DNA of 64,000 nt from Pedobacter changchengzhani (GTDB lineage Bacteria > Bacteroidota > Bacteroidia > Sphingobacteriales > Sphingobacteriaceae): NCBI RefSeq assembly GCF_004354365.1, contig NZ_SJCY01000004.1, positions 310,001-374,000 of the forward strand, given 5' to 3'. Below are positions 1 through 64,000 of this stretch, piece after piece. Numbering within the stretch: the first letter of the stretch is position 1; the number at the start of each line of letters is the position of its first letter. The notes under the pieces were generated by a model that worked only from the letters and a program-made list of their open reading frames with translations, made no database searches and had not been told where the DNA came from. A program made the position numbers and the translations under genes.

Positions 1-140
1 CGGTTTAAACTTATTATTTACAGTACAAATAAAATAAATGCTTGGTGCAACTTAATACGCGTTGTAGGTTTTGATTGTCAAAGTTAGCATTTTGTGCATA
101 AACAATTTGAGTAATTTCTCCAATCGTAAAACCTAAATCG

Positions 141-148
141 TAATTTTG
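141..148 (+). promoter_or_regulatory. -7 promoter element of holA
   Basis: TAATTTTG matches the Bacteroidota -7 consensus TAnnTTTG. No TTTG lies at the right distance upstream, so only half of the promoter is recognised. It ends five bases before the holA start codon, implying a very short or absent leader. Confidence 0.5.
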
Positions 149-153
149 CTACG

Positions 154-1176
154 ATGACTGCTGCCGAAATTATAAAAGATATTAAAGCCCGTAAGTTTAA
201 GCCTGTGTATTTATTGCATGGCGAAGAAGCTTATTATATCGATCAAGTTACCGATTATATAGAAAGTAATGTTTTAAGTGATGCCGAAAAAGGCTTCAAT
301 CAAACGGTATTGTACGGAAAAGATACGGATATGGGAACAGTTTTAGGCGCAGCAAAACGTTACCCAATGATGTCTGAATTTCAGGTTGTTGTTGTTAAAG
401 AAGCACAAGATTTAAAATGGGCGAAAGAGGAGGGGAATAGTAAAGAGGCTGAATTTGTTTTAAATTATTTTGAAAAGCCTTTGCCAAGTACCATTTTAGT
501 TTTGGCGTTTAAGTATGCAAATTTCGATAAACGTAAAAAAATATATAAAGCAATAAACAAAAGTGGCTTAATATTTCAATCAGAATTGCTTCGCGATTAT
601 AAAATAGGGCCGTGGATTGAAGAATTTATTAAAGCTAAAGGCTACAAGATAGATCAACAGGCCACTGCTTTAATGGCGGAGTATTTGGGTACAGATCTTT
701 CAAAAATAGCTAATGAGATAGAAAAGTTAATGCTGAATGTGCCTAAAGACCAATTGATTAACACAGATTTGGTGCAAAAAAATATTGGTATTAGTAAAGA
801 ATACAATGTTTTTGAGTTACAAAAAGCTTTAGCGACTAGAGATGTATTGAAATGCAATAAAATTATCAATTATTTCGCCAGCAATCCTAAAGCAAATCCG
901 ATGGTGATGGTTTTAGCAAATTTAGCATCGTATTTTACCAAAATTTTAAAATATCATTACGTGCCCAATAAAGCAGATGCTGCATCCGCATTAGGTATTT
1001 CTCCGTTTTTTGTGAAGGACTTCGAAATGGCTTCACGAAATTACAGCAATGGAAAAGTTTTTTCTGTAATTAGCCTTTTAAGAGAATATGATTTAAAAAG
1101 TAAGGGTTTAGATAGTACAGGCAATATAGATGATGGCGAACTTTTGAAAGAATTGGTTTTTAAAATTGTACATTAA
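154..1176 (+). CDS. holA: DNA polymerase III subunit delta
   Basis: HolA is the delta subunit of the clamp loader; it opens the beta sliding clamp during replication. The 340-residue length is usual for the family. The N-terminal part begins with the typical stretch 'KPVYLLHGEEAYYID' near residue 17, and the AAA+-like N-terminal fold, lid and C-terminal collar region follow the family pattern (for example 'LANEIEKL'-like helices around residue 185). It stands alone on the plus strand and converges on the DUF2383 gene, with a shared hairpin between them. The chosen start sits just behind a -7 element at 141-148. The family call is firm. Confidence 0.93.
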   Translation: MTAAEIIKDIKARKFKPVYLLHGEEAYYIDQVTDYIESNVLSDAEKGFNQTVLYGKDTDMGTVLGAAKRYPMMSEFQVVVVKEAQDLKWAKEEGNSKEAEFVLNYFEKPLPSTILVLAFKYANFDKRKKIYKAINKSGLIFQSELLRDYKIGPWIEEFIKAKGYKIDQQATALMAEYLGTDLSKIANEIEKLMLNVPKDQLINTDLVQKNIGISKEYNVFELQKALATRDVLKCNKIINYFASNPKANPMVMVLANLASYFTKILKYHYVPNKADAASALGISPFFVKDFEMASRNYSNGKVFSVISLLREYDLKSKGLDSTGNIDDGELLKELVFKIVH

Positions 1177-1280
1177 GCGTTAATCTAGTTTCCTTAAGTT
1201 CACTTAAAATTTGTAAAAAGTTAAGCCTGCCTCTAAATGTGCTAAAGTTTAGTTTGTTGGCCCTACATTTAATAATAATA

Positions 1281-1308
1281 AAAGGCTACCAAAAAATTGG
1301 TAGCCTTT
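1281..1308. terminator. Bidirectional terminator hairpin between holA and the DUF2383 gene
   Basis: A perfect 12-bp stem (1281-1292 with 1297-1308) with an AAAA loop is flanked by A and T runs. It lies between two convergent genes and can end transcription from both sides. Confidence 0.75.
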
Positions 1309-1342
1309 TAAAATTTCTCAACTTATAGCCGATAAATTTATT

Positions 1343-1795
1343 TTATGCTTTTGCATTTTTTAACAATGTAATTGCTGTTAAAGCGTCTTGAATGCCTGTT
1401 CTTTGCTTCGTTAGCAGTTCTAAATGATCGGCGTGAGTAGATGGATGGTTAAGTAATGCATCGTACTTTTCTATTGCTGCTTTTTCTCCAGTTTCTATTG
1501 CACCTAAAATAGCCACATCTTCTTTGCTACTTAAAGCTTCTTTAATATCAATCCAAGTTCTGTGTATTGCGCCTAAAATTCCACCTTCACTATTGTCTGA
1601 TTCAGCACCATGTGTTGCCAAATGCGCTTTCAATTCCAGCTCGTAAATCTTACGTTCAGCAGCATATTTTAAAAAAATTCCTTTTAATTCTAAACTATCT
1701 GTTGTTTCTGCAGCCGATTCGTAACCCTCTTTACCATCATTAACAATTGAGATTAAACCTTTAAGATCGCTGATGATTTCATTATTATTTTCCAT
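1343..1795 (-). CDS. PA2169-family four-helix-bundle protein (DUF2383)
   Basis: A 150-residue, almost wholly helical soluble protein with no signal peptide. The N-terminal 'LKGLISIVNDGKEGYESAAE' pattern and the later 'ETGEKAAIEKYDALL' helix are typical of the PA2169/DUF2383 ferritin-like four-helix-bundle family. Glutamates and histidines recur at helix positions, but I cannot confirm a metal site. The function is unknown; relatives are often linked to stress conditions in other bacteria. It is a single gene that converges on holA. Confidence 0.85.
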   Translation of the reverse strand: MENNNEIISDLKGLISIVNDGKEGYESAAETTDSLELKGIFLKYAAERKIYELELKAHLATHGAESDNSEGGILGAIHRTWIDIKEALSSKEDVAILGAIETGEKAAIEKYDALLNHPSTHADHLELLTKQRTGIQDALTAITLLKNAKA

Positions 1796-1923
1796 GATTC
1801 TTATATTAGTAAATGTTTAGTAAGAACTGGGAAAATAAAAAATTGTTTTGGAAAAATAGATTTTCAGAATTTTTAAAATATCTATTTCACTAAATTGCTA
1901 CTTGTAATGATGTCTCAATACTA

Positions 1924-2301
1924 CTAACGTGATGCTGCAATTGGAACAGTAATAATAGCAGCACCCAGCGCCAATACAGCACCGCCGATTAGAACTTGGT
2001 GGAAAATAGTTTTCCTTCTCTTTGTCTTTTTAAAGGCTGATTTTCTAAAAGTTTCAACATATAAAGAATCATTCAGCATTGATGTATTACTCGTTGTTTT
2101 GGCAGTAGGTTTGAATAAATCAGAATTTGGATTTCTACCGTCTGCTTTGAATGCTTTTAAGTCGGTTTTATCTAATTTGAATTTGAGAACATCTTTTAGA
2201 GCTATTTTTTTTACCGAATCAGTATTAATAACTTGTGCATTTAAAGCGCCAGAAATGCCGAAAATGATAAAAAAGACCAATGTAAACTTTATAAACTTCA
2301 T
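1924..2301 (-). CDS. Small secreted or membrane-anchored hypothetical protein
   Basis: A 125-residue protein when started at the methionine at 2301, which gives a clear signal peptide ('MKFIKFTLVFFIIFGISG' ending near 'NAQ'). An upstream start at 2364 would add 21 residues that do not look like a signal sequence, so it was not chosen. The middle is polar and basic, and a second hydrophobic segment near the C-terminus ('VLIGGAVLALGAAIITVPI') would anchor the protein in the membrane. No family is recognised. It is a single gene with no obvious operon partner. Confidence 0.65.
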   Translation of the reverse strand: MKFIKFTLVFFIIFGISGALNAQVINTDSVKKIALKDVLKFKLDKTDLKAFKADGRNPNSDLFKPTAKTTSNTSMLNDSLYVETFRKSAFKKTKRRKTIFHQVLIGGAVLALGAAIITVPIAASR

Positions 2302-2474
2302 AATGTTTGTATAACAATTTAAAGATTCTGCTTTCAATTTACTAATATAAGGTAAATCGACCATTTTATTTTTAGCAAAAAAATATTTTAGCCATAAATT
2401 TAAAGTTTAAAAGTTGATATTTTTATCCTTTTATAAACTTATATTTTTTGCCCTTTAAAAAAAAGATTGAAAAT

Positions 2475-3467
2475 TTAGATCATAGTTAAAATGCTGTTCC
2501 AGATTTTTTCATCAACCGGAATACCCTTTTGTAAATTTTCCGCTCTGAGTTTTTTAACGTTTTGGCCTGGTAAATGCACTTGATTATCGTTACTAGAACT
2601 TAGGGTAAAAGCTCGTACCTTTTCGATTATATCTGCATAATTATAGTTTTCATTTTTTAAACTGAAACAAATAAAAATTTGTGAAACGTTTGTTTCAAGT
2701 GGCGCTGCAGAAATCTCTGCGGTTGTTCTACCTCCAGAAAGCAGACTGCACATCAAATCCAACATCAACGATAACCCAGTACCTTTCCAAAATCCGATTG
2801 ATAATAGCCTGCTGGAAGCCACAATTTTCTCTGGGTCGTTGGTTATTGTGCCCATTTCGTCGTACCCTCCGTCAAAATCTAAGCGTTGGCCACTTGCTTT
2901 GTAATTTTTTACTTTACCCATCGAATATTGCGATAATGCCATATCTAAAACCAAAGGTCCATTTGTAGCATCAGGGATAGCAATGACCAGCGGATTATTG
3001 CCTAAACGAGCTTCTAAGCCGCCAAAGGGAACCATTAAAGCCGTTGCATTAGTAAAATTTATGGAGATAAAGCCTTTTTCGGCCGCCTGCCATCCATAAG
3101 TTCCACCCCGCATCCAATGGTTGGTGTTTTTAAGGGCAACGCAACCAATTCCGTGTGTCGTGGCCAAATCCATTGCCCTTGCCATACTCTTCTTCGCATT
3201 GCAAATGCCAGGTCCGGAGTGTCCATCCCATATCTCCAATGCTCCTAAACTGGTTTCGAGTTTTGGTGTCGCATTTTTATCTAATAAGCCTTCTTTACAC
3301 AAATGAATAAAATCTGGAAATCTATTCAAACCATGTGATGGAACACCCTCCAAACTATTCTCTGCAAAAACAGTGGCAAGGTCATTGGCAACATTTTCAG
3401 TAAAACCATTGTTTAAAAGTATGCTTTCGAACGCCTCGAACATTTTTTGGTGTGGAATACGCATCAT
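2475..3467 (-). CDS. dlgD: Ldh-family oxidoreductase, 2,3-diketo-L-gulonate reductase-like
   Basis: A 330-residue member of the malate/L-lactate dehydrogenase (Ldh2) family, NAD(P)H-dependent 2-oxoacid reductases with an unusual fold. Its closest recognisable relative is YiaK/DlgD, which reduces 2,3-diketo-L-gulonate in L-ascorbate/L-lyxose catabolism. Supporting stretches are 'SHGLNRFPDFI' near residue 45 (catalytic His), 'NHWMRGGTYGWQAAEKG' near 115 and 'WKGTGLSLMLDLM' near 230. The neighbours are not sugar-catabolism genes, so the physiological substrate is uncertain. The next gene on the same strand, an AraC regulator, lies 128 bases upstream and is more likely to serve the divergent pump. 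Confidence 0.85.
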   Translation of the reverse strand: MMRIPHQKMFEAFESILLNNGFTENVANDLATVFAENSLEGVPSHGLNRFPDFIHLCKEGLLDKNATPKLETSLGALEIWDGHSGPGICNAKKSMARAMDLATTHGIGCVALKNTNHWMRGGTYGWQAAEKGFISINFTNATALMVPFGGLEARLGNNPLVIAIPDATNGPLVLDMALSQYSMGKVKNYKASGQRLDFDGGYDEMGTITNDPEKIVASSRLLSIGFWKGTGLSLMLDLMCSLLSGGRTTAEISAAPLETNVSQIFICFSLKNENYNYADIIEKVRAFTLSSSNDNQVHLPGQNVKKLRAENLQKGIPVDEKIWNSILTMI

Positions 3468-3594
3468 ATTTTGGGGTTACAATAATTGGGTAGAGAGTAC
3501 TTGTAGTTCAATTCTACTCGTTACGGCTAAATTGAACACAAAAATTGTTTTTTGCAAATGATAAGCAGAAATTCTCTGAAACGGCTTGAGTGTT

Positions 3595-4383
3595 TTAAGT
3601 GTTTTTTCTTAAATCTGATGGGCGGGAATTCGTAAATTCCAAAAAGGAATCGCTAAAAGAAGCAATTGAACTGTAGCCTAAGATGCTAGCAATTTCTCCG
3701 ATGGATTTGGAACTCTTCAATATCATTTCAATCGCTTTAACCATCCTAATTGTTTTTAGGTATTGTAGAAAAGACATTTGGATACTTGATTGGAACAGCC
3801 TAGATAAGGACCTTTCGCTGGTATGAAATATTGCGCTTATTGTACTTAGCGTGTGGCGTTTATCAATATGCTGTTCTAAATAACTTAAAATTTGCTTAAT
3901 TCTTTTATCATCTGTAATTGGGAGTACAATTGGCAGTGCTTTATTGCCTAACGTGGGCAGAACTTCTTTTAGGGCTGCCAAAAATAAATATCCATCACTT
4001 AGCGCATTTATGTGTTTGCCATCCCAACGTTCCGTATGGTTAATCATTTGGATTAATAATTCGTTAGCCGGATATATTCCCAATTTGGCGTAAAATTTAT
4101 TCTTATAATCATCTGCTGATTGAAAATAAAGTGACCTTAATACCGTGGCAGAATTGCCAATTCGTAAAGTATGTGGCATTTCAGCAGGAATCCAAAAATA
4201 ATGTTTGGCTGGTACAACATAAGTTCTGTCGGTAATAGTGATGTATGCAATGCCGCCTTCCACAAAACTTAATTGCCCTTTATTGTGGCTATGATGCGGT
4301 ATTAAGCGTTCCGATTTTTCGTGCATAACGAAGGCAGATGTCGGTTGCTCATTTATTTCGGGTAGTGAGGCAATTAATCCCAT
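3595..4383 (-). CDS. AraC-family transcriptional regulator
   Basis: A 262-residue regulator with an N-terminal cupin-like sensing half (residues about 20-120, including 'PHHSHNKGQLSFVEGG') and a C-terminal double helix-turn-helix AraC/XylS domain (about 165-260). The domain has the conserved 'GYSSIASFSDSFLEFTNSRPSDLR' region, where the usual F..FKK.G..P pattern is recognisable but degenerate. It is divergent from the tolC-hlyD-MFS pump genes with a 117-base shared upstream region, so it probably regulates the pump. The effector is unknown. Confidence 0.9.
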   Translation of the reverse strand: MGLIASLPEINEQPTSAFVMHEKSERLIPHHSHNKGQLSFVEGGIAYITITDRTYVVPAKHYFWIPAEMPHTLRIGNSATVLRSLYFQSADDYKNKFYAKLGIYPANELLIQMINHTERWDGKHINALSDGYLFLAALKEVLPTLGNKALPIVLPITDDKRIKQILSYLEQHIDKRHTLSTISAIFHTSERSLSRLFQSSIQMSFLQYLKTIRMVKAIEMILKSSKSIGEIASILGYSSIASFSDSFLEFTNSRPSDLRKNT

Positions 4384-4412
4384 TGTATTTTATATCATTT
4401 ATTGAATGGTAC

Positions 4413-4425
4413 AATGATAATCATT
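4413..4425. promoter_or_regulatory. Fur-box-like palindrome between the AraC gene and the efflux operon
   Basis: AATGATAATCATT is a perfect 6-1-6 palindrome and matches all 13 central bases of the classical 19-bp Fur box. The outer three bases on each side match poorly. It is placed to act on either divergent gene. Iron control is an inference from the match; Bacteroidota Fur sites may differ from the enterobacterial consensus. Confidence 0.5.
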
Positions 4426-4484
4426 TTGGCTGGAATGATGTAAATAATGACTATTAATCGTAACGCTACCTGTTGCCGAAGTTA

Positions 4485-4492
4485 TACTTTTG
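4485..4492 (+). promoter_or_regulatory. -7 promoter element of the efflux operon
   Basis: TACTTTTG fits TAnnTTTG and ends eight bases before the ATG at 4501. It lies downstream of the alternative start at 4447, so it favours 4501 as the true start. No clear -33 element is present, as expected for an activator-dependent promoter. Confidence 0.5.
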
Positions 4493-4500
4493 CACGAAAT

Positions 4501-5829
4501 ATGAATTGTAACAAAAATATGGTTTGTGTGCTCATTCTGTTGATGATTAACATCCCCATTTTAAGCGCTCAACAAAACAACACTAACGATACCTTAAGAT
4601 TATCATTAAAAGAAACTTGGGAAAGAGCGGAGAAATTTAGTCGGGTTATAGCCATAAAAAATAAGGCTGTTTCCATCAGTAATGAAGAAATTAAAGACTC
4701 AAAAATGGAACGTTTGCCAGAGTTGGGCATAATGGGAAGTGCAGAAAAAGCAACTAACATACCTATTTACGAAAACGGATTATTTTCGCGTCCAACGCAA
4801 CACGAAGTTATTCATACACTTTACAAAGTAGGTACCGATTTTGCGCTCAACATTTACAACGGAAATAAATTAAATCTAAAAATAGAGGAGCAAGGTATTC
4901 TCCATAAAATAGCATCATTAAAAAAAGACCAAAAAACATCGGATATCCACTATCAAACGGCATCATTCTATTTGGATCTTCAGCGCTCATTCATTTTCCA
5001 AACGCTAATAGTAAAAGATATTGCCGACCAGGAGAAGCAGCTTGCCGAAGTTAAAGCTTTTTACAAAAACGGCACTGTTTTGAAAAGTGATGTGTTACGC
5101 ATTGAGTTAGAGCTCTCAAAAAGGAAGATGACCTTGGTGCAAATCCAGAATGACATCCTGATTGCAAACCAAAAGCTCAATATAATTATTGGCGAGCCTG
5201 ATGATCGTTTAATTAAACCGATAGAAACTTTAAGTACAACGGATGAGAAAAGTTATGATGATTTTTTGAAAGAAGCTTTAGAATATTCTTTTCCTTATCA
5301 AATCTCAGAGAAAAAAACTGTAATCAGCGAAATTGGTGTAAAAAAAGTAAACGCCAATTTAAGACCTAAAATAAGCATGTACGGTGAGTTTTATTACGCA
5401 AATCCTCAAATATTCCTATATCCTTACAATCCGTATTGGTATTCTTTGGGCATTGCAGGTGTTAAAATTTCCTTTCCAATTTCTGCCACTTATCATAATG
5501 TACACAAGGTGCGCGCAGCAAAACTAGAGTTAGAGCAGGAAGAAATTGCGCATAAAGACCAGCAAGACATGGTTAGGCAACAGGTTAAAGAAGCTTATTT
5601 AAGATATCGCGAAGCACTCATTCAAATAGGCGTAGCAAAAATTGATGTGGTGCACGCAGTTGAAAATGCACGAATTATCAAAAACACTTATTTTAACCAT
5701 ACCACTTTAGTTACCGATTTGTTAGACGCAGATATACTCGTGCTGCGATCGCGGTTTGAGCTCGAAGGTGCGAAAATAGTTGCTCAAAACAAATACTACT
5801 TACTTAAAAATATTACTGGCGTTTTATAA
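4501..5829 (+). CDS. TolC-family outer membrane efflux protein
   Basis: A 442-residue outer membrane channel protein of the TolC family, the exit duct of a tripartite exporter. From 4501 it begins with a signal peptide ('MVCVLILLMINIPILSAQ'); the in-frame start at 4447 would put 18 polar residues ahead of it and lies upstream of the -7 element. The two internal long-helix repeats of the OEP family are visible (about 60-220 and 260-440) with the typical 'VRAAKLELEQEE' and 'EAYLRYREALIQI' helices. It is the first gene of a three-gene operon; the HlyD gene starts one base after its stop codon. Confidence 0.92.
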   Translation: MNCNKNMVCVLILLMINIPILSAQQNNTNDTLRLSLKETWERAEKFSRVIAIKNKAVSISNEEIKDSKMERLPELGIMGSAEKATNIPIYENGLFSRPTQHEVIHTLYKVGTDFALNIYNGNKLNLKIEEQGILHKIASLKKDQKTSDIHYQTASFYLDLQRSFIFQTLIVKDIADQEKQLAEVKAFYKNGTVLKSDVLRIELELSKRKMTLVQIQNDILIANQKLNIIIGEPDDRLIKPIETLSTTDEKSYDDFLKEALEYSFPYQISEKKTVISEIGVKKVNANLRPKISMYGEFYYANPQIFLYPYNPYWYSLGIAGVKISFPISATYHNVHKVRAAKLELEQEEIAHKDQQDMVRQQVKEAYLRYREALIQIGVAKIDVVHAVENARIIKNTYFNHTTLVTDLLDADILVLRSRFELEGAKIVAQNKYYLLKNITGVL

Positions 5830-5830
5830 A

Positions 5831-6892
5831 ATGAAAAAAAAGTACACAGTTACAGATCAAGTTATTACAAAAATTACCGGTTGGATAGCTGTATTGGTAA
5901 TTATTGCAATTTCTATATGGGGAATAGCCACACTTTACGGCTATTATAAGTTTGAACAAACCAACGATGCCCAGGTGCAAGAATATGTAAATCCCGTCAT
6001 TTCTAGGGCCGGAGGCTTTATTGTTGCTGTAAAGTTCGAAGAAAATCAATATGTAAAAAAGGGAGATACGTTACTCATAATTGATAACCAGGAATACGAT
6101 TTGCAACAACGCCAAACTGAGGCATCGCTTAGTCAAGCAACTGCTAAACTTGAAGTTTTGGGCATTAATGAGTTTACTTTAGAAAAAGATGCTGCAGCTG
6201 CCGAAGCCCAAATTGCAGCCAACAAAGCAAAGCTCTTGAAACAACAATTGGATTTCGACCGATACAAAAAACTCTTTGATGAAGAATCGGCTACGAAACA
6301 ACAAATGGAAAATATACAAGCAACATTGGATGTTAATTCCAGCGAATATTTGGTTTCTAAAGAGAATTTTAGCGCATCTAAATCAAAAGTTAATGATGTT
6401 AGGGCGGAAAAAGTAGTTGCCATTGCCGAAATTAATAGGCTTAAAGCATTGCTTCTGCGCCACAAATTGGACTTAAGCTATACAGTATTAAGGGCGCCTT
6501 ATAATGGTAGGATGGGAAGGAGAACTGTAGAAGTTGGACAAATGATTGACGCCGGTGCTGTATTGGCCTTTATTGTGAACAATGAAACCGATAAATGGGT
6601 AGTTGCCAATTATAAAGAGACGCAAATTGAACACATGCAACTTGGAGATTCTGTAGAGGTTATTGCAGATGCATATCCCGATCAAAAATTTAAAGGTACT
6701 ATAATATCGCTCTCTCCTGCAACTGGATCAAGCTTTTCTTTATTGCCACCAGATAATTCTACCGGCAATTATGTTAAAATTGTGCAGCGTGTTCCGGTTC
6801 GTATTAAACTAACGGATGCCAAAACAGAAACTGAAAAGCTGAAGGTGGGTATGAATGTAAATGTTTTTATCCCTCGTAAAAGACATGGATAA
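5831..6892 (+). CDS. HlyD/EmrA-family membrane fusion protein
   Basis: A 353-residue periplasmic adaptor that links the inner-membrane transporter to TolC. There is one N-terminal membrane segment (about 18-40), a biotinyl-lipoyl half-motif ('VNPVISRAGGFIVAVKFEENQYVKKGDTLLIID'-region near 55-85), a long coiled-coil hairpin (about 90-210), then the second lipoyl half 'LSYTVLRAPYNGRMGRR' and a beta-barrel with 'VVANYKETQ'. This order is that of EmrA. The start at 5831 is chosen over 5780 because the latter lies inside tolC. Its end overlaps the MFS start by eight bases, so the two are probably translationally coupled. Confidence 0.93.
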   Translation: MKKKYTVTDQVITKITGWIAVLVIIAISIWGIATLYGYYKFEQTNDAQVQEYVNPVISRAGGFIVAVKFEENQYVKKGDTLLIIDNQEYDLQQRQTEASLSQATAKLEVLGINEFTLEKDAAAAEAQIAANKAKLLKQQLDFDRYKKLFDEESATKQQMENIQATLDVNSSEYLVSKENFSASKSKVNDVRAEKVVAIAEINRLKALLLRHKLDLSYTVLRAPYNGRMGRRTVEVGQMIDAGAVLAFIVNNETDKWVVANYKETQIEHMQLGDSVEVIADAYPDQKFKGTIISLSPATGSSFSLLPPDNSTGNYVKIVQRVPVRIKLTDAKTETEKLKVGMNVNVFIPRKRHG

Positions 6893-8477
6893 AGCCATAC
6901 CAATATTTAGAGATTGGGTGCCAGATTGGTTAGTGAAGGTATTTCTATTTTTATTGATTTTACCAAGTACCGTACTTTTTTTTCTACCAATGGCTAATGT
7001 TGCGGCTGCGGCCGGCTACTATGGCGCAGAACCAGCAGATATACAATTTTCGGTGGCCTTATTTTATGCAGGGTATGTTGGTTTTTATAGCTTAGAAAGA
7101 CGGTTTTTTAGATTTGTAGCGACCAAAGAATATTTCATAATATTTACTTTTTTGCAAATTATTACCACCTTAATTTGTTATAAAACTAATGAGCTTTACG
7201 TTTTCTTTCCTGTAAGGTTTTTCCAAGGAATGTTGTTTTCTAGCTCGGTTAATTTGTCGCTTTCGTTAATGTTTTCTCGCTTAAAAAGCGAAAGGGCCAG
7301 AGAAGTAAGTTTCTCGGTTTTTTTTGGTTTATTACTCTGCGCATTACCTTTTAATAACTTGGTAACCGCAAATTTAATCGATTCTTTTAATTTTAATATT
7401 GTTTATAAAGGTGCAGTTTTTTCTTACTTACCCTGCTTGGTATTGCTTTTAATTTCTATGAACAATACAAGGTTAAATGTACGTTTTCCATTATCGAAAT
7501 TAGATTGGCAGAGTTTTACAATGTACAGCATAATGCTCTGTATTGTAGGCTACATCTGCATCTATGGGCAGGAATATTATTGGCTAAATGATTTGAGAAT
7601 TAGGTATGCAGTAATTGTTTTATTTGGTTTGATGCTTGTGTTTTTGGTTAGGCAAAAATCGATGAAAAGACCGTATATTGATTTAAACATATTTCGATTT
7701 AGGAATTTTTATGTTGGATTAATTGTACTATTCGTGATGTACATTTCGAGATTTGCGTCTGGCATAACCAATAATTTTTTTTCGGGAGTGCTCGGTTTTG
7801 ATCCGATGCACGTGTCGTATATAAATGTGACCAACCTGTTAGGGTTAATTTTAGGGGTGATAATTGCCTGTTGTTTAACCATTCAAAAGCAAAGTGTGCG
7901 AATGATCTGGTTTCCTGGATTTTCCCTTTTGCTCATTTATTACTGCATCATGTTTTTTCTTTTTGATATTCAGGCAGATGAACAAAACTATCTTTTGCCA
8001 CTTTTTATCCAAGGCTTGGGTATTGGGTTAATCATGGTGCCCGCAATAGTTTATGCCATCTCGTCTGTGCCCGCAATTATCGGTAGTTCTGCTTCGGCAG
8101 TTTGTTTGGCTATTCGTTTTGTAGGCTTCTGTGCCAGCATTGCAATTATTAATTATGCAGAACTTTATGGTAAAAGTAAACACTTCAATTCCTTTCAAGA
8201 TCGAATTTCTATTGACGATCCAATTGTAAAAGCTTCATTAAAAACACATTCAACAGGTTTAATGTCCAAAGGTTTTTTAAATCAATCCGGTGCGATAAAG
8301 GCATCAGGAAAACTATTGATTAAACGAGTAGAGAAGCAGGGAACTTTAAGGTTTGCAATGGATTATTATGAATTTATGGCAATTATGTTAATCGTAATCC
8401 TTTTATTGATTGCTGTATTTCCGCATTTAAATAAAACGGTACTGTACTTGCGTTCCAAACGCTTGGCACCTGCATAA
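6885..8477 (+). CDS. MFS transporter, DHA2/EmrB-like, divergent
   Basis: A 530-residue inner-membrane protein with about 14 hydrophobic segments, the number found in the DHA2 (EmrB) drug:H+ antiporter family, and it sits behind an EmrA-type adaptor. The sequence is divergent: the usual G-x-x-x-D-R-x-G-R motif A between helices 2 and 3 is reduced to 'LERRFFRFV', so the substrate and coupling may differ from those of classical drug pumps. The start at 6885 lies within the last codons of hlyD; 6861 is an alternative. With the AraC gene and the Fur-like palindrome, siderophore or xenobiotic export is plausible but unproven. Confidence 0.85.
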   Translation: MDKAIPIFRDWVPDWLVKVFLFLLILPSTVLFFLPMANVAAAAGYYGAEPADIQFSVALFYAGYVGFYSLERRFFRFVATKEYFIIFTFLQIITTLICYKTNELYVFFPVRFFQGMLFSSSVNLSLSLMFSRLKSERAREVSFSVFFGLLLCALPFNNLVTANLIDSFNFNIVYKGAVFSYLPCLVLLLISMNNTRLNVRFPLSKLDWQSFTMYSIMLCIVGYICIYGQEYYWLNDLRIRYAVIVLFGLMLVFLVRQKSMKRPYIDLNIFRFRNFYVGLIVLFVMYISRFASGITNNFFSGVLGFDPMHVSYINVTNLLGLILGVIIACCLTIQKQSVRMIWFPGFSLLLIYYCIMFFLFDIQADEQNYLLPLFIQGLGIGLIMVPAIVYAISSVPAIIGSSASAVCLAIRFVGFCASIAIINYAELYGKSKHFNSFQDRISIDDPIVKASLKTHSTGLMSKGFLNQSGAIKASGKLLIKRVEKQGTLRFAMDYYEFMAIMLIVILLLIAVFPHLNKTVLYLRSKRLAPA

Positions 8478-8542
8478 CAATTTTACTTGGTCTTCATCAA
8501 TATAAACTTAATCAATAACCTTTCAATTCTGTATCATTTTGC

Positions 8543-8550
8543 TAATTTTG
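8543..8550 (+). promoter_or_regulatory. -7 promoter element of the EVE gene
   Basis: TAATTTTG fits TAnnTTTG; TTTC at 8521-8524 is a weak -33 match 18 bases upstream. The implied leader is about 85 bases. Confidence 0.4.
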
Positions 8551-8641
8551 AAATGATTTAAATATTGAAGCGGAAAATGATTTGTCTCAATGTTTCGAAA
8601 AATTAATCAATTTAATAAAATACCCTTAATCACGAACTACA

Positions 8642-9046
8642 ATGAACCATTGGTTAGTAAAATCAGAACCTTTTAAATACAGCTGGGATCAATTTAATGA
8701 AGATGGGCGTACCTTTTGGGATGGCGTTAGAAATTATCAAGCTAGAAACAACCTAAAAGCCATGCAAGAAGGCGATTTGGTGCTTTTTTATCATAGCAAT
8801 GAAGGTAAAAACGTGGTTGGTATTGCAAAAGTGGTACGAGCGTTTTATCAAGATCCAACAACCGAAGATGCAAATTGGGTTGTGGTAGATTTAGTTCCTG
8901 TAGAATCGTTAAAAAATCCTGTGAGTTTAGAGCAGGTTAAATCAGAACCGAGTTTGGCCGATATTTCGTTGGTAAAACAAGGCCGATTGTCAGTAATGCC
9001 TTTAAAAGCGACAGAATTTGATAAAATTTTAGAAATGGGAAGCTGA
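8642..9046 (+). CDS. EVE domain-containing protein (THYN1-like)
   Basis: A 134-residue single-domain EVE protein. The start 'NHWLVKSEPFKYSWDQ', then 'FWDGVRNYQARNNLKAM' and 'GDLVLFYHS' are hallmarks of the THYN1/EVE family, a PUA-like fold that binds modified bases in nucleic acids (for example 5-hydroxymethylcytosine or modified RNA in characterised relatives). The modified base it would bind here cannot be read from the sequence, and no DNA-modification gene is nearby. It is a single cytoplasmic gene. Confidence 0.92.
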   Translation: MNHWLVKSEPFKYSWDQFNEDGRTFWDGVRNYQARNNLKAMQEGDLVLFYHSNEGKNVVGIAKVVRAFYQDPTTEDANWVVVDLVPVESLKNPVSLEQVKSEPSLADISLVKQGRLSVMPLKATEFDKILEMGS

Positions 9047-9159
9047 CCAATTTGCGTTTACTGGTTGGTAGTTGCCCGATACAGTTTGATAATTGCGTTT
9101 TTCGATAATATTTTGCTTTAAGTCCGTTATTCTATTAATAAATTGTTAGCTAAATAATC

Positions 9160-9729
9160 ATGAAAAGTATCTACTTAATGCTCTCGTTGTGCTTTGCAGT
9201 TCTAATTGTAGCTGCACAGAATGTTAAACCATACCTTGCTATCGTCAGATCGAGTAATTCGGTAAATAGGGGAGTGCTGTATAAATTGGCTTCTACTGGC
9301 ATCATTATTTCAGTTGGTAATGAATTCCTGTCGATCCCATACACCGAATTAAAATCGATTAAGATTAGAGTTCCAAAAAAAGATTATGAAATAACTCAAT
9401 TTGTAACTTACGATCCGTGGTCTGATAACAACTTTGAACTCAATGCAAATGGTATAAAAGTTAGAAAATGGGGCGCAAAAGACCCTACTTTAGGCGAGGA
9501 AATTGGAGTCCATGTGATTTCTACCTTAGTTAACACAACAGCGAATGTACTTGCAATTCCAATTCATGCTATTAACCCTAAAATAGCAAATTTTAAAATA
9601 AACGGTAAATTAACTCGGTTTAATCAATTTTTTAATGAATTGAATTATTTTTCAATTTACTACCAATCGACCCCAAATAACAACGATTTAGGGAAATTCA
9701 AGGCAATTTCTGCCGACTTTAAACCGTAG
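9160..9729 (+). CDS. Secreted hypothetical protein
   Basis: A 189-residue protein with an N-terminal signal peptide ('MKSIYLMLSLCFAVLIVAAQ'), so it is probably periplasmic or surface-exposed. The mature part is beta-rich with 'GVLYKLASTGIIISVGNEFLSIPY' near residue 40, which resembles the small beta-strand repeats of Bacteroidota secreted proteins without a named family. Its last 11 bases overlap the end of the convergent antiporter gene. No function can be assigned. Confidence 0.75.
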   Translation: MKSIYLMLSLCFAVLIVAAQNVKPYLAIVRSSNSVNRGVLYKLASTGIIISVGNEFLSIPYTELKSIKIRVPKKDYEITQFVTYDPWSDNNFELNANGIKVRKWGAKDPTLGEEIGVHVISTLVNTTANVLAIPIHAINPKIANFKINGKLTRFNQFFNELNYFSIYYQSTPNNNDLGKFKAISADFKP

Positions 9730-10909
9730 CTACCTCTTCCTTCTTTCCTTTGCTAAGGGTAATGCCTAAAGTCATAATAATACTTGTACCCAAAACAACC
9801 AAAAATAAAAATGATGGGCCAATTTGTTCCATTTTAAGAGATTCGGGAAGGTTGAAATAGAGCAAAATGCTGATTAACCCTCGTGGCGCAATGTAAAGTA
9901 TCGGTGTTAAGGCACCTTTCTTTAACGCTTTCAAAAGCCCAAACCTAATTGCGAAAATTGCAACCAAAATGAAAACTCCATTTGCAATGATGATAGGATC
10001 ATTTAGCTTGGTAATGTCCATTGTAAACCCAAATATCACAAAGAAAAAAGTACGCAATATAAATGCACTCTCTGCTGATAGCTGGTAAAGTTGTGATAAA
10101 TCTGTTGATAAATTTTTATAAATAAACACACTTCTAAACCAGGCATTCTTAATATTATCAACATTATTTAAAAATAAGCCAGTACTTAAAATTAAAACTA
10201 ATGAGGAGAGGTGGTAAGATTGCCCTATTGCATAAACTAATATTAAAATCGAAATAATTAAAAAGAATTTGATGTTATGCACCAATTTTCCCATAATAAA
10301 AATTAGAATAATACAAGCTACCGCAGAAAGTATGAGAATGAGCGAAGTACTAAATGCCAAACCAAGAAATGAAGATGGTGTTAGCGTGCTATTAGTGATA
10401 ACGAAATTGAAAGTTACAATGCCAAGAATATCAGAAAAAGAGGATTCGTAAATCACAAACTCTTTATCATCTTTGTTTAATGCTGCTGCCGAGGGTATTG
10501 CAATTGCAGAACTAATTACGCTGAAAGGAATGGCATTTGCAATGCACGTATATAAATCTTTGTGCGAGATTTGATAAATTACAAAGGTAATAACGGTTGT
10601 TGTGGCGATTAAAATTAATAGCGCACTTAAAAAAGCCGTTTTTATCAACTTATTCTTCTCCTTATCGTATTTCAGCTCTAACGATCCTTCAAAAACAATC
10701 ATGATTAAGCCAACAGTGCCTAAAGTGGGTAATATTGCTAAAAAGTTGATGGTTGGTATTTTTAAATAATCAACTAAAAAATGCAAACCTATACCCAGCA
10801 GTAGCAACAGCAAAACTGAAGGTATTTTCGTTTTAGTTGCAACCAAATCGAATAGGTATGAGAAAATTACTAGCCCACTTAAAATGATCAGAATGGTGTA
10901 AGTTGTCAT
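9719..10909 (-). CDS. Cation:proton antiporter (CPA1/NhaP-like)
   Basis: A 396-residue inner-membrane protein with about 12 hydrophobic segments and the layout of the sodium/hydrogen exchanger family, which trades cytoplasmic Na+ or K+ for H+. The conserved unwound-helix region reads 'ESSFSDILGIVTFN' (near 155); the usual Asn-Asp pair is Ser-Asp here, so ion selectivity is uncertain. The C-terminal helix contains 'APRGLISILLYF', a strong family mark with the conserved Arg. There is no cytoplasmic regulatory domain. It converges on the secreted protein gene with an 11-base overlap. Confidence 0.88.
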   Translation of the reverse strand: MTTYTILIILSGLVIFSYLFDLVATKTKIPSVLLLLLLGIGLHFLVDYLKIPTINFLAILPTLGTVGLIMIVFEGSLELKYDKEKNKLIKTAFLSALLILIATTTVITFVIYQISHKDLYTCIANAIPFSVISSAIAIPSAAALNKDDKEFVIYESSFSDILGIVTFNFVITNSTLTPSSFLGLAFSTSLILILSAVACIILIFIMGKLVHNIKFFLIISILILVYAIGQSYHLSSLVLILSTGLFLNNVDNIKNAWFRSVFIYKNLSTDLSQLYQLSAESAFILRTFFFVIFGFTMDITKLNDPIIIANGVFILVAIFAIRFGLLKALKKGALTPILYIAPRGLISILLYFNLPESLKMEQIGPSFLFLVVLGTSIIMTLGITLSKGKKEEVATV

Positions 10910-10970
10910 GTTTTTTAAAAAAGATTAAGTTTTAAAATTGCATAAACATTTTTAAAAATTATGTTTTTAT

Positions 10971-11498
10971 TTATAATTCCGATTTTAGAAATAGTGCTTT
11001 AAGTTCATTAGCGTCTTGGGGGCGCATTTTTCCGCCCAAAACTAAGCGCAATTGTCGCCTGCGTAAAGCACCATCAAAAAGATCAGTTTCTTCTTTCGAT
11101 TCTGGTATTACTTCAGGCACTGGAATGGTTTTTCCGTTTTCATCCAAAGCTACAAAAGTATAATAAGCCTCGTTGCTTTTCTGGCGTTCGCCACTTGGAA
11201 TGTTCTCTGCCCAAACATCCAACCGAACCTCTACGGAGGTGTTAAAAGCCCTGGTCACTTTTGCTTCAATGGTAATTACATCACCAAGTTTAATGGGTTG
11301 CTTAAAAGAAACATTATCTACAGAAGCAGTCACCACGATTCTGTTGCAATGCTTTTGAGCGGAAATAGCTGCTGCGATATCCATCCAATGCAATAACCGC
11401 CCGCCCATTAAATTATTGAGTGTATTGGTATCGTTTGGCAAAACCAATTCGTTCATAATGGTTGCACTCTCTTTAGCAAATTTCTTTTTCAAAATCAT
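10971..11498 (-). CDS. Acyl-CoA thioesterase, hotdog fold (YciA/BACH type)
   Basis: A 175-residue thioesterase that hydrolyses acyl-CoA to free acid and CoA. Family marks are 'NELVLPNDTNTLNNLMGGRLLHWMDIAAAISA' in the N-terminal half, holding the catalytic Asn and Asp of the hotdog helix, and 'TASVDNVSFKQPIKLGDVI' after it. The start at 11498 fits the family N-terminus better than the in-frame start at 11519. The gene is single; the downstream antiporter gene starts 61 bases later on the same strand and may be co-transcribed. Confidence 0.9.
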   Translation of the reverse strand: MILKKKFAKESATIMNELVLPNDTNTLNNLMGGRLLHWMDIAAAISAQKHCNRIVVTASVDNVSFKQPIKLGDVITIEAKVTRAFNTSVEVRLDVWAENIPSGERQKSNEAYYTFVALDENGKTIPVPEVIPESKEETDLFDGALRRRQLRLVLGGKMRPQDANELKALFLKSEL

Positions 11499-11691
11499 AA
11501 TTATGCGCAAATTAATCAAAAGTTTTAGTACTGGGTTTCATTATTGGTTTAAAAATAAGTTTGTAGCATTCATTTTATACAAAAAATTAAAATATTAAAA
11601 ATAGTTGTAAATCTTTCCTGTTAAAAATTAGGTACTTAGCTAAATGTTTTGGTTTTTTTTAAATAAAAAGTTAAAAATAGGTGCATTACTT

Positions 11692-11721
11692 TTTGATAAT
11701 TGATTCTAAGTTCTATCTTTG
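11692..11721 (+). promoter_or_regulatory. Promoter of tRNA-Leu
   Basis: TTTG at 11692-11695 and TATCTTTG at 11714-11721 are separated by 18 bases, a full Bacteroidota promoter. It ends 22 bases before the mature tRNA. Confidence 0.75.
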
Positions 11722-11743
11722 CAATCCAATTTAAATCCTAACT

Positions 11744-11825
11744 GCGGATGTGGCGTAATTGGTAGCCGCACCAGACTTAGGATCTGGCGCTTCACGGCGT
11801 GGGGGTTCGAGTCCCTTCATCCGCA
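11744..11825 (+). tRNA. tRNA-Leu (anticodon UAG)
   Basis: A class II tRNA. The acceptor stem GCGGATG (11744-11750) pairs with CATCCGC (11818-11824), followed by discriminator A. The anticodon stem CCAGA/TCTGG carries the loop CTTAGGA with anticodon TAG at 11778-11780. A long variable arm and a TTCGAGT T-loop are present. CCA is not encoded. Confidence 0.97.
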
Positions 11826-11836
11826 CAATTATGAAG

Positions 11837-11870
11837 CCGTTTCGATTTTAATCGAAACGGTTTTGTTTTT
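11837..11870 (+). terminator. Terminator of tRNA-Leu
   Basis: A 10-bp stem CCGTTTCGAT/ATCGAAACGG with a 4-base loop is followed by TTTTGTTTTT, twelve bases after the tRNA. Confidence 0.85.
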
Positions 11871-11922
11871 AAAAGACGTTGATAAAAAATTAATATAAAT
11901 CGATGTGCCGTTTGGGATCAGT

Positions 11923-11950
11923 CTCAAATCTCATGTCTCATATCTTATAG
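11923..11950. repeat. Short heptad array (CTCANNN type)
   Basis: Four heptamers in a row: CTCAAAT, CTCATGT, CTCATAT, CTTATAG. It is the same repeat class as at 26410-26486 and 39917-39965 and ends five bases before the tig start codon. Confidence 0.6.
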
Positions 11951-11955
11951 CTAAA

Positions 11956-13305
11956 ATGAATATTACACAGGAAAAAACCGGCAACTTAACTGCTGTTGTA
12001 AAAATCAAAATCGCACCTACAGATTATTCCGAAAAAATCGAAAAGGCAATTAAGGATCAAGCTAAAAAAGCACAACTACCCGGCTTTCGTAAAGGAATGG
12101 TGCCTGCTGCACACATTAAAAGAATGTATGGTAAAAGTATTTTGGTTGAAGAAATCAACACGTTATTGAGTGATTCTTTATCTAACTACATCGCCGAACA
12201 AAAATTAGAAATTTTAGGTCAGCCCTTACCGTTGTTGGATAACGCAAAAGATTTTAAGTGGGACAATACCGATGAATTTGAATTTGATTACGAACTTGGT
12301 TTAGCACCATCGTTTGATGTAAATATATCTTCTAAAGATAAGTTTACGCAATATGTAATTAAGGCAGATGAGGAAACTTTAGATAAAAGAATAAAAAGCA
12401 TTCGCCGCAGTTACGGTAAAATGAGTAATCCAGAAGTATCTGAAGAAAGTGATGTGCTTTACGCATCAGCTACCCAAGTTAATGCAGATGGTACCGACGT
12501 GGAAGGTGGTATTTCGAGCACTGCTACGCTCCGTTTAGATTTAGTAAAAGATAAAGCGATTGCAAAAACCTTAACGGGATTAAAGAAAGACGACGAAGTT
12601 ACCATAGATATTAAAAAGGCTTTTGATGATGTAGCGGTGGTGGCGAAAGCATTAAATATTCCTGAAGAGGATGTTGCTGCAATAACTGATCAATTTAAGG
12701 TTGTGGTTAAAAATGTAAATCGCTTAGAAGAGTCAGACCTAAACCAAGAATTTTACGATAAAATTTTTAGAGCAGGTTTAGTAACTGACGAAGCTGGTTT
12801 TAAAGCAAAAATTACGGAAGAAGTAGAAGATATTTTTACGCAAGATGCAGATCGTAAGCTATCAAATGATATTTATGAGCAGTTGCTGAGCAATCATAAA
12901 TTAGAGTTGCCTGATGAATTTTTACGCCGTTGGTTAAAAGCAACAAACGAAAAATTATCGGATGAAGAATTGGCAGAAGGTTATGATGATTTTGCTAAAA
13001 ACCTTAAATGGACTTTGATTGAGAATAAAATTATGAAAGACAACAACATTGAAATAAAATATGAAGATGTTGTAAAGGCTGCTAAAGCAAAATTAGACGC
13101 ACAGTTTAAAATGTACAGCCCTAGTCCGCTTCCCGAAGATCAGTTGGCACAGTATGCTGGCCAATTTTTACAAGAGAAAGAAAATGCTAACCGTATGTTT
13201 GAAGAAGTAAAAGCACTTAAAACTTTCGAGCAAATCAAATCTGTTGTTACTTTAGATCAGAAAGATATCGATTACGATAAGTTTGTAGCCTTAACAACTG
13301 GGTAA
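11956..13305 (+). CDS. tig: Trigger factor
   Basis: A 449-residue ribosome-associated chaperone. The N-terminal ribosome-binding domain shows the signature variant 'LPGFRKGMVPAAHIKRMYG' near residue 43. The middle region, where other phyla have an FKBP-type prolyl isomerase domain, is poorly conserved, as is usual in Bacteroidota. The C-terminal helical arms follow to the end. The start at 11956 gives the normal N-terminus 'MNITQEKTGN'; an in-frame start at 11905 would read through the heptad repeat and was rejected. It precedes clpP and clpX as in many bacteria, but a terminator separates it from clpP. Confidence 0.95.
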   Translation: MNITQEKTGNLTAVVKIKIAPTDYSEKIEKAIKDQAKKAQLPGFRKGMVPAAHIKRMYGKSILVEEINTLLSDSLSNYIAEQKLEILGQPLPLLDNAKDFKWDNTDEFEFDYELGLAPSFDVNISSKDKFTQYVIKADEETLDKRIKSIRRSYGKMSNPEVSEESDVLYASATQVNADGTDVEGGISSTATLRLDLVKDKAIAKTLTGLKKDDEVTIDIKKAFDDVAVVAKALNIPEEDVAAITDQFKVVVKNVNRLEESDLNQEFYDKIFRAGLVTDEAGFKAKITEEVEDIFTQDADRKLSNDIYEQLLSNHKLELPDEFLRRWLKATNEKLSDEELAEGYDDFAKNLKWTLIENKIMKDNNIEIKYEDVVKAAKAKLDAQFKMYSPSPLPEDQLAQYAGQFLQEKENANRMFEEVKALKTFEQIKSVVTLDQKDIDYDKFVALTTG

Positions 13306-13347
13306 TCTCCACTGACCAATTGTCAGTTTATTAAAGAAACCTTTAAA

Positions 13348-13377
13348 AGAGCAACTTATTAAGTTGCTCTTTTTTTA
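13348..13377 (+). terminator. Terminator of tig
   Basis: A perfect 10-bp stem AGAGCAACTT/AAGTTGCTCT with a 3-base loop and a run of seven T. Confidence 0.9.
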
Positions 13378-13591
13378 TTCTTCCGTATGTAAATTTTATG
13401 ACTCTTATGTCTATAATTTGCTCATTAATTGAGTATTGGCTTTTTTTTAGTGTTGAATTATGGAAAATTGCATTATATATCTAAATATTTCAATAAATTG
13501 GCACGGAAATTAACCATCATATCATAAAATTTTATTAAAATTATAGCTTGGTAATCCCGAAAAAGCTTACCATTCCTAATCAGAATATAAC

Positions 13592-14299
13592 ATGAATATA
13601 GATTCACAAGAGTTCAGAAAGTTTGCAGTTAAACATCAAGGTATTGGTGGCTTACACGTAGATAAATTTATTGCACAGGCGAATGTTAATCCACAAAGCA
13701 TGACGCCCTATATTATTGAAGAGCGCCAGTTAAATGTGGCTCAAATGGATGTGTTTTCAAGGTTGATGATGGACCGTATCATTTTTTTAGGTGATGCTAT
13801 TTACGATCAAAATGCTAACATTATCCAAGCACAATTGCTGTTTTTACAATCTGCAGATGCAGAAAGAGATATCCAAATTTATATTAATTCTCCGGGTGGC
13901 TCTGTTTACGCAGGTTTGGGAATTTATGACACCATGCAGTACATTCAGCCAGATGTGGCTACAATTTGTACTGGTATTGCCGCATCTATGGGCGCTGTTT
14001 TATTGGTAGCTGGTGCAAAAGGCAAACGTGCTGCATTGCCTCACTCTCGCGTAATGATTCACCAACCTTCTGGTGGCGCGCAAGGTGTTGCCTCTGATAT
14101 GGAGATCAACTTGAGAGAAATGTTGAAATTGAAAAAAGAATTATACGATATCATTTCAGAGCATTCTGGTCAAACTTACGACTGGGTAGAGAAAGCCTCT
14201 GATCGCGATTACTGGATGACTGCTGGAGAAGCGAAGGGTTTTGGTATGGTTGATGAAGTTTTATCGAGAAACGCAAAAAAAGATGGCGAAGCAAAATAA
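13592..14299 (+). CDS. clpP: ATP-dependent Clp protease proteolytic subunit
   Basis: A 235-residue serine peptidase that forms the tetradecameric barrel degrading proteins unfolded by ClpX. The catalytic triad is visible at S132 ('GIAASMGA'), H157 ('VMIHQPSGG') and D206 ('DRDYWM'), with the same spacing as in the E. coli enzyme. The N-terminus is about 35 residues longer than E. coli mature ClpP and may be a propeptide or a Bacteroidota extension. Its last 17 bases overlap the clpX start, so the two are translated in a coupled way. Confidence 0.96.
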   Translation: MNIDSQEFRKFAVKHQGIGGLHVDKFIAQANVNPQSMTPYIIEERQLNVAQMDVFSRLMMDRIIFLGDAIYDQNANIIQAQLLFLQSADAERDIQIYINSPGGSVYAGLGIYDTMQYIQPDVATICTGIAASMGAVLLVAGAKGKRAALPHSRVMIHQPSGGAQGVASDMEINLREMLKLKKELYDIISEHSGQTYDWVEKASDRDYWMTAGEAKGFGMVDEVLSRNAKKDGEAK

Positions 14300-15521
14300 A
14301 GAATCCCGCTGTTCATTCTGTCATTCTGGCAAGCATGAAACGCTGATGTTAATTGAGGGTATGGACGCATTTATCTGTGATAAGTGTGTTACCCAAGCCA
14401 ATTTGTTGCTTGCCCAGGAATTGGGTTCAAAGAACACCAAAAATATACACGATGCAATTACATTGTTAAAACCACTTGAAATAAAAAATCATTTGGATCA
14501 ATATGTAATCGGTCAAGATGACGCTAAAAAGGTTTTGTCAGTAGCGGTTTACAATCACTACAAGCGTCTAAATCAAAAAATTGATAAGGACGAAATTGAG
14601 ATTGAAAAATCGAACATTATGCTGGTTGGCGAAACAGGCACGGGTAAAACGCTTTTGGCAAAAACCATTGCGAAAATTTTGCATGTTCCTTTTTGTATTT
14701 GTGACGCTACGGTTTTAACAGAAGCTGGTTATGTTGGCGAAGATGTAGAAAGTATTTTAACGCGTTTATTGCAGGCTGCCGATTATGATGTAAGTGCTGC
14801 GGAACGCGGAATTGTATATATTGATGAAGTGGATAAAGTAGCGCGTAAGAGCGATAATCCATCCATTACACGTGATGTTTCTGGCGAAGGTGTGCAACAG
14901 GCTTTACTTAAAATATTAGAAGGCACAGTGGTTAACGTTCCACCTCAGGGAGGTCGTAAACACCCTGATCAAAAAATGATACCTGTAAACACCAACAATA
15001 TTTTATTTATTTGTGGTGGTGCATTTGATGGTATTGAACGTAAAATAGCCAATCGTTTACGTACCCAAGCGGTAGGATATAAGGTAAAGAAAGACGAAAC
15101 GGTGTTAGATTTGAAAAATCTATACAAATACATTACTCCTCAAGATTTAAAATCATTCGGACTAATTCCCGAGTTAATTGGCCGTATTCCGGTATTGTCA
15201 CACTTAACGCCACTAAATAAAGAATCGCTGAGAAACATTTTAACAGAACCTAAAAATTCATTGGTAAAACAGTATATAAAACTGTTCGCTTATGAAGATG
15301 TTAAACTGGTATTTGATGATGATGTTTTAGATTATATTGTGGATAAAGCAATGGAATATAAGCTCGGTGCCCGTGGATTAAGGTCTATTTGCGAAGCCAT
15401 TATGCTAGATGCCATGTTTGATACGCCTACACAAACTGATGTAAAAGAATTGCATATCACTTTAGATTATGCAGTTCAAAAATTTGATAAGGCCAATTTT
15501 AAACAATTACAAGTGGCTTAA
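14283..15521 (+). CDS. clpX: ATP-dependent Clp protease ATP-binding subunit
   Basis: A 412-residue AAA+ unfoldase that delivers substrates to ClpP. The N-terminal C4 zinc finger has C10, C13, C32 and C35; Walker A GETGTGKT is at 116-123 and Walker B 'IVYIDEVDK' follows. The '[24 protein letters not shown]' region and '[10 protein letters not shown]' (the region of the IGF loop and sensor) are recognisable. The start at 14283, inside clpP, gives the standard zinc-finger N-terminus; 14241 would add unrelated residues. It is followed at once by a terminator. Confidence 0.96.
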
Positions 15522-15557
15522 AAAAAACCTCTCGCTAATAACGAGAGGTTTTTTTTT
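15521..15557 (+). terminator. Terminator of clpP-clpX
   Basis: Stem CCTCTCG/CGAGAGG (15528-15534 with 15542-15548), extended by an A run before and a T run after, directly at the clpX stop codon. Confidence 0.92.
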
Positions 15558-15700
15558 GACTTACTCTTTTTACATCTAGTGCGCTGGAAAGATGTGAAAA
15601 CTATGAAAGTCGTAATTATAAACCTTATATATAGCATTTTGTGCATTAAAATTTGGTTAGGTCATAAATTTTTCTTAACTTATTTCAAGATTACAAATAT

Positions 15701-16564
15701 ATGAACGAGGAAAAAGACGTAAAAAAAGATGAAAAGCTTGCAGAGAAATCTAAAAAAAATAAAGAAGTTAATTCGGCTGTAAAGTCAGGTTTAAAATCAA
15801 AACAAGACATTGTTAATAATTGGTTGCCAAGGTATACCGGCAGATCGTTAGATCAATTTGGAGCGTATATTTTGTTAACTAACTTTAGTAAATATGTAAC
15901 CATGTTTTCGCAGTGGAATGATGATGCACCAATCATGGGGTTAGATAAACCGATGCAGAGCGTATCCGCAAACGGCATTACAATTATAAATTTTGGAATG
16001 GGAAGCCCACTTGCCGCTACCATGATGGATTTATTAACTGCTATTAAACCGAAAGCTGTATTGTTTTTAGGTAAATGTGGTGGCTTAAAAAAGAAAAACC
16101 AATTGGGCGATTTAATTTTGCCAATAGCCGCAATTAGGGGAGAGGGAACATCAAACGATTACCTCCCTGCAGAAGTACCTGCACTGCCTGCCTTTGCTTT
16201 ACAGAAAGCAATTTCTACAACGATTAGAGATCATGGTAGAGATTATTGGACAGGCACTTGTTATACCACAAATCGTAGAGTTTGGGAACACGATAAGGAT
16301 TTTAAAAAATACTTAAAAACATTGCGCGCAATGGCTGTTGATATGGAAACAGCAACTATTTTTACAACGGGTTTTGCCAATAAAATTCCAACAGGCGCAT
16401 TATTACTAGTTTCTGATCAACCTATGATACCCGAAGGCGTAAAAACCGCGGAAAGTGATAGTGCGATTACTGAGAAATATGTTGAAACACATTTAAGAAT
16501 TGGAATAGACTCTTTAAAGCAGTTGATTAATAATGGATTAACAGTTAAACATTTGTTGTTTTAA
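15701..16564 (+). CDS. amn: AMP nucleosidase
   Basis: A 287-residue nucleoside phosphorylase-fold enzyme that cleaves AMP to adenine and ribose 5-phosphate, adjusting adenylate pools. The core motifs are 'NFGMGSPLAATMMDLLTAIKP', 'FLGKCGGLKKKNQLGDLILP' and 'AVDMETATIFTTGF' (purine-binding Met-Glu region). It is the short form common in Bacteroidota; the E. coli enzyme is much longer because of an extra N-terminal domain. The first 40 residues are lysine-rich and low in complexity. It is a single gene with its own terminator. Confidence 0.9.
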   Translation: MNEEKDVKKDEKLAEKSKKNKEVNSAVKSGLKSKQDIVNNWLPRYTGRSLDQFGAYILLTNFSKYVTMFSQWNDDAPIMGLDKPMQSVSANGITIINFGMGSPLAATMMDLLTAIKPKAVLFLGKCGGLKKKNQLGDLILPIAAIRGEGTSNDYLPAEVPALPAFALQKAISTTIRDHGRDYWTGTCYTTNRRVWEHDKDFKKYLKTLRAMAVDMETATIFTTGFANKIPTGALLLVSDQPMIPEGVKTAESDSAITEKYVETHLRIGIDSLKQLINNGLTVKHLLF

Positions 16565-16590
16565 TCATTAGGTAGAGATTATAAGTCAGT

Positions 16591-16627
16591 AAACGGCAAT
16601 TACATCCACTGTAATTGCCGTTTTTTT
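16591..16627 (+). terminator. Terminator of amn
   Basis: A 13-bp stem (16591-16603 with 16611-16623), loop of seven, then a T run; 27 bases after the amn stop. Confidence 0.92.
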
Positions 16628-16693
16628 ATAATTGAAATTTTAATTGGCTCGTTGAGCTGAATTGTAATTTAGTGGTCTTTCTGTCGATTACGA

Positions 16694-16711
16694 TTCCCGC
16701 CTGCGCGGGAA
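16694..16711. repeat. REP-like GC-rich palindrome
   Basis: TTCCCGC-CTGC-GCGGGAA is a perfect 7-bp hairpin, GC-rich against AT-rich surroundings, in the intergenic region between amn and gap. There is no T run on either side, so it is probably a dispersed palindromic element, not a terminator. Nothing else is seen in 16628-16854. Confidence 0.55.
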
Positions 16712-16854
16712 GGACGGCTACAGATAATATTATGCTGCTGTTAAGTGTCAGAATCAACCATAAGATAGACTCTTTTTTAATTCACGTTAAGGTACTTCGA
16801 AAATCCAGCATAATGGATAGTCGATCTTTTTTATTAATAATTATCGAATGATGA

Positions 16855-18303
16855 TTAATAATAAGTTAACCTCACTACGTCAGCGAGTTTTTTGGCCAAC
16901 CGAATTACTTGTCTAGTATAGCCATATTCATTATCGTACCATGCGTACAGAACTACTGTTTTCCCATCTTTAGATAAAATTGTTGCAGGCCCATCGATAA
17001 TAGAGGCATGTGTATTGCCGATTAAATCGCTACTCACCAATTCGTTTGAGATGGAATATTCAATCTGTTCTGATAAATCTCCAAAAAGGGAAGCGTTTTT
17101 TAAAATATCCTTGATCGTTGCTAAATCTGTTTTTTTCTTAAGTGTTAAGTTTAAAATGGCTAAAGATACGTTTGGTGTGGGTACTCTAACCGCATTTCCT
17201 GTTAATTTGCCCGCTAATTTTGGTAAAACCGTAGAAACAGCTTTATCGGCTCCTGTTTCTGTAATTACTAAATTTAAGGCAGCCGAACGTCCACGACGAT
17301 ATTTTTTGTGGTAATTATCTAATAAATTTTGATCGTTTGTGTAGGAATGAATGGTTTCAATATGTCCTTTTTCAATTTCAAAAGCATCATCAATAAGTTT
17401 TAAAACCGGCGTAATCGCATTTGTGGTACACGAAGCATTTGAAAATATATTTTCTTTTTTGAAATCGAAATTATGCTCGTTAATGCCGGCCACAATATTC
17501 GGTACATCGCCTTTGGCTGGTGCAGTTAATAATACTTTTTGTGCGCCTTTGGCCTTTAAGTGCTTACTCAAAGTCTCTCGATCTCTATAAATACCCGTGT
17601 TGTCAATAATTAAGGCATCGTTAATATCGAAGGCAGTGTAATCAATATCTTCAGGATGATTTGCTTGGATAATGTAAACCGTTTGACCGTTAATAATCAA
17701 TGCTTTATTCTCGAAGTCTTCTATAATTGTACCATTGAAGTTTCCATGTACAGAGTCTGTTCGTAAAAGTTCTGCTCGTTTAGTAAGTTCGTGATCGCTG
17801 TACGATCTCGTTACGATTGCACGTAGCCTCAACTGTTCGCCTTTTCCGGCCTGTGCAACCAATTCTCGGGCTGCTAATCTGCCAATGCGACCAAAACCAT
17901 ACAACACAACATCTTTTGCTTTTAACTGCTTCTTGTCTTTGCCAATATGAGCAGATAATTTTGTGATTACAAAGTCGGACATTGATGCGAAAGTATTATT
18001 TTCGTCAAGCCACTCGGAAGTTAGTCTTCCAATATCTATTCTGGACGGCGCAAAATTGCATTTGGCAATAGTGTTCGCTAATTCTAAAGTTTCATAAATA
18101 GAAATGTCTTTACCGCTGATGGATCTTGCATATTGGTGGTGAGCCAAAATCTCACTGCTTCCAATATCGAACAAGGGTTTTCTAAATAAAACGAGTTCAA
18201 CAGAGCGATTAAACCAGAGATTACCGACTACATTGATAAGTTCAATAGCCTTTTTCTCTTTTTCAATCCAGCTCTGAAACTCAGTCTGGTATTTGTTTAA
18301 CAT
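16855..18303 (-). CDS. gap: Glyceraldehyde-3-phosphate dehydrogenase, long form
   Basis: A 482-residue GAPDH that oxidises glyceraldehyde 3-phosphate to 1,3-bisphosphoglycerate. The NAD-binding motif GFGRIGR is at 136-142 and the catalytic cysteine C292 lies in 'SNASCTTN'. A typical GAPDH is about 335 residues; this one has an N-terminal extension of about 130 residues ('WIEKEKKAIELINVVGNLW'...), helical and seen in a long-type GAPDH of Bacteroidota and some gammaproteobacteria. The coenzyme preference and physiological direction are uncertain. It follows the sigma factor gene on the same strand, but a terminator lies between. Confidence 0.93.
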   Translation of the reverse strand: MLNKYQTEFQSWIEKEKKAIELINVVGNLWFNRSVELVLFRKPLFDIGSSEILAHHQYARSISGKDISIYETLELANTIAKCNFAPSRIDIGRLTSEWLDENNTFASMSDFVITKLSAHIGKDKKQLKAKDVVLYGFGRIGRLAARELVAQAGKGEQLRLRAIVTRSYSDHELTKRAELLRTDSVHGNFNGTIIEDFENKALIINGQTVYIIQANHPEDIDYTAFDINDALIIDNTGIYRDRETLSKHLKAKGAQKVLLTAPAKGDVPNIVAGINEHNFDFKKENIFSNASCTTNAITPVLKLIDDAFEIEKGHIETIHSYTNDQNLLDNYHKKYRRGRSAALNLVITETGADKAVSTVLPKLAGKLTGNAVRVPTPNVSLAILNLTLKKKTDLATIKDILKNASLFGDLSEQIEYSISNELVSSDLIGNTHASIIDGPATILSKDGKTVVLYAWYDNEYGYTRQVIRLAKKLADVVRLTYY

Positions 18304-18332
18304 GAAATGAATAATTTGGTTAGAAATTGGGG

Positions 18333-18340
18333 CAAAAGTA
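18333..18340 (-). promoter_or_regulatory. -7 promoter element of gap
   Basis: The minus strand reads TACTTTTG, a full -7 match, 29 bases before the gap start. The rpoD terminator occupies the place where a -33 box would be, so the upstream element is not clear. Confidence 0.4.
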
Positions 18341-18372
18341 AAAAAAAAGATCGGATGCTATGTCCGATCTTT
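18341..18372 (-). terminator. Terminator of the sigma factor gene
   Basis: On the minus strand, a 10-bp stem AAAGATCGGA/TCCGATCTTT with a 7-base loop is followed by a long T run. It lies about 30 bases after the rpoD stop and separates it from gap. Confidence 0.9.
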
Positions 18373-18402
18373 CATTTATTAAAACAAATATGTTCTATAA
18401 TT

Positions 18403-19263
18403 TTATCCTAAATAAGATTTTAAGATTTTGCTTCTTGAAGTGTGACGTAAGCGTTGTAACGCTTTATCCTTGATTTGTCTAACACGTTCGCGTGTTAAAT
18501 TAAATTTCTCTCCAATTTCCTCTAGCGATAATGGATGGTTTGAGCCTAAACCGAAAAATAAGACTATAATTTCTCTTTCTCTTTCTGTTAAAGTAGATAA
18601 AGAACGTTTAATTTCCTCTGATAGCGATTCGTTGATTAATGAGCTATCGGTATTTGGTTCGTGGTTTTCCAATACATCTAACAATGTATTTTCTTCACCT
18701 TGAACGAAAGGCGCATCCATAGATACGTGGCGGCCAGAATTACTCAAAGTATCGGAAATTTTTTCAACCGTAGTTTCTAAAATTTCTGCCAATTCTTCAG
18801 GAGATGGCTCACGTTCAAATTCCTGCTCTAATTTAGAAAAAGCTTTACTGATTTTGCTTAATGAACCAACTTGGTTTAAAGGTAAACGTACAATACGACT
18901 TTGCTCGGCAATTGCTTGTAGTATAGACTGACGGATCCACCAAACTGCATAAGATATAAATTTGAAACCTTTAGTTTCATCAAAACGTTTTGCGGCTTTA
19001 ATTAATCCTAAGTTACCTTCGTTAATTAAATCGCCTAAAGTTAAGCCTTGATTTTGATATTGTTTTGCAACTGATACAACGAAGCGTAAATTTGTTTTTG
19101 TTAAACGCTCTAATGCAGCTTGATCGCCCTCACGAATTTTTCTTGCTAAAATTACTTCTTCTTCGGCTGTTATTAAATCTACTTTACCAATTTCGTGCAA
19201 GTACTTGTCTAAAGACTGACTTTCGCGGTTGGTAATGGATTGAGTTATCTTGAGTTGTCTCAT
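18403..19263 (-). CDS. rpoD: RNA polymerase primary sigma factor (RpoD/SigA)
   Basis: A 286-residue sigma-70 factor. Region 1.2 ('[19 protein letters not shown]'), region 2 with '[25 protein letters not shown]' and '[10 protein letters not shown]', region 3 and region 4 ('[16 protein letters not shown]', '[19 protein letters not shown]') are all present. Region 1.1 and the non-conserved region are missing, as is usual for the Bacteroidota primary sigma factor. This form recognises the TTTG/TAnnTTTG promoters found across this window. Its own upstream region carries a -7 element. Confidence 0.95.
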
Positions 19264-19300
19264 TTATACTTACGGTGTGCTCTTAAATTATTTGAGTCTG

Positions 19301-19308
19301 CAAAGCTA
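19301..19308 (-). promoter_or_regulatory. -7 promoter element of rpoD
   Basis: The minus strand reads TAGCTTTG, a full match; no -33 element at the expected spacing. It ends 37 bases before the start codon. Confidence 0.45.
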
Positions 19309-19454
19309 CTAAAAAAACAGCAATCTGAAAAGATAAACTGCTGAAAATATAAGTGTTTGCAATGAATTATACAATATAATTTACTAACAAAAATCATTCC
19401 AAATTATATTTGGCAGATTTTAAGGGATGAGAACCTAAAACATTGAAAAATAAT

Positions 19455-19483
19455 ATTTATTTATTGATTATCAATAAATAAAT
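19455..19483. promoter_or_regulatory. Perfect 29-base palindrome, candidate operator of the DUF2975/HTH operon
   Basis: Two 14-base arms (19455-19468 and 19470-19483) are exact reverse complements around a single T. It lies 124 bases before the DUF2975 start. There is no T run, so it is not a terminator. Confidence 0.45.
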
Positions 19484-19493
19484 TATGAATTAC

Positions 19494-19537
19494 AATAATT
19501 AAATAATTATGTTTGTGAAATAAATAATTAAATAATT
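19494..19537. repeat. 15-base direct repeat upstream of the DUF2975 gene
   Basis: AATAATTAAATAATT occurs at 19494-19508 and again at 19523-19537. The two copies are close to palindromic themselves and lie between the 29-base palindrome and the gene start, where an autoregulator could bind. The surrounding AT-rich sequence makes chance more likely than usual. Confidence 0.4.
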
Positions 19538-19607
19538 GCAGAATCAAGTTATTTTGTGTCAAAACCCAACTGAATTTGAAAAAAGAAAAGGACTTAACAA
19601 TATAAAT

Positions 19608-20096
19608 ATGAACACTAAAAATCAAATCAAGCTAATTAAGGTTATTTATATTGTGATTTTGTTGAGCGGCTTAATCATTTCTACATTTGGTGACGGAATT
19701 GAGGGTTTTAAAAAAGGGATGGAAGATGCAAACAATGGTGTGAGTTTATCTTTTAATCTTCTCTCGTTTCTGCAAGGCATTTTATTGATCATAATTCTAT
19801 TCTTATCACTCAGAGTGTTTTTATACTTGTACCGTTTTATGGATGCTGTTGAAAGAGGCGAGGTTTTTAGTGTCGAAAACATTGAACGGTTAACTACGAT
19901 GGGTTGGTACTGTGTAATGCTTTCGTTTGGTACATTTCTATTTAATTGTTTAGAATTAACACGTTTTACTTTGAGTGCGATTATGAATGTAGGATTTGAG
20001 TTTTGGCTTTTAGTACTGGGCATTACATTATTAACAATTGCTTTTGTTTTTAAAAAGGGGATTGAGCTTAAACAAGAAAACGATTTAACCATTTAA
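19608..20096 (+). CDS. DUF2975 membrane protein
   Basis: A 162-residue inner-membrane protein with four hydrophobic segments (about 10-30, 55-75, 100-120 and 130-150), matching the DUF2975 layout. It is followed after 14 bases by a small Cro/CI-type regulator, the pairing usual for this family (as with YoaS/YozG in Bacillus). The start at 19608 puts the first membrane segment close to the N-terminus; an upstream start at 19536 adds polar residues and was rejected. The function is unknown. Confidence 0.8.
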   Translation: MNTKNQIKLIKVIYIVILLSGLIISTFGDGIEGFKKGMEDANNGVSLSFNLLSFLQGILLIIILFLSLRVFLYLYRFMDAVERGEVFSVENIERLTTMGWYCVMLSFGTFLFNCLELTRFTLSAIMNVGFEFWLLVLGITLLTIAFVFKKGIELKQENDLTI

Positions 20097-20110
20097 ATTA
20101 CACCTAAACT

Positions 20111-20317
20111 ATGCCTATAATTATAAACTTAGATGTAATGCTTGCCCGGCGTAAAATGTCACTGACCGAATTAAGTGAGCAGGTGGGTATTACGATGTCT
20201 AATTTATCGATACTAAAAACTGGTAAAGCAAAGGCCGTGCGGTTAGAAACTTTAGAAAGCATTTGCAGGGTTTTAGATTGCCAACCTGGCGATATTTTAG
20301 AATTTAGATCTGAATAA
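20111..20317 (+). CDS. Cro/CI-type HTH regulator (YozG family)
   Basis: A 68-residue protein that consists of a single helix-turn-helix domain ('LDVMLARRKMSLTELSEQVGITMSNLSILKTGKAKAV' then 'LESICRVLDCQPGDILEF'). This is the compact YozG-type regulator found next to DUF2975 proteins. It probably regulates its own operon through the palindromic and direct repeats at 19455-19537; that link is an inference. Confidence 0.9.
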   Translation: MPIIINLDVMLARRKMSLTELSEQVGITMSNLSILKTGKAKAVRLETLESICRVLDCQPGDILEFRSE

Positions 20318-20527
20318 ACAAAATGATCAAGCTACCCGAGAGGGAAGAATTTAATGATTTCATTTATTTGGGCGATGAATTGGTTTAGTTAAATGCACAG
20401 TACTTTGTTAAATAAACCCGATTGGATGGATGCCGTTTTTCTCGGCAGGAAGGAAAGCGGGGCTACAACAACCGAAGAATTACCGAGCCCTGATTTTTCA
20501 AAAAAAAAACATTATATTTTCATCAGA

Positions 20528-20632
20528 AAGATTGCCACAGCAGAATTAGAATTAGCTTCGTAATGACAAAAAGTATAAACAGAATTGGTTAAAAAGATTG
20601 CCACAGCCCAAGAAAAATTAGCTTCGCAATGA
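20528..20632. repeat. Dispersed direct repeat pair in the DUF2975/sucC intergenic region
   Basis: Two imperfect 39-base copies (20528-20566 and 20594-20632), each with AAGATTGCCACAGC and then TTAGCTTCG(T/C)AATGA. They resemble the 'cattgcgaa...gcaatctt' repeats scattered in Bacteroidota genomes. The 448-base region 20318-20765 holds only these, a hairpin and a heptad array; no credible gene is seen. Confidence 0.55.
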
Positions 20633-20647
20633 TCAACTTCTGAGCAT

Positions 20648-20683
20648 AAAAAAAACCTTCCAGTTTGCACCGAAAGGTTTTTA
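20648..20683 (-). terminator. Probable terminator of sucC
   Basis: On the minus strand a hairpin (AAAAACCTT against AAGGTTTTT, loop of 14 bases) ends in a run of T. The stem is short in GC, so confidence is moderate. Confidence 0.55.
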
Positions 20684-20712
20684 TAGTTTATTATGTTGCT
20701 TTAAGCTTTGTA

Positions 20713-20765
20713 TTTTCAGCTCTAGTGTTTCAGCTTTAGTCTTTAGTCTTTCAGCTTTAGTCTTT
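20713..20765. repeat. Heptad array (TTTCAGC/TTTAGTC type)
   Basis: A chain of 7-base words: TTTCAGC, TCTAGTG, TTTCAGC, TTTAGTC, TTTAGTC, TTTCAGC, TTTAGTC. It lies directly after the sucC stop. The same words recur at 25455-25545. Confidence 0.65.
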
Positions 20766-21965
20766 TTACGCTTGCTCAGCCAATACTTTACTTACTAAAT
20801 CTGCAGCTTCTTTAAGCGCAATTGCAGAGTAAACTTTAAGTCCAGATTCGTCAATTAATTTCTTAGCTTCTTCTGCATTTGTACCTTGTAAACGACAGAT
20901 AATTGGCACAGGAATATCGCCGATTTCTTTATATGCATCGATAACACCTTGCGCAACACGGTCACAACGTACAATACCGCCAAAAATGTTAATTAAAATT
21001 GCTTTAACGTTTTTATCTTTCAAAATGATATTAAAAGCCGCTTTCACAGTTTGTGCGTTTGCAGTTCCACCAACATCTAAAAAGTTAGCAGGATCGCCAC
21101 CAGCTAATTTAATAATATCCATGGTTGCCATTGCTAAACCAGCGCCGTTAACCATACAACCTACGTTACCATCAAGGTTAACAAAGTTTAAGTTACTTGC
21201 ACTTGCTTCAACTTCCATTGGATCTTCTTCCATGGTATCGCGCATTGCTGCATAATCTGGGTGACGATACAATGCATTTTCATCGATGTCAACTTTGGCA
21301 TCAACAGCGATAACTTTATCATCAGATGTTTTTAAAACCGGGTTAATTTCGAACATCGAAGAATCTGTCGTATCGTAAGCTTTATACAAAGCAGTTACAA
21401 ATTTAACCATTTCTTTATGCGCGCCACCAGTTAAACCTAATTTGAAAGCTATTTTACGGGCTTGGAAACCTTGTAAACCAACTTTAGGATCAATTTCTTC
21501 TTTAAAAATAAGATGTGGCGTATGTTCGGCAACTTCCTCAATATCCATACCGCCTTCGGTACTGTACATAATAATGTTGCGACCTTTTGCACGATCCAAC
21601 AATACAGAAATGTAATATTCTTTAGTTTCAGAAGCACCTGGATAATAAACATCCTGCGCAACCAAAATTTTGCTTACCAATTTACCTTCTGGTCCGGTTT
21701 GAGGCGTAATCAACTGCATACCAAGAATATCGGTAGCGCGTTGTTTAACTTCTTCGAGGTTTTTGGCTAATTTAACACCACCACCTTTACCGCGACCACC
21801 AGCGTGGATTTGCGCTTTAATAACAACCCAATCAGAATTGTAATCGATTTTTAATTGCTTAGCAGCTTCAACAGCTTGCTCAGGCGTATCGGCAACGATT
21901 CCTTCTTGAACGTTAACACCGAAACTTTTTAATATTTGTTTACCCTGGTATTCGTGAATATTCAT
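20766..21965 (-). CDS. sucC: Succinyl-CoA synthetase subunit beta (ADP-forming)
   Basis: A 399-residue TCA-cycle enzyme subunit that couples succinyl-CoA hydrolysis to nucleoside triphosphate synthesis. It has the ATP-grasp N-terminal region ('MNIHEYQGKQILKSFGV', 'VIKAQIHAGGRGKGGGVKLA') and the ligase domain with 'GCMVNGAGLAMATMDIIKLAGGDPANFLDVGG' and 'INIFGGIVRCDRVAQGVI'. The alpha subunit gene is not adjacent, as is common in Bacteroidota. A full promoter lies 18 bases upstream. Confidence 0.96.
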   Translation of the reverse strand: MNIHEYQGKQILKSFGVNVQEGIVADTPEQAVEAAKQLKIDYNSDWVVIKAQIHAGGRGKGGGVKLAKNLEEVKQRATDILGMQLITPQTGPEGKLVSKILVAQDVYYPGASETKEYYISVLLDRAKGRNIIMYSTEGGMDIEEVAEHTPHLIFKEEIDPKVGLQGFQARKIAFKLGLTGGAHKEMVKFVTALYKAYDTTDSSMFEINPVLKTSDDKVIAVDAKVDIDENALYRHPDYAAMRDTMEEDPMEVEASASNLNFVNLDGNVGCMVNGAGLAMATMDIIKLAGGDPANFLDVGGTANAQTVKAAFNIILKDKNVKAILINIFGGIVRCDRVAQGVIDAYKEIGDIPVPIICRLQGTNAEEAKKLIDESGLKVYSAIALKEAADLVSKVLAEQA

Positions 21966-21982
21966 TTGCTACAAAATTTGCT

Positions 21983-22013
21983 CAAAGCTACAATTTCAAA
22001 GGCGCTAATCAAA
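21983..22013 (-). promoter_or_regulatory. Promoter of sucC
   Basis: The minus strand shows TTTG (22013-22010), a 19-base spacer and TAGCTTTG (21990-21983), a full Bacteroidota promoter ending 17 bases before the start codon. Confidence 0.75.
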
Positions 22014-22189
22014 CAAAAGATGGCTAATTTTTTAGAAAATGAACGTTTTGTGAGGTTTGGGAATTAAATAACCATTAAAAGTCATCTGATGAATATTTGC
22101 ATCATGCAGTTATGTCATTCGATGGCTAATAGAAGATCTCGTTGACTTTATATCATCGCTCTATCTTCGCTTCCATCTAAAAACTTTAT

Positions 22190-22309
22190 TTAAAATCTGC
22201 TTCGGTTAGTTGGTAAACTAAAAATCTCGTCTGTGATGTTCGCTAGTATAAACCAAGCTAAACTGGCAACCGCCAAAATCATCGCAAAAATTTTATGTCT
22301 TCTTTTCAT
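22190..22309 (-). CDS. Small single-pass membrane protein, 39 residues
   Basis: A short reading frame starting with ATG at 22309 and stopping with TAA at 22190. The product begins MKRRHK and has one hydrophobic segment (about residues 7-23, 'IFAMILAVASLAWFILA') followed by a polar tail. Its start codon overlaps the stop codon of the DUF4173 gene as ATGA, a classic coupling arrangement, so it looks like the last gene of the operon at 22190-25184. No family is known to me. The positively charged N-terminus suggests N-in, C-out topology. Confidence 0.6.
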   Translation of the reverse strand: MKRRHKIFAMILAVASLAWFILANITDEIFSLPTNRSRF

Positions 22310-23874
22310 CGTTTGTTAAAACCAAAATGTGTTGCCACTCTCCAATCTTGTAAATTCCACGATAACCAGCTTACTTCTTTATATCGCTCTTTAAAAAAGC
22401 CTATTCGCTGGTCGAGTTGGTTTTGATAATAACTTAAATTTTCGGGCATGGCATACGTTCTATCTGCTAAATCTGTGCCCTCTGTAAAGTGTAAAATCTG
22501 TCTATTCTCATCCAAAACAACCAAAGTTTTATCCGATAGGGAAAGCAAATAATCAACATCCAAAGAGATTTTATCACGATGTGCTAAATTGTATTTGGCA
22601 ATAAAAACATCCCAATTAATGGTGCTAAATATTAATAATAATGCAAACCATATATTACCGTTTACTTTAAATAAATAGAACAATGTTTTCTGCTTTCCTA
22701 CTTTAAAATAAACAGTTGCCAATCCGATAATACAGAGCAGTGCAAATACCGAAACGCCAATTCTTTTATGTGTTAAACCGTAAAATTCTATGTAATACCC
22801 ATCGCGAATGAATACCGAAATAATTAAGATTAAATTTTGGATAATCCATGCGTAAGCTAGAAAACGAAGCGTTTTACTTTTGCTGTAAAAGTTTAAATTT
22901 TTTCTGAAGAAATATAAAATCACCGCCATTGCTAAAAGGATACTGAAAATTAGCGAGTTGGTTCCGTTGTGCAAATCGGCCGAAAAATTACCTGATGGTT
23001 TGTAGCCGAACCAAAGCGTAGAAATATCTATGAAGTTTACCATGAGCAGTAAAATGTTTAGTGCAATAAACGATATAACACCGATAACATATTCGGTTTT
23101 AAGCGCCATGTTTTTAGAAACGATTGTACTTGTAAACGTGTTTGCAATTTCAAACCATAAACTCTTTCTATCTTTATCCCGTCGGTTTCTGATCAAATCT
23201 TCTGTACAATTGCTTTCTAATTTTTCTATACTTCTGTTGTAAAATGTAATGATTAAACCACCACTTATTAAGATGCCTAAACAGATGTGTAGAAAGCGAG
23301 CAATACTTAAATCTTGAAAAATGAAACTAAATATTCGACTTATAAATAGGGAGATGCTATGACTAATTGATATTAGGTAATGTGCGAAAACTTCGTTGGC
23401 ACTACTGTAAATACTGGCAAAAATAACCACAATAATTATAGGCAGTAGGATATATTTTGTGAGCTTAAAAATCGGTTTTAGATTGAATCTTCCAACTTTG
23501 AATTGATAAAGATGGCGAAGTATGCTTGCCGGAACAGCCATGATTTGCAAAAGGCTTGCTAAACCAGCCGAAAATATATTGCGAATGGTTTGATAGTGTG
23601 CAAAACCAACGAAAAGGATTAGGCTAATGTAATAGGTTGCAAGTGTAAGGTCAGAATTGTTGATGACAACTAAAACCGCTGCAAATAGATTCGCAATTGC
23701 ATAAATTATAAATTTTTTGCTTTTAATAATTTCAGAATTAAAAAAGCTAATTGCTATGATGAAAACGCTGTAAATTAATAGGTTGATGGCTAGGCGTTCC
23801 ATCCAAAAAAGACAGGTAAATAATAGCCCACCAAATAATGTTGATAGGAGTAGAAAGTTGGATCTTGTTCTCAT
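22306..23874 (-). CDS. DUF4173 (DUF4153-like) membrane protein
   Basis: A 522-residue polytopic inner-membrane protein with about 12 hydrophobic segments. The stretches 'HNGTNSLIFSILLAMAVILYFFRKNLNF' and 'LAYAWIIQNLILIISVFIRDGYYIEFYGLTHKRIGV' are typical of DUF4173 proteins. A soluble C-terminal tail of about 100 residues follows the last segment. The function is unknown. It is in an operon with the winged-helix regulator and small membrane proteins, ten bases after the preceding gene, and is coupled by ATGA to a 39-residue membrane protein. Confidence 0.82.
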   Translation of the reverse strand: MRTRSNFLLLSTLFGGLLFTCLFWMERLAINLLIYSVFIIAISFFNSEIIKSKKFIIYAIANLFAAVLVVINNSDLTLATYYISLILFVGFAHYQTIRNIFSAGLASLLQIMAVPASILRHLYQFKVGRFNLKPIFKLTKYILLPIIIVVIFASIYSSANEVFAHYLISISHSISLFISRIFSFIFQDLSIARFLHICLGILISGGLIITFYNRSIEKLESNCTEDLIRNRRDKDRKSLWFEIANTFTSTIVSKNMALKTEYVIGVISFIALNILLLMVNFIDISTLWFGYKPSGNFSADLHNGTNSLIFSILLAMAVILYFFRKNLNFYSKSKTLRFLAYAWIIQNLILIISVFIRDGYYIEFYGLTHKRIGVSVFALLCIIGLATVYFKVGKQKTLFYLFKVNGNIWFALLLIFSTINWDVFIAKYNLAHRDKISLDVDYLLSLSDKTLVVLDENRQILHFTEGTDLADRTYAMPENLSYYQNQLDQRIGFFKERYKEVSWLSWNLQDWRVATHFGFNKR

Positions 23875-23884
23875 TTTTTAAGTT

Positions 23885-24190
23885 TTAGAATTTTAAATTT
23901 AAGGCGATGTAACAGTAGAAAATGCTTAATGGGATATTTACAAGCATGAAAATTATTGTTGCGATATATTTTCTCCAATGGATTAAATTACTTAAGCATT
24001 CGATAACTAATAAGAGTGCGAAAACACCATTTATAACTATGGCTATTAATATATAGCATAGTCCAAACGGCATCAACAAATCAGCCTTAGTGATTAAAAA
24101 GGCAAGTAATATTAATGTGCCAATCCCTGTAGAGCATACCGCAACTTTCTTTGAGATTTGAATAATTTTAGATTCTTCAGGTTTCTTCAT
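23885..24190 (-). CDS. Hypothetical membrane protein, 101 residues
   Basis: A small protein with three hydrophobic segments (about 18-36, 40-65 and 75-97) and a short polar N-terminus. No family is recognised. It lies in the operon 22190-25184, between the regulator gene and the DUF4173 gene. Its upstream region holds the second copy of the CTTTG-N5-CAAAG dyad, so it may start a separately controlled transcript. Confidence 0.7.
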   Translation of the reverse strand: MKKPEESKIIQISKKVAVCSTGIGTLILLAFLITKADLLMPFGLCYILIAIVINGVFALLLVIECLSNLIHWRKYIATIIFMLVNIPLSIFYCYIALNLKF

Positions 24191-24202
24191 TTTATATTTT
24201 CG

Positions 24203-24230
24203 ATTTTAAAAGTGCTTTGTATTTCAAAGT
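24203..24230 (-). repeat. Second copy of the 28-base operator-like repeat
   Basis: These 28 bases are identical to 25183-25210 and contain the dyad CTTTG-N5-CAAAG (24215-24229). Unlike the first copy, the -7 match here is broken (ATACTTTG in place of TAACTTTG). It lies between the regulator gene and the gene at 23885. Confidence 0.7.
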
Positions 24231-24250
24231 ATATAATCAAAAAAAAATAC

Positions 24251-24547
24251 TTACAATTTTTTTATCATTTTTTCAAGCGCGTCTAAATGTGATTTAAAAG
24301 CTTGTCGGCCCAAAGTTGTGATAGAGTAGGTGGTGCTTGTTTTACGCCCAATGAAACCTTTGTGCACTTTAATAAATGTTGCTTGCTCTAAAGTATTTAA
24401 ATGCGACGCCAAGTTTCCGTCTGTTAACTCCAGCAGTTGTTTCAAATCGTTAAAGCCAATTTCATCGTTAACCACAAGCATAGACATTACGCCCAGCCTA
24501 ATTCGGCTGTCGAATATTTTATTTAAATTGGCGATTGGATTATTCAT
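24251..24547 (-). CDS. Winged-helix transcriptional regulator
   Basis: A 98-residue DNA-binding protein with a single winged-helix domain: 'IRLGVMSMLVVNDEIGFNDLKQLLELTDGNLASHLNTLEQATFIKVHKGF' holds the helix-turn-helix and 'RKTSTTYSITTLGRQAF' the wing. This matches the short MarR/ArsR-like family (PF13601 type) common in Bacteroidota. It overlaps the upstream membrane protein gene by eight bases. The duplicated dyad upstream of 25184 and of 24190 is a good candidate for its binding site, but this is inferred from position only. Confidence 0.88.
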   Translation of the reverse strand: MNNPIANLNKIFDSRIRLGVMSMLVVNDEIGFNDLKQLLELTDGNLASHLNTLEQATFIKVHKGFIGRKTSTTYSITTLGRQAFKSHLDALEKMIKKL

Positions 24548-25184
24548 TTATTTGGCCTCTCTCGTATTTAAAATACATTAAAAGACCATAAACAATATGC
24601 AACACGCCAAAACCAAAAGCCCAGAAAAGTATTCCGTAGCCTGTGTAAAACATACAGATTAAGCCTAAAATAACTTCGCAATAGCCCAGATAACGAATAT
24701 CGCTATAGGTATATTTGCTTGCATTAATTAAAGCTAAACCATAAAATATTAAACAGGCAGGAGCGATGATAAAGTAAGTATTTTCATGGCGTATCAAGAG
24801 TGCAATAATGAATAAGCCGCCAGCAACCAGTGGGATTAATAGATTGATTAAAAGTGCTTTTGAGGTTTTATCCCAAATTGGTAAATTGTTCCTTTGACTT
24901 TTTCTGTATGTAAATAGAATACCGCCTGCTAACGAAACAATAAGGATGATTACAGCTAATTTAATTAAGTTGTACTGTATATCAAATACTCCTTGGTAAC
25001 CAGAAGAATAGCCTCTTTTCTCGATAAACTTATTAATTTCTTCGTAAGCAAAATAAGCGCCCATCAAGGCAATTGCACCAGCAAAAACACCAGATAAACC
25101 ACTTAAAGAGATAAACCTCGATGATCTATCCATCATCTGCCTAATATCTTTTAAGGTATTTAATTGTTCTTCTTGATTATCCAT
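24540..25184 (-). CDS. Hypothetical membrane protein, first gene of the regulator operon
   Basis: A 214-residue protein with a short cytoplasmic N-terminus ('LNTLKDIRQMMDRSSRFISLSGLSGVFAG') and six hydrophobic segments. Proteins with this start are frequent in Bacteroidota next to winged-helix regulators, without a known role. The ATG at 25184 is the first codon after a full promoter whose -7 box lies inside a perfect dyad. The neighbour relationship suggests a membrane sensor or partner for the regulator, which is speculative. Confidence 0.75.
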   Translation of the reverse strand: MDNQEEQLNTLKDIRQMMDRSSRFISLSGLSGVFAGAIALMGAYFAYEEINKFIEKRGYSSGYQGVFDIQYNLIKLAVIILIVSLAGGILFTYRKSQRNNLPIWDKTSKALLINLLIPLVAGGLFIIALLIRHENTYFIIAPACLIFYGLALINASKYTYSDIRYLGYCEVILGLICMFYTGYGILFWAFGFGVLHIVYGLLMYFKYERGQINE

Positions 25185-25210
25185 TTTAAAAGTGCTTTGT
25201 ATTTCAAAGT
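25183..25210 (-). repeat. First copy of the 28-base operator-like repeat
   Basis: Identical to 24203-24230. It contains the perfect dyad CTTTG-TATTT-CAAAG at 25195-25209, which overlaps the -7 promoter element of the operon. Confidence 0.7.
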
Positions 25211-25235
25211 TAGGTAAATTATTTATAGTTGCAAA
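25205..25235 (-). promoter_or_regulatory. Promoter of the winged-helix regulator operon
   Basis: On the minus strand TTTG (25235-25232), a 19-base spacer and TAACTTTG (25212-25205). The -7 element is shared with the dyad CTTTG-N5-CAAAG, so a protein bound to the dyad would block transcription. The start codon lies 20 bases further on. Confidence 0.75.
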
Positions 25236-25287
25236 TTTATTTTTGGGAAAATAAATTTGGTTTAATGTTTTTAGTTAAAATTCACCG

Positions 25288-25309
25288 GTTTGGGTGCTTA
25301 CACCCAAAC
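25288..25309. repeat. Perfect 9-bp hairpin without T run
   Basis: GTTTGGGTG-CTTA-CACCCAAAC. It is placed between the divergent regulator operon and the ABC gene. No poly-T follows, so a terminator role is unlikely. Confidence 0.5.
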
Positions 25310-25454
25310 TCCAAAGGGGCTTTTAAAAACATGTAGGCTTTTCTATTGCTTTAGTTTTGTCGTCATCTTTTCCCAGCCGGATGCCTTTGACACGGCTTTG
25401 GTTTTTAAGCTTTTATCATTATCTTTTCCGAAATGGATGCCTTTTCCACAGCTT

Positions 25455-25545
25455 CGGTCTTTAGGCTTTCAGCTTTAGTCTTTAGTCTTTCAGCTTTAGT
25501 CTTTCAGCTTTAGGCTTTCAGCTTTAGTCTTTCAGCTTTTAACCC
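25455..25545. repeat. Heptad array (CTTTNNN type) upstream of the ABC gene
   Basis: About thirteen 7-base words in a row, such as CTTTAGG, CTTTCAG, CTTTAGT, CTTTAGT, CTTTCAG. Before it, 25363-25450 has a diverged duplication (CATCTTTTCC...GGATGCCTTT against TATCTTTTCC...GGATGCCTTT). The 430 bases 25185-25615 hold no gene. Confidence 0.7.
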
Positions 25546-25582
25546 CCTCGGTCTTTATTCTTTTATCTTTGTTCTCTCATTC

Positions 25583-25611
25583 TTTGCTCTTTAAACTTTT
25601 AACTATTTTTG
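25583..25611 (+). promoter_or_regulatory. Promoter of the ABC ATPase gene
   Basis: TTTG (25583-25586), a 17-base spacer and TATTTTTG (25604-25611). Only four bases separate it from the ATG, implying a leaderless transcript. Confidence 0.65.
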
Positions 25612-25615
25612 CCCC

Positions 25616-26266
25616 ATGCTTAAAGCCACTGGAATAAAAAAATCGTATGGTAAATTGCCTATTTTAAAAGGGGTTAATTTTGAAGTGGCGCAAGGCGAGA
25701 TTGTAAGTATTATCGGGGCTTCTGGTGCTGGTAAAAGTACGCTTCTGCATATTTTAGGCACGTTAGATAAACCTGACAGTGGTGAGGTGGAACTAAAAGG
25801 CACAATTGTAAATAAACTCAGCGGGAATTTATTAAGTAATTTCCGGAATCAAAATATTGGTTTTGTTTTTCAGTTTCATCATTTATTGCCCGAATTTTCT
25901 GCTTTAGAAAACATCTGTATTCCGGCTTTTATTGCGAACAAAAGCAAAAAACAAACTGAAGTAAGAGCAATAGAACTTTTAGATTTATTTGGCTTAAAAG
26001 ATCGTGCTTTCCATAAACCGAACCAACTTTCGGGTGGCGAACAGCAACGTATAGCCATTGCAAGGGCTTTAATAAATAACCCAGCAATTGTATTGGCTGA
26101 TGAACCTTCGGGAAATTTAGATTCAGAAAATGCCACAGCGCTTCATCAACTATTTGTAAGCTTACGCGATAATTTTAAGCAAACTTTTGTAATTGCAACG
26201 CATAACGAACATTTAGCTAAAACCAGCGATAGGGTTGTAGTAATGAAAGATGGTTTGATTGTTTAG
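25616..26266 (+). CDS. ABC transporter ATP-binding protein, LolD/MacB type
   Basis: A 216-residue ATPase subunit with Walker A GASGAGKS (34-41), Q-loop '[12 protein letters not shown]' near 85, signature 'LSGGEQQR' near 138, Walker B '[12 protein letters not shown]' near 160 and the H-loop 'ATHNEHLA'. The '[14 protein letters not shown]' stretch is typical of LolD, which drives lipoprotein release from the inner membrane with LolC/E. No permease gene is adjacent, which is common for lolD in Bacteroidota. The precise substrate is an inference. Confidence 0.88.
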
Positions 26267-26406
26267 TCGTTTGGTTGGTTTTTTGGTTGTTTAGCTAGTT
26301 GGTTTTTTAGTTGGTTAGGTTTTGGTTTTTTAGTTAGTTGGTTTTTTAGTTGGTTAGGTTTTTTAGTTGGTTAGGTTTTTGGTTTTTTAGTTGGTTAGGC
26401 TCGTGG
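26267..26406 (+). repeat. G/T-rich tract with TTAGTTGG repeats
   Basis: About 140 bases composed almost only of T and G on the plus strand, with the word TTTTTTAGTTGGTTAGG repeated several times. Dense GG doublets could form two-tier quadruplexes. It starts right after the ABC stop codon and contains no open gene. Confidence 0.7.
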
Positions 26407-26409
26407 TTG

Positions 26410-26486
26410 CTCATAACTCATAACTCATAACTCATAACTCATAACTCAACACTCATATCTCATCACTCATATCTCATCACTCAAAA
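26410..26486. repeat. Heptad array (CTCANNN), 11 units
   Basis: Five CTCATAA units followed by CTCAACA, CTCATAT, CTCATCA, CTCATAT, CTCATCA and CTCAAAA, all in strict 7-base phase. It ends 32 bases before the next gene. Confidence 0.8.
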
Positions 26487-26518
26487 CTAAATTAACATTG
26501 TTTTAAAAAAAATATAAA

Positions 26519-26998
26519 GTGAAAATACTTATTACAGGTGCTAATAGCGCAAAAGCATTAAAATTATTAAAAGCGTTTCCTAATCATTTTGTGCTATTGG
26601 CAGATTATGGAGAGGTTCCGGGTATATCGACAGCAAATTATGCTTTTCAATCTTTAGGCATTTTGAATAAAGAAAGTATTGCACACATTCTGCTTAATTT
26701 TTGTATTACCAATAGCATAGATAGTGTTATCCCAATGCACGAATTTGAAGTTGAACCTATGGCTAAATCTTCGGTTTTATTTAATGAGTACGGCATACAC
26801 GTGCTTTTACCGAGCGATAACCAGCTTTTTAAATATATTAGTAACGAAAAAAACACCTATCAAAACTTTGCTGTTTTTGTGCATGGTGAATGTGTTTTTG
26901 CGAGCGGTAATGAAATATTTATCAAAAGAGAAGAAGAGTTGAATGGTGTTTTTGGCTATAATACCGCTGATGATGATTTTAAACTTTTTACTTTATAA
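26519..26998 (+). CDS. Hypothetical protein resembling a lone pre-ATP-grasp domain
   Basis: A 159-residue protein starting with GTG. The N-terminus 'KILITGANSAKALKLLKAF' is a Rossmann-like nucleotide-binding loop, and 'DSVIPMHEFEVEPMAKSSVLFNEYGIHVLLPS' resembles the end of the pre-ATP-grasp domain of PylC/carbamoyl-phosphate-synthase-like ligases. The ATP-grasp catalytic domain that should follow is absent; the protein ends after about 40 further residues. Two bases separate it from the HAD-like gene, so they form an operon. It could be a decayed ligase or a small binding protein. Confidence 0.6.
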   Translation: MKILITGANSAKALKLLKAFPNHFVLLADYGEVPGISTANYAFQSLGILNKESIAHILLNFCITNSIDSVIPMHEFEVEPMAKSSVLFNEYGIHVLLPSDNQLFKYISNEKNTYQNFAVFVHGECVFASGNEIFIKREEELNGVFGYNTADDDFKLFTL

Positions 26999-27000
26999 CG

Positions 27001-27603
27001 ATGCGCAACGAAGATTTTCTCAAAAATAAACAAATTGCTATTTTAGAACTCGACGATGTTCTATTTCCGAATAAAGACTATTTGTTACAGGTTTATTATC
27101 TTTTTGCCCAATTTATAGAATATACCGAACATCAAAACGCACAAGAAATTTTAGCATTTGCAAAAACAGAATTTCTGCAAAATGGTGCAGATGGATTATT
27201 TGATGAGGTTGCGGGGAAGTTTAAAATCGATGATAAATACCGCTATAATTTCGAACTATTGCATGAAAATGCCCGACTACCTTTAAAGTTACTGTTATTT
27301 GAGAAAATGCTCAAACTTATGCAGGATTTAGTTGTAGAACGGAAAAAAATTTACATCGTAACCAAAGGTAAACCAGAACAGCAACTAAATAAAATTAAAC
27401 AAGTTGAATGGAATGGTTTAGAAAAATATTTAACAGTTTTTTTTAGCGATGAGCTCAATCAGGAAAAATCAGAAACATTTCAAAAAATACTCAATACCAA
27501 TGGTTTAACTGCTAGTGAGGCTTTTGTAGTCGGTGCGAATAATTCGGATAAAAAACAATCTGAAATACTGAATTTACCGTATATTAGTATTGAAAATATC
27601 TAG
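27001..27603 (+). CDS. HAD-fold protein with degenerate catalytic motifs
   Basis: A 200-residue protein with the haloacid dehalogenase fold: motif I at the N-terminus, a helical cap (about 25-90), motif II 'IYIVTKGKPEQ' near 118 and a motif IV-like 'AFVVGANNSDKKQSEI' near 175. In motif I the nucleophilic Asp is replaced by Glu (E16 in 'LELDDVLF') and in motif IV the usual Gly-Asp is Gly-Ala. Phosphatase activity is therefore doubtful; a binding or scaffold role is possible. It is directly coupled to the pre-ATP-grasp-like gene upstream and lies nine bases before the S41 protease gene. Confidence 0.75.
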   Translation: MRNEDFLKNKQIAILELDDVLFPNKDYLLQVYYLFAQFIEYTEHQNAQEILAFAKTEFLQNGADGLFDEVAGKFKIDDKYRYNFELLHENARLPLKLLLFEKMLKLMQDLVVERKKIYIVTKGKPEQQLNKIKQVEWNGLEKYLTVFFSDELNQEKSETFQKILNTNGLTASEAFVVGANNSDKKQSEILNLPYISIENI

Positions 27604-27612
27604 CTAAATTCT

Positions 27613-29079
27613 ATGTTAAATAAATCTACAACCAATAATTTTCTGTTTTTTGGATTATTAGTCTTAATTGCAATTACTTCATCGTGCAAAAAATCTGAAA
27701 CGTCTCAAAATTTGAGCAGAGAAGATTTGACGAAAGATTCTATTTATCTGTATGCGCAACAAACTTATTTTTGGAATGTGGGAATGCCATCTTATGACGC
27801 TTTTAATCCGAGAAAATACAGTTCTAATAATGCCGTACTTGCTGCCTTAAAAGCTTTGCCAAGTACAGGCGGAAAAGATAAATATTCTTTTATTGATAAT
27901 GGTTCTGTTGCAGAGCAACTAAGCGGGGTGAGTGGCGATTACGGTTTTTCAGCTAATTATGACGCTTCAAACTTATTGCGGGTAAAATTTGTTTACGGCA
28001 CTTCGCCGGCTGCAACTGCAGGTTTACAACGTGGTTACCAAATAACGAAAGTAAATGGCCGGACAACCCTTCGCACTAGTCAGGCTGATATTGACAATTT
28101 AAACAACGGTATTTTTGGCAATAACCCAAGCGTTTCTTTAACGGTTGTAAAACCAGATGGTAACCAGCAAGATTTAGTTATTTATCGTGGAAAGTACAAT
28201 ATTAATCCAATTTTATATTCAAATACTTACACCGTTAGTGGTGGTAAAAAGGTAGGATACATCGTCTTTAACAGTTTTACAACCAATTCTGCATCATTAT
28301 TAGATGCTGCTTTTAATAAATTTGCTACTGATGGGATTACGGAGTTAGTGGTTGATTTGCGGTATAACGGGGGAGGCTCTGTCGCAACTTCGCAAGTGCT
28401 TACAAATTTAATCGCGCCAGCCGTTCAAAATGGCAATATAATGTACACAACCTATTGGACTAAAACCATGCAGGATAATCAAGCTACTATTTTGCAGAAT
28501 CAGAAATTTTACGATACCGATGCGAACGGCGTACGTAAATTATACTCTTATTTCGATTATGATTACAGACCAACCCAAGCTGCCGGTAACCAAGAAATTT
28601 TTGTAAAACGAGGAAGTGTGAATGCTTTAACAAGAGTTTATTTTTTAGTGTCTGGTGGAACTGCCTCTGCAAGCGAATTGCTTATTAACAATTTAAAACC
28701 AATAATGGATGTAAAATTAATTGGCAAAAAAACTTATGGTAAGCCAGTTGGATTCTTCTCTATCCGTATTGATAAAAGCGATTTATACATTCCGCAATTT
28801 CAAACGAAAAATTCGGCCAATTTTGGCGATTATTTTGATGGAATGCCCGTTGATAAGGATGTTTCCGATGATTTGACTAAGAACTTTGGTGATGTTACTG
28901 AAAGTTTACTTGCTCAAGCGCTAAATTATTCGGCTAATGGTGCTTTCACATCCTATTTGAGAGATAGTAGTGTAAGTAGTTTATCTGGTTCGGCCAGGCA
29001 ACAGATTGATCAAGCAAATGATCAGCTCGACCATGAGTTTAAAGGCATGGTAGAAAGTAAAAGACCCAATTTTAAATAG
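27613..29079 (+). CDS. S41-family peptidase, lipoprotein
   Basis: A 488-residue C-terminal-processing-type protease. The N-terminal signal ends in a lipobox with C25 ('ITSSC'), so the protein is membrane-anchored outside the cytoplasm. A PDZ-like domain spans about 100-195 ('SPAATAGLQRGYQITKVNGR'), and the S41 catalytic core follows ('VDLRYNGGGSV', then the catalytic Ser in 'GGTASASELL' near 354 and the Lys region 'GKKTYGKPVG' near 373-377). The substrate is unknown. Spacing suggests it belongs to the operon of the two preceding genes. Confidence 0.9.
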   Translation: MLNKSTTNNFLFFGLLVLIAITSSCKKSETSQNLSREDLTKDSIYLYAQQTYFWNVGMPSYDAFNPRKYSSNNAVLAALKALPSTGGKDKYSFIDNGSVAEQLSGVSGDYGFSANYDASNLLRVKFVYGTSPAATAGLQRGYQITKVNGRTTLRTSQADIDNLNNGIFGNNPSVSLTVVKPDGNQQDLVIYRGKYNINPILYSNTYTVSGGKKVGYIVFNSFTTNSASLLDAAFNKFATDGITELVVDLRYNGGGSVATSQVLTNLIAPAVQNGNIMYTTYWTKTMQDNQATILQNQKFYDTDANGVRKLYSYFDYDYRPTQAAGNQEIFVKRGSVNALTRVYFLVSGGTASASELLINNLKPIMDVKLIGKKTYGKPVGFFSIRIDKSDLYIPQFQTKNSANFGDYFDGMPVDKDVSDDLTKNFGDVTESLLAQALNYSANGAFTSYLRDSSVSSLSGSARQQIDQANDQLDHEFKGMVESKRPNFK

Positions 29080-29119
29080 TCTTATCATTATAACTTTCGC
29101 TGTTTAACTCAAATTAATC

Positions 29120-29127
29120 TATTTTTG
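29120..29127 (+). promoter_or_regulatory. -7 promoter element before the 88-residue gene
   Basis: TATTTTTG fits the consensus; a partial -33 match (TTTC at 29095-29098) lies 21 bases upstream. The implied leader is about 80 bases. Confidence 0.4.
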
Positions 29128-29215
29128 CATCAAATTTTAGATTAATTAATTTTTTGGTTGCTTTTGTACTCAAAAATTAATAAGCTTGTTTAACATTAAT
29201 CGTTTAAAAGAAACC

Positions 29216-29482
29216 ATGTCAGTAGAACTTATAGAAAAAGAACACTTAAGCTATTTAAATATTATTCCGTCAACCGAAGATCATACTGAACAATTAACCA
29301 CTAAACTTGCAGATGCACAGCGTTTGGGTAACGAATTTAAATCGAAAGCCACAATCACTTTCAATACAACCATAGGCCCTAAGAAAGTAGAAACTACGGT
29401 TTGGTCGGTTACAGAAAAATATCTTCAATTAAAAAACAACATTCATATTCCGTTAAAAAGTTTAATTGATATTGATTTTTAG
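29216..29482 (+). CDS. Small conserved hypothetical protein, 88 residues
   Basis: A cytoplasmic beta-rich protein without signal peptide ('TFNTTIGPKKVETTVWSVTEKYLQLKNNIHIPLKSLIDIDF' at the C-terminus). The pattern suggests a small PH-like or YopX-like beta fold that describes a setting of 'value versus context', but no family name can be given. The start at 29216 is preferred over an in-frame start at 29186. It lies 57 bases before dprA. Confidence 0.7.
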   Translation: MSVELIEKEHLSYLNIIPSTEDHTEQLTTKLADAQRLGNEFKSKATITFNTTIGPKKVETTVWSVTEKYLQLKNNIHIPLKSLIDIDF

Positions 29483-29539
29483 GCTTTTTTTAAGGACATA
29501 AATCATCCCAAAGTATTTATAACCCTTAGCTTAAAAACA

Positions 29540-30634
29540 ATGAGCACGCTCCACAAAATTGCATTAACCTTTATAAAATCGATAGGGCCTGTAAACGCTA
29601 AAAATTTATTAGCGTACTGTGGCAGCGCCGAAAATGTTTTTTCGGCTACTAAAGCACAGCTTTTACAAATTCCTGGCATTGGACAAAAAACAGTTGAAGC
29701 AATTTTGAATACAAATGCCTTAAAGAGGGCAGAAGAAGAGCTGCTTTTTGTGGAGAAACATGGTATCGAAGTGCTGTTTTTCTCGGACGAAAATTACCCA
29801 AAAAGATTAAAAAACTGTATTGATTCGCCAGTTTTACTTTATTTTAAAGGCAAAGCCGATTTAAACCACACCCGGATTTTAAGTATTGTGGGTACACGAA
29901 ATGCAACGGAATACGGAAAAAACTTGTGTAAACAACTGTGCGAGGTTTTGGCGCCTTACAACGTTTTAATTATAAGTGGTTTAGCTTATGGAATAGATGT
30001 TACGGCTCATAAAGAGTGTATTGCAAATGATATTACTAATATTGGCGTTTTAGGCCATGGATTGGATCGACTTTACCCCCAGTTGCACAAATCAGTTTCG
30101 CAAAAAATGGTTTTAAATGGTGGTCTTTTAACCGAATATCCAACGCAAACCAATCCCGATCGGCAAAATTTTCCTCAACGCAATCGGATAATCGCAGGTA
30201 TTGCCGATGCGACAATAGTTGTGGAAGCATCAATAAAAGGTGGTGCATTAATTACCGCAGAAATCGCCAATTCTTATAATAAAGACGTTTATGCATTTCC
30301 AGGCAGAACCACTGATGTGTTTTCTGAAGGCTGTAATTTTTTAATTAAAACCAATAGGGCAGGGTTAATTAATAATGCAAAAGATTTAATTTATTATTTG
30401 GGTTGGGATGATGAGGTTAAACAACAAAAAATTAGTGCGCAAACTACGCTGAAATTAAATTTAACCGCAAATGAACAAAAGGTTGTAGATACACTCCAAA
30501 ATGGTCAGTTGGCAATTGATGAACTCGCAATAGCATTAAATATTCAGCAAAGTAAACTGGCGATTGTTATATTAACTTTAGAAATGCAGGGAATTATCGT
30601 TTCTCTCCCCGGGAAAGTTTATAAGTTAGCTTAA
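29540..30634 (+). CDS. dprA: DNA-processing protein DprA
   Basis: A 364-residue protein that loads RecA on incoming single-stranded DNA during natural transformation. N-terminal helix-hairpin-helix region ('LLQIPGIGQKTVEAIL', residues about 15-60), Rossmann-like DNA_processg_A domain ('SIVGTRNATEYG', 'ISGLAYGIDVTAHKECI', 'GHGLDRLYP', 'RNRIIAGIADATIVVEA', about 105-285) and a C-terminal winged-helix domain (about 305-364). All expected parts are present. No other competence genes are nearby. Confidence 0.95.
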   Translation: MSTLHKIALTFIKSIGPVNAKNLLAYCGSAENVFSATKAQLLQIPGIGQKTVEAILNTNALKRAEEELLFVEKHGIEVLFFSDENYPKRLKNCIDSPVLLYFKGKADLNHTRILSIVGTRNATEYGKNLCKQLCEVLAPYNVLIISGLAYGIDVTAHKECIANDITNIGVLGHGLDRLYPQLHKSVSQKMVLNGGLLTEYPTQTNPDRQNFPQRNRIIAGIADATIVVEASIKGGALITAEIANSYNKDVYAFPGRTTDVFSEGCNFLIKTNRAGLINNAKDLIYYLGWDDEVKQQKISAQTTLKLNLTANEQKVVDTLQNGQLAIDELAIALNIQQSKLAIVILTLEMQGIIVSLPGKVYKLA

Positions 30635-30767
30635 GTGTTATATTTTTAATAAATCGATATTACTTTTTACAGAATAATCAAACGCTAACGCCGATCAGAA
30701 TTGTAGATTATAAAATAATATTCTTATAATTTCTTCTTTTCAGAATTATGTTTCAAATTAAATATTG

Positions 30768-30801
30768 TTTGTAAAATACTTAATGCCTTTGCTTATTTTT
30801 G
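30768..30801 (+). promoter_or_regulatory. Promoter of cystathionine beta-synthase
   Basis: TTTG (30768-30771), a 22-base spacer and TATTTTTG (30794-30801). The ATG follows after four bases, so the transcript would be leaderless. Confidence 0.6.
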
Positions 30802-30805
30802 ATGC

Positions 30806-32167
30806 ATGTGGTATAATAATATTCTAGAAACTGTTGGCAACACGCCATTGGTTAAATTAAATACAATAACAAAAAATGTTCCCGGTACAATCCTTGCAAA
30901 AATTGAAACCACCAATCCTGGTAACTCAATTAAGGATCGTATGGCGATCAAAATGATTGAAGAAGCAGAAAAGTCTGGAGCGCTTAAGCCAGGCGGAACC
31001 ATAATTGAAGGCACATCGGGCAATACGGGAATGGGTTTAGCGATGGTAGCCATTGTAAAAGGTTACAAGTGTATTTTTACAACTACCGATAAACAATCAA
31101 AAGAAAAGGTAGATGCATTACGAGCTTTTGGAGCCGAAGTAATTGTTTGTCCAACCAATGTTGAGCCAGAAGATCCTCGCTCGTACTATTCAGTTTCTTC
31201 TCGTTTAGAGCGTGAAGTGCCTAACTCTTGGAAACCAAATCAATACGATAATTTAGCAAATTCAAAAGCGCATTACGAACAAACCGGACCTGAAATTTGG
31301 GAACAAACTGAAGGAAAAATTACGCATTTATTGGTTGGTGTGGGTACTGGTGGCACAATCTCTGGAACAGGAAAGTATTTAAAAGAAAAAAATCCGAATA
31401 TCAAAGTTTGGGGCATCGATACTTATGGTTCTGTTTTTAAAAAATATAAAGAGACAGGTGTTTTTGATAAGGATGAAATATATCCATATATAACAGAAGG
31501 AATTGGTGAAGATTTTTTGCCAGCCAATGTTAATTTTGATGTGATTGATTTATTTGAAAAAGTGACGGATAAAGATGCTGCCTTGATGACACGCGAAATC
31601 GCCCGTAGAGAGGGTATTTTTGTTGGTAATTCGGCTGGTGCTGCGGTTGCGGGATTAATTCAACTAAAAGATAAATTGAAGCCAGAAGATGTTGTGGTTA
31701 TTATTTTCCACGACCATGGAAGCCGTTATATGGGCAAAATGTACAACGAAGATTGGCTTCGCGAACGTGGCTTTTTAAAAGATGAGAAACTAACTGCAAA
31801 ATCTATTTTAGCTAAAAAAGGAGATTCGGAAATTTTAACTATCGATGCAAGAAAGTCAGTTTTTGAAGCCATAAATACGATAAAATCGATGAATATTTCA
31901 CAAATTCCAGTTACCCAACAAGGAATGATTGTAGGTAAAATAGCTGAAAGTGATATTTTATCGGCCTTATTAGAAAATCCAGCGCTGAAATCGGCACCGA
32001 TAGAAGACATTATGACCGCAACTTTCCCTTTTGTAGATTTGAATACGTCTATTGATAAAATTTCATCTATGATTAACAGAGAAAATTCTGCAGTTTTGGT
32101 GGAAGACGAGCAGGGAAAAATTAATATTATTACGCAGTACGATATTATACATGCAATTTCGGGGTAG
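30806..32167 (+). CDS. cbs: Cystathionine beta-synthase, PLP enzyme with CBS domain pair
   Basis: A 453-residue enzyme that condenses serine with homocysteine to cystathionine; related O-acetylserine sulfhydrylase activity is also possible. The PLP-binding Lys is K43 in 'NPGNSIKDRM'; the phosphate-binding loops 'EGTSGNTGMGLAM' and 'GVGTGGTISGTGKYLK' are clear. Two CBS domains occupy about 335-453 and may bind a regulatory nucleotide. The start 'MWYNNILETVGNTPLVKLN' is the normal family N-terminus, so the short distance to the promoter is real. No sulfur-metabolism genes are adjacent. Confidence 0.92.
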   Translation: MWYNNILETVGNTPLVKLNTITKNVPGTILAKIETTNPGNSIKDRMAIKMIEEAEKSGALKPGGTIIEGTSGNTGMGLAMVAIVKGYKCIFTTTDKQSKEKVDALRAFGAEVIVCPTNVEPEDPRSYYSVSSRLEREVPNSWKPNQYDNLANSKAHYEQTGPEIWEQTEGKITHLLVGVGTGGTISGTGKYLKEKNPNIKVWGIDTYGSVFKKYKETGVFDKDEIYPYITEGIGEDFLPANVNFDVIDLFEKVTDKDAALMTREIARREGIFVGNSAGAAVAGLIQLKDKLKPEDVVVIIFHDHGSRYMGKMYNEDWLRERGFLKDEKLTAKSILAKKGDSEILTIDARKSVFEAINTIKSMNISQIPVTQQGMIVGKIAESDILSALLENPALKSAPIEDIMTATFPFVDLNTSIDKISSMINRENSAVLVEDEQGKINIITQYDIIHAISG

Positions 32168-32227
32168 GAAATTAAAATTTATTTGTAGAAGTTTTGTAAG
32201 TTATTGATGCACATAATTTTACCAATT

Positions 32228-32296
32228 TGTCATTCTGAGCTTGTCGAAGAACGCGTTAAATTATTATTAGGGCATTTCGACAGGCTCAATGTGACA
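32228..32296. repeat. Dispersed inverted-repeat element
   Basis: Two 21-base arms (32228-32248 and 32276-32296) are inverted copies with four mismatches. They contain TGTCATTCTGAGCTTGTCGAA, a repeat often seen between genes in Bacteroidota. A related half-element lies at 46840-46852. Confidence 0.7.
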
Positions 32297-32345
32297 GACT
32301 CATAATAATTCGATTAACAAACTAACCGTGTGTAAAAAATTTTAT

Positions 32346-33200
32346 CTAGTCGAAAATTTTCTTCGAAAATTCCATCGCTTCATCCCATTTCTCCATGTTA
32401 AGATTTAATTTTTCTCCTTTGGAGGTTAAAAATCGAATAATATCTTCAGTTGGGATATTTCCAGTTAGGTCGTCGGTAGCCATAGGGCAGCCCCCAAAAC
32501 CTTTCAACGCACCATCAATCCTCTTACAGCCAGAATGATAAATGGCTTCAATTTTTTCTAACCTTTGTTCGGGGGTCGAATGTAAGTGAATTCCAATTTC
32601 TGTGTGGTTGTACCGAGCAATTAATTTTGGTAAAATATGTTCTATTTTTTCCACGGTAGAAATGCCAACCGTATCTGCGAGGGATAAAATTTCAACGCCT
32701 TTATTTGTTAATTCATCGGCCCATTTATCAATAATTTCGTAGTTCCATTCATCACCGTAAGGGTTACCAAAACCCATGGATAGATAGACTACGGCTTTTT
32801 TATTGTTTTTGGCACAAATGGAAAGCATTTCTTCAACAACACTTAACGATTGTTTTATACTAGAATGGGTATTGCGTTGCTGAAAAGTTTCGGATATTGA
32901 GAAAGGAAAACCTAAATAGCTGATTTCTGTATGTTTTACAGCAACCTCAACACCACGTAAATTGGCAACAATTGCCAAAAGTTTAGTGTTGGTGTTACCT
33001 AAATCTAAGTTTGCTAAAACTTCGGCAGTATCGGCCATCTGCGGAATCGCTTTTGGCGAAACAAAACTCCCAAAATCAAGTGTGTCAAAACCAACCTGAA
33101 GCAATAAATTCAAATATGCTGTTTTTAGTTGAGTCGGAATAAAATGATGCAAACCTTGCATGGCATCTCTTGGGCACTCAACTAGTTTAAAATCGCTCAT
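32346..33200 (-). CDS. mvaB: Hydroxymethylglutaryl-CoA lyase
   Basis: A 284-residue DRE-TIM-fold lyase that cleaves HMG-CoA to acetyl-CoA and acetoacetate in leucine catabolism. The N-terminal 'KLVECPRDAMQGL' pattern holds the Arg-Asp pair, 'SLADTVGIST' the helix near the metal site, 'GIHLHSTPE' the metal-binding His pair and 'GFGGCPMATDDLTGNIPTED' the catalytic Cys loop. The gene lies one base after the NDH-2 gene on the same strand, so they may be co-transcribed, though their functions are not linked. Confidence 0.9.
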   Translation of the reverse strand: MSDFKLVECPRDAMQGLHHFIPTQLKTAYLNLLLQVGFDTLDFGSFVSPKAIPQMADTAEVLANLDLGNTNTKLLAIVANLRGVEVAVKHTEISYLGFPFSISETFQQRNTHSSIKQSLSVVEEMLSICAKNNKKAVVYLSMGFGNPYGDEWNYEIIDKWADELTNKGVEILSLADTVGISTVEKIEHILPKLIARYNHTEIGIHLHSTPEQRLEKIEAIYHSGCKRIDGALKGFGGCPMATDDLTGNIPTEDIIRFLTSKGEKLNLNMEKWDEAMEFSKKIFD

Positions 33201-33201
33201 T

Positions 33202-34536
33202 TTATAGAGTTTTAACCTCTTTTACGCTCGCTACATCATCTGTTTGGTAATCTATACTTCTATCTTTTGCAAAAGTTCTGATGATTAATCTCGCACCACG
33301 ATCATAACTAAAATAGCTCCAAACCCAGTTGATAAACACAATGATTTTGTTTCTGAACCCAACTAAAGTCATTAAGTGTACAAACATCCATGTAAACCAT
33401 GCAAATACGCCTTGGAAACGTATTTTACCAATATCTACAACAGCTTTATTACGGCCAACGGTAGCCATAGAGCCTTTGTCGAAATATTTAAAGTTCTCCA
33501 ATGGCTTATTCGAAACGAGATTTACTAAATTTTTTGCTAATAAATTTCCCTGTTGTATGGCTGCGGGTGCAACACCGGGATGTCCGTTTGGCGTAGCCTC
33601 GGTAATAATTGCGGCAACATCGCCAATGGCATATATATTTGGATAGCCAACAATTAAATTTTGTTGATCTGTTTTTAATCTGCCACCTCTCACAATTTCT
33701 GCAAGATCTAATCCGGGAATAACTTCACCCTTAACACCTGCACTCCAAATAACAGACGATGTCAAAATAATCGGCTTATCTTGTAAAGTAAGGGTGTGGC
33801 CGTCATAGCCTAAAACTCTGGTGCTGTTCATTACGTTCACACCCATTTCAACCAAAAAGTCTTTTGCTTTGGTTTGTGCCTGAACAGACATTACGCCCAG
33901 CAATTCTGGCGAATTTTCGATTAAATAAATATGTACTTTATTTAAATCAAGTTCGGGGTAATCATTTGGAACAACATGTCTTTTCAATTCGGCAATTGCG
34001 CCTGCTGTTTCAACGCCGGTTGGTCCGCCACCCACAACAACAAAATTTAATAAAGCACTTTTTTTATCAGCATCTTTTTCGATCAACGATTTTTCGAAAT
34101 TTTGCAAAATCATACTCCGCAAATCCAAAGCCTCAGGAATAGATTTCATAGGCATAGAATTTTCTTCAATTTCTTTGTTGCCGAAGAAATTACTGGTAGA
34201 TCCTGTTGCGATAACTAAATAATCATAATTTATTTTTCCAATATCGGTAAGTAAAGCGTTTTCTGATGCAAGTACATCAGTTACTTTAGTTACCCTAAAA
34301 ATAAAATTCTTTTGGGCTCTAAATATTTTACGCAGTGGAAAGGCGATAGAATCCGGTTCTAATCCGCCTGTTGCCACTTGATAAAGCAATGGTTGGAAAG
34401 TGTGATAATTATGCTTATCCAACATCACCACCTGAAAAGGTTTATTTTTTAATCTTTTTGCGAGTTCGATCCCACCAAACCCACCACCAATAATTACTAC
34501 TCTAGGGTATTCACTTTTAGGAAGTTGTAAATCCAT
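33202..34536 (-). CDS. ndh: NADH dehydrogenase type II (NAD(P)/FAD-dependent oxidoreductase)
   Basis: A 444-residue two-dinucleotide-binding flavoprotein. FAD-binding 'VVIIGGGFGGIELAKRL' is near residue 12 and NAD-binding 'FVVVGGGPTGVETAGAIAEL' near 165; 'YAIGDVAAI' completes the FAD site. A C-terminal hydrophobic helix ('FAWFTWMFVHLMTLVGF') anchors it to the membrane. NDH-2 passes electrons from NADH to menaquinone without proton pumping. It is followed after one base by mvaB. Confidence 0.93.
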   Translation of the reverse strand: MDLQLPKSEYPRVVIIGGGFGGIELAKRLKNKPFQVVMLDKHNYHTFQPLLYQVATGGLEPDSIAFPLRKIFRAQKNFIFRVTKVTDVLASENALLTDIGKINYDYLVIATGSTSNFFGNKEIEENSMPMKSIPEALDLRSMILQNFEKSLIEKDADKKSALLNFVVVGGGPTGVETAGAIAELKRHVVPNDYPELDLNKVHIYLIENSPELLGVMSVQAQTKAKDFLVEMGVNVMNSTRVLGYDGHTLTLQDKPIILTSSVIWSAGVKGEVIPGLDLAEIVRGGRLKTDQQNLIVGYPNIYAIGDVAAIITEATPNGHPGVAPAAIQQGNLLAKNLVNLVSNKPLENFKYFDKGSMATVGRNKAVVDIGKIRFQGVFAWFTWMFVHLMTLVGFRNKIIVFINWVWSYFSYDRGARLIIRTFAKDRSIDYQTDDVASVKEVKTL

Positions 34537-34663
34537 TTTTCCTTATATTTATCTAATATGCAATTAACAAAAAGCTAAGTAAATGGTTTGAAAAACAGCA
34601 TTAAACTGCCTCATTAAAATATTTATCTTTTGTTGTGATGAAAAATACATAGGCAAGATCTAA

Positions 34664-35188
34664 TTAAAATTTGCCTAATACTTCGTAGCTTTTTGCATCG
34701 TAAAGTTTAATTTTTTGTTGTTTTTTAATCTGATAAGAAACATTTGGAATGTAAGTTAAGGTATCATTAGATACATATAAAATGTTTTTATCTTGAATAA
34801 TGATTACTATTTTTTTAAGCTGATTATTTGTTTCCTCTACTGAAATCTGTTTAACGGAAATTTTTTTGTTATCAGTAACATACTGCGTTACATTACCCAT
34901 TTTTTTTACGCTGAAACTTCCTCGCCATGCAGCTTTATTAATATCTGCAGCAGTAAAAATTTTTAATTCATTTTCCCAGTCTGCAATTTTTAAAGTTTCG
35001 TGTTCAACGCTTCCGTCAACACTTACCAGCTTTTCTATCGTGGGGTTTAATTTCGTTAACCTTTGGGTTTCCTTATCAAAAAAACCCTTTAAATCGAAGT
35101 ATAATAAAGTAGTATTGGTGTTGTCTGCTTTCGGTTTACACGAGAAACAACACAACACCAATACGAATAAAATGTATTTTTTTTGCAT
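34664..35188 (-). CDS. Hypothetical lipoprotein downstream of gpmI
   Basis: A 174-residue protein with a lipoprotein signal peptide; the lipobox Cys is in 'LVLCCFSCKPK'. The mature part contains beta-strand segments ('WRGSFSVKKMGNVTQYVTDNKKISVKQISVEE') but no family I recognise. Its ATG overlaps the gpmI stop codon as TAATG, so it is coupled to gpmI. Relation to glycolysis is unlikely; the pairing is probably transcriptional convenience. Confidence 0.75.
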   Translation of the reverse strand: MQKKYILFVLVLCCFSCKPKADNTNTTLLYFDLKGFFDKETQRLTKLNPTIEKLVSVDGSVEHETLKIADWENELKIFTAADINKAAWRGSFSVKKMGNVTQYVTDNKKISVKQISVEETNNQLKKIVIIIQDKNILYVSNDTLTYIPNVSYQIKKQQKIKLYDAKSYEVLGKF

Positions 35189-36711
35189 TACACCAAGCAG
35201 TTTCCAGTCATTTCTTTAGGTGCATCAATACCCATTAGTTTTAAAATTGTAGGTGCAATATCGCCCAATTTTCCATCTTTAATTGTTTTATAATCGCTAT
35301 CAATTAAAATGCACGGCACTAAATTTGTGGTGTGTGCGGTATTTGCAGAGCCATCTTTATTTACCATAAATTCTGAATTGCCATGATCGGCAAGTAAAAT
35401 AAATGAATAACCGTTTTCTAAACCTTTTTTAACTACTATTTCAGCGCATTTATCGGCCGTTTCTACTGCTTTAATCACTGCAGAGAAAACACCTGTATGA
35501 CCAACCATATCTGGATTTGCAAAGTTTAAACAAATAAAGTCTGCCCAACCAGTTTCCAATTCTTTAGTTATAGCATCAGTGATTCCTGCAGCGCTCATTT
35601 CTGGTTGCAAATCGTAAGTAGCAACTTTTGGCGAAGGGATTAAAATTCTTTTCTCATTTTCAAATTCTGCTTCTCTTCCTCCAGAAAAGAAAAAAGTAAC
35701 ATGTGGGTATTTTTCTGTTTCGGCAATGCGGATTTGATTTTTATGGTTTGTGGCTAAAACTTCACCCAAGGTTTGTATTAAATCATCTTTTGTAAAAACA
35801 ACTTTAATATTTTTGAAATTTTCATCGTAGGTAGTCATCGTTACATAGTACAATGGCAATTTCTGCATACCAAAATCTGGGTAATCTTTTTGCGTTAGCG
35901 CAGCTGTAATTTCTCTGCCTCTATCGGTGCGGTAATTAAAGCAAATTACTACATCATCTGCTTCAATTTTAGCAATTGGAATTCCATTTCCATCAGTTGC
36001 TACAATTGGTTTCAAAAACTCATCGGTTACGCCATTATCGTACGATTTTTTGATGGCATTTAGCACATCATCTGTTTTTTCGCCAACTGCATTAACCATC
36101 ACATCGTAAGCCTGTTTTACGCGCTCCCAACGGTTATCTCTATCCATTGCATAATAACGGCCAATTAAAGTGGCAATTTTGGTGTTTGTGTTTTCAATGT
36201 GTCGCTGTAAATCGCTAATAAATCCAAACCCCGAATTAGGATCGGTGTCTCTTCCATCTAAAAAACCGTGGATGAAAACACGTGCTACATTTGCTTCTTG
36301 CGCGGCATCACATAAAGCCTTTAAATGCTCGATATGTGCATGTACGCCACCGTTAGAAACTAAGCCAATAAAATGAACAGCCTTGTTATTTTTCTTTGCA
36401 TAATCGAATGCATCTGTTAGCACTGGTAAATGATGCAGTTCGTGATCTGCAATAGATTTATTTATTCGTCCTAGCTCTTGGTAAACCACTCTACCGGCGC
36501 CTAAATTCATGTGGCCTACTTCTGAGTTGCCCATTTGGCCGGCAGGTAATCCAACAGCTTCACCAGAAGCTTCTAATTTCGAGTTTGGATATTTTTCTAT
36601 CAGTGAATCGAAAAAGGGTGTGTTTGCAGCAAAGGCCGCGTCAGAATTATCATGTTTTCCATAACCCCATCCATCAAGAATAATTAGCGCAACTTTTTTA
36701 TCTTTTATCAT
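35188..36711 (-). CDS. gpmI: 2,3-bisphosphoglycerate-independent phosphoglycerate mutase
   Basis: A 507-residue Mn-dependent alkaline-phosphatase-superfamily enzyme that interconverts 3- and 2-phosphoglycerate. The catalytic Ser lies in 'GQMGNSEVGHMNLGAGR' near residue 62, and metal-binding motifs 'DGWGYG' at the N-terminus, 'LNFANPDMVGHTG' and 'LLADHGNSE' are present. The length is normal for the family. The following lipoprotein gene overlaps its stop codon by one base. Confidence 0.96.
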   Translation of the reverse strand: MIKDKKVALIILDGWGYGKHDNSDAAFAANTPFFDSLIEKYPNSKLEASGEAVGLPAGQMGNSEVGHMNLGAGRVVYQELGRINKSIADHELHHLPVLTDAFDYAKKNNKAVHFIGLVSNGGVHAHIEHLKALCDAAQEANVARVFIHGFLDGRDTDPNSGFGFISDLQRHIENTNTKIATLIGRYYAMDRDNRWERVKQAYDVMVNAVGEKTDDVLNAIKKSYDNGVTDEFLKPIVATDGNGIPIAKIEADDVVICFNYRTDRGREITAALTQKDYPDFGMQKLPLYYVTMTTYDENFKNIKVVFTKDDLIQTLGEVLATNHKNQIRIAETEKYPHVTFFFSGGREAEFENEKRILIPSPKVATYDLQPEMSAAGITDAITKELETGWADFICLNFANPDMVGHTGVFSAVIKAVETADKCAEIVVKKGLENGYSFILLADHGNSEFMVNKDGSANTAHTTNLVPCILIDSDYKTIKDGKLGDIAPTILKLMGIDAPKEMTGNCLV

Positions 36712-36884
36712 TATTTTGTATCGATATTATTTGTACTTTTTTTAAAACATTTTTATAACAAATGTTGTTTTCCTTTTTTTTAACAACACAAATATAAATT
36801 TTTAAAGCGTATTGAAATAACTATTACTTATTTTGATATGCTAATGGCATAATTTTAGCTATTGTTGGGTATATCCTATACCAA

Positions 36885-37283
36885 ATGATTCGTAGCTTAT
36901 TTATTTTTTTAGTCGCATTTATTCCAATATCTCATTTGAGTGCTCCTCAGACTGATATAGTGGACGATTTATCTACTTTTTTCAAGGCAGGAGATTCTAA
37001 AAATATAGCTAAAAACTTTTCAACAACGATTGAGTTAGTGATCGGTGATGAGGAAGATGTATATTCTAAGCTACAGGGAGAACAGATACTTAAAGATTTT
37101 TTTGCAAAGTTTCCCCCTACAAAATCAACCATTTCTCATAAAATAAATACTAATCCAAATTACCGTTTTGGCGTAATTATCCTAAATACGGCTAAGGATG
37201 TTTTTCGCGTTTCTGTAACGATGAAGAAGATTAATAATTCTTTTTTAATTACCGAGTTGAGGATAGAGCAGGTGAAAAATTAA
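36885..37283 (+). CDS. DUF4783 protein, secreted
   Basis: A 132-residue protein with an N-terminal signal peptide ('MIRSLFIFLVAFIPISHLSA'). The mature part fits DUF4783: 'DDLSTFFKAGDSKNIAKNFSTTIELVI' then 'GEQILKDFFAKFPPTKSTI' and 'FRVSVTMKKINNSFLITELRIE', an NTF2/SnoaL-like fold. The function is unknown. It stands just before nadC in the same direction, but nadC has its own promoter. Confidence 0.85.
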   Translation: MIRSLFIFLVAFIPISHLSAPQTDIVDDLSTFFKAGDSKNIAKNFSTTIELVIGDEEDVYSKLQGEQILKDFFAKFPPTKSTISHKINTNPNYRFGVIILNTAKDVFRVSVTMKKINNSFLITELRIEQVKN

Positions 37284-37310
37284 GTTTGAAAATCAAAATA
37301 TTTTTCTAAA

Positions 37311-37340
37311 TTGACATGCCTAGAATATTTCTTATTTTTG
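37311..37340 (+). promoter_or_regulatory. Promoter of nadC
   Basis: TTG (37311-37313), a 19-base spacer and TATTTTTG (37333-37340). The nadC start codon (TTG) lies 17 bases after it. Confidence 0.7.
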
Positions 37341-37357
37341 CACCTTAATTATTTGTT

Positions 37358-38200
37358 TTGGATAAAAAAATTGTACACGATTTTATAAAAAATGCCTTAT
37401 CAGAAGATGTTGGCGACGGAGACCACACCTCATTATCGACTATACCGAAAAACGCACAGGGAAAAGCCAAGTTAATTATTAAAGAAGATGGTATTTTAGC
37501 TGGTGTAGAATTGGGCGTTGAAATTTTTAAAATTTTAGATCCCAGTTTGAAAGTTGATGTGCTTTTGCAAGATGCATCAGTAGTAAAAGTTGGCGATATT
37601 GCTTTAACAGTTTCTGGAAGCACCCATTCTATCCTTTTAGCCGAACGCTTAGTGCTTAATTGCATGCAACGAATGAGCGGTATAGCCACAAAGACACACC
37701 ACATTGTGGAAATGTTGAAAGATACCAAAGCCAAACTTTTAGATACGAGAAAAACAACTCCAGGCTTACGCTATTTAGAAAAATGGGCGGTTAGGATTGG
37801 TGGCGGTGTAAATCATAGAATTGGTTTATACGATATGATTTTAATTAAAGATAATCATGTAGATTATGCCGGAGGCATTTCGAATGCGATTAATGCAGCT
37901 AAGAAATACCTTTCGGATCAAAATAAATCGCTACAAATTGAAGTAGAAGTTAGAAATCTGGATGAACTTAATCAAGTAATTTCTACAGGAAGTGTAGATC
38001 GGATTATGCTCGATAATTTTGATTTTGAAACACTTAGAAAAGCAGTTAGCCTTATTGATGGTAGATATATTACAGAAGCATCTGGTGGAATAACAGAAGA
38101 AAATGTAGTAGAATATGCTGATTGTGGCGTGGATTTTATTTCGATGGGTGCACTAACGCACTCCGTAAAAAGCTTAGATATGAGTTTAAAAGCATTTTAA
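37358..38200 (+). CDS. nadC: Nicotinate-nucleotide diphosphorylase (carboxylating)
   Basis: A 280-residue enzyme that converts quinolinate and PRPP to nicotinate mononucleotide in de novo NAD synthesis. Typical stretches are 'SEDVGDGDHTSLSTIP' at the N-terminus, 'MQRMSGIATKTHHIVE', 'DTRKTTPGLRYLEKWAVRIGGGVNHRIGLYDMILIKDNH' and 'EASGGITEENVVEYADCGVDFISMGALTHS'. The start codon is TTG; the position fits the family N-terminus and the promoter upstream. It is followed by plsY in the same direction. Confidence 0.95.
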   Translation: MDKKIVHDFIKNALSEDVGDGDHTSLSTIPKNAQGKAKLIIKEDGILAGVELGVEIFKILDPSLKVDVLLQDASVVKVGDIALTVSGSTHSILLAERLVLNCMQRMSGIATKTHHIVEMLKDTKAKLLDTRKTTPGLRYLEKWAVRIGGGVNHRIGLYDMILIKDNHVDYAGGISNAINAAKKYLSDQNKSLQIEVEVRNLDELNQVISTGSVDRIMLDNFDFETLRKAVSLIDGRYITEASGGITEENVVEYADCGVDFISMGALTHSVKSLDMSLKAF

Positions 38201-38249
38201 GTAACATGCTTGTAAAATTAAAGGCTTATTTTTTGTAATATTGTAGGCT

Positions 38250-38906
38250 ATGATTACGGTTTATTCACTCGGTGCGGTTATACTTGCATATCTTTTTGGT
38301 TCAATTCCTACGGCGGTTTGGCTAGGCCAAGCATTTTATGGCGTTGATGTTCGTGAATACGGGAGTGGCAATGCTGGCGCAACCAATACTTTTAGGGTAT
38401 TAGGAAAAAAAGCGGGTATTGCGGTAATGTCTATCGATATTGCTAAAGGTTACACCGCCACAAAGTTGGCTTACTTAATAGGCATGTCGGTTACTGGTCC
38501 CATCCATTCTGCACAATTTGTAAATTACGAGCTGGCATTGGGCGTAACTGCGGTTATGGGTCATTTGTTCCCGATTTTTGCTGGTTTTAGGGGCGGTAAA
38601 GGTGTGGCTACGCTTTTTGGGATGATTTTAGCAGTTCACTTCCAGGCAGCTATGCTTTGTGTACTTGTTTTTGTGGTTGTATTGTTAATTACTAAATACG
38701 TGTCTTTAAGCTCGATTTGTGCGGGTTTTACTTTTCCATTAAGTATAGTTTTTCTCTTTCAAGTAAGCATAAAATCAGAAGTTTTATATGGAATGGTGGT
38801 GTGCGTATTAATTTTAGTTACGCATCAAAAAAACCTCGAAAGGTTATTAAAAGGCAAAGAATCTAAAGTTTATCTGTTTAAAAGGAAAACAATTTCACCG
38901 AATTAA
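38250..38906 (+). CDS. plsY: Acyl-phosphate:glycerol-3-phosphate acyltransferase
   Basis: A 218-residue inner-membrane enzyme with about six membrane segments, acylating glycerol 3-phosphate at the start of phospholipid synthesis. The family motifs are 'YLFGSIPTAVWLGQ', 'EYGSGNAGATNTFRVLGK', 'FAGFRGGKGVAT' and 'THQKNLERLLKGKE'. It follows nadC after 49 bases and may share its transcript. Confidence 0.95.
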   Translation: MITVYSLGAVILAYLFGSIPTAVWLGQAFYGVDVREYGSGNAGATNTFRVLGKKAGIAVMSIDIAKGYTATKLAYLIGMSVTGPIHSAQFVNYELALGVTAVMGHLFPIFAGFRGGKGVATLFGMILAVHFQAAMLCVLVFVVVLLITKYVSLSSICAGFTFPLSIVFLFQVSIKSEVLYGMVVCVLILVTHQKNLERLLKGKESKVYLFKRKTISPN

Positions 38907-38963
38907 ACTTTATTAATTGTGAAAATCTTTTATGATCTCATTTTTTTACTAAATTAAATTGAT

Positions 38964-39770
38964 ATGAAAAAAATATTAGCGTTAGCATTTGTTAGTTCAT
39001 TATTGCTATTCAACTCTTGTTCAACTGTGCCTTTAACAGGTAGAAGTAGATTAAACTTAGTGAGTAACGATCAAGTTTTGCCGATGGCTTTCCAAGCATA
39101 TAGCGAGTTTTTGACTGAGAATAAATCGACAGTATTGCCTGCTTCTAATGCACAGGCATTAAGAGTTAAAACCGTTGGTAGCAAATTAATTACTGCCGTA
39201 AAGCAATATATGAATGCGAACAATTATGGCGATTTGATAAAAGATTACAAGTGGGAAGTTAACGTGGTACAAAATAAAGAACAAAACGCTTGGTGTATGC
39301 CGGGTGGAAAAATTGTTGTTTACACCGGTATTTTAGCAGTTACGAAAGATGATGCTGGTTTGGCTACCGTAATGGGCCATGAGATTGCACACGCCATTGC
39401 TGGGCACTCTGCAGAACAAATGTCGCAAGAAATGTTGTCTCAAGGTATAGGCGCGGTTGGTGGAGTTGCTTTATCAAAAAACCCACAAGCGCAAGGCATT
39501 TTTAATACACTATATGGTGTAGGTGCTCCGGTTGCTATGTTGAAATATTCTCGCGATAAAGAATTAGAAGCCGATAGATTGGGTTTGATTTTTATGGCGA
39601 TGGCTGGCTACAATCCACAAAGTGCTGTTAATTTTTGGCAGAGAATGTCAGCATCCTCTCAAGGCAATCAAAAACCGCCTGAGTTTTTAAGCACGCACCC
39701 AAGCGATGCATCACGTATTGCCCAAATTCAAAGGTATTTACCAGAAGCACAACAGTTTTACAAAAAATAA
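38964..39770 (+). CDS. M48-family metallopeptidase, lipoprotein
   Basis: A 268-residue zinc protease of the M48 family (YggG/LoiP type). A lipoprotein signal peptide precedes C19. The zinc-binding motif HEIAH is at 139-143 ('VMGHEIAHAIAGHS') and the third ligand region is 'KELEADRLGLIFMA' near 200. The C-terminal 'LSTHPSDASRIAQIQRYLPEA' is typical. It probably acts in envelope protein quality control. It is followed by a repeat-rich region of about 200 bases. Confidence 0.92.
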   Translation: MKKILALAFVSSLLLFNSCSTVPLTGRSRLNLVSNDQVLPMAFQAYSEFLTENKSTVLPASNAQALRVKTVGSKLITAVKQYMNANNYGDLIKDYKWEVNVVQNKEQNAWCMPGGKIVVYTGILAVTKDDAGLATVMGHEIAHAIAGHSAEQMSQEMLSQGIGAVGGVALSKNPQAQGIFNTLYGVGAPVAMLKYSRDKELEADRLGLIFMAMAGYNPQSAVNFWQRMSASSQGNQKPPEFLSTHPSDASRIAQIQRYLPEAQQFYKK

Positions 39771-39783
39771 TTTTTTTAGTTAT

Positions 39784-39873
39784 GAGTGTTGAGATATGAG
39801 TGATGAGTCCTGTTAAAGGCATCATTTTTACTGAGTGTTGAGATATGAGGCATGAGTGATGCTAAAGGCATCA
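39784..39873. repeat. 49-base tandem duplication with heptad words
   Basis: GAGTGTTGAGATATGAG occurs at 39784-39800 and 39833-39849, and TAAAGGCATCA at 39814-39824 and 39863-39873. Read on the minus strand the first part is a CTCANNN heptad array, the opposite orientation to the array at 39917. Confidence 0.65.
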
Positions 39874-39916
39874 CTTTTTTTTGATAATCAAAACAAAATT
39901 TTTAGTGGTTCGTTTT

Positions 39917-39965
39917 CTCATAACTCATAACTCATAACTCATAACTCATAACTCATAACTCATAA
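39917..39965. repeat. Heptad array, seven copies of CTCATAA
   Basis: Seven perfect tandem copies of CTCATAA, ending 19 bases before the pabB stop codon. Copy number may vary between strains. Confidence 0.85.
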
Positions 39966-39983
39966 CTATCCCAAACTCATAAC

Positions 39984-41303
39984 TCAAATTTCACTTTCCA
40001 ATACGCTCAAAATTGCGCTTGCCTTAAGCAAACACTCCTCATATTCTTTCTCAGCATCGCTATGGTAGGTAATTGCGCCACCAACCTGAAAAGATAGATA
40101 GTTATTTTGCTTATTATAAAGAATACTTCTAATCACTACGTTAAAATCGAAATCTCCATTGGGATTAATGCAACCGAATGAACCAGAGTAAATACCACGT
40201 TTTGTCACTTCAAATTCTTCAATCAGTTCCATGGCTTTTATTTTGGGCGCACCTGTCATAGATCCCATTGGGAACGTATTCTTAATTGCATCAATGAAAT
40301 GAATCTCGGGATTTAGGTCGCAACTTATGGTTGATATCAATTGATGGACTTGTGGAAATGAGTAAACTCCAAACAGCTCATCAACTTTTACAGACCCTTT
40401 TAAAGCCGATTTTGTTAAATCGTGGCGAACCAGGTCAACGATCATCACATTCTCCGTTTGCTCTTTAAGATCATTTTTTAATGCATATTTTATTTTATGA
40501 TCTTGTATAGGGTCAATATTTCGTCGTGCAGTTCCTTTTATGGGTTGAGAAATTAATTTATTTCCACGCTTACATAAAAACCGCTCCGGCGTAGCCGATA
40601 AAATATATTGATCGTTCAACTTAAAATAGCCACCAAAAGGAGTAGGGGAAAGCATGTTTAAAGCCTCGAAAGTTTCAATAGGATTTATAAATGCATTCTC
40701 GGCAAAAAACTCTTGACAAAAATTTATTTCGTAAATATCGCCACGGATGATGTGTTTTTTTAAATGCTCAACTTTATCTAAATATTGATCTTTTGTTAAT
40801 CGAGGTTTTATATCCAAGCCACTTTTCGCTTTTCGTTTGTCGTTTTTTCCGATCTTGCTGGCAGGCAGTACTGCTCCATTCTTAGCAGGAAGAAAGGCTC
40901 GATCGATGTCGTTTATTTCATCTAACACATCTTTATCTCCAACCAGCACCTCTATTTTCCCGTCTTTAACGGCAATTAAATATGCTGGAATAAAAAAATA
41001 CAAATCTGGAAAATTCAATTTATCCAAGTTATCGGAATGAAGATCTTCAATTTCATTTTTAAGATCGTAGCTAAAAAAACCGAATAACCATTGCTTATTT
41101 TCTTTTTGAAAAGTTTTTAGTTTCTCGAAAGCGTCACCATAATTTGATTTCAGTTCAGCGTTAACGCCAGTTGCAACAATAAAATCGTAAGCCGAATATT
41201 GATCTTTGTAGTGATTGGAATCTAAAAAGCAACAAACATCGAACTGATTAGCCCAATGCAATAATTTTTGTTTAAAAATGGAAGGTTGATCTGAGTTTTT
41301 CAA
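39984..41303 (-). CDS. pabB: Aminodeoxychorismate synthase component I
   Basis: A 439-residue chorismate-binding enzyme that makes 4-amino-4-deoxychorismate for folate synthesis with a glutamine amidotransferase partner (PabA, not adjacent). The motif 'PIKGTARR' holds the Lys typical of PabB (anthranilate synthase has PIAGT). 'GDIYEINFCQEFFAE', 'SATPERFL', 'NVMIVDLVRHDLTKS' and 'FPMGSMTGAPKIKAMELIEEFE' are present. The N-terminal domain is less conserved than usual. A full promoter lies just upstream. Confidence 0.9.
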   Translation of the reverse strand: MKNSDQPSIFKQKLLHWANQFDVCCFLDSNHYKDQYSAYDFIVATGVNAELKSNYGDAFEKLKTFQKENKQWLFGFFSYDLKNEIEDLHSDNLDKLNFPDLYFFIPAYLIAVKDGKIEVLVGDKDVLDEINDIDRAFLPAKNGAVLPASKIGKNDKRKAKSGLDIKPRLTKDQYLDKVEHLKKHIIRGDIYEINFCQEFFAENAFINPIETFEALNMLSPTPFGGYFKLNDQYILSATPERFLCKRGNKLISQPIKGTARRNIDPIQDHKIKYALKNDLKEQTENVMIVDLVRHDLTKSALKGSVKVDELFGVYSFPQVHQLISTISCDLNPEIHFIDAIKNTFPMGSMTGAPKIKAMELIEEFEVTKRGIYSGSFGCINPNGDFDFNVVIRSILYNKQNNYLSFQVGGAITYHSDAEKEYEECLLKASAILSVLESEI

Positions 41304-41309
41304 TTATAG

Positions 41310-41338
41310 CAAAGTTAATCAAACTCAGTGTAATCCAA
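41310..41338 (-). promoter_or_regulatory. Promoter of pabB
   Basis: On the minus strand TTG (41338-41336), an 18-base spacer and TAACTTTG (41317-41310). Only six bases separate it from the ATG. Confidence 0.65.
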
Positions 41339-41460
41339 GACTAGAAAATTTCGATTTTAGGCCAGTAATTAAATAAAAAAATCCGTAAAATGTCCTAAAG
41401 CATTTGCCGAATACGGTAAGGATAAGGCTTTTTTTAAACAAACTTTAGGCGCTAGGATTT

Positions 41461-42282
41461 TTAGAAAATATTACTATTTCTTATTAGTTCTTTTACCTGA
41501 TTTTTAAAATCAGCTACATTTAATTGTAGATATTTATTCCCTTTAACTAAAATGGTTATTCCAAATTTTTTAGTTACTTTAAGATTACCGTCATTTCCAT
41601 CAATTCCATCAGCACCATTTTCGCCATTTTTTCCACCGATACCGCCCTGTCCGCCAGCACCACCTTTCCCTCCAGTTCCACCTGAACCACCATTTCCTCC
41701 ATTGCCACCTTGCCCTCCAATACCCGCAGTGCCACCTTTGCCACCAAGACCGCCTTTACCACCAAGACCGCCTTTACCACCGTTCTCCCCAGAAATCCCA
41801 TCTTTTCCATCTGCACCATTAATACCATCTTGCCCATTACCTGCAGTTTTATGATGAAGGCTAATTGTATCAGGCTGAAAATTTTTGCAGATAAAAACAG
41901 TTTTATCATTTCGCTTAATGTTTTCGTTCAAAGAATTAAATGTATTCTTTAACTTCAAAATTTTAGTTGCATTATTCGAGAATACTTTAATGGCCGATTT
42001 CGAATGTAATTTGGCATTTTCATTCGAAATAATTGAATCACAAATAATAATTACTGCATATTTATTTCCTTTTGGGTTAACGATTTCAATATCATCATTT
42101 ACGACTAAAATTTTCGTTCTAATGATTGAAAAGGTTTGTCTCTCATGTCCACTTTGCCCCCAAATTGTTTTTTCTACCTCGTATTTGTTATTTAAGATTG
42201 AAGAAACCAACTCATTCTTGGTTGTCTGGCCTTGGGCGTGAAAATTTAAGAGTATAAATAAGAAAACGATAATTTTTTGCAT
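41461..42282 (-). CDS. Secreted collagen-like (Gly-X-Y repeat) protein
   Basis: A 273-residue protein. The signal peptide ('[15 protein letters not shown]') leads to a beta-rich domain of about 120 residues, then a run of about 28 Gly-X-Y triplets (residues about 148-235, such as GKG, GLG, GGQ, GNG) and a 35-residue C-terminal tail. The tract would form a short collagen-type triple helix or a glycine-rich beta structure; many triplets have Gly also at the second or third position and none has Pro, so a glycine-rich coil is as likely. Its role may be a surface or matrix protein. The repeat makes copy-number variation likely. Confidence 0.85.
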
Positions 42283-42784
42283 TTAATTTGGAGTTTATTT
42301 TTGAAATTTTGCTTATGAACGAAAAGTACAATTGATAATTCTGCTCTTACTAAACTTATAATAATAAAAAAAGTAGTTATAATTTTTATTTAATATTGAT
42401 ATTGAGTTAGTTGCTATTTTGTTTGTTGATTTAAGCCACAAATTATCATTAATGTAACCTATGACATTTTCGATCGCAATAATTGAGCCGTTCTTGTTAT
42501 CGTGTAATTGAAAATCAACTTTAGTTTAGAAATATTTTAATATTTAGGTTGAGGCTTTGGTTCGTAATTTAAACAAATGCTTCAATTGATTTTTGAATCC
42601 AGTAGGTTTATGCTGATCAAGTAGAGAAAAATTTTAATAATTAAGCAACAAATCAAATTAATTTTGTTTCTCATTTAGAAATTCTTTGCGAAGAATAGCA
42701 TTTTTTTTGCTTAACAAGCATTTATTCATGTGTTTAATCTTGTTTGATTTTCGGTATTTCTAGTTAGAAGTCAGATGAGTTATT
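42283..42784. other. AT-rich intergenic region without recognisable features
   Basis: About 500 bases between the collagen-like gene and the group II intron fragment. No credible open reading frame, RNA or promoter pair was seen. The left edge of the intron fragment near 42785 is where the recognisable part of the element begins. Confidence 0.6.
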
Positions 42785-43066
42785 TTAGCAAGTGGATTAC
42801 GCTATTGTATCTGGACGGACTGGAAGAAACCCGAACGTAAACGGAAAAACCTGATACGTTTAGGAGTGGATGCCGACCACGCCTATGCATGGAGTAGAAC
42901 CAGAAAGGGAGGTTGGCGCATAGCGCAGAGCCCAATTTTGACAACTACGATAACAATCAAACGGTTAAAGCAGAAAAGCTACATTCCAATGCTAGAGATT
43001 TACACAAAACTCAACCCATCAGTTTACGAACCGCCGTATACGAGACCCGTACGTACGGTGGTGTGA
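42785..43066 (+). pseudogene. Group II intron maturase, C-terminal fragment
   Basis: An open frame without a start codon of its own; the frame is closed by TGA at 42776-42778 and ends at 43066. The translation contains 'LRYCIWTDWKKPERKRKNLI', 'HAYAWSRTRKGGW', 'IAQSPIL' and 'EPPYTRPVRTVV', the C-terminal thumb/maturase X-domain end of group II intron reverse transcriptases. The reverse transcriptase core and everything upstream are missing, so it cannot be active. GC content is visibly higher than in the flanks, a sign of transfer. Confidence 0.9.
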
Positions 43067-43109
43067 GAGGCGCACTCTGTCAGGTTTCTGGCAGAGCCGT
43101 CTACTCGAT
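42785..43109 (+). mobile_element. 3' end of a group II intron (truncated)
   Basis: After the maturase fragment come domain V (about 43029-43063) and domain VI (about 43071-43097), then the typical end CTACTCGAT at 43101-43109. Domain V folds with stem ACCGCCGTA/TACGGTGGT, a bulge and an upper stem TACG/CGTA. The catalytic triad position reads CGC (43032-43034) with a G-T wobble at 43033, as in group IIC introns. Domains I-III are missing. The 3' junction lies directly in a TTAGCGGTAG repeat shared with the neighbouring cassette boundary. Confidence 0.85.
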
Positions 43110-43118
43110 TAGCGGTAG
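43109..43118. repeat. Cassette boundary repeat interrupted by the intron
   Basis: TTAGCGGTAG is identical to 43968-43977, the end of the inverted-repeat element behind the DUF1877 gene. The intron end overlaps its first T. It lies four bases from the stop codon of the 223-residue gene. Confidence 0.7.
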
Positions 43119-43121
43119 TTT

Positions 43122-43793
43122 TTATTTGTAAATTATTAATCGGCTTTTGTCAAATTTACAATAATGTCCATTTTTCCATATTTCAAAGTAACTTTTCAGA
43201 AAGTCCTGTTCAGGTTTATCTACAAAACTTGGATATTGTAAATAGTATGATAAATAATAATCACAATTTATTGAATAATACGCTTCACTTAATACACTAT
43301 TTAACTTTTCCTCGTTTTCGTTTTCTATTCCCCAATCTGAAATAGCATCATATATATACGAATTTAGATAATCGTCTTCTAATTCGATTTCTTTTTCAAC
43401 GACATTTATTTCATTTACATTATTTAGTAATTCTTCCAATTCATTATCGTCAATGAATTTTGCGAATAATTTTAAATTTTCGATATGCTGATGTCCTAAT
43501 TCTTCTAATAATGCAATATTTTCACTAGCATTTGGGCAAAAATAGCCTGGTGAAACACCTTCTTCAAATTGTTTTAAAGTCTTTTCTTTCGTAACTTCAT
43601 AAACATCTAAAATTCTTTTTAATAATTGTTCGCTATTTTCTAAAGGCTGAAATACTTTTTCAACATTTTTACCCTCGGGCATAAAACATTGAAAATACGC
43701 ATAAAAAAGTTCAGAAAAATCTTCTTCTCCGATTTCAATATCTAAATCTTCTACTAAACTTGCTAAATATTCTGAATATTTCTTTTTGTCCAT
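43122..43793 (-). CDS. Hypothetical acidic protein, cassette module gene 1
   Basis: A 223-residue soluble, acidic protein without signal peptide or membrane segment. It is rich in Glu, Asp and Tyr ('IEIGEEDFSELFYAYFQCFMPEG', 'DYYLSYYLQYPSFV') and probably mainly helical. No family is recognised. It sits in a module bounded by GTTAGCG/CGCTAA repeats: its start is preceded by the element at 43836-43976 and its stop is followed within four bases by the repeat that the group II intron abuts. Such isolated single-gene modules often carry accessory functions such as immunity proteins, but nothing here proves that. Confidence 0.7.
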   Translation of the reverse strand: MDKKKYSEYLASLVEDLDIEIGEEDFSELFYAYFQCFMPEGKNVEKVFQPLENSEQLLKRILDVYEVTKEKTLKQFEEGVSPGYFCPNASENIALLEELGHQHIENLKLFAKFIDDNELEELLNNVNEINVVEKEIELEDDYLNSYIYDAISDWGIENENEEKLNSVLSEAYYSINCDYYLSYYLQYPSFVDKPEQDFLKSYFEIWKNGHYCKFDKSRLIIYK

Positions 43794-43835
43794 TTGTTAT
43801 CTTAATTATTTCATTTTAAGTTCGTTCCGTAAAAT

Positions 43836-43976
43836 TACCGCTAACGTTTTGAAAATTTGTTCAGAAATGGTATTGCTTGCAGAACCAATGTCGCACCGCA
43901 CTGAACTAAATAATTAACGAAAAACCTGAGTTGAACCACCGTCAGCCATTTTTGAACAAATTTGCTGTTAGCGGTA
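43836..43976. repeat. 141-base inverted-repeat element between two cassette-like genes (attC-like)
   Basis: Outer arms TACCGCTAAC (43836-43845) and GTTAGCGGTA (43967-43976) pair perfectly over 10 bp. After a 7-against-3-base bulge, AAATTTGTTCA (43853-43863) pairs with 43953-43963 over 11 bp, and AAATGG with CCATTT extends the stem. The 75-base centre is variable. This layout (two boxes, unpaired spacer, long loop) is like an integron attC site, but the core sequence does not fit the RYYYAAC/GTTRRRY consensus. Confidence 0.75.
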
Positions 43977-43995
43977 GGTGTTGTTTGTCAGCTAC

Positions 43996-44505
43996 TTAAA
44001 GTATGCTCACAATAACGTGATGTTTTTTCGTTACGGCTTTTTTATAAAATTCTAGAATTTCAGTTAATGTTTGTTTGAATTCTCCAATTAATTGTTCCTT
44101 GCTGTCCTGCTCAATTCCCTTTGGATATACTTTGTTTTTTTTCAACATTTTGGGGTCGAAATTACTTGCAAGTTTGTCAAACTCAATTTTTTCAATTGCA
44201 GTTATTATTTCTGTCAATTCTTCATTTTCTGTGCAGGTAATAAAGTCAGCATCATCATCGTCAATGTTGAAGTTGTGTATACCAACAATAGCCTCGCTTA
44301 ATTTGTCGCCCTCAATAGGTTCAGATGCAGAAACTCCTGTCAAAAAGCAATGAAGTGCATCCCAAACTTTGTCAATGTCCATACATTCAAACTTTCCGCT
44401 TTCTTCTATTTCAAAAAGTTTGTTAGTCAAGTCTTCGTTATTTAAGTCCATAAGAGAATTTAAAGTCTCTTCATCAACCATAAGATATTCAGCAATCATT
44501 CCCAT
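43996..44505 (-). CDS. DUF1877 (YfbM-family) protein, cassette module gene 2
   Basis: A 169-residue soluble protein of the YfbM/DUF1877 family. It has the typical start 'MGMIAEYLMVDEETLNSLM', then 'DIDKVWDALHCFLTGVS' and 'KLSEAIVGIHNFN', and ends with 'HHVIVSIL'. The fold is known for E. coli YfbM, but its function is not. It forms the second module, bounded by GTTAGCGTTAAG on its start side (44571-44560, minus strand) and by CTACCGCTAAC on its stop side (43977-43967). Confidence 0.88.
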   Translation of the reverse strand: MGMIAEYLMVDEETLNSLMDLNNEDLTNKLFEIEESGKFECMDIDKVWDALHCFLTGVSASEPIEGDKLSEAIVGIHNFNIDDDDADFITCTENEELTEIITAIEKIEFDKLASNFDPKMLKKNKVYPKGIEQDSKEQLIGEFKQTLTEILEFYKKAVTKKHHVIVSIL

Positions 44506-44559
44506 AATTAATATTTATTTTATAAAGTTGTTGTTCGTGTATGAAGGCCGGTCTGTACA

Positions 44560-44571
44560 CTTAACGCTAAC
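44560..44571. repeat. Outer boundary repeat of the DUF1877 module
   Basis: CTTAACGCTAAC on the plus strand shares CGCTAAC with 43839-43845. No long inverted partner is present; downstream the word TATATGTGCAA occurs twice (about 44577 and 44620). It could be the remains of a second inverted-repeat element. Confidence 0.45.
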
Positions 44572-44730
44572 TTATATATATGTGCAATGAATCCGCACAA
44601 ATGCAGCTTTATTAGTATGTATATGTGCAACTTCATAGCTTATAATATTTTTTTGAAGTTAATTATTTTATTTTCAAATCAACACAATAATTTCTGGCAA
44701 ATAAACACTTATTCCTTACCCAAAACAAAA

Positions 44731-44760
44731 AAAAGCAACCCAAATAAATGGATTGCTTTT
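44731..44760 (-). terminator. Terminator of purA
   Basis: On the minus strand AAAAGCAA...TTGCTTTT with a CCA/TGG extension and a T run after it. It lies about 60 bases after the purA stop. Confidence 0.75.
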
Positions 44761-44782
44761 ATGATAATGTTAAAGATCTCTC

Positions 44783-44802
44783 CCTGCCTACCGGCAGGCA
44801 GG
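44783..44802. repeat. GC-rich palindrome inside a dispersed repeat
   Basis: CCTGCCTACCGGCAGGCAGG is nearly self-complementary and is flanked by GAGAGATC and GGTCGAGATGAC words (44775-44819) typical of dispersed Bacteroidota repeats. The remaining gap 44572-44730 holds nothing recognisable. Confidence 0.6.
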
Positions 44803-44821
44803 CACAAGGTCGAGATGACGA

Positions 44822-46102
<1,281 letters not shown>

Positions 46103-46131
46103 TTAAAATTTAAGCTGGTTTTATTTAAGAA

Positions 46132-46623
46132 TTAGTTCTTTTGAATTTTGGTTGTCGAATTTTCGCTCACTTTTCTGGCCATGCTACAATCGGAGCAGAA
46201 ACCGTAAAGATTTAATGAGTGGTGTTTAACATCGAATTTTAATAAATCGCCAACCATGGTTTGGATTTGGTGGATTCTAGGATCGCAAAATTCGACAACT
46301 TTACTGCATTCGATGCAAATTACATGATCGTGTTGACGATAACCATAAGATTTTTCGAACTGCGCCATATTTTTTCCAAACTGATGTTTGGTTACTAAAT
46401 CACAGGATACCAAAAGTTCTAAAGTGTTGTAAACCGTTGCACGGCTGACACGATATTTTTGATTTTTCATGTGTATATAAAGCGTTTCCACATCAAAATG
46501 GTCATTTCTAGAATAGATTTCCTCTAAAATAGCGAAACGTTCAGGCGTTTTTCTAAGGTTTTTATTTTCTAAATAAGCCTCAAAAATTTTACGAACGAGC
46601 TCATTTGTTTTCTGTTCAGACAT
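46132..46623 (-). CDS. Fur-family transcriptional regulator
   Basis: A 163-residue metal-dependent or peroxide-sensing repressor. The winged helix (about 15-85, 'RKTPERFAILEEIYSRNDHFDVETLYIHMKNQKYRVSRATVYNTLELLV') is followed by the metal-binding dimer domain with 'RQHDHVICIECSKVVEF' and 'GFCSDC', whose cysteines form the structural zinc site. Whether it senses iron, zinc or peroxide cannot be read from the sequence. A purA gene follows it directly. It could recognise the Fur-box-like palindrome at 4413, which is speculation. Confidence 0.92.
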   Translation of the reverse strand: MSEQKTNELVRKIFEAYLENKNLRKTPERFAILEEIYSRNDHFDVETLYIHMKNQKYRVSRATVYNTLELLVSCDLVTKHQFGKNMAQFEKSYGYRQHDHVICIECSKVVEFCDPRIHQIQTMVGDLLKFDVKHHSLNLYGFCSDCSMARKVSENSTTKIQKN

Positions 46624-46640
46624 AGTTTTTTAACTCCTTT

Positions 46641-46648
46641 CAAATGTA
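46641..46648 (-). promoter_or_regulatory. -7 promoter element of the Fur-family gene
   Basis: The minus strand reads TACATTTG, a full match ending 17 bases before the start codon; no -33 match is seen. Confidence 0.45.
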
Positions 46649-46698
46649 GGTAATTTGTTTGATTGTTAAAGTGTTTGATTGTTGAAAAGTTGTAAATA

Positions 46699-46756
46699 GT
46701 CGGGAAGACTGAAAAGTCCGAAAGTCAGAGGTCTGAAGTCGGAAGACCGAAGATTT
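46699..46756. repeat. Purine-rich word repeat (GTCNGAA heptads)
   Basis: A run such as GTCAGAG, GTCTGAA, GTCGGAA, GACCGAA, GATTTGA with 7-base phase, preceded by 8-9 base variants. It is the inverse-complement wording of the pyrimidine-rich tandem repeat at 46918-47285. Confidence 0.6.
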
Positions 46757-46917
46757 GAGTTTCATACAGCAAAATTCCAAGGGGTTGGGTGAAAAAAAGT
46801 TGGCCACGCCATAAAATTCAAGAAAAAACTGAATAAGTGATGTCACACTGAGCTCCAGCCTGTAAGGCAGGTGTATAAGGGTATTTGTCTGGTTAACGAT
46901 AATGAAGGATTATCGGA

Positions 46918-47285
46918 CTTCCGTCTATTTTATTTTTACGCCCAAACTTCGGTCTTCCCGCCTTTTCGGTCTTTTTTCTACGCTTAAACTTACTTACTCA
47001 GTCATCGGCTTTCCGCCTATTTTATTTTTACGCTCAAACTTCCGTCTTCCCGACTTTTCCGTCTTTCGGACTTTTTTTTACGCTTAAACTTCCGTCATCG
47101 GCTTTCCGTCTATTTTATTTTTACGCCCAAACTTCGGTCTTCCCGACTTTTCCGTCTTTCGGACTTTTTTCTACGCTTAAACTTACTTACTCAGTCATCG
47201 GCTTTCCGTCTATTTTATTTTCACGCTTAAACTTCGGTCTTCCTGACTTTTCTGTCTTTCGGACTTTTTTTAAACTTCCGACTTC
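46918..47285. repeat. Tandem repeat, four units of about 91-100 bases
   Basis: Units begin at about 46918, 47009, 47102 and 47202 with (T)TTCCG(T/C)CTATTTTATTTT, followed by AAACTTCGGTCTTCCCGACTTTT and CGGACTTTTTT. The plus strand is pyrimidine-rich. The array fills the space between fur and the RelA/SpoT gene up to the latter's stop codon. No gene is present in 46624-47285. Confidence 0.8.
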
Positions 47286-49493
47286 CTACGCATCAAACCT
47301 AGTTACAGCAGTAACACCTTTTACTTGCAATAAATTTTTAATTAAGTTTTCTAAATGTTCGGTATCGTTAACGAAAATCATAATCGAACCATCAAAAATA
47401 CCTTCATCTGTGTCCACGGTTATAGATCGCATATTTACTTTAAAATCGTTAGAAATTACTTTGGTTATGTTGTTAATCAAGCCAACATCATCAATGCCTA
47501 TAATATGTAGGCCCGTTAAGAAAGTGAGTTCTTTTTGTCCGTTCCACTTCGCTTTAACTACTCTATAGCCGTAATTCGCCATTAATTGCGTTGCATTAGG
47601 GCAATTTGTACGGTGAATTTTGATGCCTTCGCTCACGGTTACGAAACCAAAAACATCATCGCCAGGAATAGGATTACAGCAAGCTGCCAAAGTATAATCG
47701 ATGCGTTGCATATCTTCACCAATCAATAAAATATCGGTGTCGGCACCTTTCATTTTATTTTTCACCATATCAACCGTTAGGTTTTCTGGTCTTTCTGGCC
47801 CTTTAGTATCTACATCTTTTTCACTGGTAACGTATTCTTTAATATCTTTAAGTTCAATTTTGCCCTGCGCTACCTGTATAAAAAGTTCTTGTGTAGATTG
47901 AAGTTTAAAAAAGTAACTAATTTTTTGAATGTTTTCTGTATTGTAGGTGATTTTTAGCGACTTCATTTTGCGCTCTAAAATCTCTTTGCCATTATCGGCA
48001 ATTTTGCGTTTTTCTTCTTTTAAAGATGATTTTATTTTAGATTTGGCTTTGGCCGTCACCACTACATTTAGCCAATCTTCTTTTGGCGTTTGCTTGCTCG
48101 AGGTAATAATTTCTACCTGATCGCCGTTTTGCAACTTATAAGATATTGGTACAAGCTTGTGATTAACTTTTGCGCCAATACAAGTTGCACCAACGCCGGT
48201 ATGAATTTCAAAGGCAAAATCTAAAGCGGTAGCACCTAACGGAAGTTGAATTAAAGCACCTTTTGGCGTAAAAATAAAAATCTCATCCGAAAAAAGATTC
48301 ATCTTAAAATCGTCCAAAAAATCTAGCGCGTTGGCTTCAGGATTACTGAGCATTTCCCTCACTTTCATAATCCATTGGTCGAGCCCGTTATCGTTGCTCG
48401 ATTCTTTGTATTTCCAATGCGCAGCAAAACCTTTTTCAGCAATTTCATTCATGCGTTGCGTACGAATTTGTACTTCTACCCATTGTCCGCGGGGTCCCAT
48501 TACCGTGGTGTGCAAACTCTCATAGCCATTACCTTTTGGCGATGAAACCCAGTCGCGCAACCTGTCGGGATTAGGGCGATAAAGATCGGTAACGATAGAA
48601 TATGCTTTCCAACAATCGGCTTTTTCATTTTCTGGCGCACTATCTAATATTATTCTAATGGCAAAAAGATCATATACTTCTTCAAAAGGAATGTTTTTAT
48701 TTTTCATTTTATTCCAAATTGAATGTATGGATTTCGGTCGGCCATACACATTTGAAACTAATGATTGTTCTTGAAGGATCTCATCAATCGGCTCGACGAA
48801 TTTTTTAACAAATAATGCACGTTCAGCCTTTTTTTCGTTTAGTTTTTTTGCGATAAACTTGTAAGTATCTGGTTCTAAATACTTCATTGATAAATCTTCC
48901 AGTTCGGATTTAATGGCATATAAACCCAATCTATGTGCAAGTGGCGCATATAAATAAATGGTTTCGGATGCTATTTTAAGTTGCTTATGGCGAGGCATAA
49001 AATCCATGGTGCGCATATTATGCAAGCGATCGGCAAGTTTTATTAAAATCACCCTAACATCATCCGCAAGGGTAAGTAGCATTTTCCTAAAATTTTCTGC
49101 TTGCAAGGAACTATTGGTATCAAAAACACCCGAAATTTTGGTTAAGCCATCAATTATTTTTGCGGTTTTTTTACCAAATTCTCTTTCAATATCTTCCAAA
49201 CTGATGTCGGTATCTTCCACAACATCGTGTAGTAAAGCGCAAACAATTGATGTAGTGCCTAAACCTATCTCTTCTGCAGAAATTTGAGCCACCGCAATTG
49301 GATGATAAATATAAGGCTCGCCAGATTTTCGCCGCATATCTTTATGGCTCTCCAAGGCCATATCAAAAGCTTTTCTGATTTCTTTTTTATCGCCTTTTTG
49401 CAACGTAGATTTGCTGGCGCGCAACAATGCCCTATATCTTTTTAAAATTTCTCTTTTCTCAGCCTCTAAATCAATTACTAACTCTGTTTTCAT
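47286..49493 (-). CDS. Bifunctional (p)ppGpp synthetase/hydrolase, RelA/SpoT family
   Basis: A 735-residue long RSH enzyme that controls the stringent response. An N-terminal HD hydrolase domain (about 50-200; HD at 89-90 in 'ALLHDVVEDT'), the synthetase domain (about 250-360, 'YGRPKSIHSIWNKM', 'GYESLHTTVMGP'), a TGS domain (about 400-460, 'IFTPKGALIQLPLGATALDFAFEIHT'), the helical/CC region with 'CCNPIPGDDVFGF' and a C-terminal ACT domain (about 660-735) are all visible. The intact HD motif suggests both activities. It is a single gene. Confidence 0.95.
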   Translation of the reverse strand: MKTELVIDLEAEKREILKRYRALLRASKSTLQKGDKKEIRKAFDMALESHKDMRRKSGEPYIYHPIAVAQISAEEIGLGTTSIVCALLHDVVEDTDISLEDIEREFGKKTAKIIDGLTKISGVFDTNSSLQAENFRKMLLTLADDVRVILIKLADRLHNMRTMDFMPRHKQLKIASETIYLYAPLAHRLGLYAIKSELEDLSMKYLEPDTYKFIAKKLNEKKAERALFVKKFVEPIDEILQEQSLVSNVYGRPKSIHSIWNKMKNKNIPFEEVYDLFAIRIILDSAPENEKADCWKAYSIVTDLYRPNPDRLRDWVSSPKGNGYESLHTTVMGPRGQWVEVQIRTQRMNEIAEKGFAAHWKYKESSNDNGLDQWIMKVREMLSNPEANALDFLDDFKMNLFSDEIFIFTPKGALIQLPLGATALDFAFEIHTGVGATCIGAKVNHKLVPISYKLQNGDQVEIITSSKQTPKEDWLNVVVTAKAKSKIKSSLKEEKRKIADNGKEILERKMKSLKITYNTENIQKISYFFKLQSTQELFIQVAQGKIELKDIKEYVTSEKDVDTKGPERPENLTVDMVKNKMKGADTDILLIGEDMQRIDYTLAACCNPIPGDDVFGFVTVSEGIKIHRTNCPNATQLMANYGYRVVKAKWNGQKELTFLTGLHIIGIDDVGLINNITKVISNDFKVNMRSITVDTDEGIFDGSIMIFVNDTEHLENLIKNLLQVKGVTAVTRFDA

Positions 49494-49580
49494 TTGTTTT
49501 TTTTGCGTAAAAAATGCTGTGTTTTATTTGAATTAAACCTTATATTAGATGCAATATTTAAGTAATATAGAAATAACAGC

Positions 49581-49588
49581 TAACTTTG
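49581..49588 (+). promoter_or_regulatory. -7 promoter element of the DUF4294 gene
   Basis: TAACTTTG is a full match, 15 bases before the ATG at 49604, and overlaps the alternative start at 49586, which it therefore argues against. No -33 match was found. Confidence 0.5.
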
Positions 49589-49603
49589 TTCGACTATAAA
49601 ATT

Positions 49604-50218
49604 ATGAAAATTAAAGTGTTTTTTATGCTGTGCATTGTAATGATTTTTAGCATTTCGCTAAAAGCACAGGGTTTTACACCTCCAGTTTTCCCTAAAAAAG
49701 GTTTATCGGATACGATTAGAGTTGGTGCAACCAATGATAACGGTGTGATGATTCCTTGGATGCAGTTGCAAGATGTTAGCGTAGTTGCTGAGCGTATTTT
49801 TAAAACGCCAGAAGCCAAATTGGCTTTTAATAGGTTGAGGTATAATGTGTTAAAAGTGATGCCTTATGCGCTTTTTGCTAAGCGACGTTATGAGCAGCTA
49901 GAGGAAGATTTGCAAAAAGTCTCTGAAAAAAAACAACAAAAAGAATTGGTTAAAACATGCGATAGGGAAATTAAAGATATGTTTAATCGAGAAATTAAAG
50001 ATTTAACAATTACGCAAGGTCAAATTTTAACAAAGTTGATTGACCGAGAGGTTGGTAAAACAACTTACGATCTTGTGAAGCAAACAAAAGGCGGTTTTAC
50101 GGCGTTTTCTTACCAACTTATTGCCCGCGTAGTTGGCCATAATTTAAAAAGCACTTATGATCCTGTAGAAGATCGCGATATTGAATCCATTATTCGTTCT
50201 TCGGGGTTTTACCAATAA
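49604..50218 (+). CDS. DUF4294 protein, secreted
   Basis: A 204-residue protein with a signal peptide ('VFFMLCIVMIFSISLKAQ'). The mature sequence matches DUF4294, a Bacteroidota family of unknown function: 'PWMQLQDVSVVAERIF' and 'AFNRLRYNVLKVMPYALFAKRRYEQLEEDL', then 'LTITQGQILTKLIDREVG'. It is likely periplasmic. The glutathione peroxidase gene starts three bases after its stop codon, so they form an operon with bshB1. Confidence 0.9.
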   Translation: MKIKVFFMLCIVMIFSISLKAQGFTPPVFPKKGLSDTIRVGATNDNGVMIPWMQLQDVSVVAERIFKTPEAKLAFNRLRYNVLKVMPYALFAKRRYEQLEEDLQKVSEKKQQKELVKTCDREIKDMFNREIKDLTITQGQILTKLIDREVGKTTYDLVKQTKGGFTAFSYQLIARVVGHNLKSTYDPVEDRDIESIIRSSGFYQ

Positions 50219-50221
50219 ATA

Positions 50222-50737
50222 ATGAACCAAAACCTACCAAATATCTATTCATTTCAGGTGAAAAAGGTAAATGGCGAAGATCAACCTTTGTCGGCCTACA
50301 GAAATAAAGTTTTATTGATAGTAAATATTGCTTCAGGATGTGGTTTTGCGCCTCAGCTTAAGGAGTTACAGCAACTTAGAGATGAATTTGGCGATGATGG
50401 TTTTGAAATTTTAGGTTTCCCAAGCAACGATTTTGGTAAACAAGAACCTTTGGAAGGTGCCGAAATTAATTCGTTCTGTGAAATTAATCACGGCGTACAA
50501 TTTCCTGTATTTGATAAAATTAGGGTTCGAGGTGCGTACGCTCATCCACTTTATCAATTTTTAAGTGATAAAAAGCAAAATCACGTTTTAACATCTCACC
50601 CCAGGTGGAACTTTCATAAATTCTTGGTTAACCAAGATGGAGCGGTTGAAGATTACTTTTTTTCTTTTACAAAACCCTTAAGTTCTAAAATTAAAAAGAA
50701 AATTCAGCGCTTGCTCAATTCAAATTCGAAAAAATGA
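50222..50737 (+). CDS. Glutathione peroxidase-family thiol peroxidase
   Basis: A 171-residue peroxidase. The tetrad is complete: C40 ('ASGCGFAPQ'), Q74 ('FGKQEP'), W129 and N130 ('RWNFHKFLV'). C86 ('NSFCEI') is at the place of the resolving cysteine in thioredoxin-type enzymes. The active-site segment differs from the usual ASKCGFTPQY in several residues. It overlaps the bshB1 gene by four bases (ATGA), suggesting that bacillithiol could be its electron donor; this is an inference from context. Confidence 0.9.
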   Translation: MNQNLPNIYSFQVKKVNGEDQPLSAYRNKVLLIVNIASGCGFAPQLKELQQLRDEFGDDGFEILGFPSNDFGKQEPLEGAEINSFCEINHGVQFPVFDKIRVRGAYAHPLYQFLSDKKQNHVLTSHPRWNFHKFLVNQDGAVEDYFFSFTKPLSSKIKKKIQRLLNSNSKK

Positions 50738-51450
50738 AATTAGATATTTTAGTTATTGCAGTTCATCCTGATGATGCTGAACTTGGTTGTTCGGGAACAA
50801 TTTTAAAACACATTGCTTTAGGTAAAAAAGTTGGCATTGTTGATTTAACCAGGGGCGAACTTGGTACACGCGGCACAGCCGAAACGAGAGATAGTGAAGC
50901 TGCCGATTCTGCTAAAATTTTAGGGTTGCACACACGCGAAAATTTAGGAATGAGAGATGGTTTTTTCTTAAATGATGAGGCGCATCGATTGGAAATCATT
51001 AAAACGATCCGTAAGTATCAACCAGAAATTATTTTAAGTAATGCGCTTGAAGATCGTCATCCAGATCATGGTAGAGCAGGAGATTTAGTTTATGATGCTG
51101 TTTTTTTATCGGGGTTACCGAAAATAGAAACGAAATTTGAAGGGCAAACGCAAAACGCACACAGACCTCGATTGTTATTGCAGTATATACAAGATAGATA
51201 TTTAAGGCCAGATGTTATTGTAGATATTTCTGATTTTATGGATGGTAAAATCGAATCTATCAAAGCCTTTAAAACGCAGTTCCATAATCCGGATGTTGAT
51301 GGATTGGACACCTATATATCCTCTCCAGAATTTTTTGAAAGTGTAATCGGCAGAGCGAGAGAATTTGGCAAAAGTATTGGCGCAACATTTGGCGAAGGTT
51401 TTACCTCAAGAAAGTTATTGGGCGTTGATAATCTTTTTGATTTACGTTAA
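50734..51450 (+). CDS. bshB1: Bacillithiol biosynthesis deacetylase BshB1
   Basis: A 238-residue LmbE/PIG-L-family zinc deacetylase that removes the acetyl group of GlcNAc-malate in bacillithiol synthesis. Zinc and catalytic residues lie in 'AVHPDDAELGCSGT' (HPDD), with 'DRHPDHGRAGDLVYDA' holding the third His; the BshB1-type stretch 'DLTRGELGTRGTAETRDSEAADSAKILG' is very clear. The start codon overlaps the stop codon of the peroxidase gene. BshA and BshC are not in the window. Confidence 0.95.
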   Translation: MKLDILVIAVHPDDAELGCSGTILKHIALGKKVGIVDLTRGELGTRGTAETRDSEAADSAKILGLHTRENLGMRDGFFLNDEAHRLEIIKTIRKYQPEIILSNALEDRHPDHGRAGDLVYDAVFLSGLPKIETKFEGQTQNAHRPRLLLQYIQDRYLRPDVIVDISDFMDGKIESIKAFKTQFHNPDVDGLDTYISSPEFFESVIGRAREFGKSIGATFGEGFTSRKLLGVDNLFDLR

Positions 51451-51626
51451 TTTTAGTTACGAACCAAAGAGCTTAATTAAGAGCACATTTTTTTTCTGGC
51501 TGGTTTTTAATTTTACCTTCGAGTTGTTGCAGTACTTTTTTTGGTTAGTTGTGTGTATGCTCATTGTTTAGAGTTTGATACGCCAACAAAATAAGCATTT
51601 GTTTGTTGTATTTAAAACCAAATATT

Positions 51627-52988
51627 ATGGGCAACATCTTTTCTTCTCTCAAAAACGCATACCGTCTTTTTAAACACGTAGATTTTGATAAGCTTGATGC
51701 GTTATCAAAAAAAGTTGATTTACCTAAAATGGTTGAAACCATTTCAAATCTTGATGACAAACAGATTCAAGGTATGATGAAAATGATGGGTGCAACGGAA
51801 AAGGAGCGACCACTACCAGAAATTGAAGGCGATTTTTATCACTTAGGCGACGAAGCTTTAAAAGATGAAGATCGCGAATTGCAATTGAAAGTGAGGGCTT
51901 TCTTGGAAAAAGAAGTAGAGCCGATTGTTAATCATTATTGGAATAAGGCAGAATTCCCTTTTGAAATTATTCCGAAATTAGCCGAGCTAAATATCTGTGG
52001 TTTAACCTATAAAGGCTATGGTTGTCCGGGTAAATCTAATTTAATGGAGGGTATTTTGGCTATGGAAATGGCGCGGATAGATACTTCCATCTCTACATTT
52101 TTTGGCGTGCAAAGCGGGTTGGTAATGGGTTCTATTTATATTTGTGGCTCGGAAGAGCAGAAGCACCATTGGTTACCTTTATTACAACAATTTAAAATTA
52201 TTGGCGCCTTTGGGTTAACCGAGCCAGAAGTGGGTTCGGCTGCAGCAGGCGGTTTAACTACAACTTGTAAAAAGGTTGGCGATAAGTGGGTGCTAAACGG
52301 ACAAAAAAAGTGGATTGGCAACGCAACTTTTGCAGATATTTTAATTATTTGGGCCAGAGATGAAGATAGCAATGAGGTAAAAGGTTTTATCGTTAAGAAA
52401 GATAATCCTGGCTTTACGGTAGAGAAGATGGAAAACAAAATGGCTTTGCGTATTGTTCAAAACGGGATTATTACATTAACAAATTGCGAAGTAGCAGAGG
52501 CTGATCGCTTACAAAATGCAAATTCGTTTAAAGATACTGCGAAAGTTTTACGAATGACTAGAGCAGGTGTTGCTTGGCAGGCTGTTGGCTGTGCGCGAGG
52601 TGCGTACGAAAACGCATTGGATTACACCCGCAAACGCAAACAGTTTGGAAAGCCGATTGCTTCTTTTCAACTAATTCAGAATCATTTGGTAGAAATGTTA
52701 TCTAACTTAACGGCCATGCAAACGCTGTGTTTTAGGCTTTCACAGCTCCAGGATCAAGGTTTACTTAAAGATGAGCATGCATCTTTAGCAAAAGTATTTT
52801 GTTCTTTACGCACCAGAGATGTAGTGAGTAAAGCGAGAGAAGTAATGGGTGGAAATGGAATTCTGCTCGAATATAATGTTGCTCGTTTTGTTGCAGATGC
52901 GGAGGCAATATATTCTTATGAAGGCACTAAAGAGATAAACACTTTAATTGTAGGCAGGGCGATAACGGGTTTTTCGGCTTTTGTTTAA
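51627..52988 (+). CDS. Acyl-CoA dehydrogenase, glutaryl-CoA dehydrogenase-like
   Basis: A 453-residue FAD enzyme. After an unusual N-terminal stretch of about 60 residues it has the full acyl-CoA dehydrogenase fold: 'GAFGLTEPEVGSAA' (FAD), 'WVLNGQKKWIGNATFAD', 'RKRKQFGKPIASFQLIQNHL', and 'MGGNGILLEYNVARF' followed by 'YEGTKEINTLIVGRAITG'. The last parts resemble glutaryl-CoA dehydrogenase, which would act in lysine breakdown. The start at 51627 is preferred; 51603 is an alternative. It is a single gene. Confidence 0.88.
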   Translation: MGNIFSSLKNAYRLFKHVDFDKLDALSKKVDLPKMVETISNLDDKQIQGMMKMMGATEKERPLPEIEGDFYHLGDEALKDEDRELQLKVRAFLEKEVEPIVNHYWNKAEFPFEIIPKLAELNICGLTYKGYGCPGKSNLMEGILAMEMARIDTSISTFFGVQSGLVMGSIYICGSEEQKHHWLPLLQQFKIIGAFGLTEPEVGSAAAGGLTTTCKKVGDKWVLNGQKKWIGNATFADILIIWARDEDSNEVKGFIVKKDNPGFTVEKMENKMALRIVQNGIITLTNCEVAEADRLQNANSFKDTAKVLRMTRAGVAWQAVGCARGAYENALDYTRKRKQFGKPIASFQLIQNHLVEMLSNLTAMQTLCFRLSQLQDQGLLKDEHASLAKVFCSLRTRDVVSKAREVMGGNGILLEYNVARFVADAEAIYSYEGTKEINTLIVGRAITGFSAFV

Positions 52989-53229
52989 TATTTGTTTTAT
53001 TGGGGAACGAAAAACGGTAATAAACGGCGCGTAAGGTAATGCCTTAAATTTAGTGTGGGCTTAAGCATTTCCGATGTTTACACATTTTGGTTTTGTTTTA
53101 ACGATTAACCTAGGTGCATAAACCTGATTGGCAGTGAAATCCTATTTGTTTTTTCTACAAAAAGATTGAACAGAAAGCAGGACTACAGAAGCTATGAAAT
53201 GCCGAACCGTTCGTTTTCTAATTAAAATT

Positions 53230-53634
53230 TTATTTAAGCGGGTGTTTATTAAATGCGACCAAGCTCATGGCGCTTTTTTCATACAATGCAATGCAATTTT
53301 TATTGAGTTGCGGATCAAAATTTACTTCTCCGGGTTGTAATGTTTTGGGAACGCTTGTGTGCTCCATAAAAAAATAAACTTTGGTATTGCCGTATTTTGT
53401 ATGCGGCATTAAATTGCCATAATCGCTCATTTCGCTCCAAATACTGTCTTTTACCGTAACTACATAAATTCTTTGTATTGGCCCTGTATTGTTATCGTTT
53501 CTATACTTCGTAATTTCTTTAAAACCGGCTTTCATTTGGTCAATACCCGTTTGGTTGAAGGTACTTTTTACAATAAAGAAAAGTATAACTAAAACGATTG
53601 CACCGGTAATATAGCTTAAAAGTTTATTTTTCAT
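53230..53634 (-). CDS. Hypothetical membrane-anchored protein, 134 residues
   Basis: A small protein with one N-terminal hydrophobic segment (about 6-24, 'LLSYITGAIVLVILFFIV') and a soluble remainder without known motif. It is probably anchored in the inner membrane and faces the periplasm. No family is recognised. It is divergent from the exopolysaccharide operon with a 367-base AT-rich region between them. Confidence 0.65.
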   Translation of the reverse strand: MKNKLLSYITGAIVLVILFFIVKSTFNQTGIDQMKAGFKEITKYRNDNNTGPIQRIYVVTVKDSIWSEMSDYGNLMPHTKYGNTKVYFFMEHTSVPKTLQPGEVNFDPQLNKNCIALYEKSAMSLVAFNKHPLK

Positions 53635-54001
53635 TAATTACAAAGTTGGCAATATTTTCTCCATTACGGTTAAGCAACAGTTAATTTGACTTTAAAACGT
53701 ATATAAAGGCTCGGTGGAAATCTAATTTTCTTCTAGGTGAAAGATGTTTCGTTTATTAAAGTTTTGTCTAACTTGAGTAAAATTTTTTTTTTGATTAACC
53801 TATAATTAAATTAGAAGGGATTTGTAATCAAAAACAACTATTTTATCCATTTCACGCTAAATCTTTGTGCAGTTATCCATATTGAGCTTACCAAATTTGC
53901 ATTTATATTGTACGTTTAAAAAGACAAAAATAAAATTATTTGTATAATTACTATTTTATTCAACTATATTCGCAAAAATAATACAATTCATAATTATATA
54001 A
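53635..54001. other. AT-rich region upstream of the exopolysaccharide operon
   Basis: No gene. Within it TTTG (53939-53942), 22 bases and TATATTCG (53965-53972, one mismatch to TAnnTTTG) could be the operon promoter, 29 bases before the first ATG; the match is weak. No operator palindrome was recognised. Confidence 0.4.
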
Positions 54002-55144
54002 ATGTCTTATCTTCAATATTATTCTTCATATTTCATTTCGGAGTTTTCGACCTACCCATTTATAATTCAACTTACAGCACTTTTAGTATTAACGATGCTT
54101 AGTATTTTGCTAATCTCTATGGTTCGGTTAATATTCATCAATCGTAAAATCTTTAAGTTTAGTAAGGCAAAGCAGAAGGTTTCCAAATTATTGTACAGTA
54201 AAATAGAGAATTTAATCTTTGGCGATGAAAATTTAACTGCTGAAAATTTTAATTTAATTTTTGCAGGTGATTTAAACGAAATTAAAACGCCGCAACGAAA
54301 GAAAGCGTTAACTGAGATATTATTGGAGATGCTTTATGCTAAAAAAACTAACAAAGTTTTAAACACTGATAATTATCTACTGGTTTTAAATATTTTTGGA
54401 ATCATTGCTTTTTGGGAGAAATTGGTTGTTTCAAATAATGCAACAAACCGAAAAACATCAATGAGAATTTTAGATGACTTGCAGATTGGTTTGTCAGGTT
54501 CATCAATACAGCGCTCTGTTTATCAAAAAAATGATGACTTGCGTAAGCTCGCCAGAGCAACATCTATGGAGTATGACAGCAATGACCCTTTTAAGTTTCT
54601 TGAAGATAGTTTCGATAGCAATTTTAATTCATTAGATGAAATTAGGGTTCATTATTTTTTATCTAATAAGTCAAAGGAAGAAAAGTTACCTCAATTAATT
54701 CGATGGGTTAAAAGCTCAACCAATGCTAAATTTCGGGCTTTCATAATTAAAGAGATTGGGTATTTTAACCAAATGGAAAGTGCTCCATTATTAGTAGAGC
54801 TTTTGGATGATGAAAAAAATCAAAAAGTTTTATGTTCTATAATAGAGGCATTAGGCAAATTAAATTATACTCAGGCAGAAGAGAAGTTAATTTCTTTATA
54901 CGAAGTTGGATCCAAACCAATACAAAGAAGTGCAATTAAAGCTTTTAGTGAATTTAAAACGATTAATTCTTTAAATGTTTTAGAGAAAAGTTATTTTAAA
55001 ACACACGATAATGATATGAAGTTATTATTGGCTTATGCGATATCCGAATTTGGAATATCTGGTAAATCGTCATTAAAAAAGCTTTCTAAAACATCAACGG
55101 ATTTTGATAAAAAGATTTTCGATCAAGTAAATTATCAATTTTAG
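54002..55144 (+). CDS. Membrane-anchored HEAT-repeat protein
   Basis: A 380-residue protein with one N-terminal membrane segment (about 18-45, 'LTALLVLTMLSILLISMVRLIF') and a helical soluble part. Residues about 235-345 hold HEAT-like repeats ('FRAFIIKEIGYFNQMESAPLLVELLDDEKNQKVLCSIIEALGKLNYTQAEEKLISLYEVGSKPIQRSAIKAFSEF'-type units). It is the first gene of the five-gene operon, 33 bases before the glycosyltransferase. It may take the place of the small PgaD-type partner of the synthase or act as a scaffold; this is inferred from position. Confidence 0.8.
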   Translation: MSYLQYYSSYFISEFSTYPFIIQLTALLVLTMLSILLISMVRLIFINRKIFKFSKAKQKVSKLLYSKIENLIFGDENLTAENFNLIFAGDLNEIKTPQRKKALTEILLEMLYAKKTNKVLNTDNYLLVLNIFGIIAFWEKLVVSNNATNRKTSMRILDDLQIGLSGSSIQRSVYQKNDDLRKLARATSMEYDSNDPFKFLEDSFDSNFNSLDEIRVHYFLSNKSKEEKLPQLIRWVKSSTNAKFRAFIIKEIGYFNQMESAPLLVELLDDEKNQKVLCSIIEALGKLNYTQAEEKLISLYEVGSKPIQRSAIKAFSEFKTINSLNVLEKSYFKTHDNDMKLLLAYAISEFGISGKSSLKKLSKTSTDFDKKIFDQVNYQF

Positions 55145-55177
55145 TTAATCTTTTTTTAAAATACTTTCTCCATTTTA

Positions 55178-56626
55178 ATGAGTTACTTTGTTACGTTTTA
55201 CCAGTATGCCATATATTTTTATGCTACTGCAATAACCATAATCTACTTCACGTTAGCTATTTTCGCTTATTTTAATATCCTTAAAAATAAGTTAAAATAC
55301 ACTGAAAAAGAAGAACGTATTTTTTTAAAATATCCAGAAACTGCGCCTGGAATTTCTGTTGTTGCGCCTGCTTTTAATGAAGAGGTTATCATAATTGATA
55401 GTGTTAATACCTTATTGGGCTTAAATTATCCTAATTTTGAAATTGTTATTGTTAACGATGGAAGTAAGGACAGTACGCTCCAATTATTAATTGATAATTT
55501 TCAGCTTGAAGAAGTTCCGTTTGCTTATATGGAAAAAGTGCCTTGCAAGCCTGTTAAAAGAATTTTGAAATCCACTAATAGCGAATTTTCTAAACTAACC
55601 GTAGTTGATAAAATTAATGGTGGCACCAAAGCCGATGCAATGAATGCTGGTGTTAATGTAGCCAAATTTGATTATTTTATTAATACAGATGTAGATTGTA
55701 TTCTGTCTCCAGATACACTTAGTAAAATAATCCTTCCTGTATTAGATTCAGACATACAAGTTATTGGTGTTGGTGCAACAATGCGTATGGCAAATGGTTG
55801 CGATATAGATCATGGGTTTATATCTCGCGTTAGCCCACCGAAACAAATTATTCCTACATTTCAGGAAACAGAATATTTACGCTCTTACTTAGTTGCTAAA
55901 ATGGGTTGGGCTTCTTTTAATGCTGTACCAAATATTTCGGGCGGATTTGGCTTATTTGACAAATCTGTTGTAATTGCAGCTGGTGGATTTGATTCGCTTT
56001 CGCATGCAGAAGATATGGATATGACTTTGAGAATGATCGCTTATATGCGAGATAATGATAAGCCTTATCGTATTCTTCAGATTCCACATACGCTATGTTG
56101 GACAGAAGGGCCACCAAACCTTAAAGTACTTTCTCGGCAGCGTACAAGATGGGGAAGGGGATTAATGCAGATATTTTTTGTACACCATAAATTTTTGTTC
56201 AATAAAAAATATGGTCGAATGGGGTGGGTTATAATGCCTTACACTTTGTTTTTTGAGTTGTTGGCGCCCATTATAGAAACCATCGGAACATTCTTTACCA
56301 TCTATCTTTTATGGTCTGGAGAAATTAACTTTAATACATTTTGGTTAATGTTATCGTACGTTTATCTTATAGGAGTGAGTATATCTATTTTAACAATAAC
56401 TTTTGATATAACCATCAAAAAGCTCTACAGAAATTTTAGAGAATATTTAAGGTTGCTGTTGTTTTCATCTGTTGAAGCATTTTTTTATCATCCTTTTACG
56501 GTTTTCTTTACCCTTAGAGGTTATTTTCAGTTTTTTACAAGAAAAGAATTTAAGTGGGGCGCAATGACCAGACAGGGTTTTTCAAAAAAACCACAATCTG
56601 GTATTATTGTAGAAAAAGTTGCTTAA
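55178..56626 (+). CDS. Processive GT2 glycosyltransferase, PgaC/BcsA-like
   Basis: A 482-residue inner-membrane polysaccharide synthase. There is one N-terminal membrane segment (about 8-34), the GT2 domain with NDGS (93-96), DVD (171-173), ED (278-279) and QRTRW (321-325), and about four C-terminal membrane segments. The Q-x-x-R-W motif marks processive synthases such as PgaC (poly-beta-1,6-GlcNAc), BcsA and hyaluronan synthase. There is no PilZ domain, so c-di-GMP control, if any, would be indirect. The sugar is unknown. It sits in the operon between the HEAT and the TPR-barrel genes. Confidence 0.92.
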   Translation: MSYFVTFYQYAIYFYATAITIIYFTLAIFAYFNILKNKLKYTEKEERIFLKYPETAPGISVVAPAFNEEVIIIDSVNTLLGLNYPNFEIVIVNDGSKDSTLQLLIDNFQLEEVPFAYMEKVPCKPVKRILKSTNSEFSKLTVVDKINGGTKADAMNAGVNVAKFDYFINTDVDCILSPDTLSKIILPVLDSDIQVIGVGATMRMANGCDIDHGFISRVSPPKQIIPTFQETEYLRSYLVAKMGWASFNAVPNISGGFGLFDKSVVIAAGGFDSLSHAEDMDMTLRMIAYMRDNDKPYRILQIPHTLCWTEGPPNLKVLSRQRTRWGRGLMQIFFVHHKFLFNKKYGRMGWVIMPYTLFFELLAPIIETIGTFFTIYLLWSGEINFNTFWLMLSYVYLIGVSISILTITFDITIKKLYRNFREYLRLLLFSSVEAFFYHPFTVFFTLRGYFQFFTRKEFKWGAMTRQGFSKKPQSGIIVEKVA

Positions 56627-56649
56627 AACAAGAGATAGATTTTAACATT

Positions 56650-59481
56650 ATGGAATTTGATATTATAGTATTGAGCAAGAATTTTAACTTAAAAAAGAGT
56701 TTAATTTTATTCTTTTTATGTTGCAACGTATTTTTTATAAATGAAACGGCAGCGCAAACGAAAGTAGAGTTTAACGACAAATCAAGCTTGGTGAAATCAA
56801 TTAATGACAAATATCAAAGTGGAAATTGGGAAGGTGGAAAGGTCATTAATGATGAGGCACTAACAAAATATCCAAAAGATTCTGATCTTAGAATGTTACT
56901 TGGTAAATATTATGTTAATGGTAAAAACTATGATAAAGCGAGGTTTGAATTAAATAAGGCTATTGAATATAATAATGCAAACGTAGATGCTAAGCAACTT
57001 TTAGTTGGCGTTGAAACCGAAACAAAAAGATACTCTAGCGCCATTTGTTATGTAAACGAATTGTTAGAGGTAAATCCATACTGGAAAGGACTGTGGAGGA
57101 AAAAAATTGACTTATACCGTTTGCAAGGTAATAATATTGAAGCCAACCGTTTACTTAAGCGCATTTCTCAAATATTCCCTAACGATAAGAAAATAGAAAA
57201 AGATATTGCGTATGAGACTTCGCAGAATGCTTTGAAAAAAAGCAAAGAGGGTAAAATTGATGAAGCTATAAAACTGAATAGTGAGTTGGTAAATGATGAT
57301 GCTGGTAACTCAGAAAATTACGTTTCATTAATAGATAATTACATCAAAGCAGGTGATTATAACCAAGCTTTAGTTACGGCAAATAGAGGATTAAATAAGT
57401 TTCCAGGTAGTGGGTTAATTGTACAGAAAAAAATAAGCTTACTAGAGCAACAAAAGAAGTATGATGAGCTTTTACCATTTATTCAAAGTCAAATAAAAAA
57501 AGGTAATAACCAATCTTTAAGGAAACAATATTCTTATTTTTTGTTGGAAGCTGCGAGATATAGTAAAGAAAAAGATCCTGCTACGCTTTATGGAAAGATC
57601 TTAGATTCAAGTCCTGGTAATAATGAGGCTTTTAATTATGTGTTTAATCAAACAATGGGTGCGCAACAATATGATCAAGCATTATACTTACTCAATAAAT
57701 ATCGTAAGGTTAGAGGAAATTCTAAAAATAGTTCACTAAACGAACTTCGAATATATAGGAGAATGGATGATGAGGTAATGGTGGCAAAATTATCGAAACA
57801 ACTTTTTGCGCAATATCCTAACGATGAAGATATAAAAGAACAATATGTTTCGGTTATTTTGCAAGAGGCAAAGACTAAAATGGATCGGGGAACATATTTA
57901 GAAGCTATTCCCTTGTGGAAAGAAATTATTGCTAATGGTAAAGAAGATATGTATAGCGTTGGCCAAATGGGGCTTTTTAATGCGTATTATAATTCCGATC
58001 AATTTATAGATGCGCTTAATGTTTTAAACGAAATTATATCTAACGATCCAAGAAATGTAAGTCTATTTTTGAAAAGATCTGATCTATATTTTAAGCAAAA
58101 GAGATATGATATTGCATTAGAATCTTACGAAAAGATATTTGCCATTGCAGAATCTTCCAAAAAAAATTACTACTTAACCGGATATGGAGATTTGATGGGT
58201 AAGATAATTAAAGACCTTATTGGTCAATATAAATACCCTGAAGCACTTGTATATGTAGAAAAGTGGATAGCACAAGATCCTGAAAATAAAGATGCACTGA
58301 TGTATGCTATTAACTTTTCTAGCAAAACGAATGATTTAACGAGTATGGAGAAATTTGCGAAGCTTGCAAATCAGGTTTATCCTAACGATGTCGTTTTTAA
58401 AGTAAAACTTGCCGAAGCGATGCAAAAAACTAATCAAGATTTTAGTCCATATTGGCTATCTCTAAAGCAGGAAATTGAAATAAACCCATATAATGATGAG
58501 CTATCTAAAGCATTTGTAGGCGTATCTACAACCTATGGCGAACAATTGGTTAAGAATCGAAAATTAGATGAGGCATTAGTTGTGTATAATGAAGCAATTA
58601 TTCATGATCAAAAAAATAAAGAATTAAAATACTTAAAGGGTGTTGTTTTTGAGAAGATAAAACAAAACGATTCTGCATATTATTATCAATCATTTTACGA
58701 ACCATCTTTGTTGGAGGTGAAAGATTTTAAGCAACATTTATATACACTCAGCCAAAAAAGCTCGAAGAATGAAATAGGCATTTATCATCTTCGGGCTCGT
58801 TATGGAGATGATTATAGAATAACCTCTGTTTCAACAATTGAGTACACACGTAAAGGAATTAACAATATTTACGTTGGTCGGATAAATTATGCAGGTAGAG
58901 ATACCGGGCGTGGTTTACAGGCTCAAGCAGAATGGAGTAGAGTTTTCTCAGATGATTTCTCTGGTAAGGTTGATTTTGCTGTATCTGATCGATTTTTTCC
59001 TAAGATAAATGCCAATCTTTCGATTTATAAAAATATTTTTAAGAGTTATCAATTAGAAGCTGGTATTGGTTATAGAAAGCTTTACACTAGCGAAAAATTA
59101 TCCAATTTTGTTTTAGGTGTAACGAAAGAATTAGAAAACTTTAGACTAAATGCACGTTATAATCAATTTCTGTTGGATGGAAAATTACTTTATAATTTGT
59201 CTGCTCAGGGAAGATATTTTATGGAGGGACCGAAAAATTACTTATTTGTTACTGGCAGCATAGGTTCATCACCTGATGTTGAGCTGATCGATAACCAGTT
59301 TTATAATTCTTTTTCAGCTGTAAATACTATGGTGGGTACAGGCTTTGGACATATTATTAGTAAAAATGTTTCAGCGGGCATTTTAGGAACGTGGTATAAT
59401 TTTAATAGTGGCACTAACCTTGTTAATCCGAAGTTTCGTAATTTGTATAATTTATATTTCCAGCTAAATGTTTCGTTTTAA
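56650..59481 (+). CDS. TPR protein with YaiO-type outer-membrane beta-barrel (PgaA-like)
   Basis: A 943-residue protein. The signal peptide ('SLILFFLCCNVFFINETAAQ') is followed by a long tetratricopeptide-repeat superhelix (about 45-690) and a C-terminal YaiO-type beta-barrel (about 700-943; alternating strands such as 'GINNIYVGRINYAGRDTG' and a final 'LYFQLNVSF' ending in Phe). This is the architecture of PgaA, which guides and exports the polymer. The start at 56650 is chosen because it is followed by the signal peptide; 56554 lies within the GT gene in another frame. It overlaps the next gene by 14 bases. Confidence 0.88.
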   Translation: MEFDIIVLSKNFNLKKSLILFFLCCNVFFINETAAQTKVEFNDKSSLVKSINDKYQSGNWEGGKVINDEALTKYPKDSDLRMLLGKYYVNGKNYDKARFELNKAIEYNNANVDAKQLLVGVETETKRYSSAICYVNELLEVNPYWKGLWRKKIDLYRLQGNNIEANRLLKRISQIFPNDKKIEKDIAYETSQNALKKSKEGKIDEAIKLNSELVNDDAGNSENYVSLIDNYIKAGDYNQALVTANRGLNKFPGSGLIVQKKISLLEQQKKYDELLPFIQSQIKKGNNQSLRKQYSYFLLEAARYSKEKDPATLYGKILDSSPGNNEAFNYVFNQTMGAQQYDQALYLLNKYRKVRGNSKNSSLNELRIYRRMDDEVMVAKLSKQLFAQYPNDEDIKEQYVSVILQEAKTKMDRGTYLEAIPLWKEIIANGKEDMYSVGQMGLFNAYYNSDQFIDALNVLNEIISNDPRNVSLFLKRSDLYFKQKRYDIALESYEKIFAIAESSKKNYYLTGYGDLMGKIIKDLIGQYKYPEALVYVEKWIAQDPENKDALMYAINFSSKTNDLTSMEKFAKLANQVYPNDVVFKVKLAEAMQKTNQDFSPYWLSLKQEIEINPYNDELSKAFVGVSTTYGEQLVKNRKLDEALVVYNEAIIHDQKNKELKYLKGVVFEKIKQNDSAYYYQSFYEPSLLEVKDFKQHLYTLSQKSSKNEIGIYHLRARYGDDYRITSVSTIEYTRKGINNIYVGRINYAGRDTGRGLQAQAEWSRVFSDDFSGKVDFAVSDRFFPKINANLSIYKNIFKSYQLEAGIGYRKLYTSEKLSNFVLGVTKELENFRLNARYNQFLLDGKLLYNLSAQGRYFMEGPKNYLFVTGSIGSSPDVELIDNQFYNSFSAVNTMVGTGFGHIISKNVSAGILGTWYNFNSGTNLVNPKFRNLYNLYFQLNVSF

Positions 59482-61600
59482 ATTAGCTCTACTATGTATT
59501 TTGCTTTGCTCTTTAACAAGTTGTAAGGCTGAGTATAAAGGTGTTAAAGCTGATGGCTACATCATAACAAGTGAGGAAGATGGTGTGAGTCAAAAATGGC
59601 AAAATTATCTTTATAATCAACTTCAAAAAAGGGCTAATAATAAGGCGAAGGTTATTAAATCTACTGGCGTAAATCCAAAAATCCCAGCTGGTTTTAAGGA
59701 GGTTCATATAGAAATTGCAAAGGATTTAAAGAACGATTACTGTGTAGAAAATAACGCAGCAAAAATTAATCTGCGCATGCATGATGAAAAAACTGCGGTT
59801 TGGATGATTTATCAGCTAATTGAAACCATTGGGCAACAGGACCATAATTTTAGTTCTTTGGATCTACCGCCTTCAATAATTGAGTTCAGCGATCAATGCA
59901 CCAACTTTGATTTTAGTTATAGAGATGTACACTTAGCGCCTAATTTGGATGTTGATTATGCAACTATAATTGGAACAAATACGGTTGACGATGACTGGGG
60001 GATTTGGGCGCATAACTTGCACAAGGTGGTTAAGTTGAATGAAGCGACCAGAGCCAAAATTAATGGCGTACCAACAGATGAGCAATATTGTTTTTCGTCG
60101 GATGATTTATATAATCAACTAAAGGCTTATATAAATGATAATTATGGAAGCGGTAATAAAAAGCCATTCCGTTTTATGATTGCGCCGAACGACAATGATT
60201 TAGTTTGTACATGCGAAAAATGCACCGAAGCTGGTAATGATAATCGAAATGCAACTCCGGCGGTAATTAATCTAATCAATAAGCTCTCTCTCGATTTTCC
60301 AAAACATTTCTTTTATACGCTGGCTTATCGTACTACACAGAAACCGCCAGATACCGAACTTTTAGATAATTCTGGCGTGTTTATCAGTACAATTGATGTA
60401 CCTAAAGGAATTGAGATAACGGGTAATAAAAAATTTGCAGTGCTAAAAGGTATTGTTTTAGATTGGAAGAAGAAAACAAATAACCTGTATTTATGGGATT
60501 ATATCTCAAATTTTGATGATTATTTAACACCACTTCCCATTTTAACTGGATTTAAAAAACAATTTCCAGATTTTAAAAAGATTGGTATTAAGGGCTTGTT
60601 TTTAAATGGGAGCGGTTACGATTATTCGCCTTTTGACGATGTAAAAACTTACTGCGCTGCTGCAATAATGATGAATGGGGGTTTGAATGCTGATTCGCTT
60701 AGTGCGCGTTTTTTCGAAAAAATGTATCCTGTTTCGCATAAATTGCTAACTAAATATTATTCGGGTTTAGAGCAGAAAATTAACGAAACAGGTAAAGCTT
60801 ATGCGCTTTATGGGAGTTTTAAATCGGCAACAAGAAACTATTTATCTACCGAAAGTTTTATCACTTTCTATAATGCGCTAACAAAAATTGTAGGGTCAAC
60901 ATCTGGCGAAGAAAATGAAAAGTTACAAAAATTGTTAACTGCATTGAGTTTTACAAGGTTGCAAGTGGCTTATTCTTTGGGTTATAGCTCTGGTGGTGCT
61001 TTCGTAATTGATCAAGACCAAGTTAAACTCAATGCGGATATTGATGTTTATTTGAACCAACTTAGAAATTTTAATAAGTATAAAGACTTAGGGAATTTTA
61101 AAGAAAATGATGGAAAGCTTGGCGACTATATATTAGGGTGGCAAAATTTAGCTAAATATCCTGCAAAAAGAAATTTATTGGTGCAAGGAAAACTCCAATT
61201 CTTGTCAATACCAGATGAAGATTATACGGATTTAAGTACATTAAATGATGGGGTTAGCGGCTTTAGTTCAAGCTATCATTACGGCTGGATGTTGGTAAGT
61301 CAAGATGATTTACACCTGAAAATTTTATCAAATAACCTTTCTGAGGTAAGAAAGTTGAGCATTCGTTTTTTGAACGAACCGCATTCGGGTATTTATGCAC
61401 CCACAATGGTGCAAATTATTGTAGCTGGCAAAATAGTTAAAAGTTTGAGTCCGAAACTAGATCCGAATGATGGAAAAATTTATCAGGTTAAAGAAAATTT
61501 AACTTTTGAAAAGGGTACAAAAGATTTTGAGATCAAAATCATCAGAAATGCCAAAGGAAAAAGAACTTTAGCTTGTGATGAAATACTATTAACAAAATAA
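59468..61600 (+). CDS. DUF4838 lipoprotein, candidate polysaccharide-active enzyme
   Basis: A 710-residue lipoprotein (lipobox Cys in 'LLCSLTSC'). Residues about 120-450 fit DUF4838, a family related to GH67-type alpha-glucuronidase/TIM-barrel enzymes: 'FSYRDVHLAPNLD', 'FRFMIAPNDNDLVCTCEKC', 'YTLAYRTTQKPP' and 'LYLWDYISNFDDYLTPLP'. The CTCEKC cluster could bind a metal. A C-terminal beta domain (about 560-710) resembles a carbohydrate-binding or discoidin-like module. In the operon it takes the position of PgaB, the periplasmic deacetylase/hydrolase; an equivalent role is inferred. Confidence 0.82.
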   Translation: MFRFKLALLCILLCSLTSCKAEYKGVKADGYIITSEEDGVSQKWQNYLYNQLQKRANNKAKVIKSTGVNPKIPAGFKEVHIEIAKDLKNDYCVENNAAKINLRMHDEKTAVWMIYQLIETIGQQDHNFSSLDLPPSIIEFSDQCTNFDFSYRDVHLAPNLDVDYATIIGTNTVDDDWGIWAHNLHKVVKLNEATRAKINGVPTDEQYCFSSDDLYNQLKAYINDNYGSGNKKPFRFMIAPNDNDLVCTCEKCTEAGNDNRNATPAVINLINKLSLDFPKHFFYTLAYRTTQKPPDTELLDNSGVFISTIDVPKGIEITGNKKFAVLKGIVLDWKKKTNNLYLWDYISNFDDYLTPLPILTGFKKQFPDFKKIGIKGLFLNGSGYDYSPFDDVKTYCAAAIMMNGGLNADSLSARFFEKMYPVSHKLLTKYYSGLEQKINETGKAYALYGSFKSATRNYLSTESFITFYNALTKIVGSTSGEENEKLQKLLTALSFTRLQVAYSLGYSSGGAFVIDQDQVKLNADIDVYLNQLRNFNKYKDLGNFKENDGKLGDYILGWQNLAKYPAKRNLLVQGKLQFLSIPDEDYTDLSTLNDGVSGFSSSYHYGWMLVSQDDLHLKILSNNLSEVRKLSIRFLNEPHSGIYAPTMVQIIVAGKIVKSLSPKLDPNDGKIYQVKENLTFEKGTKDFEIKIIRNAKGKRTLACDEILLTK

Positions 61601-61602
61601 AA

Positions 61603-62112
61603 ATGAAACGTTACATATTGGTTTTTTTATTTGTTTTGCCAATGCTCAACGCTTGTGTTGATTTACGCAAAGAAAAAACAACAGTCGAGGTAATCGACAA
61701 TAATCGGCATTATTATCCTATTCAAATGGGACAAAAGTTGGAAATTCTTTTCCACGTTAAAAATACGGGTAAACATCCGCTAATTATATCGGATATTATA
61801 ACTTCTTGTGGATGCTTGGTCCTTTCTAAATCTAATATTAATAATATCCCTTCGGGTGATGAAGCAGTATTGAGTCTTACCTATAACAGTGCTAAAAACG
61901 TTGGTTATGTGAAGCATTATATTACCCTATACGGAAATTTTCTTACAGATGTAAAGCAGGAATTAATTTTTGATGTAAACGTTGTGCCAGATGCCCTTTA
62001 TACCAAGGATTACGAAGAGCTGTATAAAGAAGAAAAAGAAAAATATGGTGATGTTAAAAGTTTAGTCGATGGGAACGCAAATAATCAAGGTTATTACATG
62101 GGAGACCACTAA
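61603..62112 (+). CDS. DUF1573 lipoprotein
   Basis: A 169-residue lipoprotein (lipobox Cys in 'LPMLNACVD'). The domain follows the DUF1573 pattern of an Ig-like fold with 'VKNTGKHPLIISDIITSCGCLVLSKS', the conserved Cys-Gly-Cys centre, and 'LSLTYNSAKNVGYVKHYITLYGN'. It lies two bases behind the DUF4838 gene and ends the operon. The function is unknown; it may be an envelope accessory of the export system. Confidence 0.88.
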   Translation: MKRYILVFLFVLPMLNACVDLRKEKTTVEVIDNNRHYYPIQMGQKLEILFHVKNTGKHPLIISDIITSCGCLVLSKSNINNIPSGDEAVLSLTYNSAKNVGYVKHYITLYGNFLTDVKQELIFDVNVVPDALYTKDYEELYKEEKEKYGDVKSLVDGNANNQGYYMGDH

Positions 62113-62312
62113 TAATTGCGAGGTGTTTTAAAAAAAATTAATTCGCAATTTCGATGTATCGGTTATTCAGATGGCTTTTAGCTAATCTATCGAAATTAAA
62201 TTTCTAGATTTTAATTATAATTTTTAGAAATTTAGCCATTAAACACGTAAGTTAATTGAGCCAATAAACATGCTATTTCATTAATTATCAGCTAAAAATT
62301 ATTTAAAAATTA

Positions 62313-62348
62313 AGGCATTAGGAGCACTACTTAATGTTTTTAATGCCT
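62313..62348 (-). terminator. Probable terminator of lat
   Basis: On the minus strand AGGCATTA...TAATGCCT with a 20-base loop, then a T-rich stretch. It lies about 70 bases after the lat stop. The rest of 62113-62413 shows only an imperfect hairpin (62114-62121 with 62143-62150). Confidence 0.5.
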
Positions 62349-62413
62349 CAATTTTTATTACAACTTAAATATGATTATTTACTAAGAAATTAACCTTTAT
62401 TTCCAAACAACTA

Positions 62414-63745
62414 TTATAAATTTGGCAATATTTTTTCCATTGCTGTCAAACCTTCATCTATATGTTTTTGCTCAATACATAACGCAGGGCGGAAACGGAT
62501 TGTATGGCTTCCGCAACCTAAAAACATAACATTTTGTTCTAAACCCTTTTTAACAAATTCATTCCTCATTTCGGTATTGGGAAAATCAAAAGCGCATAGT
62601 AAACCTTTGCCACGCACATTGCTAATTTTGCCATGTTTTTGTGCAAATTTTTCGAGGTTCGACTTTAAATAATTTCCAACTTCCATTGCGTTGTTGCAAA
62701 GATCATCTTCTTTTAAAATTTGAAGAATTTGTGTAGAACGCACCATGTCAACTAAATTTCCACCCCAAGTGGAGTTAATCCTACTCGGTATGTTAAATAC
62801 ATTGGTTTCAATTTGATTTACTTTATCGCCAACCAAAATGCCACAAACTTGCATTTTCTTTCCAAAAGCAATAATGTCCGGACGAGCTTTTTCGCTAAAA
62901 TGTTGGTGACACCAGAACTTGCCCGTTAAGCCGACACCGGTTTGCACTTCATCATAAATTAAAAATGCATCGTTTTCATCAGCCAAAGTTTTAAGCTGAA
63001 TTAAGAACTCTTCGCGTAAATGATTGTCACCGCCTTCTGATTGTATTGGCTCGATGATAATGGCACAAATATCATCTTTATGATCTGCAAAAGCCTGCTT
63101 CACTTGGGCGATAGATAACTCTTCAGTTTGTATGGCGTGATTTAAATTTTCGCCATTTAACGGGAACTTTACTTGTGGTACACTTACTCTAGGCCAATCA
63201 AACTTGGCAAACCACTTTGTTTTATCAGGTAAAGTATTTGTTAAACTTAAAGTATAGCCGGTTCTACCGTGAAAAGCCTTTTCGAAATGCAACACTTTAA
63301 AACCTTTTTCTTCTTTATATCCTTTAGCAAAGTTTTTTTGCACTTTCCAATCCATTGCTACTTTAATGGCATTTTCTACAGCTAAACCACCACCTGCTAT
63401 AAAAAAAGCGTGTGGCAAATAGGAGGGAATACCAATTTCCGAAAATCTTTTCACAAACTCTGCGTATTGCTGCGTGTACACATCAGAATTTGATGGATTG
63501 GCAATGGCTGCCGCTAATAGATTCTTTTTAAAGTTCTCATCGTTAATCATTTTTGGGTGATTATAGCCGAGCGGAACGGATGCGAAACAGGTGAAGAAAT
63601 CGAGTAAAGTACGGTTGTATTTAGAATCGTAAATGTATGCGCCATGGCTTTTTTCCATGTCATACGTAAGATCGAAGCCATCAGCCAAAATGTGCTTACT
63701 TAAAATTTCATTTACTTGATCGGGTGCTACCGTTAATTGATACAT
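62414..63745 (-). CDS. lat: L-lysine 6-transaminase
   Basis: A 443-residue class III PLP aminotransferase that moves the epsilon-amino group of lysine to 2-oxoglutarate, giving 2-aminoadipate semialdehyde. The N-terminal 'LSKHILADGFDLTYDMEKSHGAYIYD', 'FFTCFASVPLGYNHPKM', 'HFEKAFHGRTGYTLSLTNT', the Asp loop 'LIYDEVQTGVGLTGKFW' and the PLP Lys in 'IIAFGKKMQVCG' match the lysine 6-transaminase (Lat) family. A full promoter lies upstream. Together with the glutaryl-CoA-dehydrogenase-like enzyme it may point to lysine catabolism. Confidence 0.93.
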   Translation of the reverse strand: MYQLTVAPDQVNEILSKHILADGFDLTYDMEKSHGAYIYDSKYNRTLLDFFTCFASVPLGYNHPKMINDENFKKNLLAAAIANPSNSDVYTQQYAEFVKRFSEIGIPSYLPHAFFIAGGGLAVENAIKVAMDWKVQKNFAKGYKEEKGFKVLHFEKAFHGRTGYTLSLTNTLPDKTKWFAKFDWPRVSVPQVKFPLNGENLNHAIQTEELSIAQVKQAFADHKDDICAIIIEPIQSEGGDNHLREEFLIQLKTLADENDAFLIYDEVQTGVGLTGKFWCHQHFSEKARPDIIAFGKKMQVCGILVGDKVNQIETNVFNIPSRINSTWGGNLVDMVRSTQILQILKEDDLCNNAMEVGNYLKSNLEKFAQKHGKISNVRGKGLLCAFDFPNTEMRNEFVKKGLEQNVMFLGCGSHTIRFRPALCIEQKHIDEGLTAMEKILPNL

Positions 63746-63765
63746 ATACTTGGATTTGGTTTCTC

Positions 63766-63796
63766 CAAATGTAGTAAAAAGCCCCTAATTTGCAAA
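63766..63796 (-). promoter_or_regulatory. Promoter of lat
   Basis: The minus strand has TTTG (63796-63793), a 19-base spacer and TACATTTG (63773-63766), a full Bacteroidota promoter. It overlaps a terminator-like hairpin. Confidence 0.75.
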
Positions 63797-63810
63797 TTTA
63801 GGCACTTTTT
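63776..63810. terminator. Terminator-like hairpin overlapping the lat promoter
   Basis: AAAAAGCCCCTAA and TTTAGGCACTTTTT pair with two mismatches around TTTGCAAA. It has A and T runs on both sides, so it could stop transcripts arriving from either direction. The remaining sequence to 64000 shows nothing recognisable. Confidence 0.5.
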
Positions 63811-64000
63811 GAAGATTATTTAAAAAATAGGTTTAAACAGTTTAAAGTATGTTTTTGGTTAAAATCGTTAGTTTTGAGCATAAAATGTTGAAAACTTTTT
63901 ATGCTTACAGAGTAGTTTGAGGTGGTAAACTTAGCTGTAAACACCGAAAAAATGTAAAAAATGCGTTTAAATAAAATGGGGTCGTAGGTTTAAATCGCCT

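Follow-up and report, generated by a model that had tools for sequence, protein, structure and literature searches.

Putative integron-like gene cassettes in Pedobacter changchengzhani linked to a tyrosine recombinase without the I2 insertion

Results

Two cassette-like units between purA and a synthase gene

The two single-gene units that lie between purA and a synthase gene in the window (the whole 64,000-nucleotide stretch of Pedobacter changchengzhani DNA analyzed here, positions 310,001 to 374,000 of contig NZ_SJCY01000004.1, assembly GCF_004354365.1) very probably belong, as gene cassettes, to a chromosomal integron-like system with an integrase that has no I2 insertion. Genome sequences supply the evidence for this reading, namely, cassette units with matched ends, hairpins with a strand asymmetry, an attI-like site, linkage to an integrase without I2, and the exact exchange of a single cassette between families. 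A first-pass annotation of the window had proposed integron-like cassettes with a noncanonical core, possibly a distinct and undescribed system, and this proposal gained support from arrays found beside a tyrosine recombinase and from the movement of single units. The features of the site are as follows.

44572-44588, minus strand: left flank ATTGCACATATATATAA, directly before the first GTT, read from the sequence; putative attI-like site
43846-44571, minus strand: cassette 1, made up of the DUF1877 gene, R'', and the attC-like hairpin (box match, Pfam)
44571-44560, minus strand: start box of cassette 1, GTTAGCGTTAAG (letters exact)
43996-44505, minus strand: gene for a DUF1877 protein of 169 aa (open reading frame; PF08974, E = 2.6e-37)
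43977-43967, minus strand: R'' box ending cassette 1, CTACCGCTAAC (letters exact)
43834-43977, minus strand: attC-like element, in the order R'' CTACCGCTAAC, spacer, L'', variable loop, L', spacer CAAAAC, R' GTTAGCGGTAAT
43845-43834, minus strand: R' box, which is the start of cassette 2, GTTAGCGGTAAT (letters exact)
43110-43845, minus strand: cassette 2, made up of the 223-aa gene with an interrupted R'', CTACCGCTA (43118-43110), at its end
43122-43793, minus strand: gene for a 223-aa protein (open reading frame)
43118-43109, minus strand: last repeat, at the right end, CTACCGCTAA (letters exact; half-site)
43029-43109, plus strand: 3' end of a group II intron, domains V-VI (Rfam RF00029, 41 bits, full model length)
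42794-43066, plus strand: remnant frame GLRYCIWTDWKKP..., putative C-terminal end of an intron-type reverse transcriptase/maturase (translation, DNA match to genome G213)

The repeats named in the first-pass annotation were exact in letters and coordinates on the minus strand, and its naming of the first gene agrees with the Pfam match. Its description of each unit as one gene plus one 3' repeat applies to the cassettes, but the repeat at 43118-43109 is not intact, being a half-site at an intron junction. The start and end boxes of cassette 1 match at 5/6 positions, and those of cassette 2 are complementary by direct reading of the sequence. The site thus holds one intact and one broken attC-like element, and it holds no integrase gene. 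On each strand, the intact element (43832-43979) had a better fold than 200 of 200 shuffled sequences (z = -3.4 and -4.2), with an R-type stem outside and an L-type stem inside, in keeping with the attC-like hairpin that had been described there. The bare 7-mer CGCTAAC was only mildly enriched in the window (9 observed versus 4.5 expected), so the word by itself is weak proof, and the proof lies in the paired elements. Searches of Pfam and PADLOC with the 223-aa protein gave no match.

The first cassette is preceded by CATATATATAA, and this left flank resembles the TATAAA-like motif that most integrase genes have downstream, before a GTT; in loose form, the motif has a single occurrence in the window. 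The window cassette thus probably lies at an attI-like site that has no integrase gene. Homologues of the DUF1877 protein (73% identical, genome G058) and of the 223-aa protein (70% identical, genome G074) lie in different contexts and have no attC element beside them, which indicates that the genes were not inherited with their repeats as one block. Among relatives, other genes follow purA or, in one of them (G007), the synthase gene follows it about 200 bp on, which indicates that the window block was inserted between these two genes. An exact empty purA site was sought in relatives and not found, the region downstream of purA being too divergent between species. Elsewhere in the window (46912-47286), 3 to 4 tandem copies of a 93- to 100-bp repeat, TCTTCCCGACTTTTCCGTCTTT, lie directly downstream of a RelA/SpoT-like gene.

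A group II intron remnant at the right end

The 3' end of the intron directly abuts the half-site (CTACTCGAT and then TAGCGGTAG), and the intron has entered the attC-like site on its bottom strand, between GT and TAGCGG. An intron in an array of genome G213 has a junction identical to this one, and the two intron ends match at 83% on the DNA level. The window copy is a 3' remnant, the remainder being missing. In translation, its frame resembles the last part of an intron maturase; the short piece had no match in Pfam or NCBIfam. Group IIC-attC introns target R'' on the attC bottom strand, at the site TTGT/T (PMC7923331). The window and G213 introns share with them the bottom strand of the attC at R'' (site CTGT/TAGC), but their host sites are the new attC-like elements, and the window copy is only a 3' remnant. 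A second group II intron, with a maturase frame, was seen at the end of contig C13 (L030, 10494-11100); it is inserted not in R'' but at a cassette gene's stop codon. Between the intron remnant and the synthase gene, the window also carries a gene for a Gly-rich collagen-like protein (41461-42282), for which a Pfam search gave no match.

Arrays and an integrase elsewhere in the same genome

The 3.9-Mb genome to which the window belongs contains more than 20 elements related to those of the window. Same-strand arrays lie on contigs C14 and C13 and at the start of C33, and their cassettes encode proteins of the toxin-antitoxin type (Gp49-like plus HTH), an Imm26-domain protein, a PLD-domain protein, and unknowns. 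The C14 array has at its head, on the same strand, the gene for a 380-aa tyrosine recombinase (L031, 4959-6101). The first-pass statement that no integrase is visible therefore stands for the window but not for the genome, where one lies on another contig at the head of an array. The annotation had also looked to copies of the repeat next to unrelated genes and to a tyrosine recombinase at array ends; the former were seen in this and other genomes, and arrays do start beside such a recombinase.

One C14 cassette is duplicated in tandem (99% over 579 bp). Single elements also follow genes elsewhere in the genome, and one of these strays belongs to a 92.6% copy of an HTH antitoxin-type cassette found on C13. 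A strict pattern with symmetric boxes returned few copies because the boxes differ from cassette to cassette. No IntI scored above the cut-off in this genome, the only other candidates being two XerC/D-like genes. Upstream of the integron on C14 lies a repeat with a period of about 67 bp, GGAAACACAGAATACACGGA (L031, 285-1208).

Boxes match within cassettes

We analyzed the boxes of 26 arrays with 93 elements, comparing six variable positions per box. In integrons, the start and end boxes of a cassette pair once the cassette is circular, and the boxes on either side of an array hairpin come from different cassettes. Start and end boxes of the same cassette agreed at a mean of 5.27 of 6 positions (n = 63; at least 5 in 86%), a value reached by 0 of 5,000 within-array permutations, whereas boxes across the same hairpin agreed at 2.58 of 6 (random, 2.34). 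Cassettes had a median size of 852 bp, with 94% below 2.5 kb. In about 100 kb of resampled sequence, the detector gave no match above 30.5. Since AAC and GTT were required by the detector, their constancy is no evidence; it did not require the A found at position 11 of R' in 93/93 elements or the C found opposite in 78/93. The resulting mismatch is A.C on the top strand and G.T on the bottom strand. The remark in the first-pass annotation that the core lies outside the integron consensus was matched by the counts, with RYYYAAC in 4/93 R'' boxes and GTTRRRY in 5/93 R' boxes.

A consensus fold of 24 elements had 11 pairs, 10 of which keep pairing despite changes on both sides, the covariation and the fold being derived from the same 24 sequences. 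With symmetric scoring, stem wobble came to 154 for the bottom strand versus 59 for the top (arrays, 19 versus 1; P = 4e-5). When hairpins of closed cassettes were folded with DNA parameters, the bottom strand was stabler in 57/63 (mean difference, -3.1 kcal/mol) and, by array mean, in 16/18 arrays. The closed cassette was also stabler than the in-array element in 57/63. Because the cassettes of one array are related, the array counts are the safer figures. The folding energies suggest, indirectly, that the folded bottom strand is preferred.

The array-linked integrase lacks I2

The array-linked integrases keep all of the catalytic residues (R, K, H, R, H, and Y), and in alignment they are without I2, the insertion of about 40 residues that forms an additional domain around patch III in IntI. 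The spacing from R to HxxRH was 89 to 94 in 37 new-type integrases (with array evidence for all except L058 and L065), compared with 94 to 96 in the genome's own two Xer genes and 131 in 24 of 27 IntI; in the other three IntI, the spacing reads 103, probably through motif misassignment. Against the IntI model TIGR02249, the own integrase scored 178 bits, below the cut-off of 265. In a tree of 90 proteins, midpoint rooted and with many deep forks open, 28 IntI formed a separate 100/100 clade on a branch of 0.81, and the array-linked integrases fell outside both this clade and its sister group. That sister group (100/97) consists of recombinases of Patescibacteria and Bacillota that lack I2 (L137, L143, L146, L150, and L151) and are candidate relatives of the pre-I2 ancestor. 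Their flanks, like those of Xer-like matches in Proteobacteria, gave isolated weak matches and no arrays.

The new-type integrase has an extra N-terminal domain (WSxSLKxWHLP) and shares a C-terminal SPxDxL-type motif with IntI. Its structure model, of moderate confidence (pLDDT 76, pTM 0.49), had archaeal XerA as the closest solved structure, followed by IntI4.

An attI-like site heads the arrays

The arrays lie 3' of the integrase gene and on the same strand. Past the integrase stop, we found a GTT followed by the box of the first cassette, matching at 6/6 positions in 21 of 24 arrays and at 5/6 in 2. Twenty of these 23 attI-like sites lay at +77 to +214 after the stop, and for matches beyond +214, the detector probably missed the first element. 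The GTT is usually preceded by a motif such as TATAAATAA or TATATACAA. Further attI-like sites were present in the class-wide sample of integrase loci.

Distribution and exchange between families

Homologues of the integrase occurred in 16 of 146 genomes of the genus, with repeated elements 3' of the gene in most. They were also found in Flavobacterium enshiense, F. aciduliphilum, Winogradskyella ursingii, Seonamhaeicola aphaedonensis, Algibacter onchidii, Algoriphagus ornithinivorans, and Aquiflexum sp. In a class-wide sample, 201 of 395 genomes matched the integrase at E <= 1e-55, a level that the own XerC/D genes do not reach. Forty of the class-wide matches were inspected, 12 of which reach a contig end within 1.5 kb downstream. 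Among the 24 with at least 3 kb downstream, 17 had at least two elements and 15 had chained cassettes, in nine families. About one-third of the matches with enough flank were thus without a confirmed array, and there may be other activities in the family or forms that were missed. Elements of the same kind were also seen in clusters for which no close integrase was found (L071 in G049 and L072 in G054). A phylum-wide scan placed true IntI in other classes; within the same class, a single genome (G182) has one above the cut-off.

A 1.44-kb cassette encoding a MerTP fusion (NF033556, above cut-off) and an ArsR-family regulator was 97.8% identical between F. enshiense and a genome of another family (G603). 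The homology starts and stops at GTT boxes, and the flanks are unrelated, so that a single cassette has been exchanged exactly between families, as read from the two sequences. Transfer of the mercury cassette within a larger piece of DNA is conceivable, although the homology stops exactly at GTT. Vertical inheritance of genes and repeats as one block, a possibility raised in the first-pass annotation, is contradicted by such single-unit movement and by the window-gene homologues without attC.

Discussion

From the arrangement of genes and sites, we infer that the tyrosine recombinase encoded just upstream of the array, on the same strand and without I2, would be the cassette enzyme and would act by a single-strand mechanism. 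Its substrates would be the folded bottom strand of the cassette attC hairpin and a double-stranded attI, with a TATAAA-like motif before GTT about 80 to 215 bp past the integrase's own gene. Circular single-gene cassettes would be inserted at the attI GTT and could be excised or shuffled afterwards. The window pair would presumably have been put in trans at its attI-like site, which has no integrase, and an intron of the group IIC-attC type would later have landed in the terminal attC of the window. For the window pair only, it is quite possible, if doubtful, that we see a relic which homologous recombination, or rearrangement of an array end, brought to purA in place of a site-specific insertion. 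The lack of an integrase there, a right end made up of a broken intron and a half-site, and the adjoining purA and synthase genes of a relative would all fit such a relic, but its left boundary is an attI-like motif (TATATATAA) directly before GTT.

For the system as a whole, a canonical IntI integron that lost I2 secondarily and uses ordinary attC sites is improbable. The own integrase does score on the IntI model, the SPxDxL-type motif is common to both, and true IntI is present in other classes of the phylum, but the score is under the cut-off, no array-linked integrase of the tree falls inside the well-separated IntI clade, the R boxes depart from the consensus, and the array follows int at its 3' side and shares its strand. 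It is highly improbable that another recombinase (XerC/D, or IntI in trans) moves the cassettes, with the adjacent one a passenger. Elements in genomes without a close integrase and stray cassettes far from one are what a passenger would predict; against it stand the integrase at the array head with a conserved attI in many families, the own genome in which two XerC/D-like genes are the sole other candidates, and the absence of arrays near the Xer-like matches of Proteobacteria. Scarcely credible, finally, is an origin as dispersed hairpin repeats (REP/MITE-like) that stand after genes by chance. Such repeats would account for the single elements scattered in the genome, yet they would pair across their own hairpin, whereas the variable boxes instead match within the cassette; cassettes are exchanged and duplicated at GTT, and attI recurs at array heads. 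We rejected repeats of this type on the same-cassette box matching, which holds unless the box assignment is an artifact.

Cassettes of an integron-like system are therefore our preferred reading, and it seems likely that they belong to a separate integron class, widespread in Bacteroidia, with a Xer-like integrase that never acquired I2 (or can do without it) and with attC sites folded as single strands. This class would represent either an ancestral integron that predates I2 or a second, convergent origin. Its function appears integron-like as far as sequence can tell; by I2, by clade, and by attC consensus, it falls outside the IntI integrons. It resembles sedentary chromosomal integrons in its single-gene cassettes of about 0.5 to 2 kb, in the attC hairpin 3' of the gene with R and L boxes and a bottom-strand bias, in the attI at the array head with GTT as the recombination point, and in arrays of one orientation with toxin-antitoxin-type and unknown cassettes. 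It differs from them in an integrase that lacks I2, lies outside IntI, has an extra N-terminal domain, and precedes the array in the same direction, and in R boxes of about 10 bp that are variable, do not follow RYYYAAC/GTTRRRY, and have an invariant A at R' position 11, usually with C opposite. With XerA, XerC, and XerD, the new type shares the catalytic fold and a similar R-to-HxxRH spacing, but it has the WSxSLKxWHLP domain at the N terminus, 3' cassette arrays, and attI. The window pair is like CALIN (attC clusters without an integrase) in having attC and no local integrase, but it has one intact and one broken attC and an attI-like motif at the left end.

Bacteroidota are listed among integron phyla in reviews (PMC8618304). 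IntegronFinder 2.0 names Chlorobi, Ignavibacteriae, and Salinibacter ruber, the last as the sole complete integron within Bacteroidetes proper (PMC9024848). Two published surveys defined IntI by the additional domain (PMC2426708; PMC8352920), so arrays in Bacteroidota whose integrase lacks I2 would be missed. Given that definition and the IntegronFinder result, a large gene capture system of environmental Bacteroidia would have been overlooked. We found no description of integrons without I2 in the open-access literature. The I2 helix is considered the innovation that converted a double-strand recombinase into an integron integrase; deletion of I2 kills IntI1, and its causality is without direct proof (PMC7790495). 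A natural integron working without I2 would make this causality testable, and the system appears to carry genes such as those for mercury transport between families.

Hairpins of another kind were seen at one locus (L068), where two 158-bp repeats, AACATTCGTAAATC ... GATTTACGAATGTT, lie at 9988-10145 and 10815-10973. They are unlike the attC-like type and adjoin a shorter related recombinase, and they possibly form a separate hairpin-bounded element.
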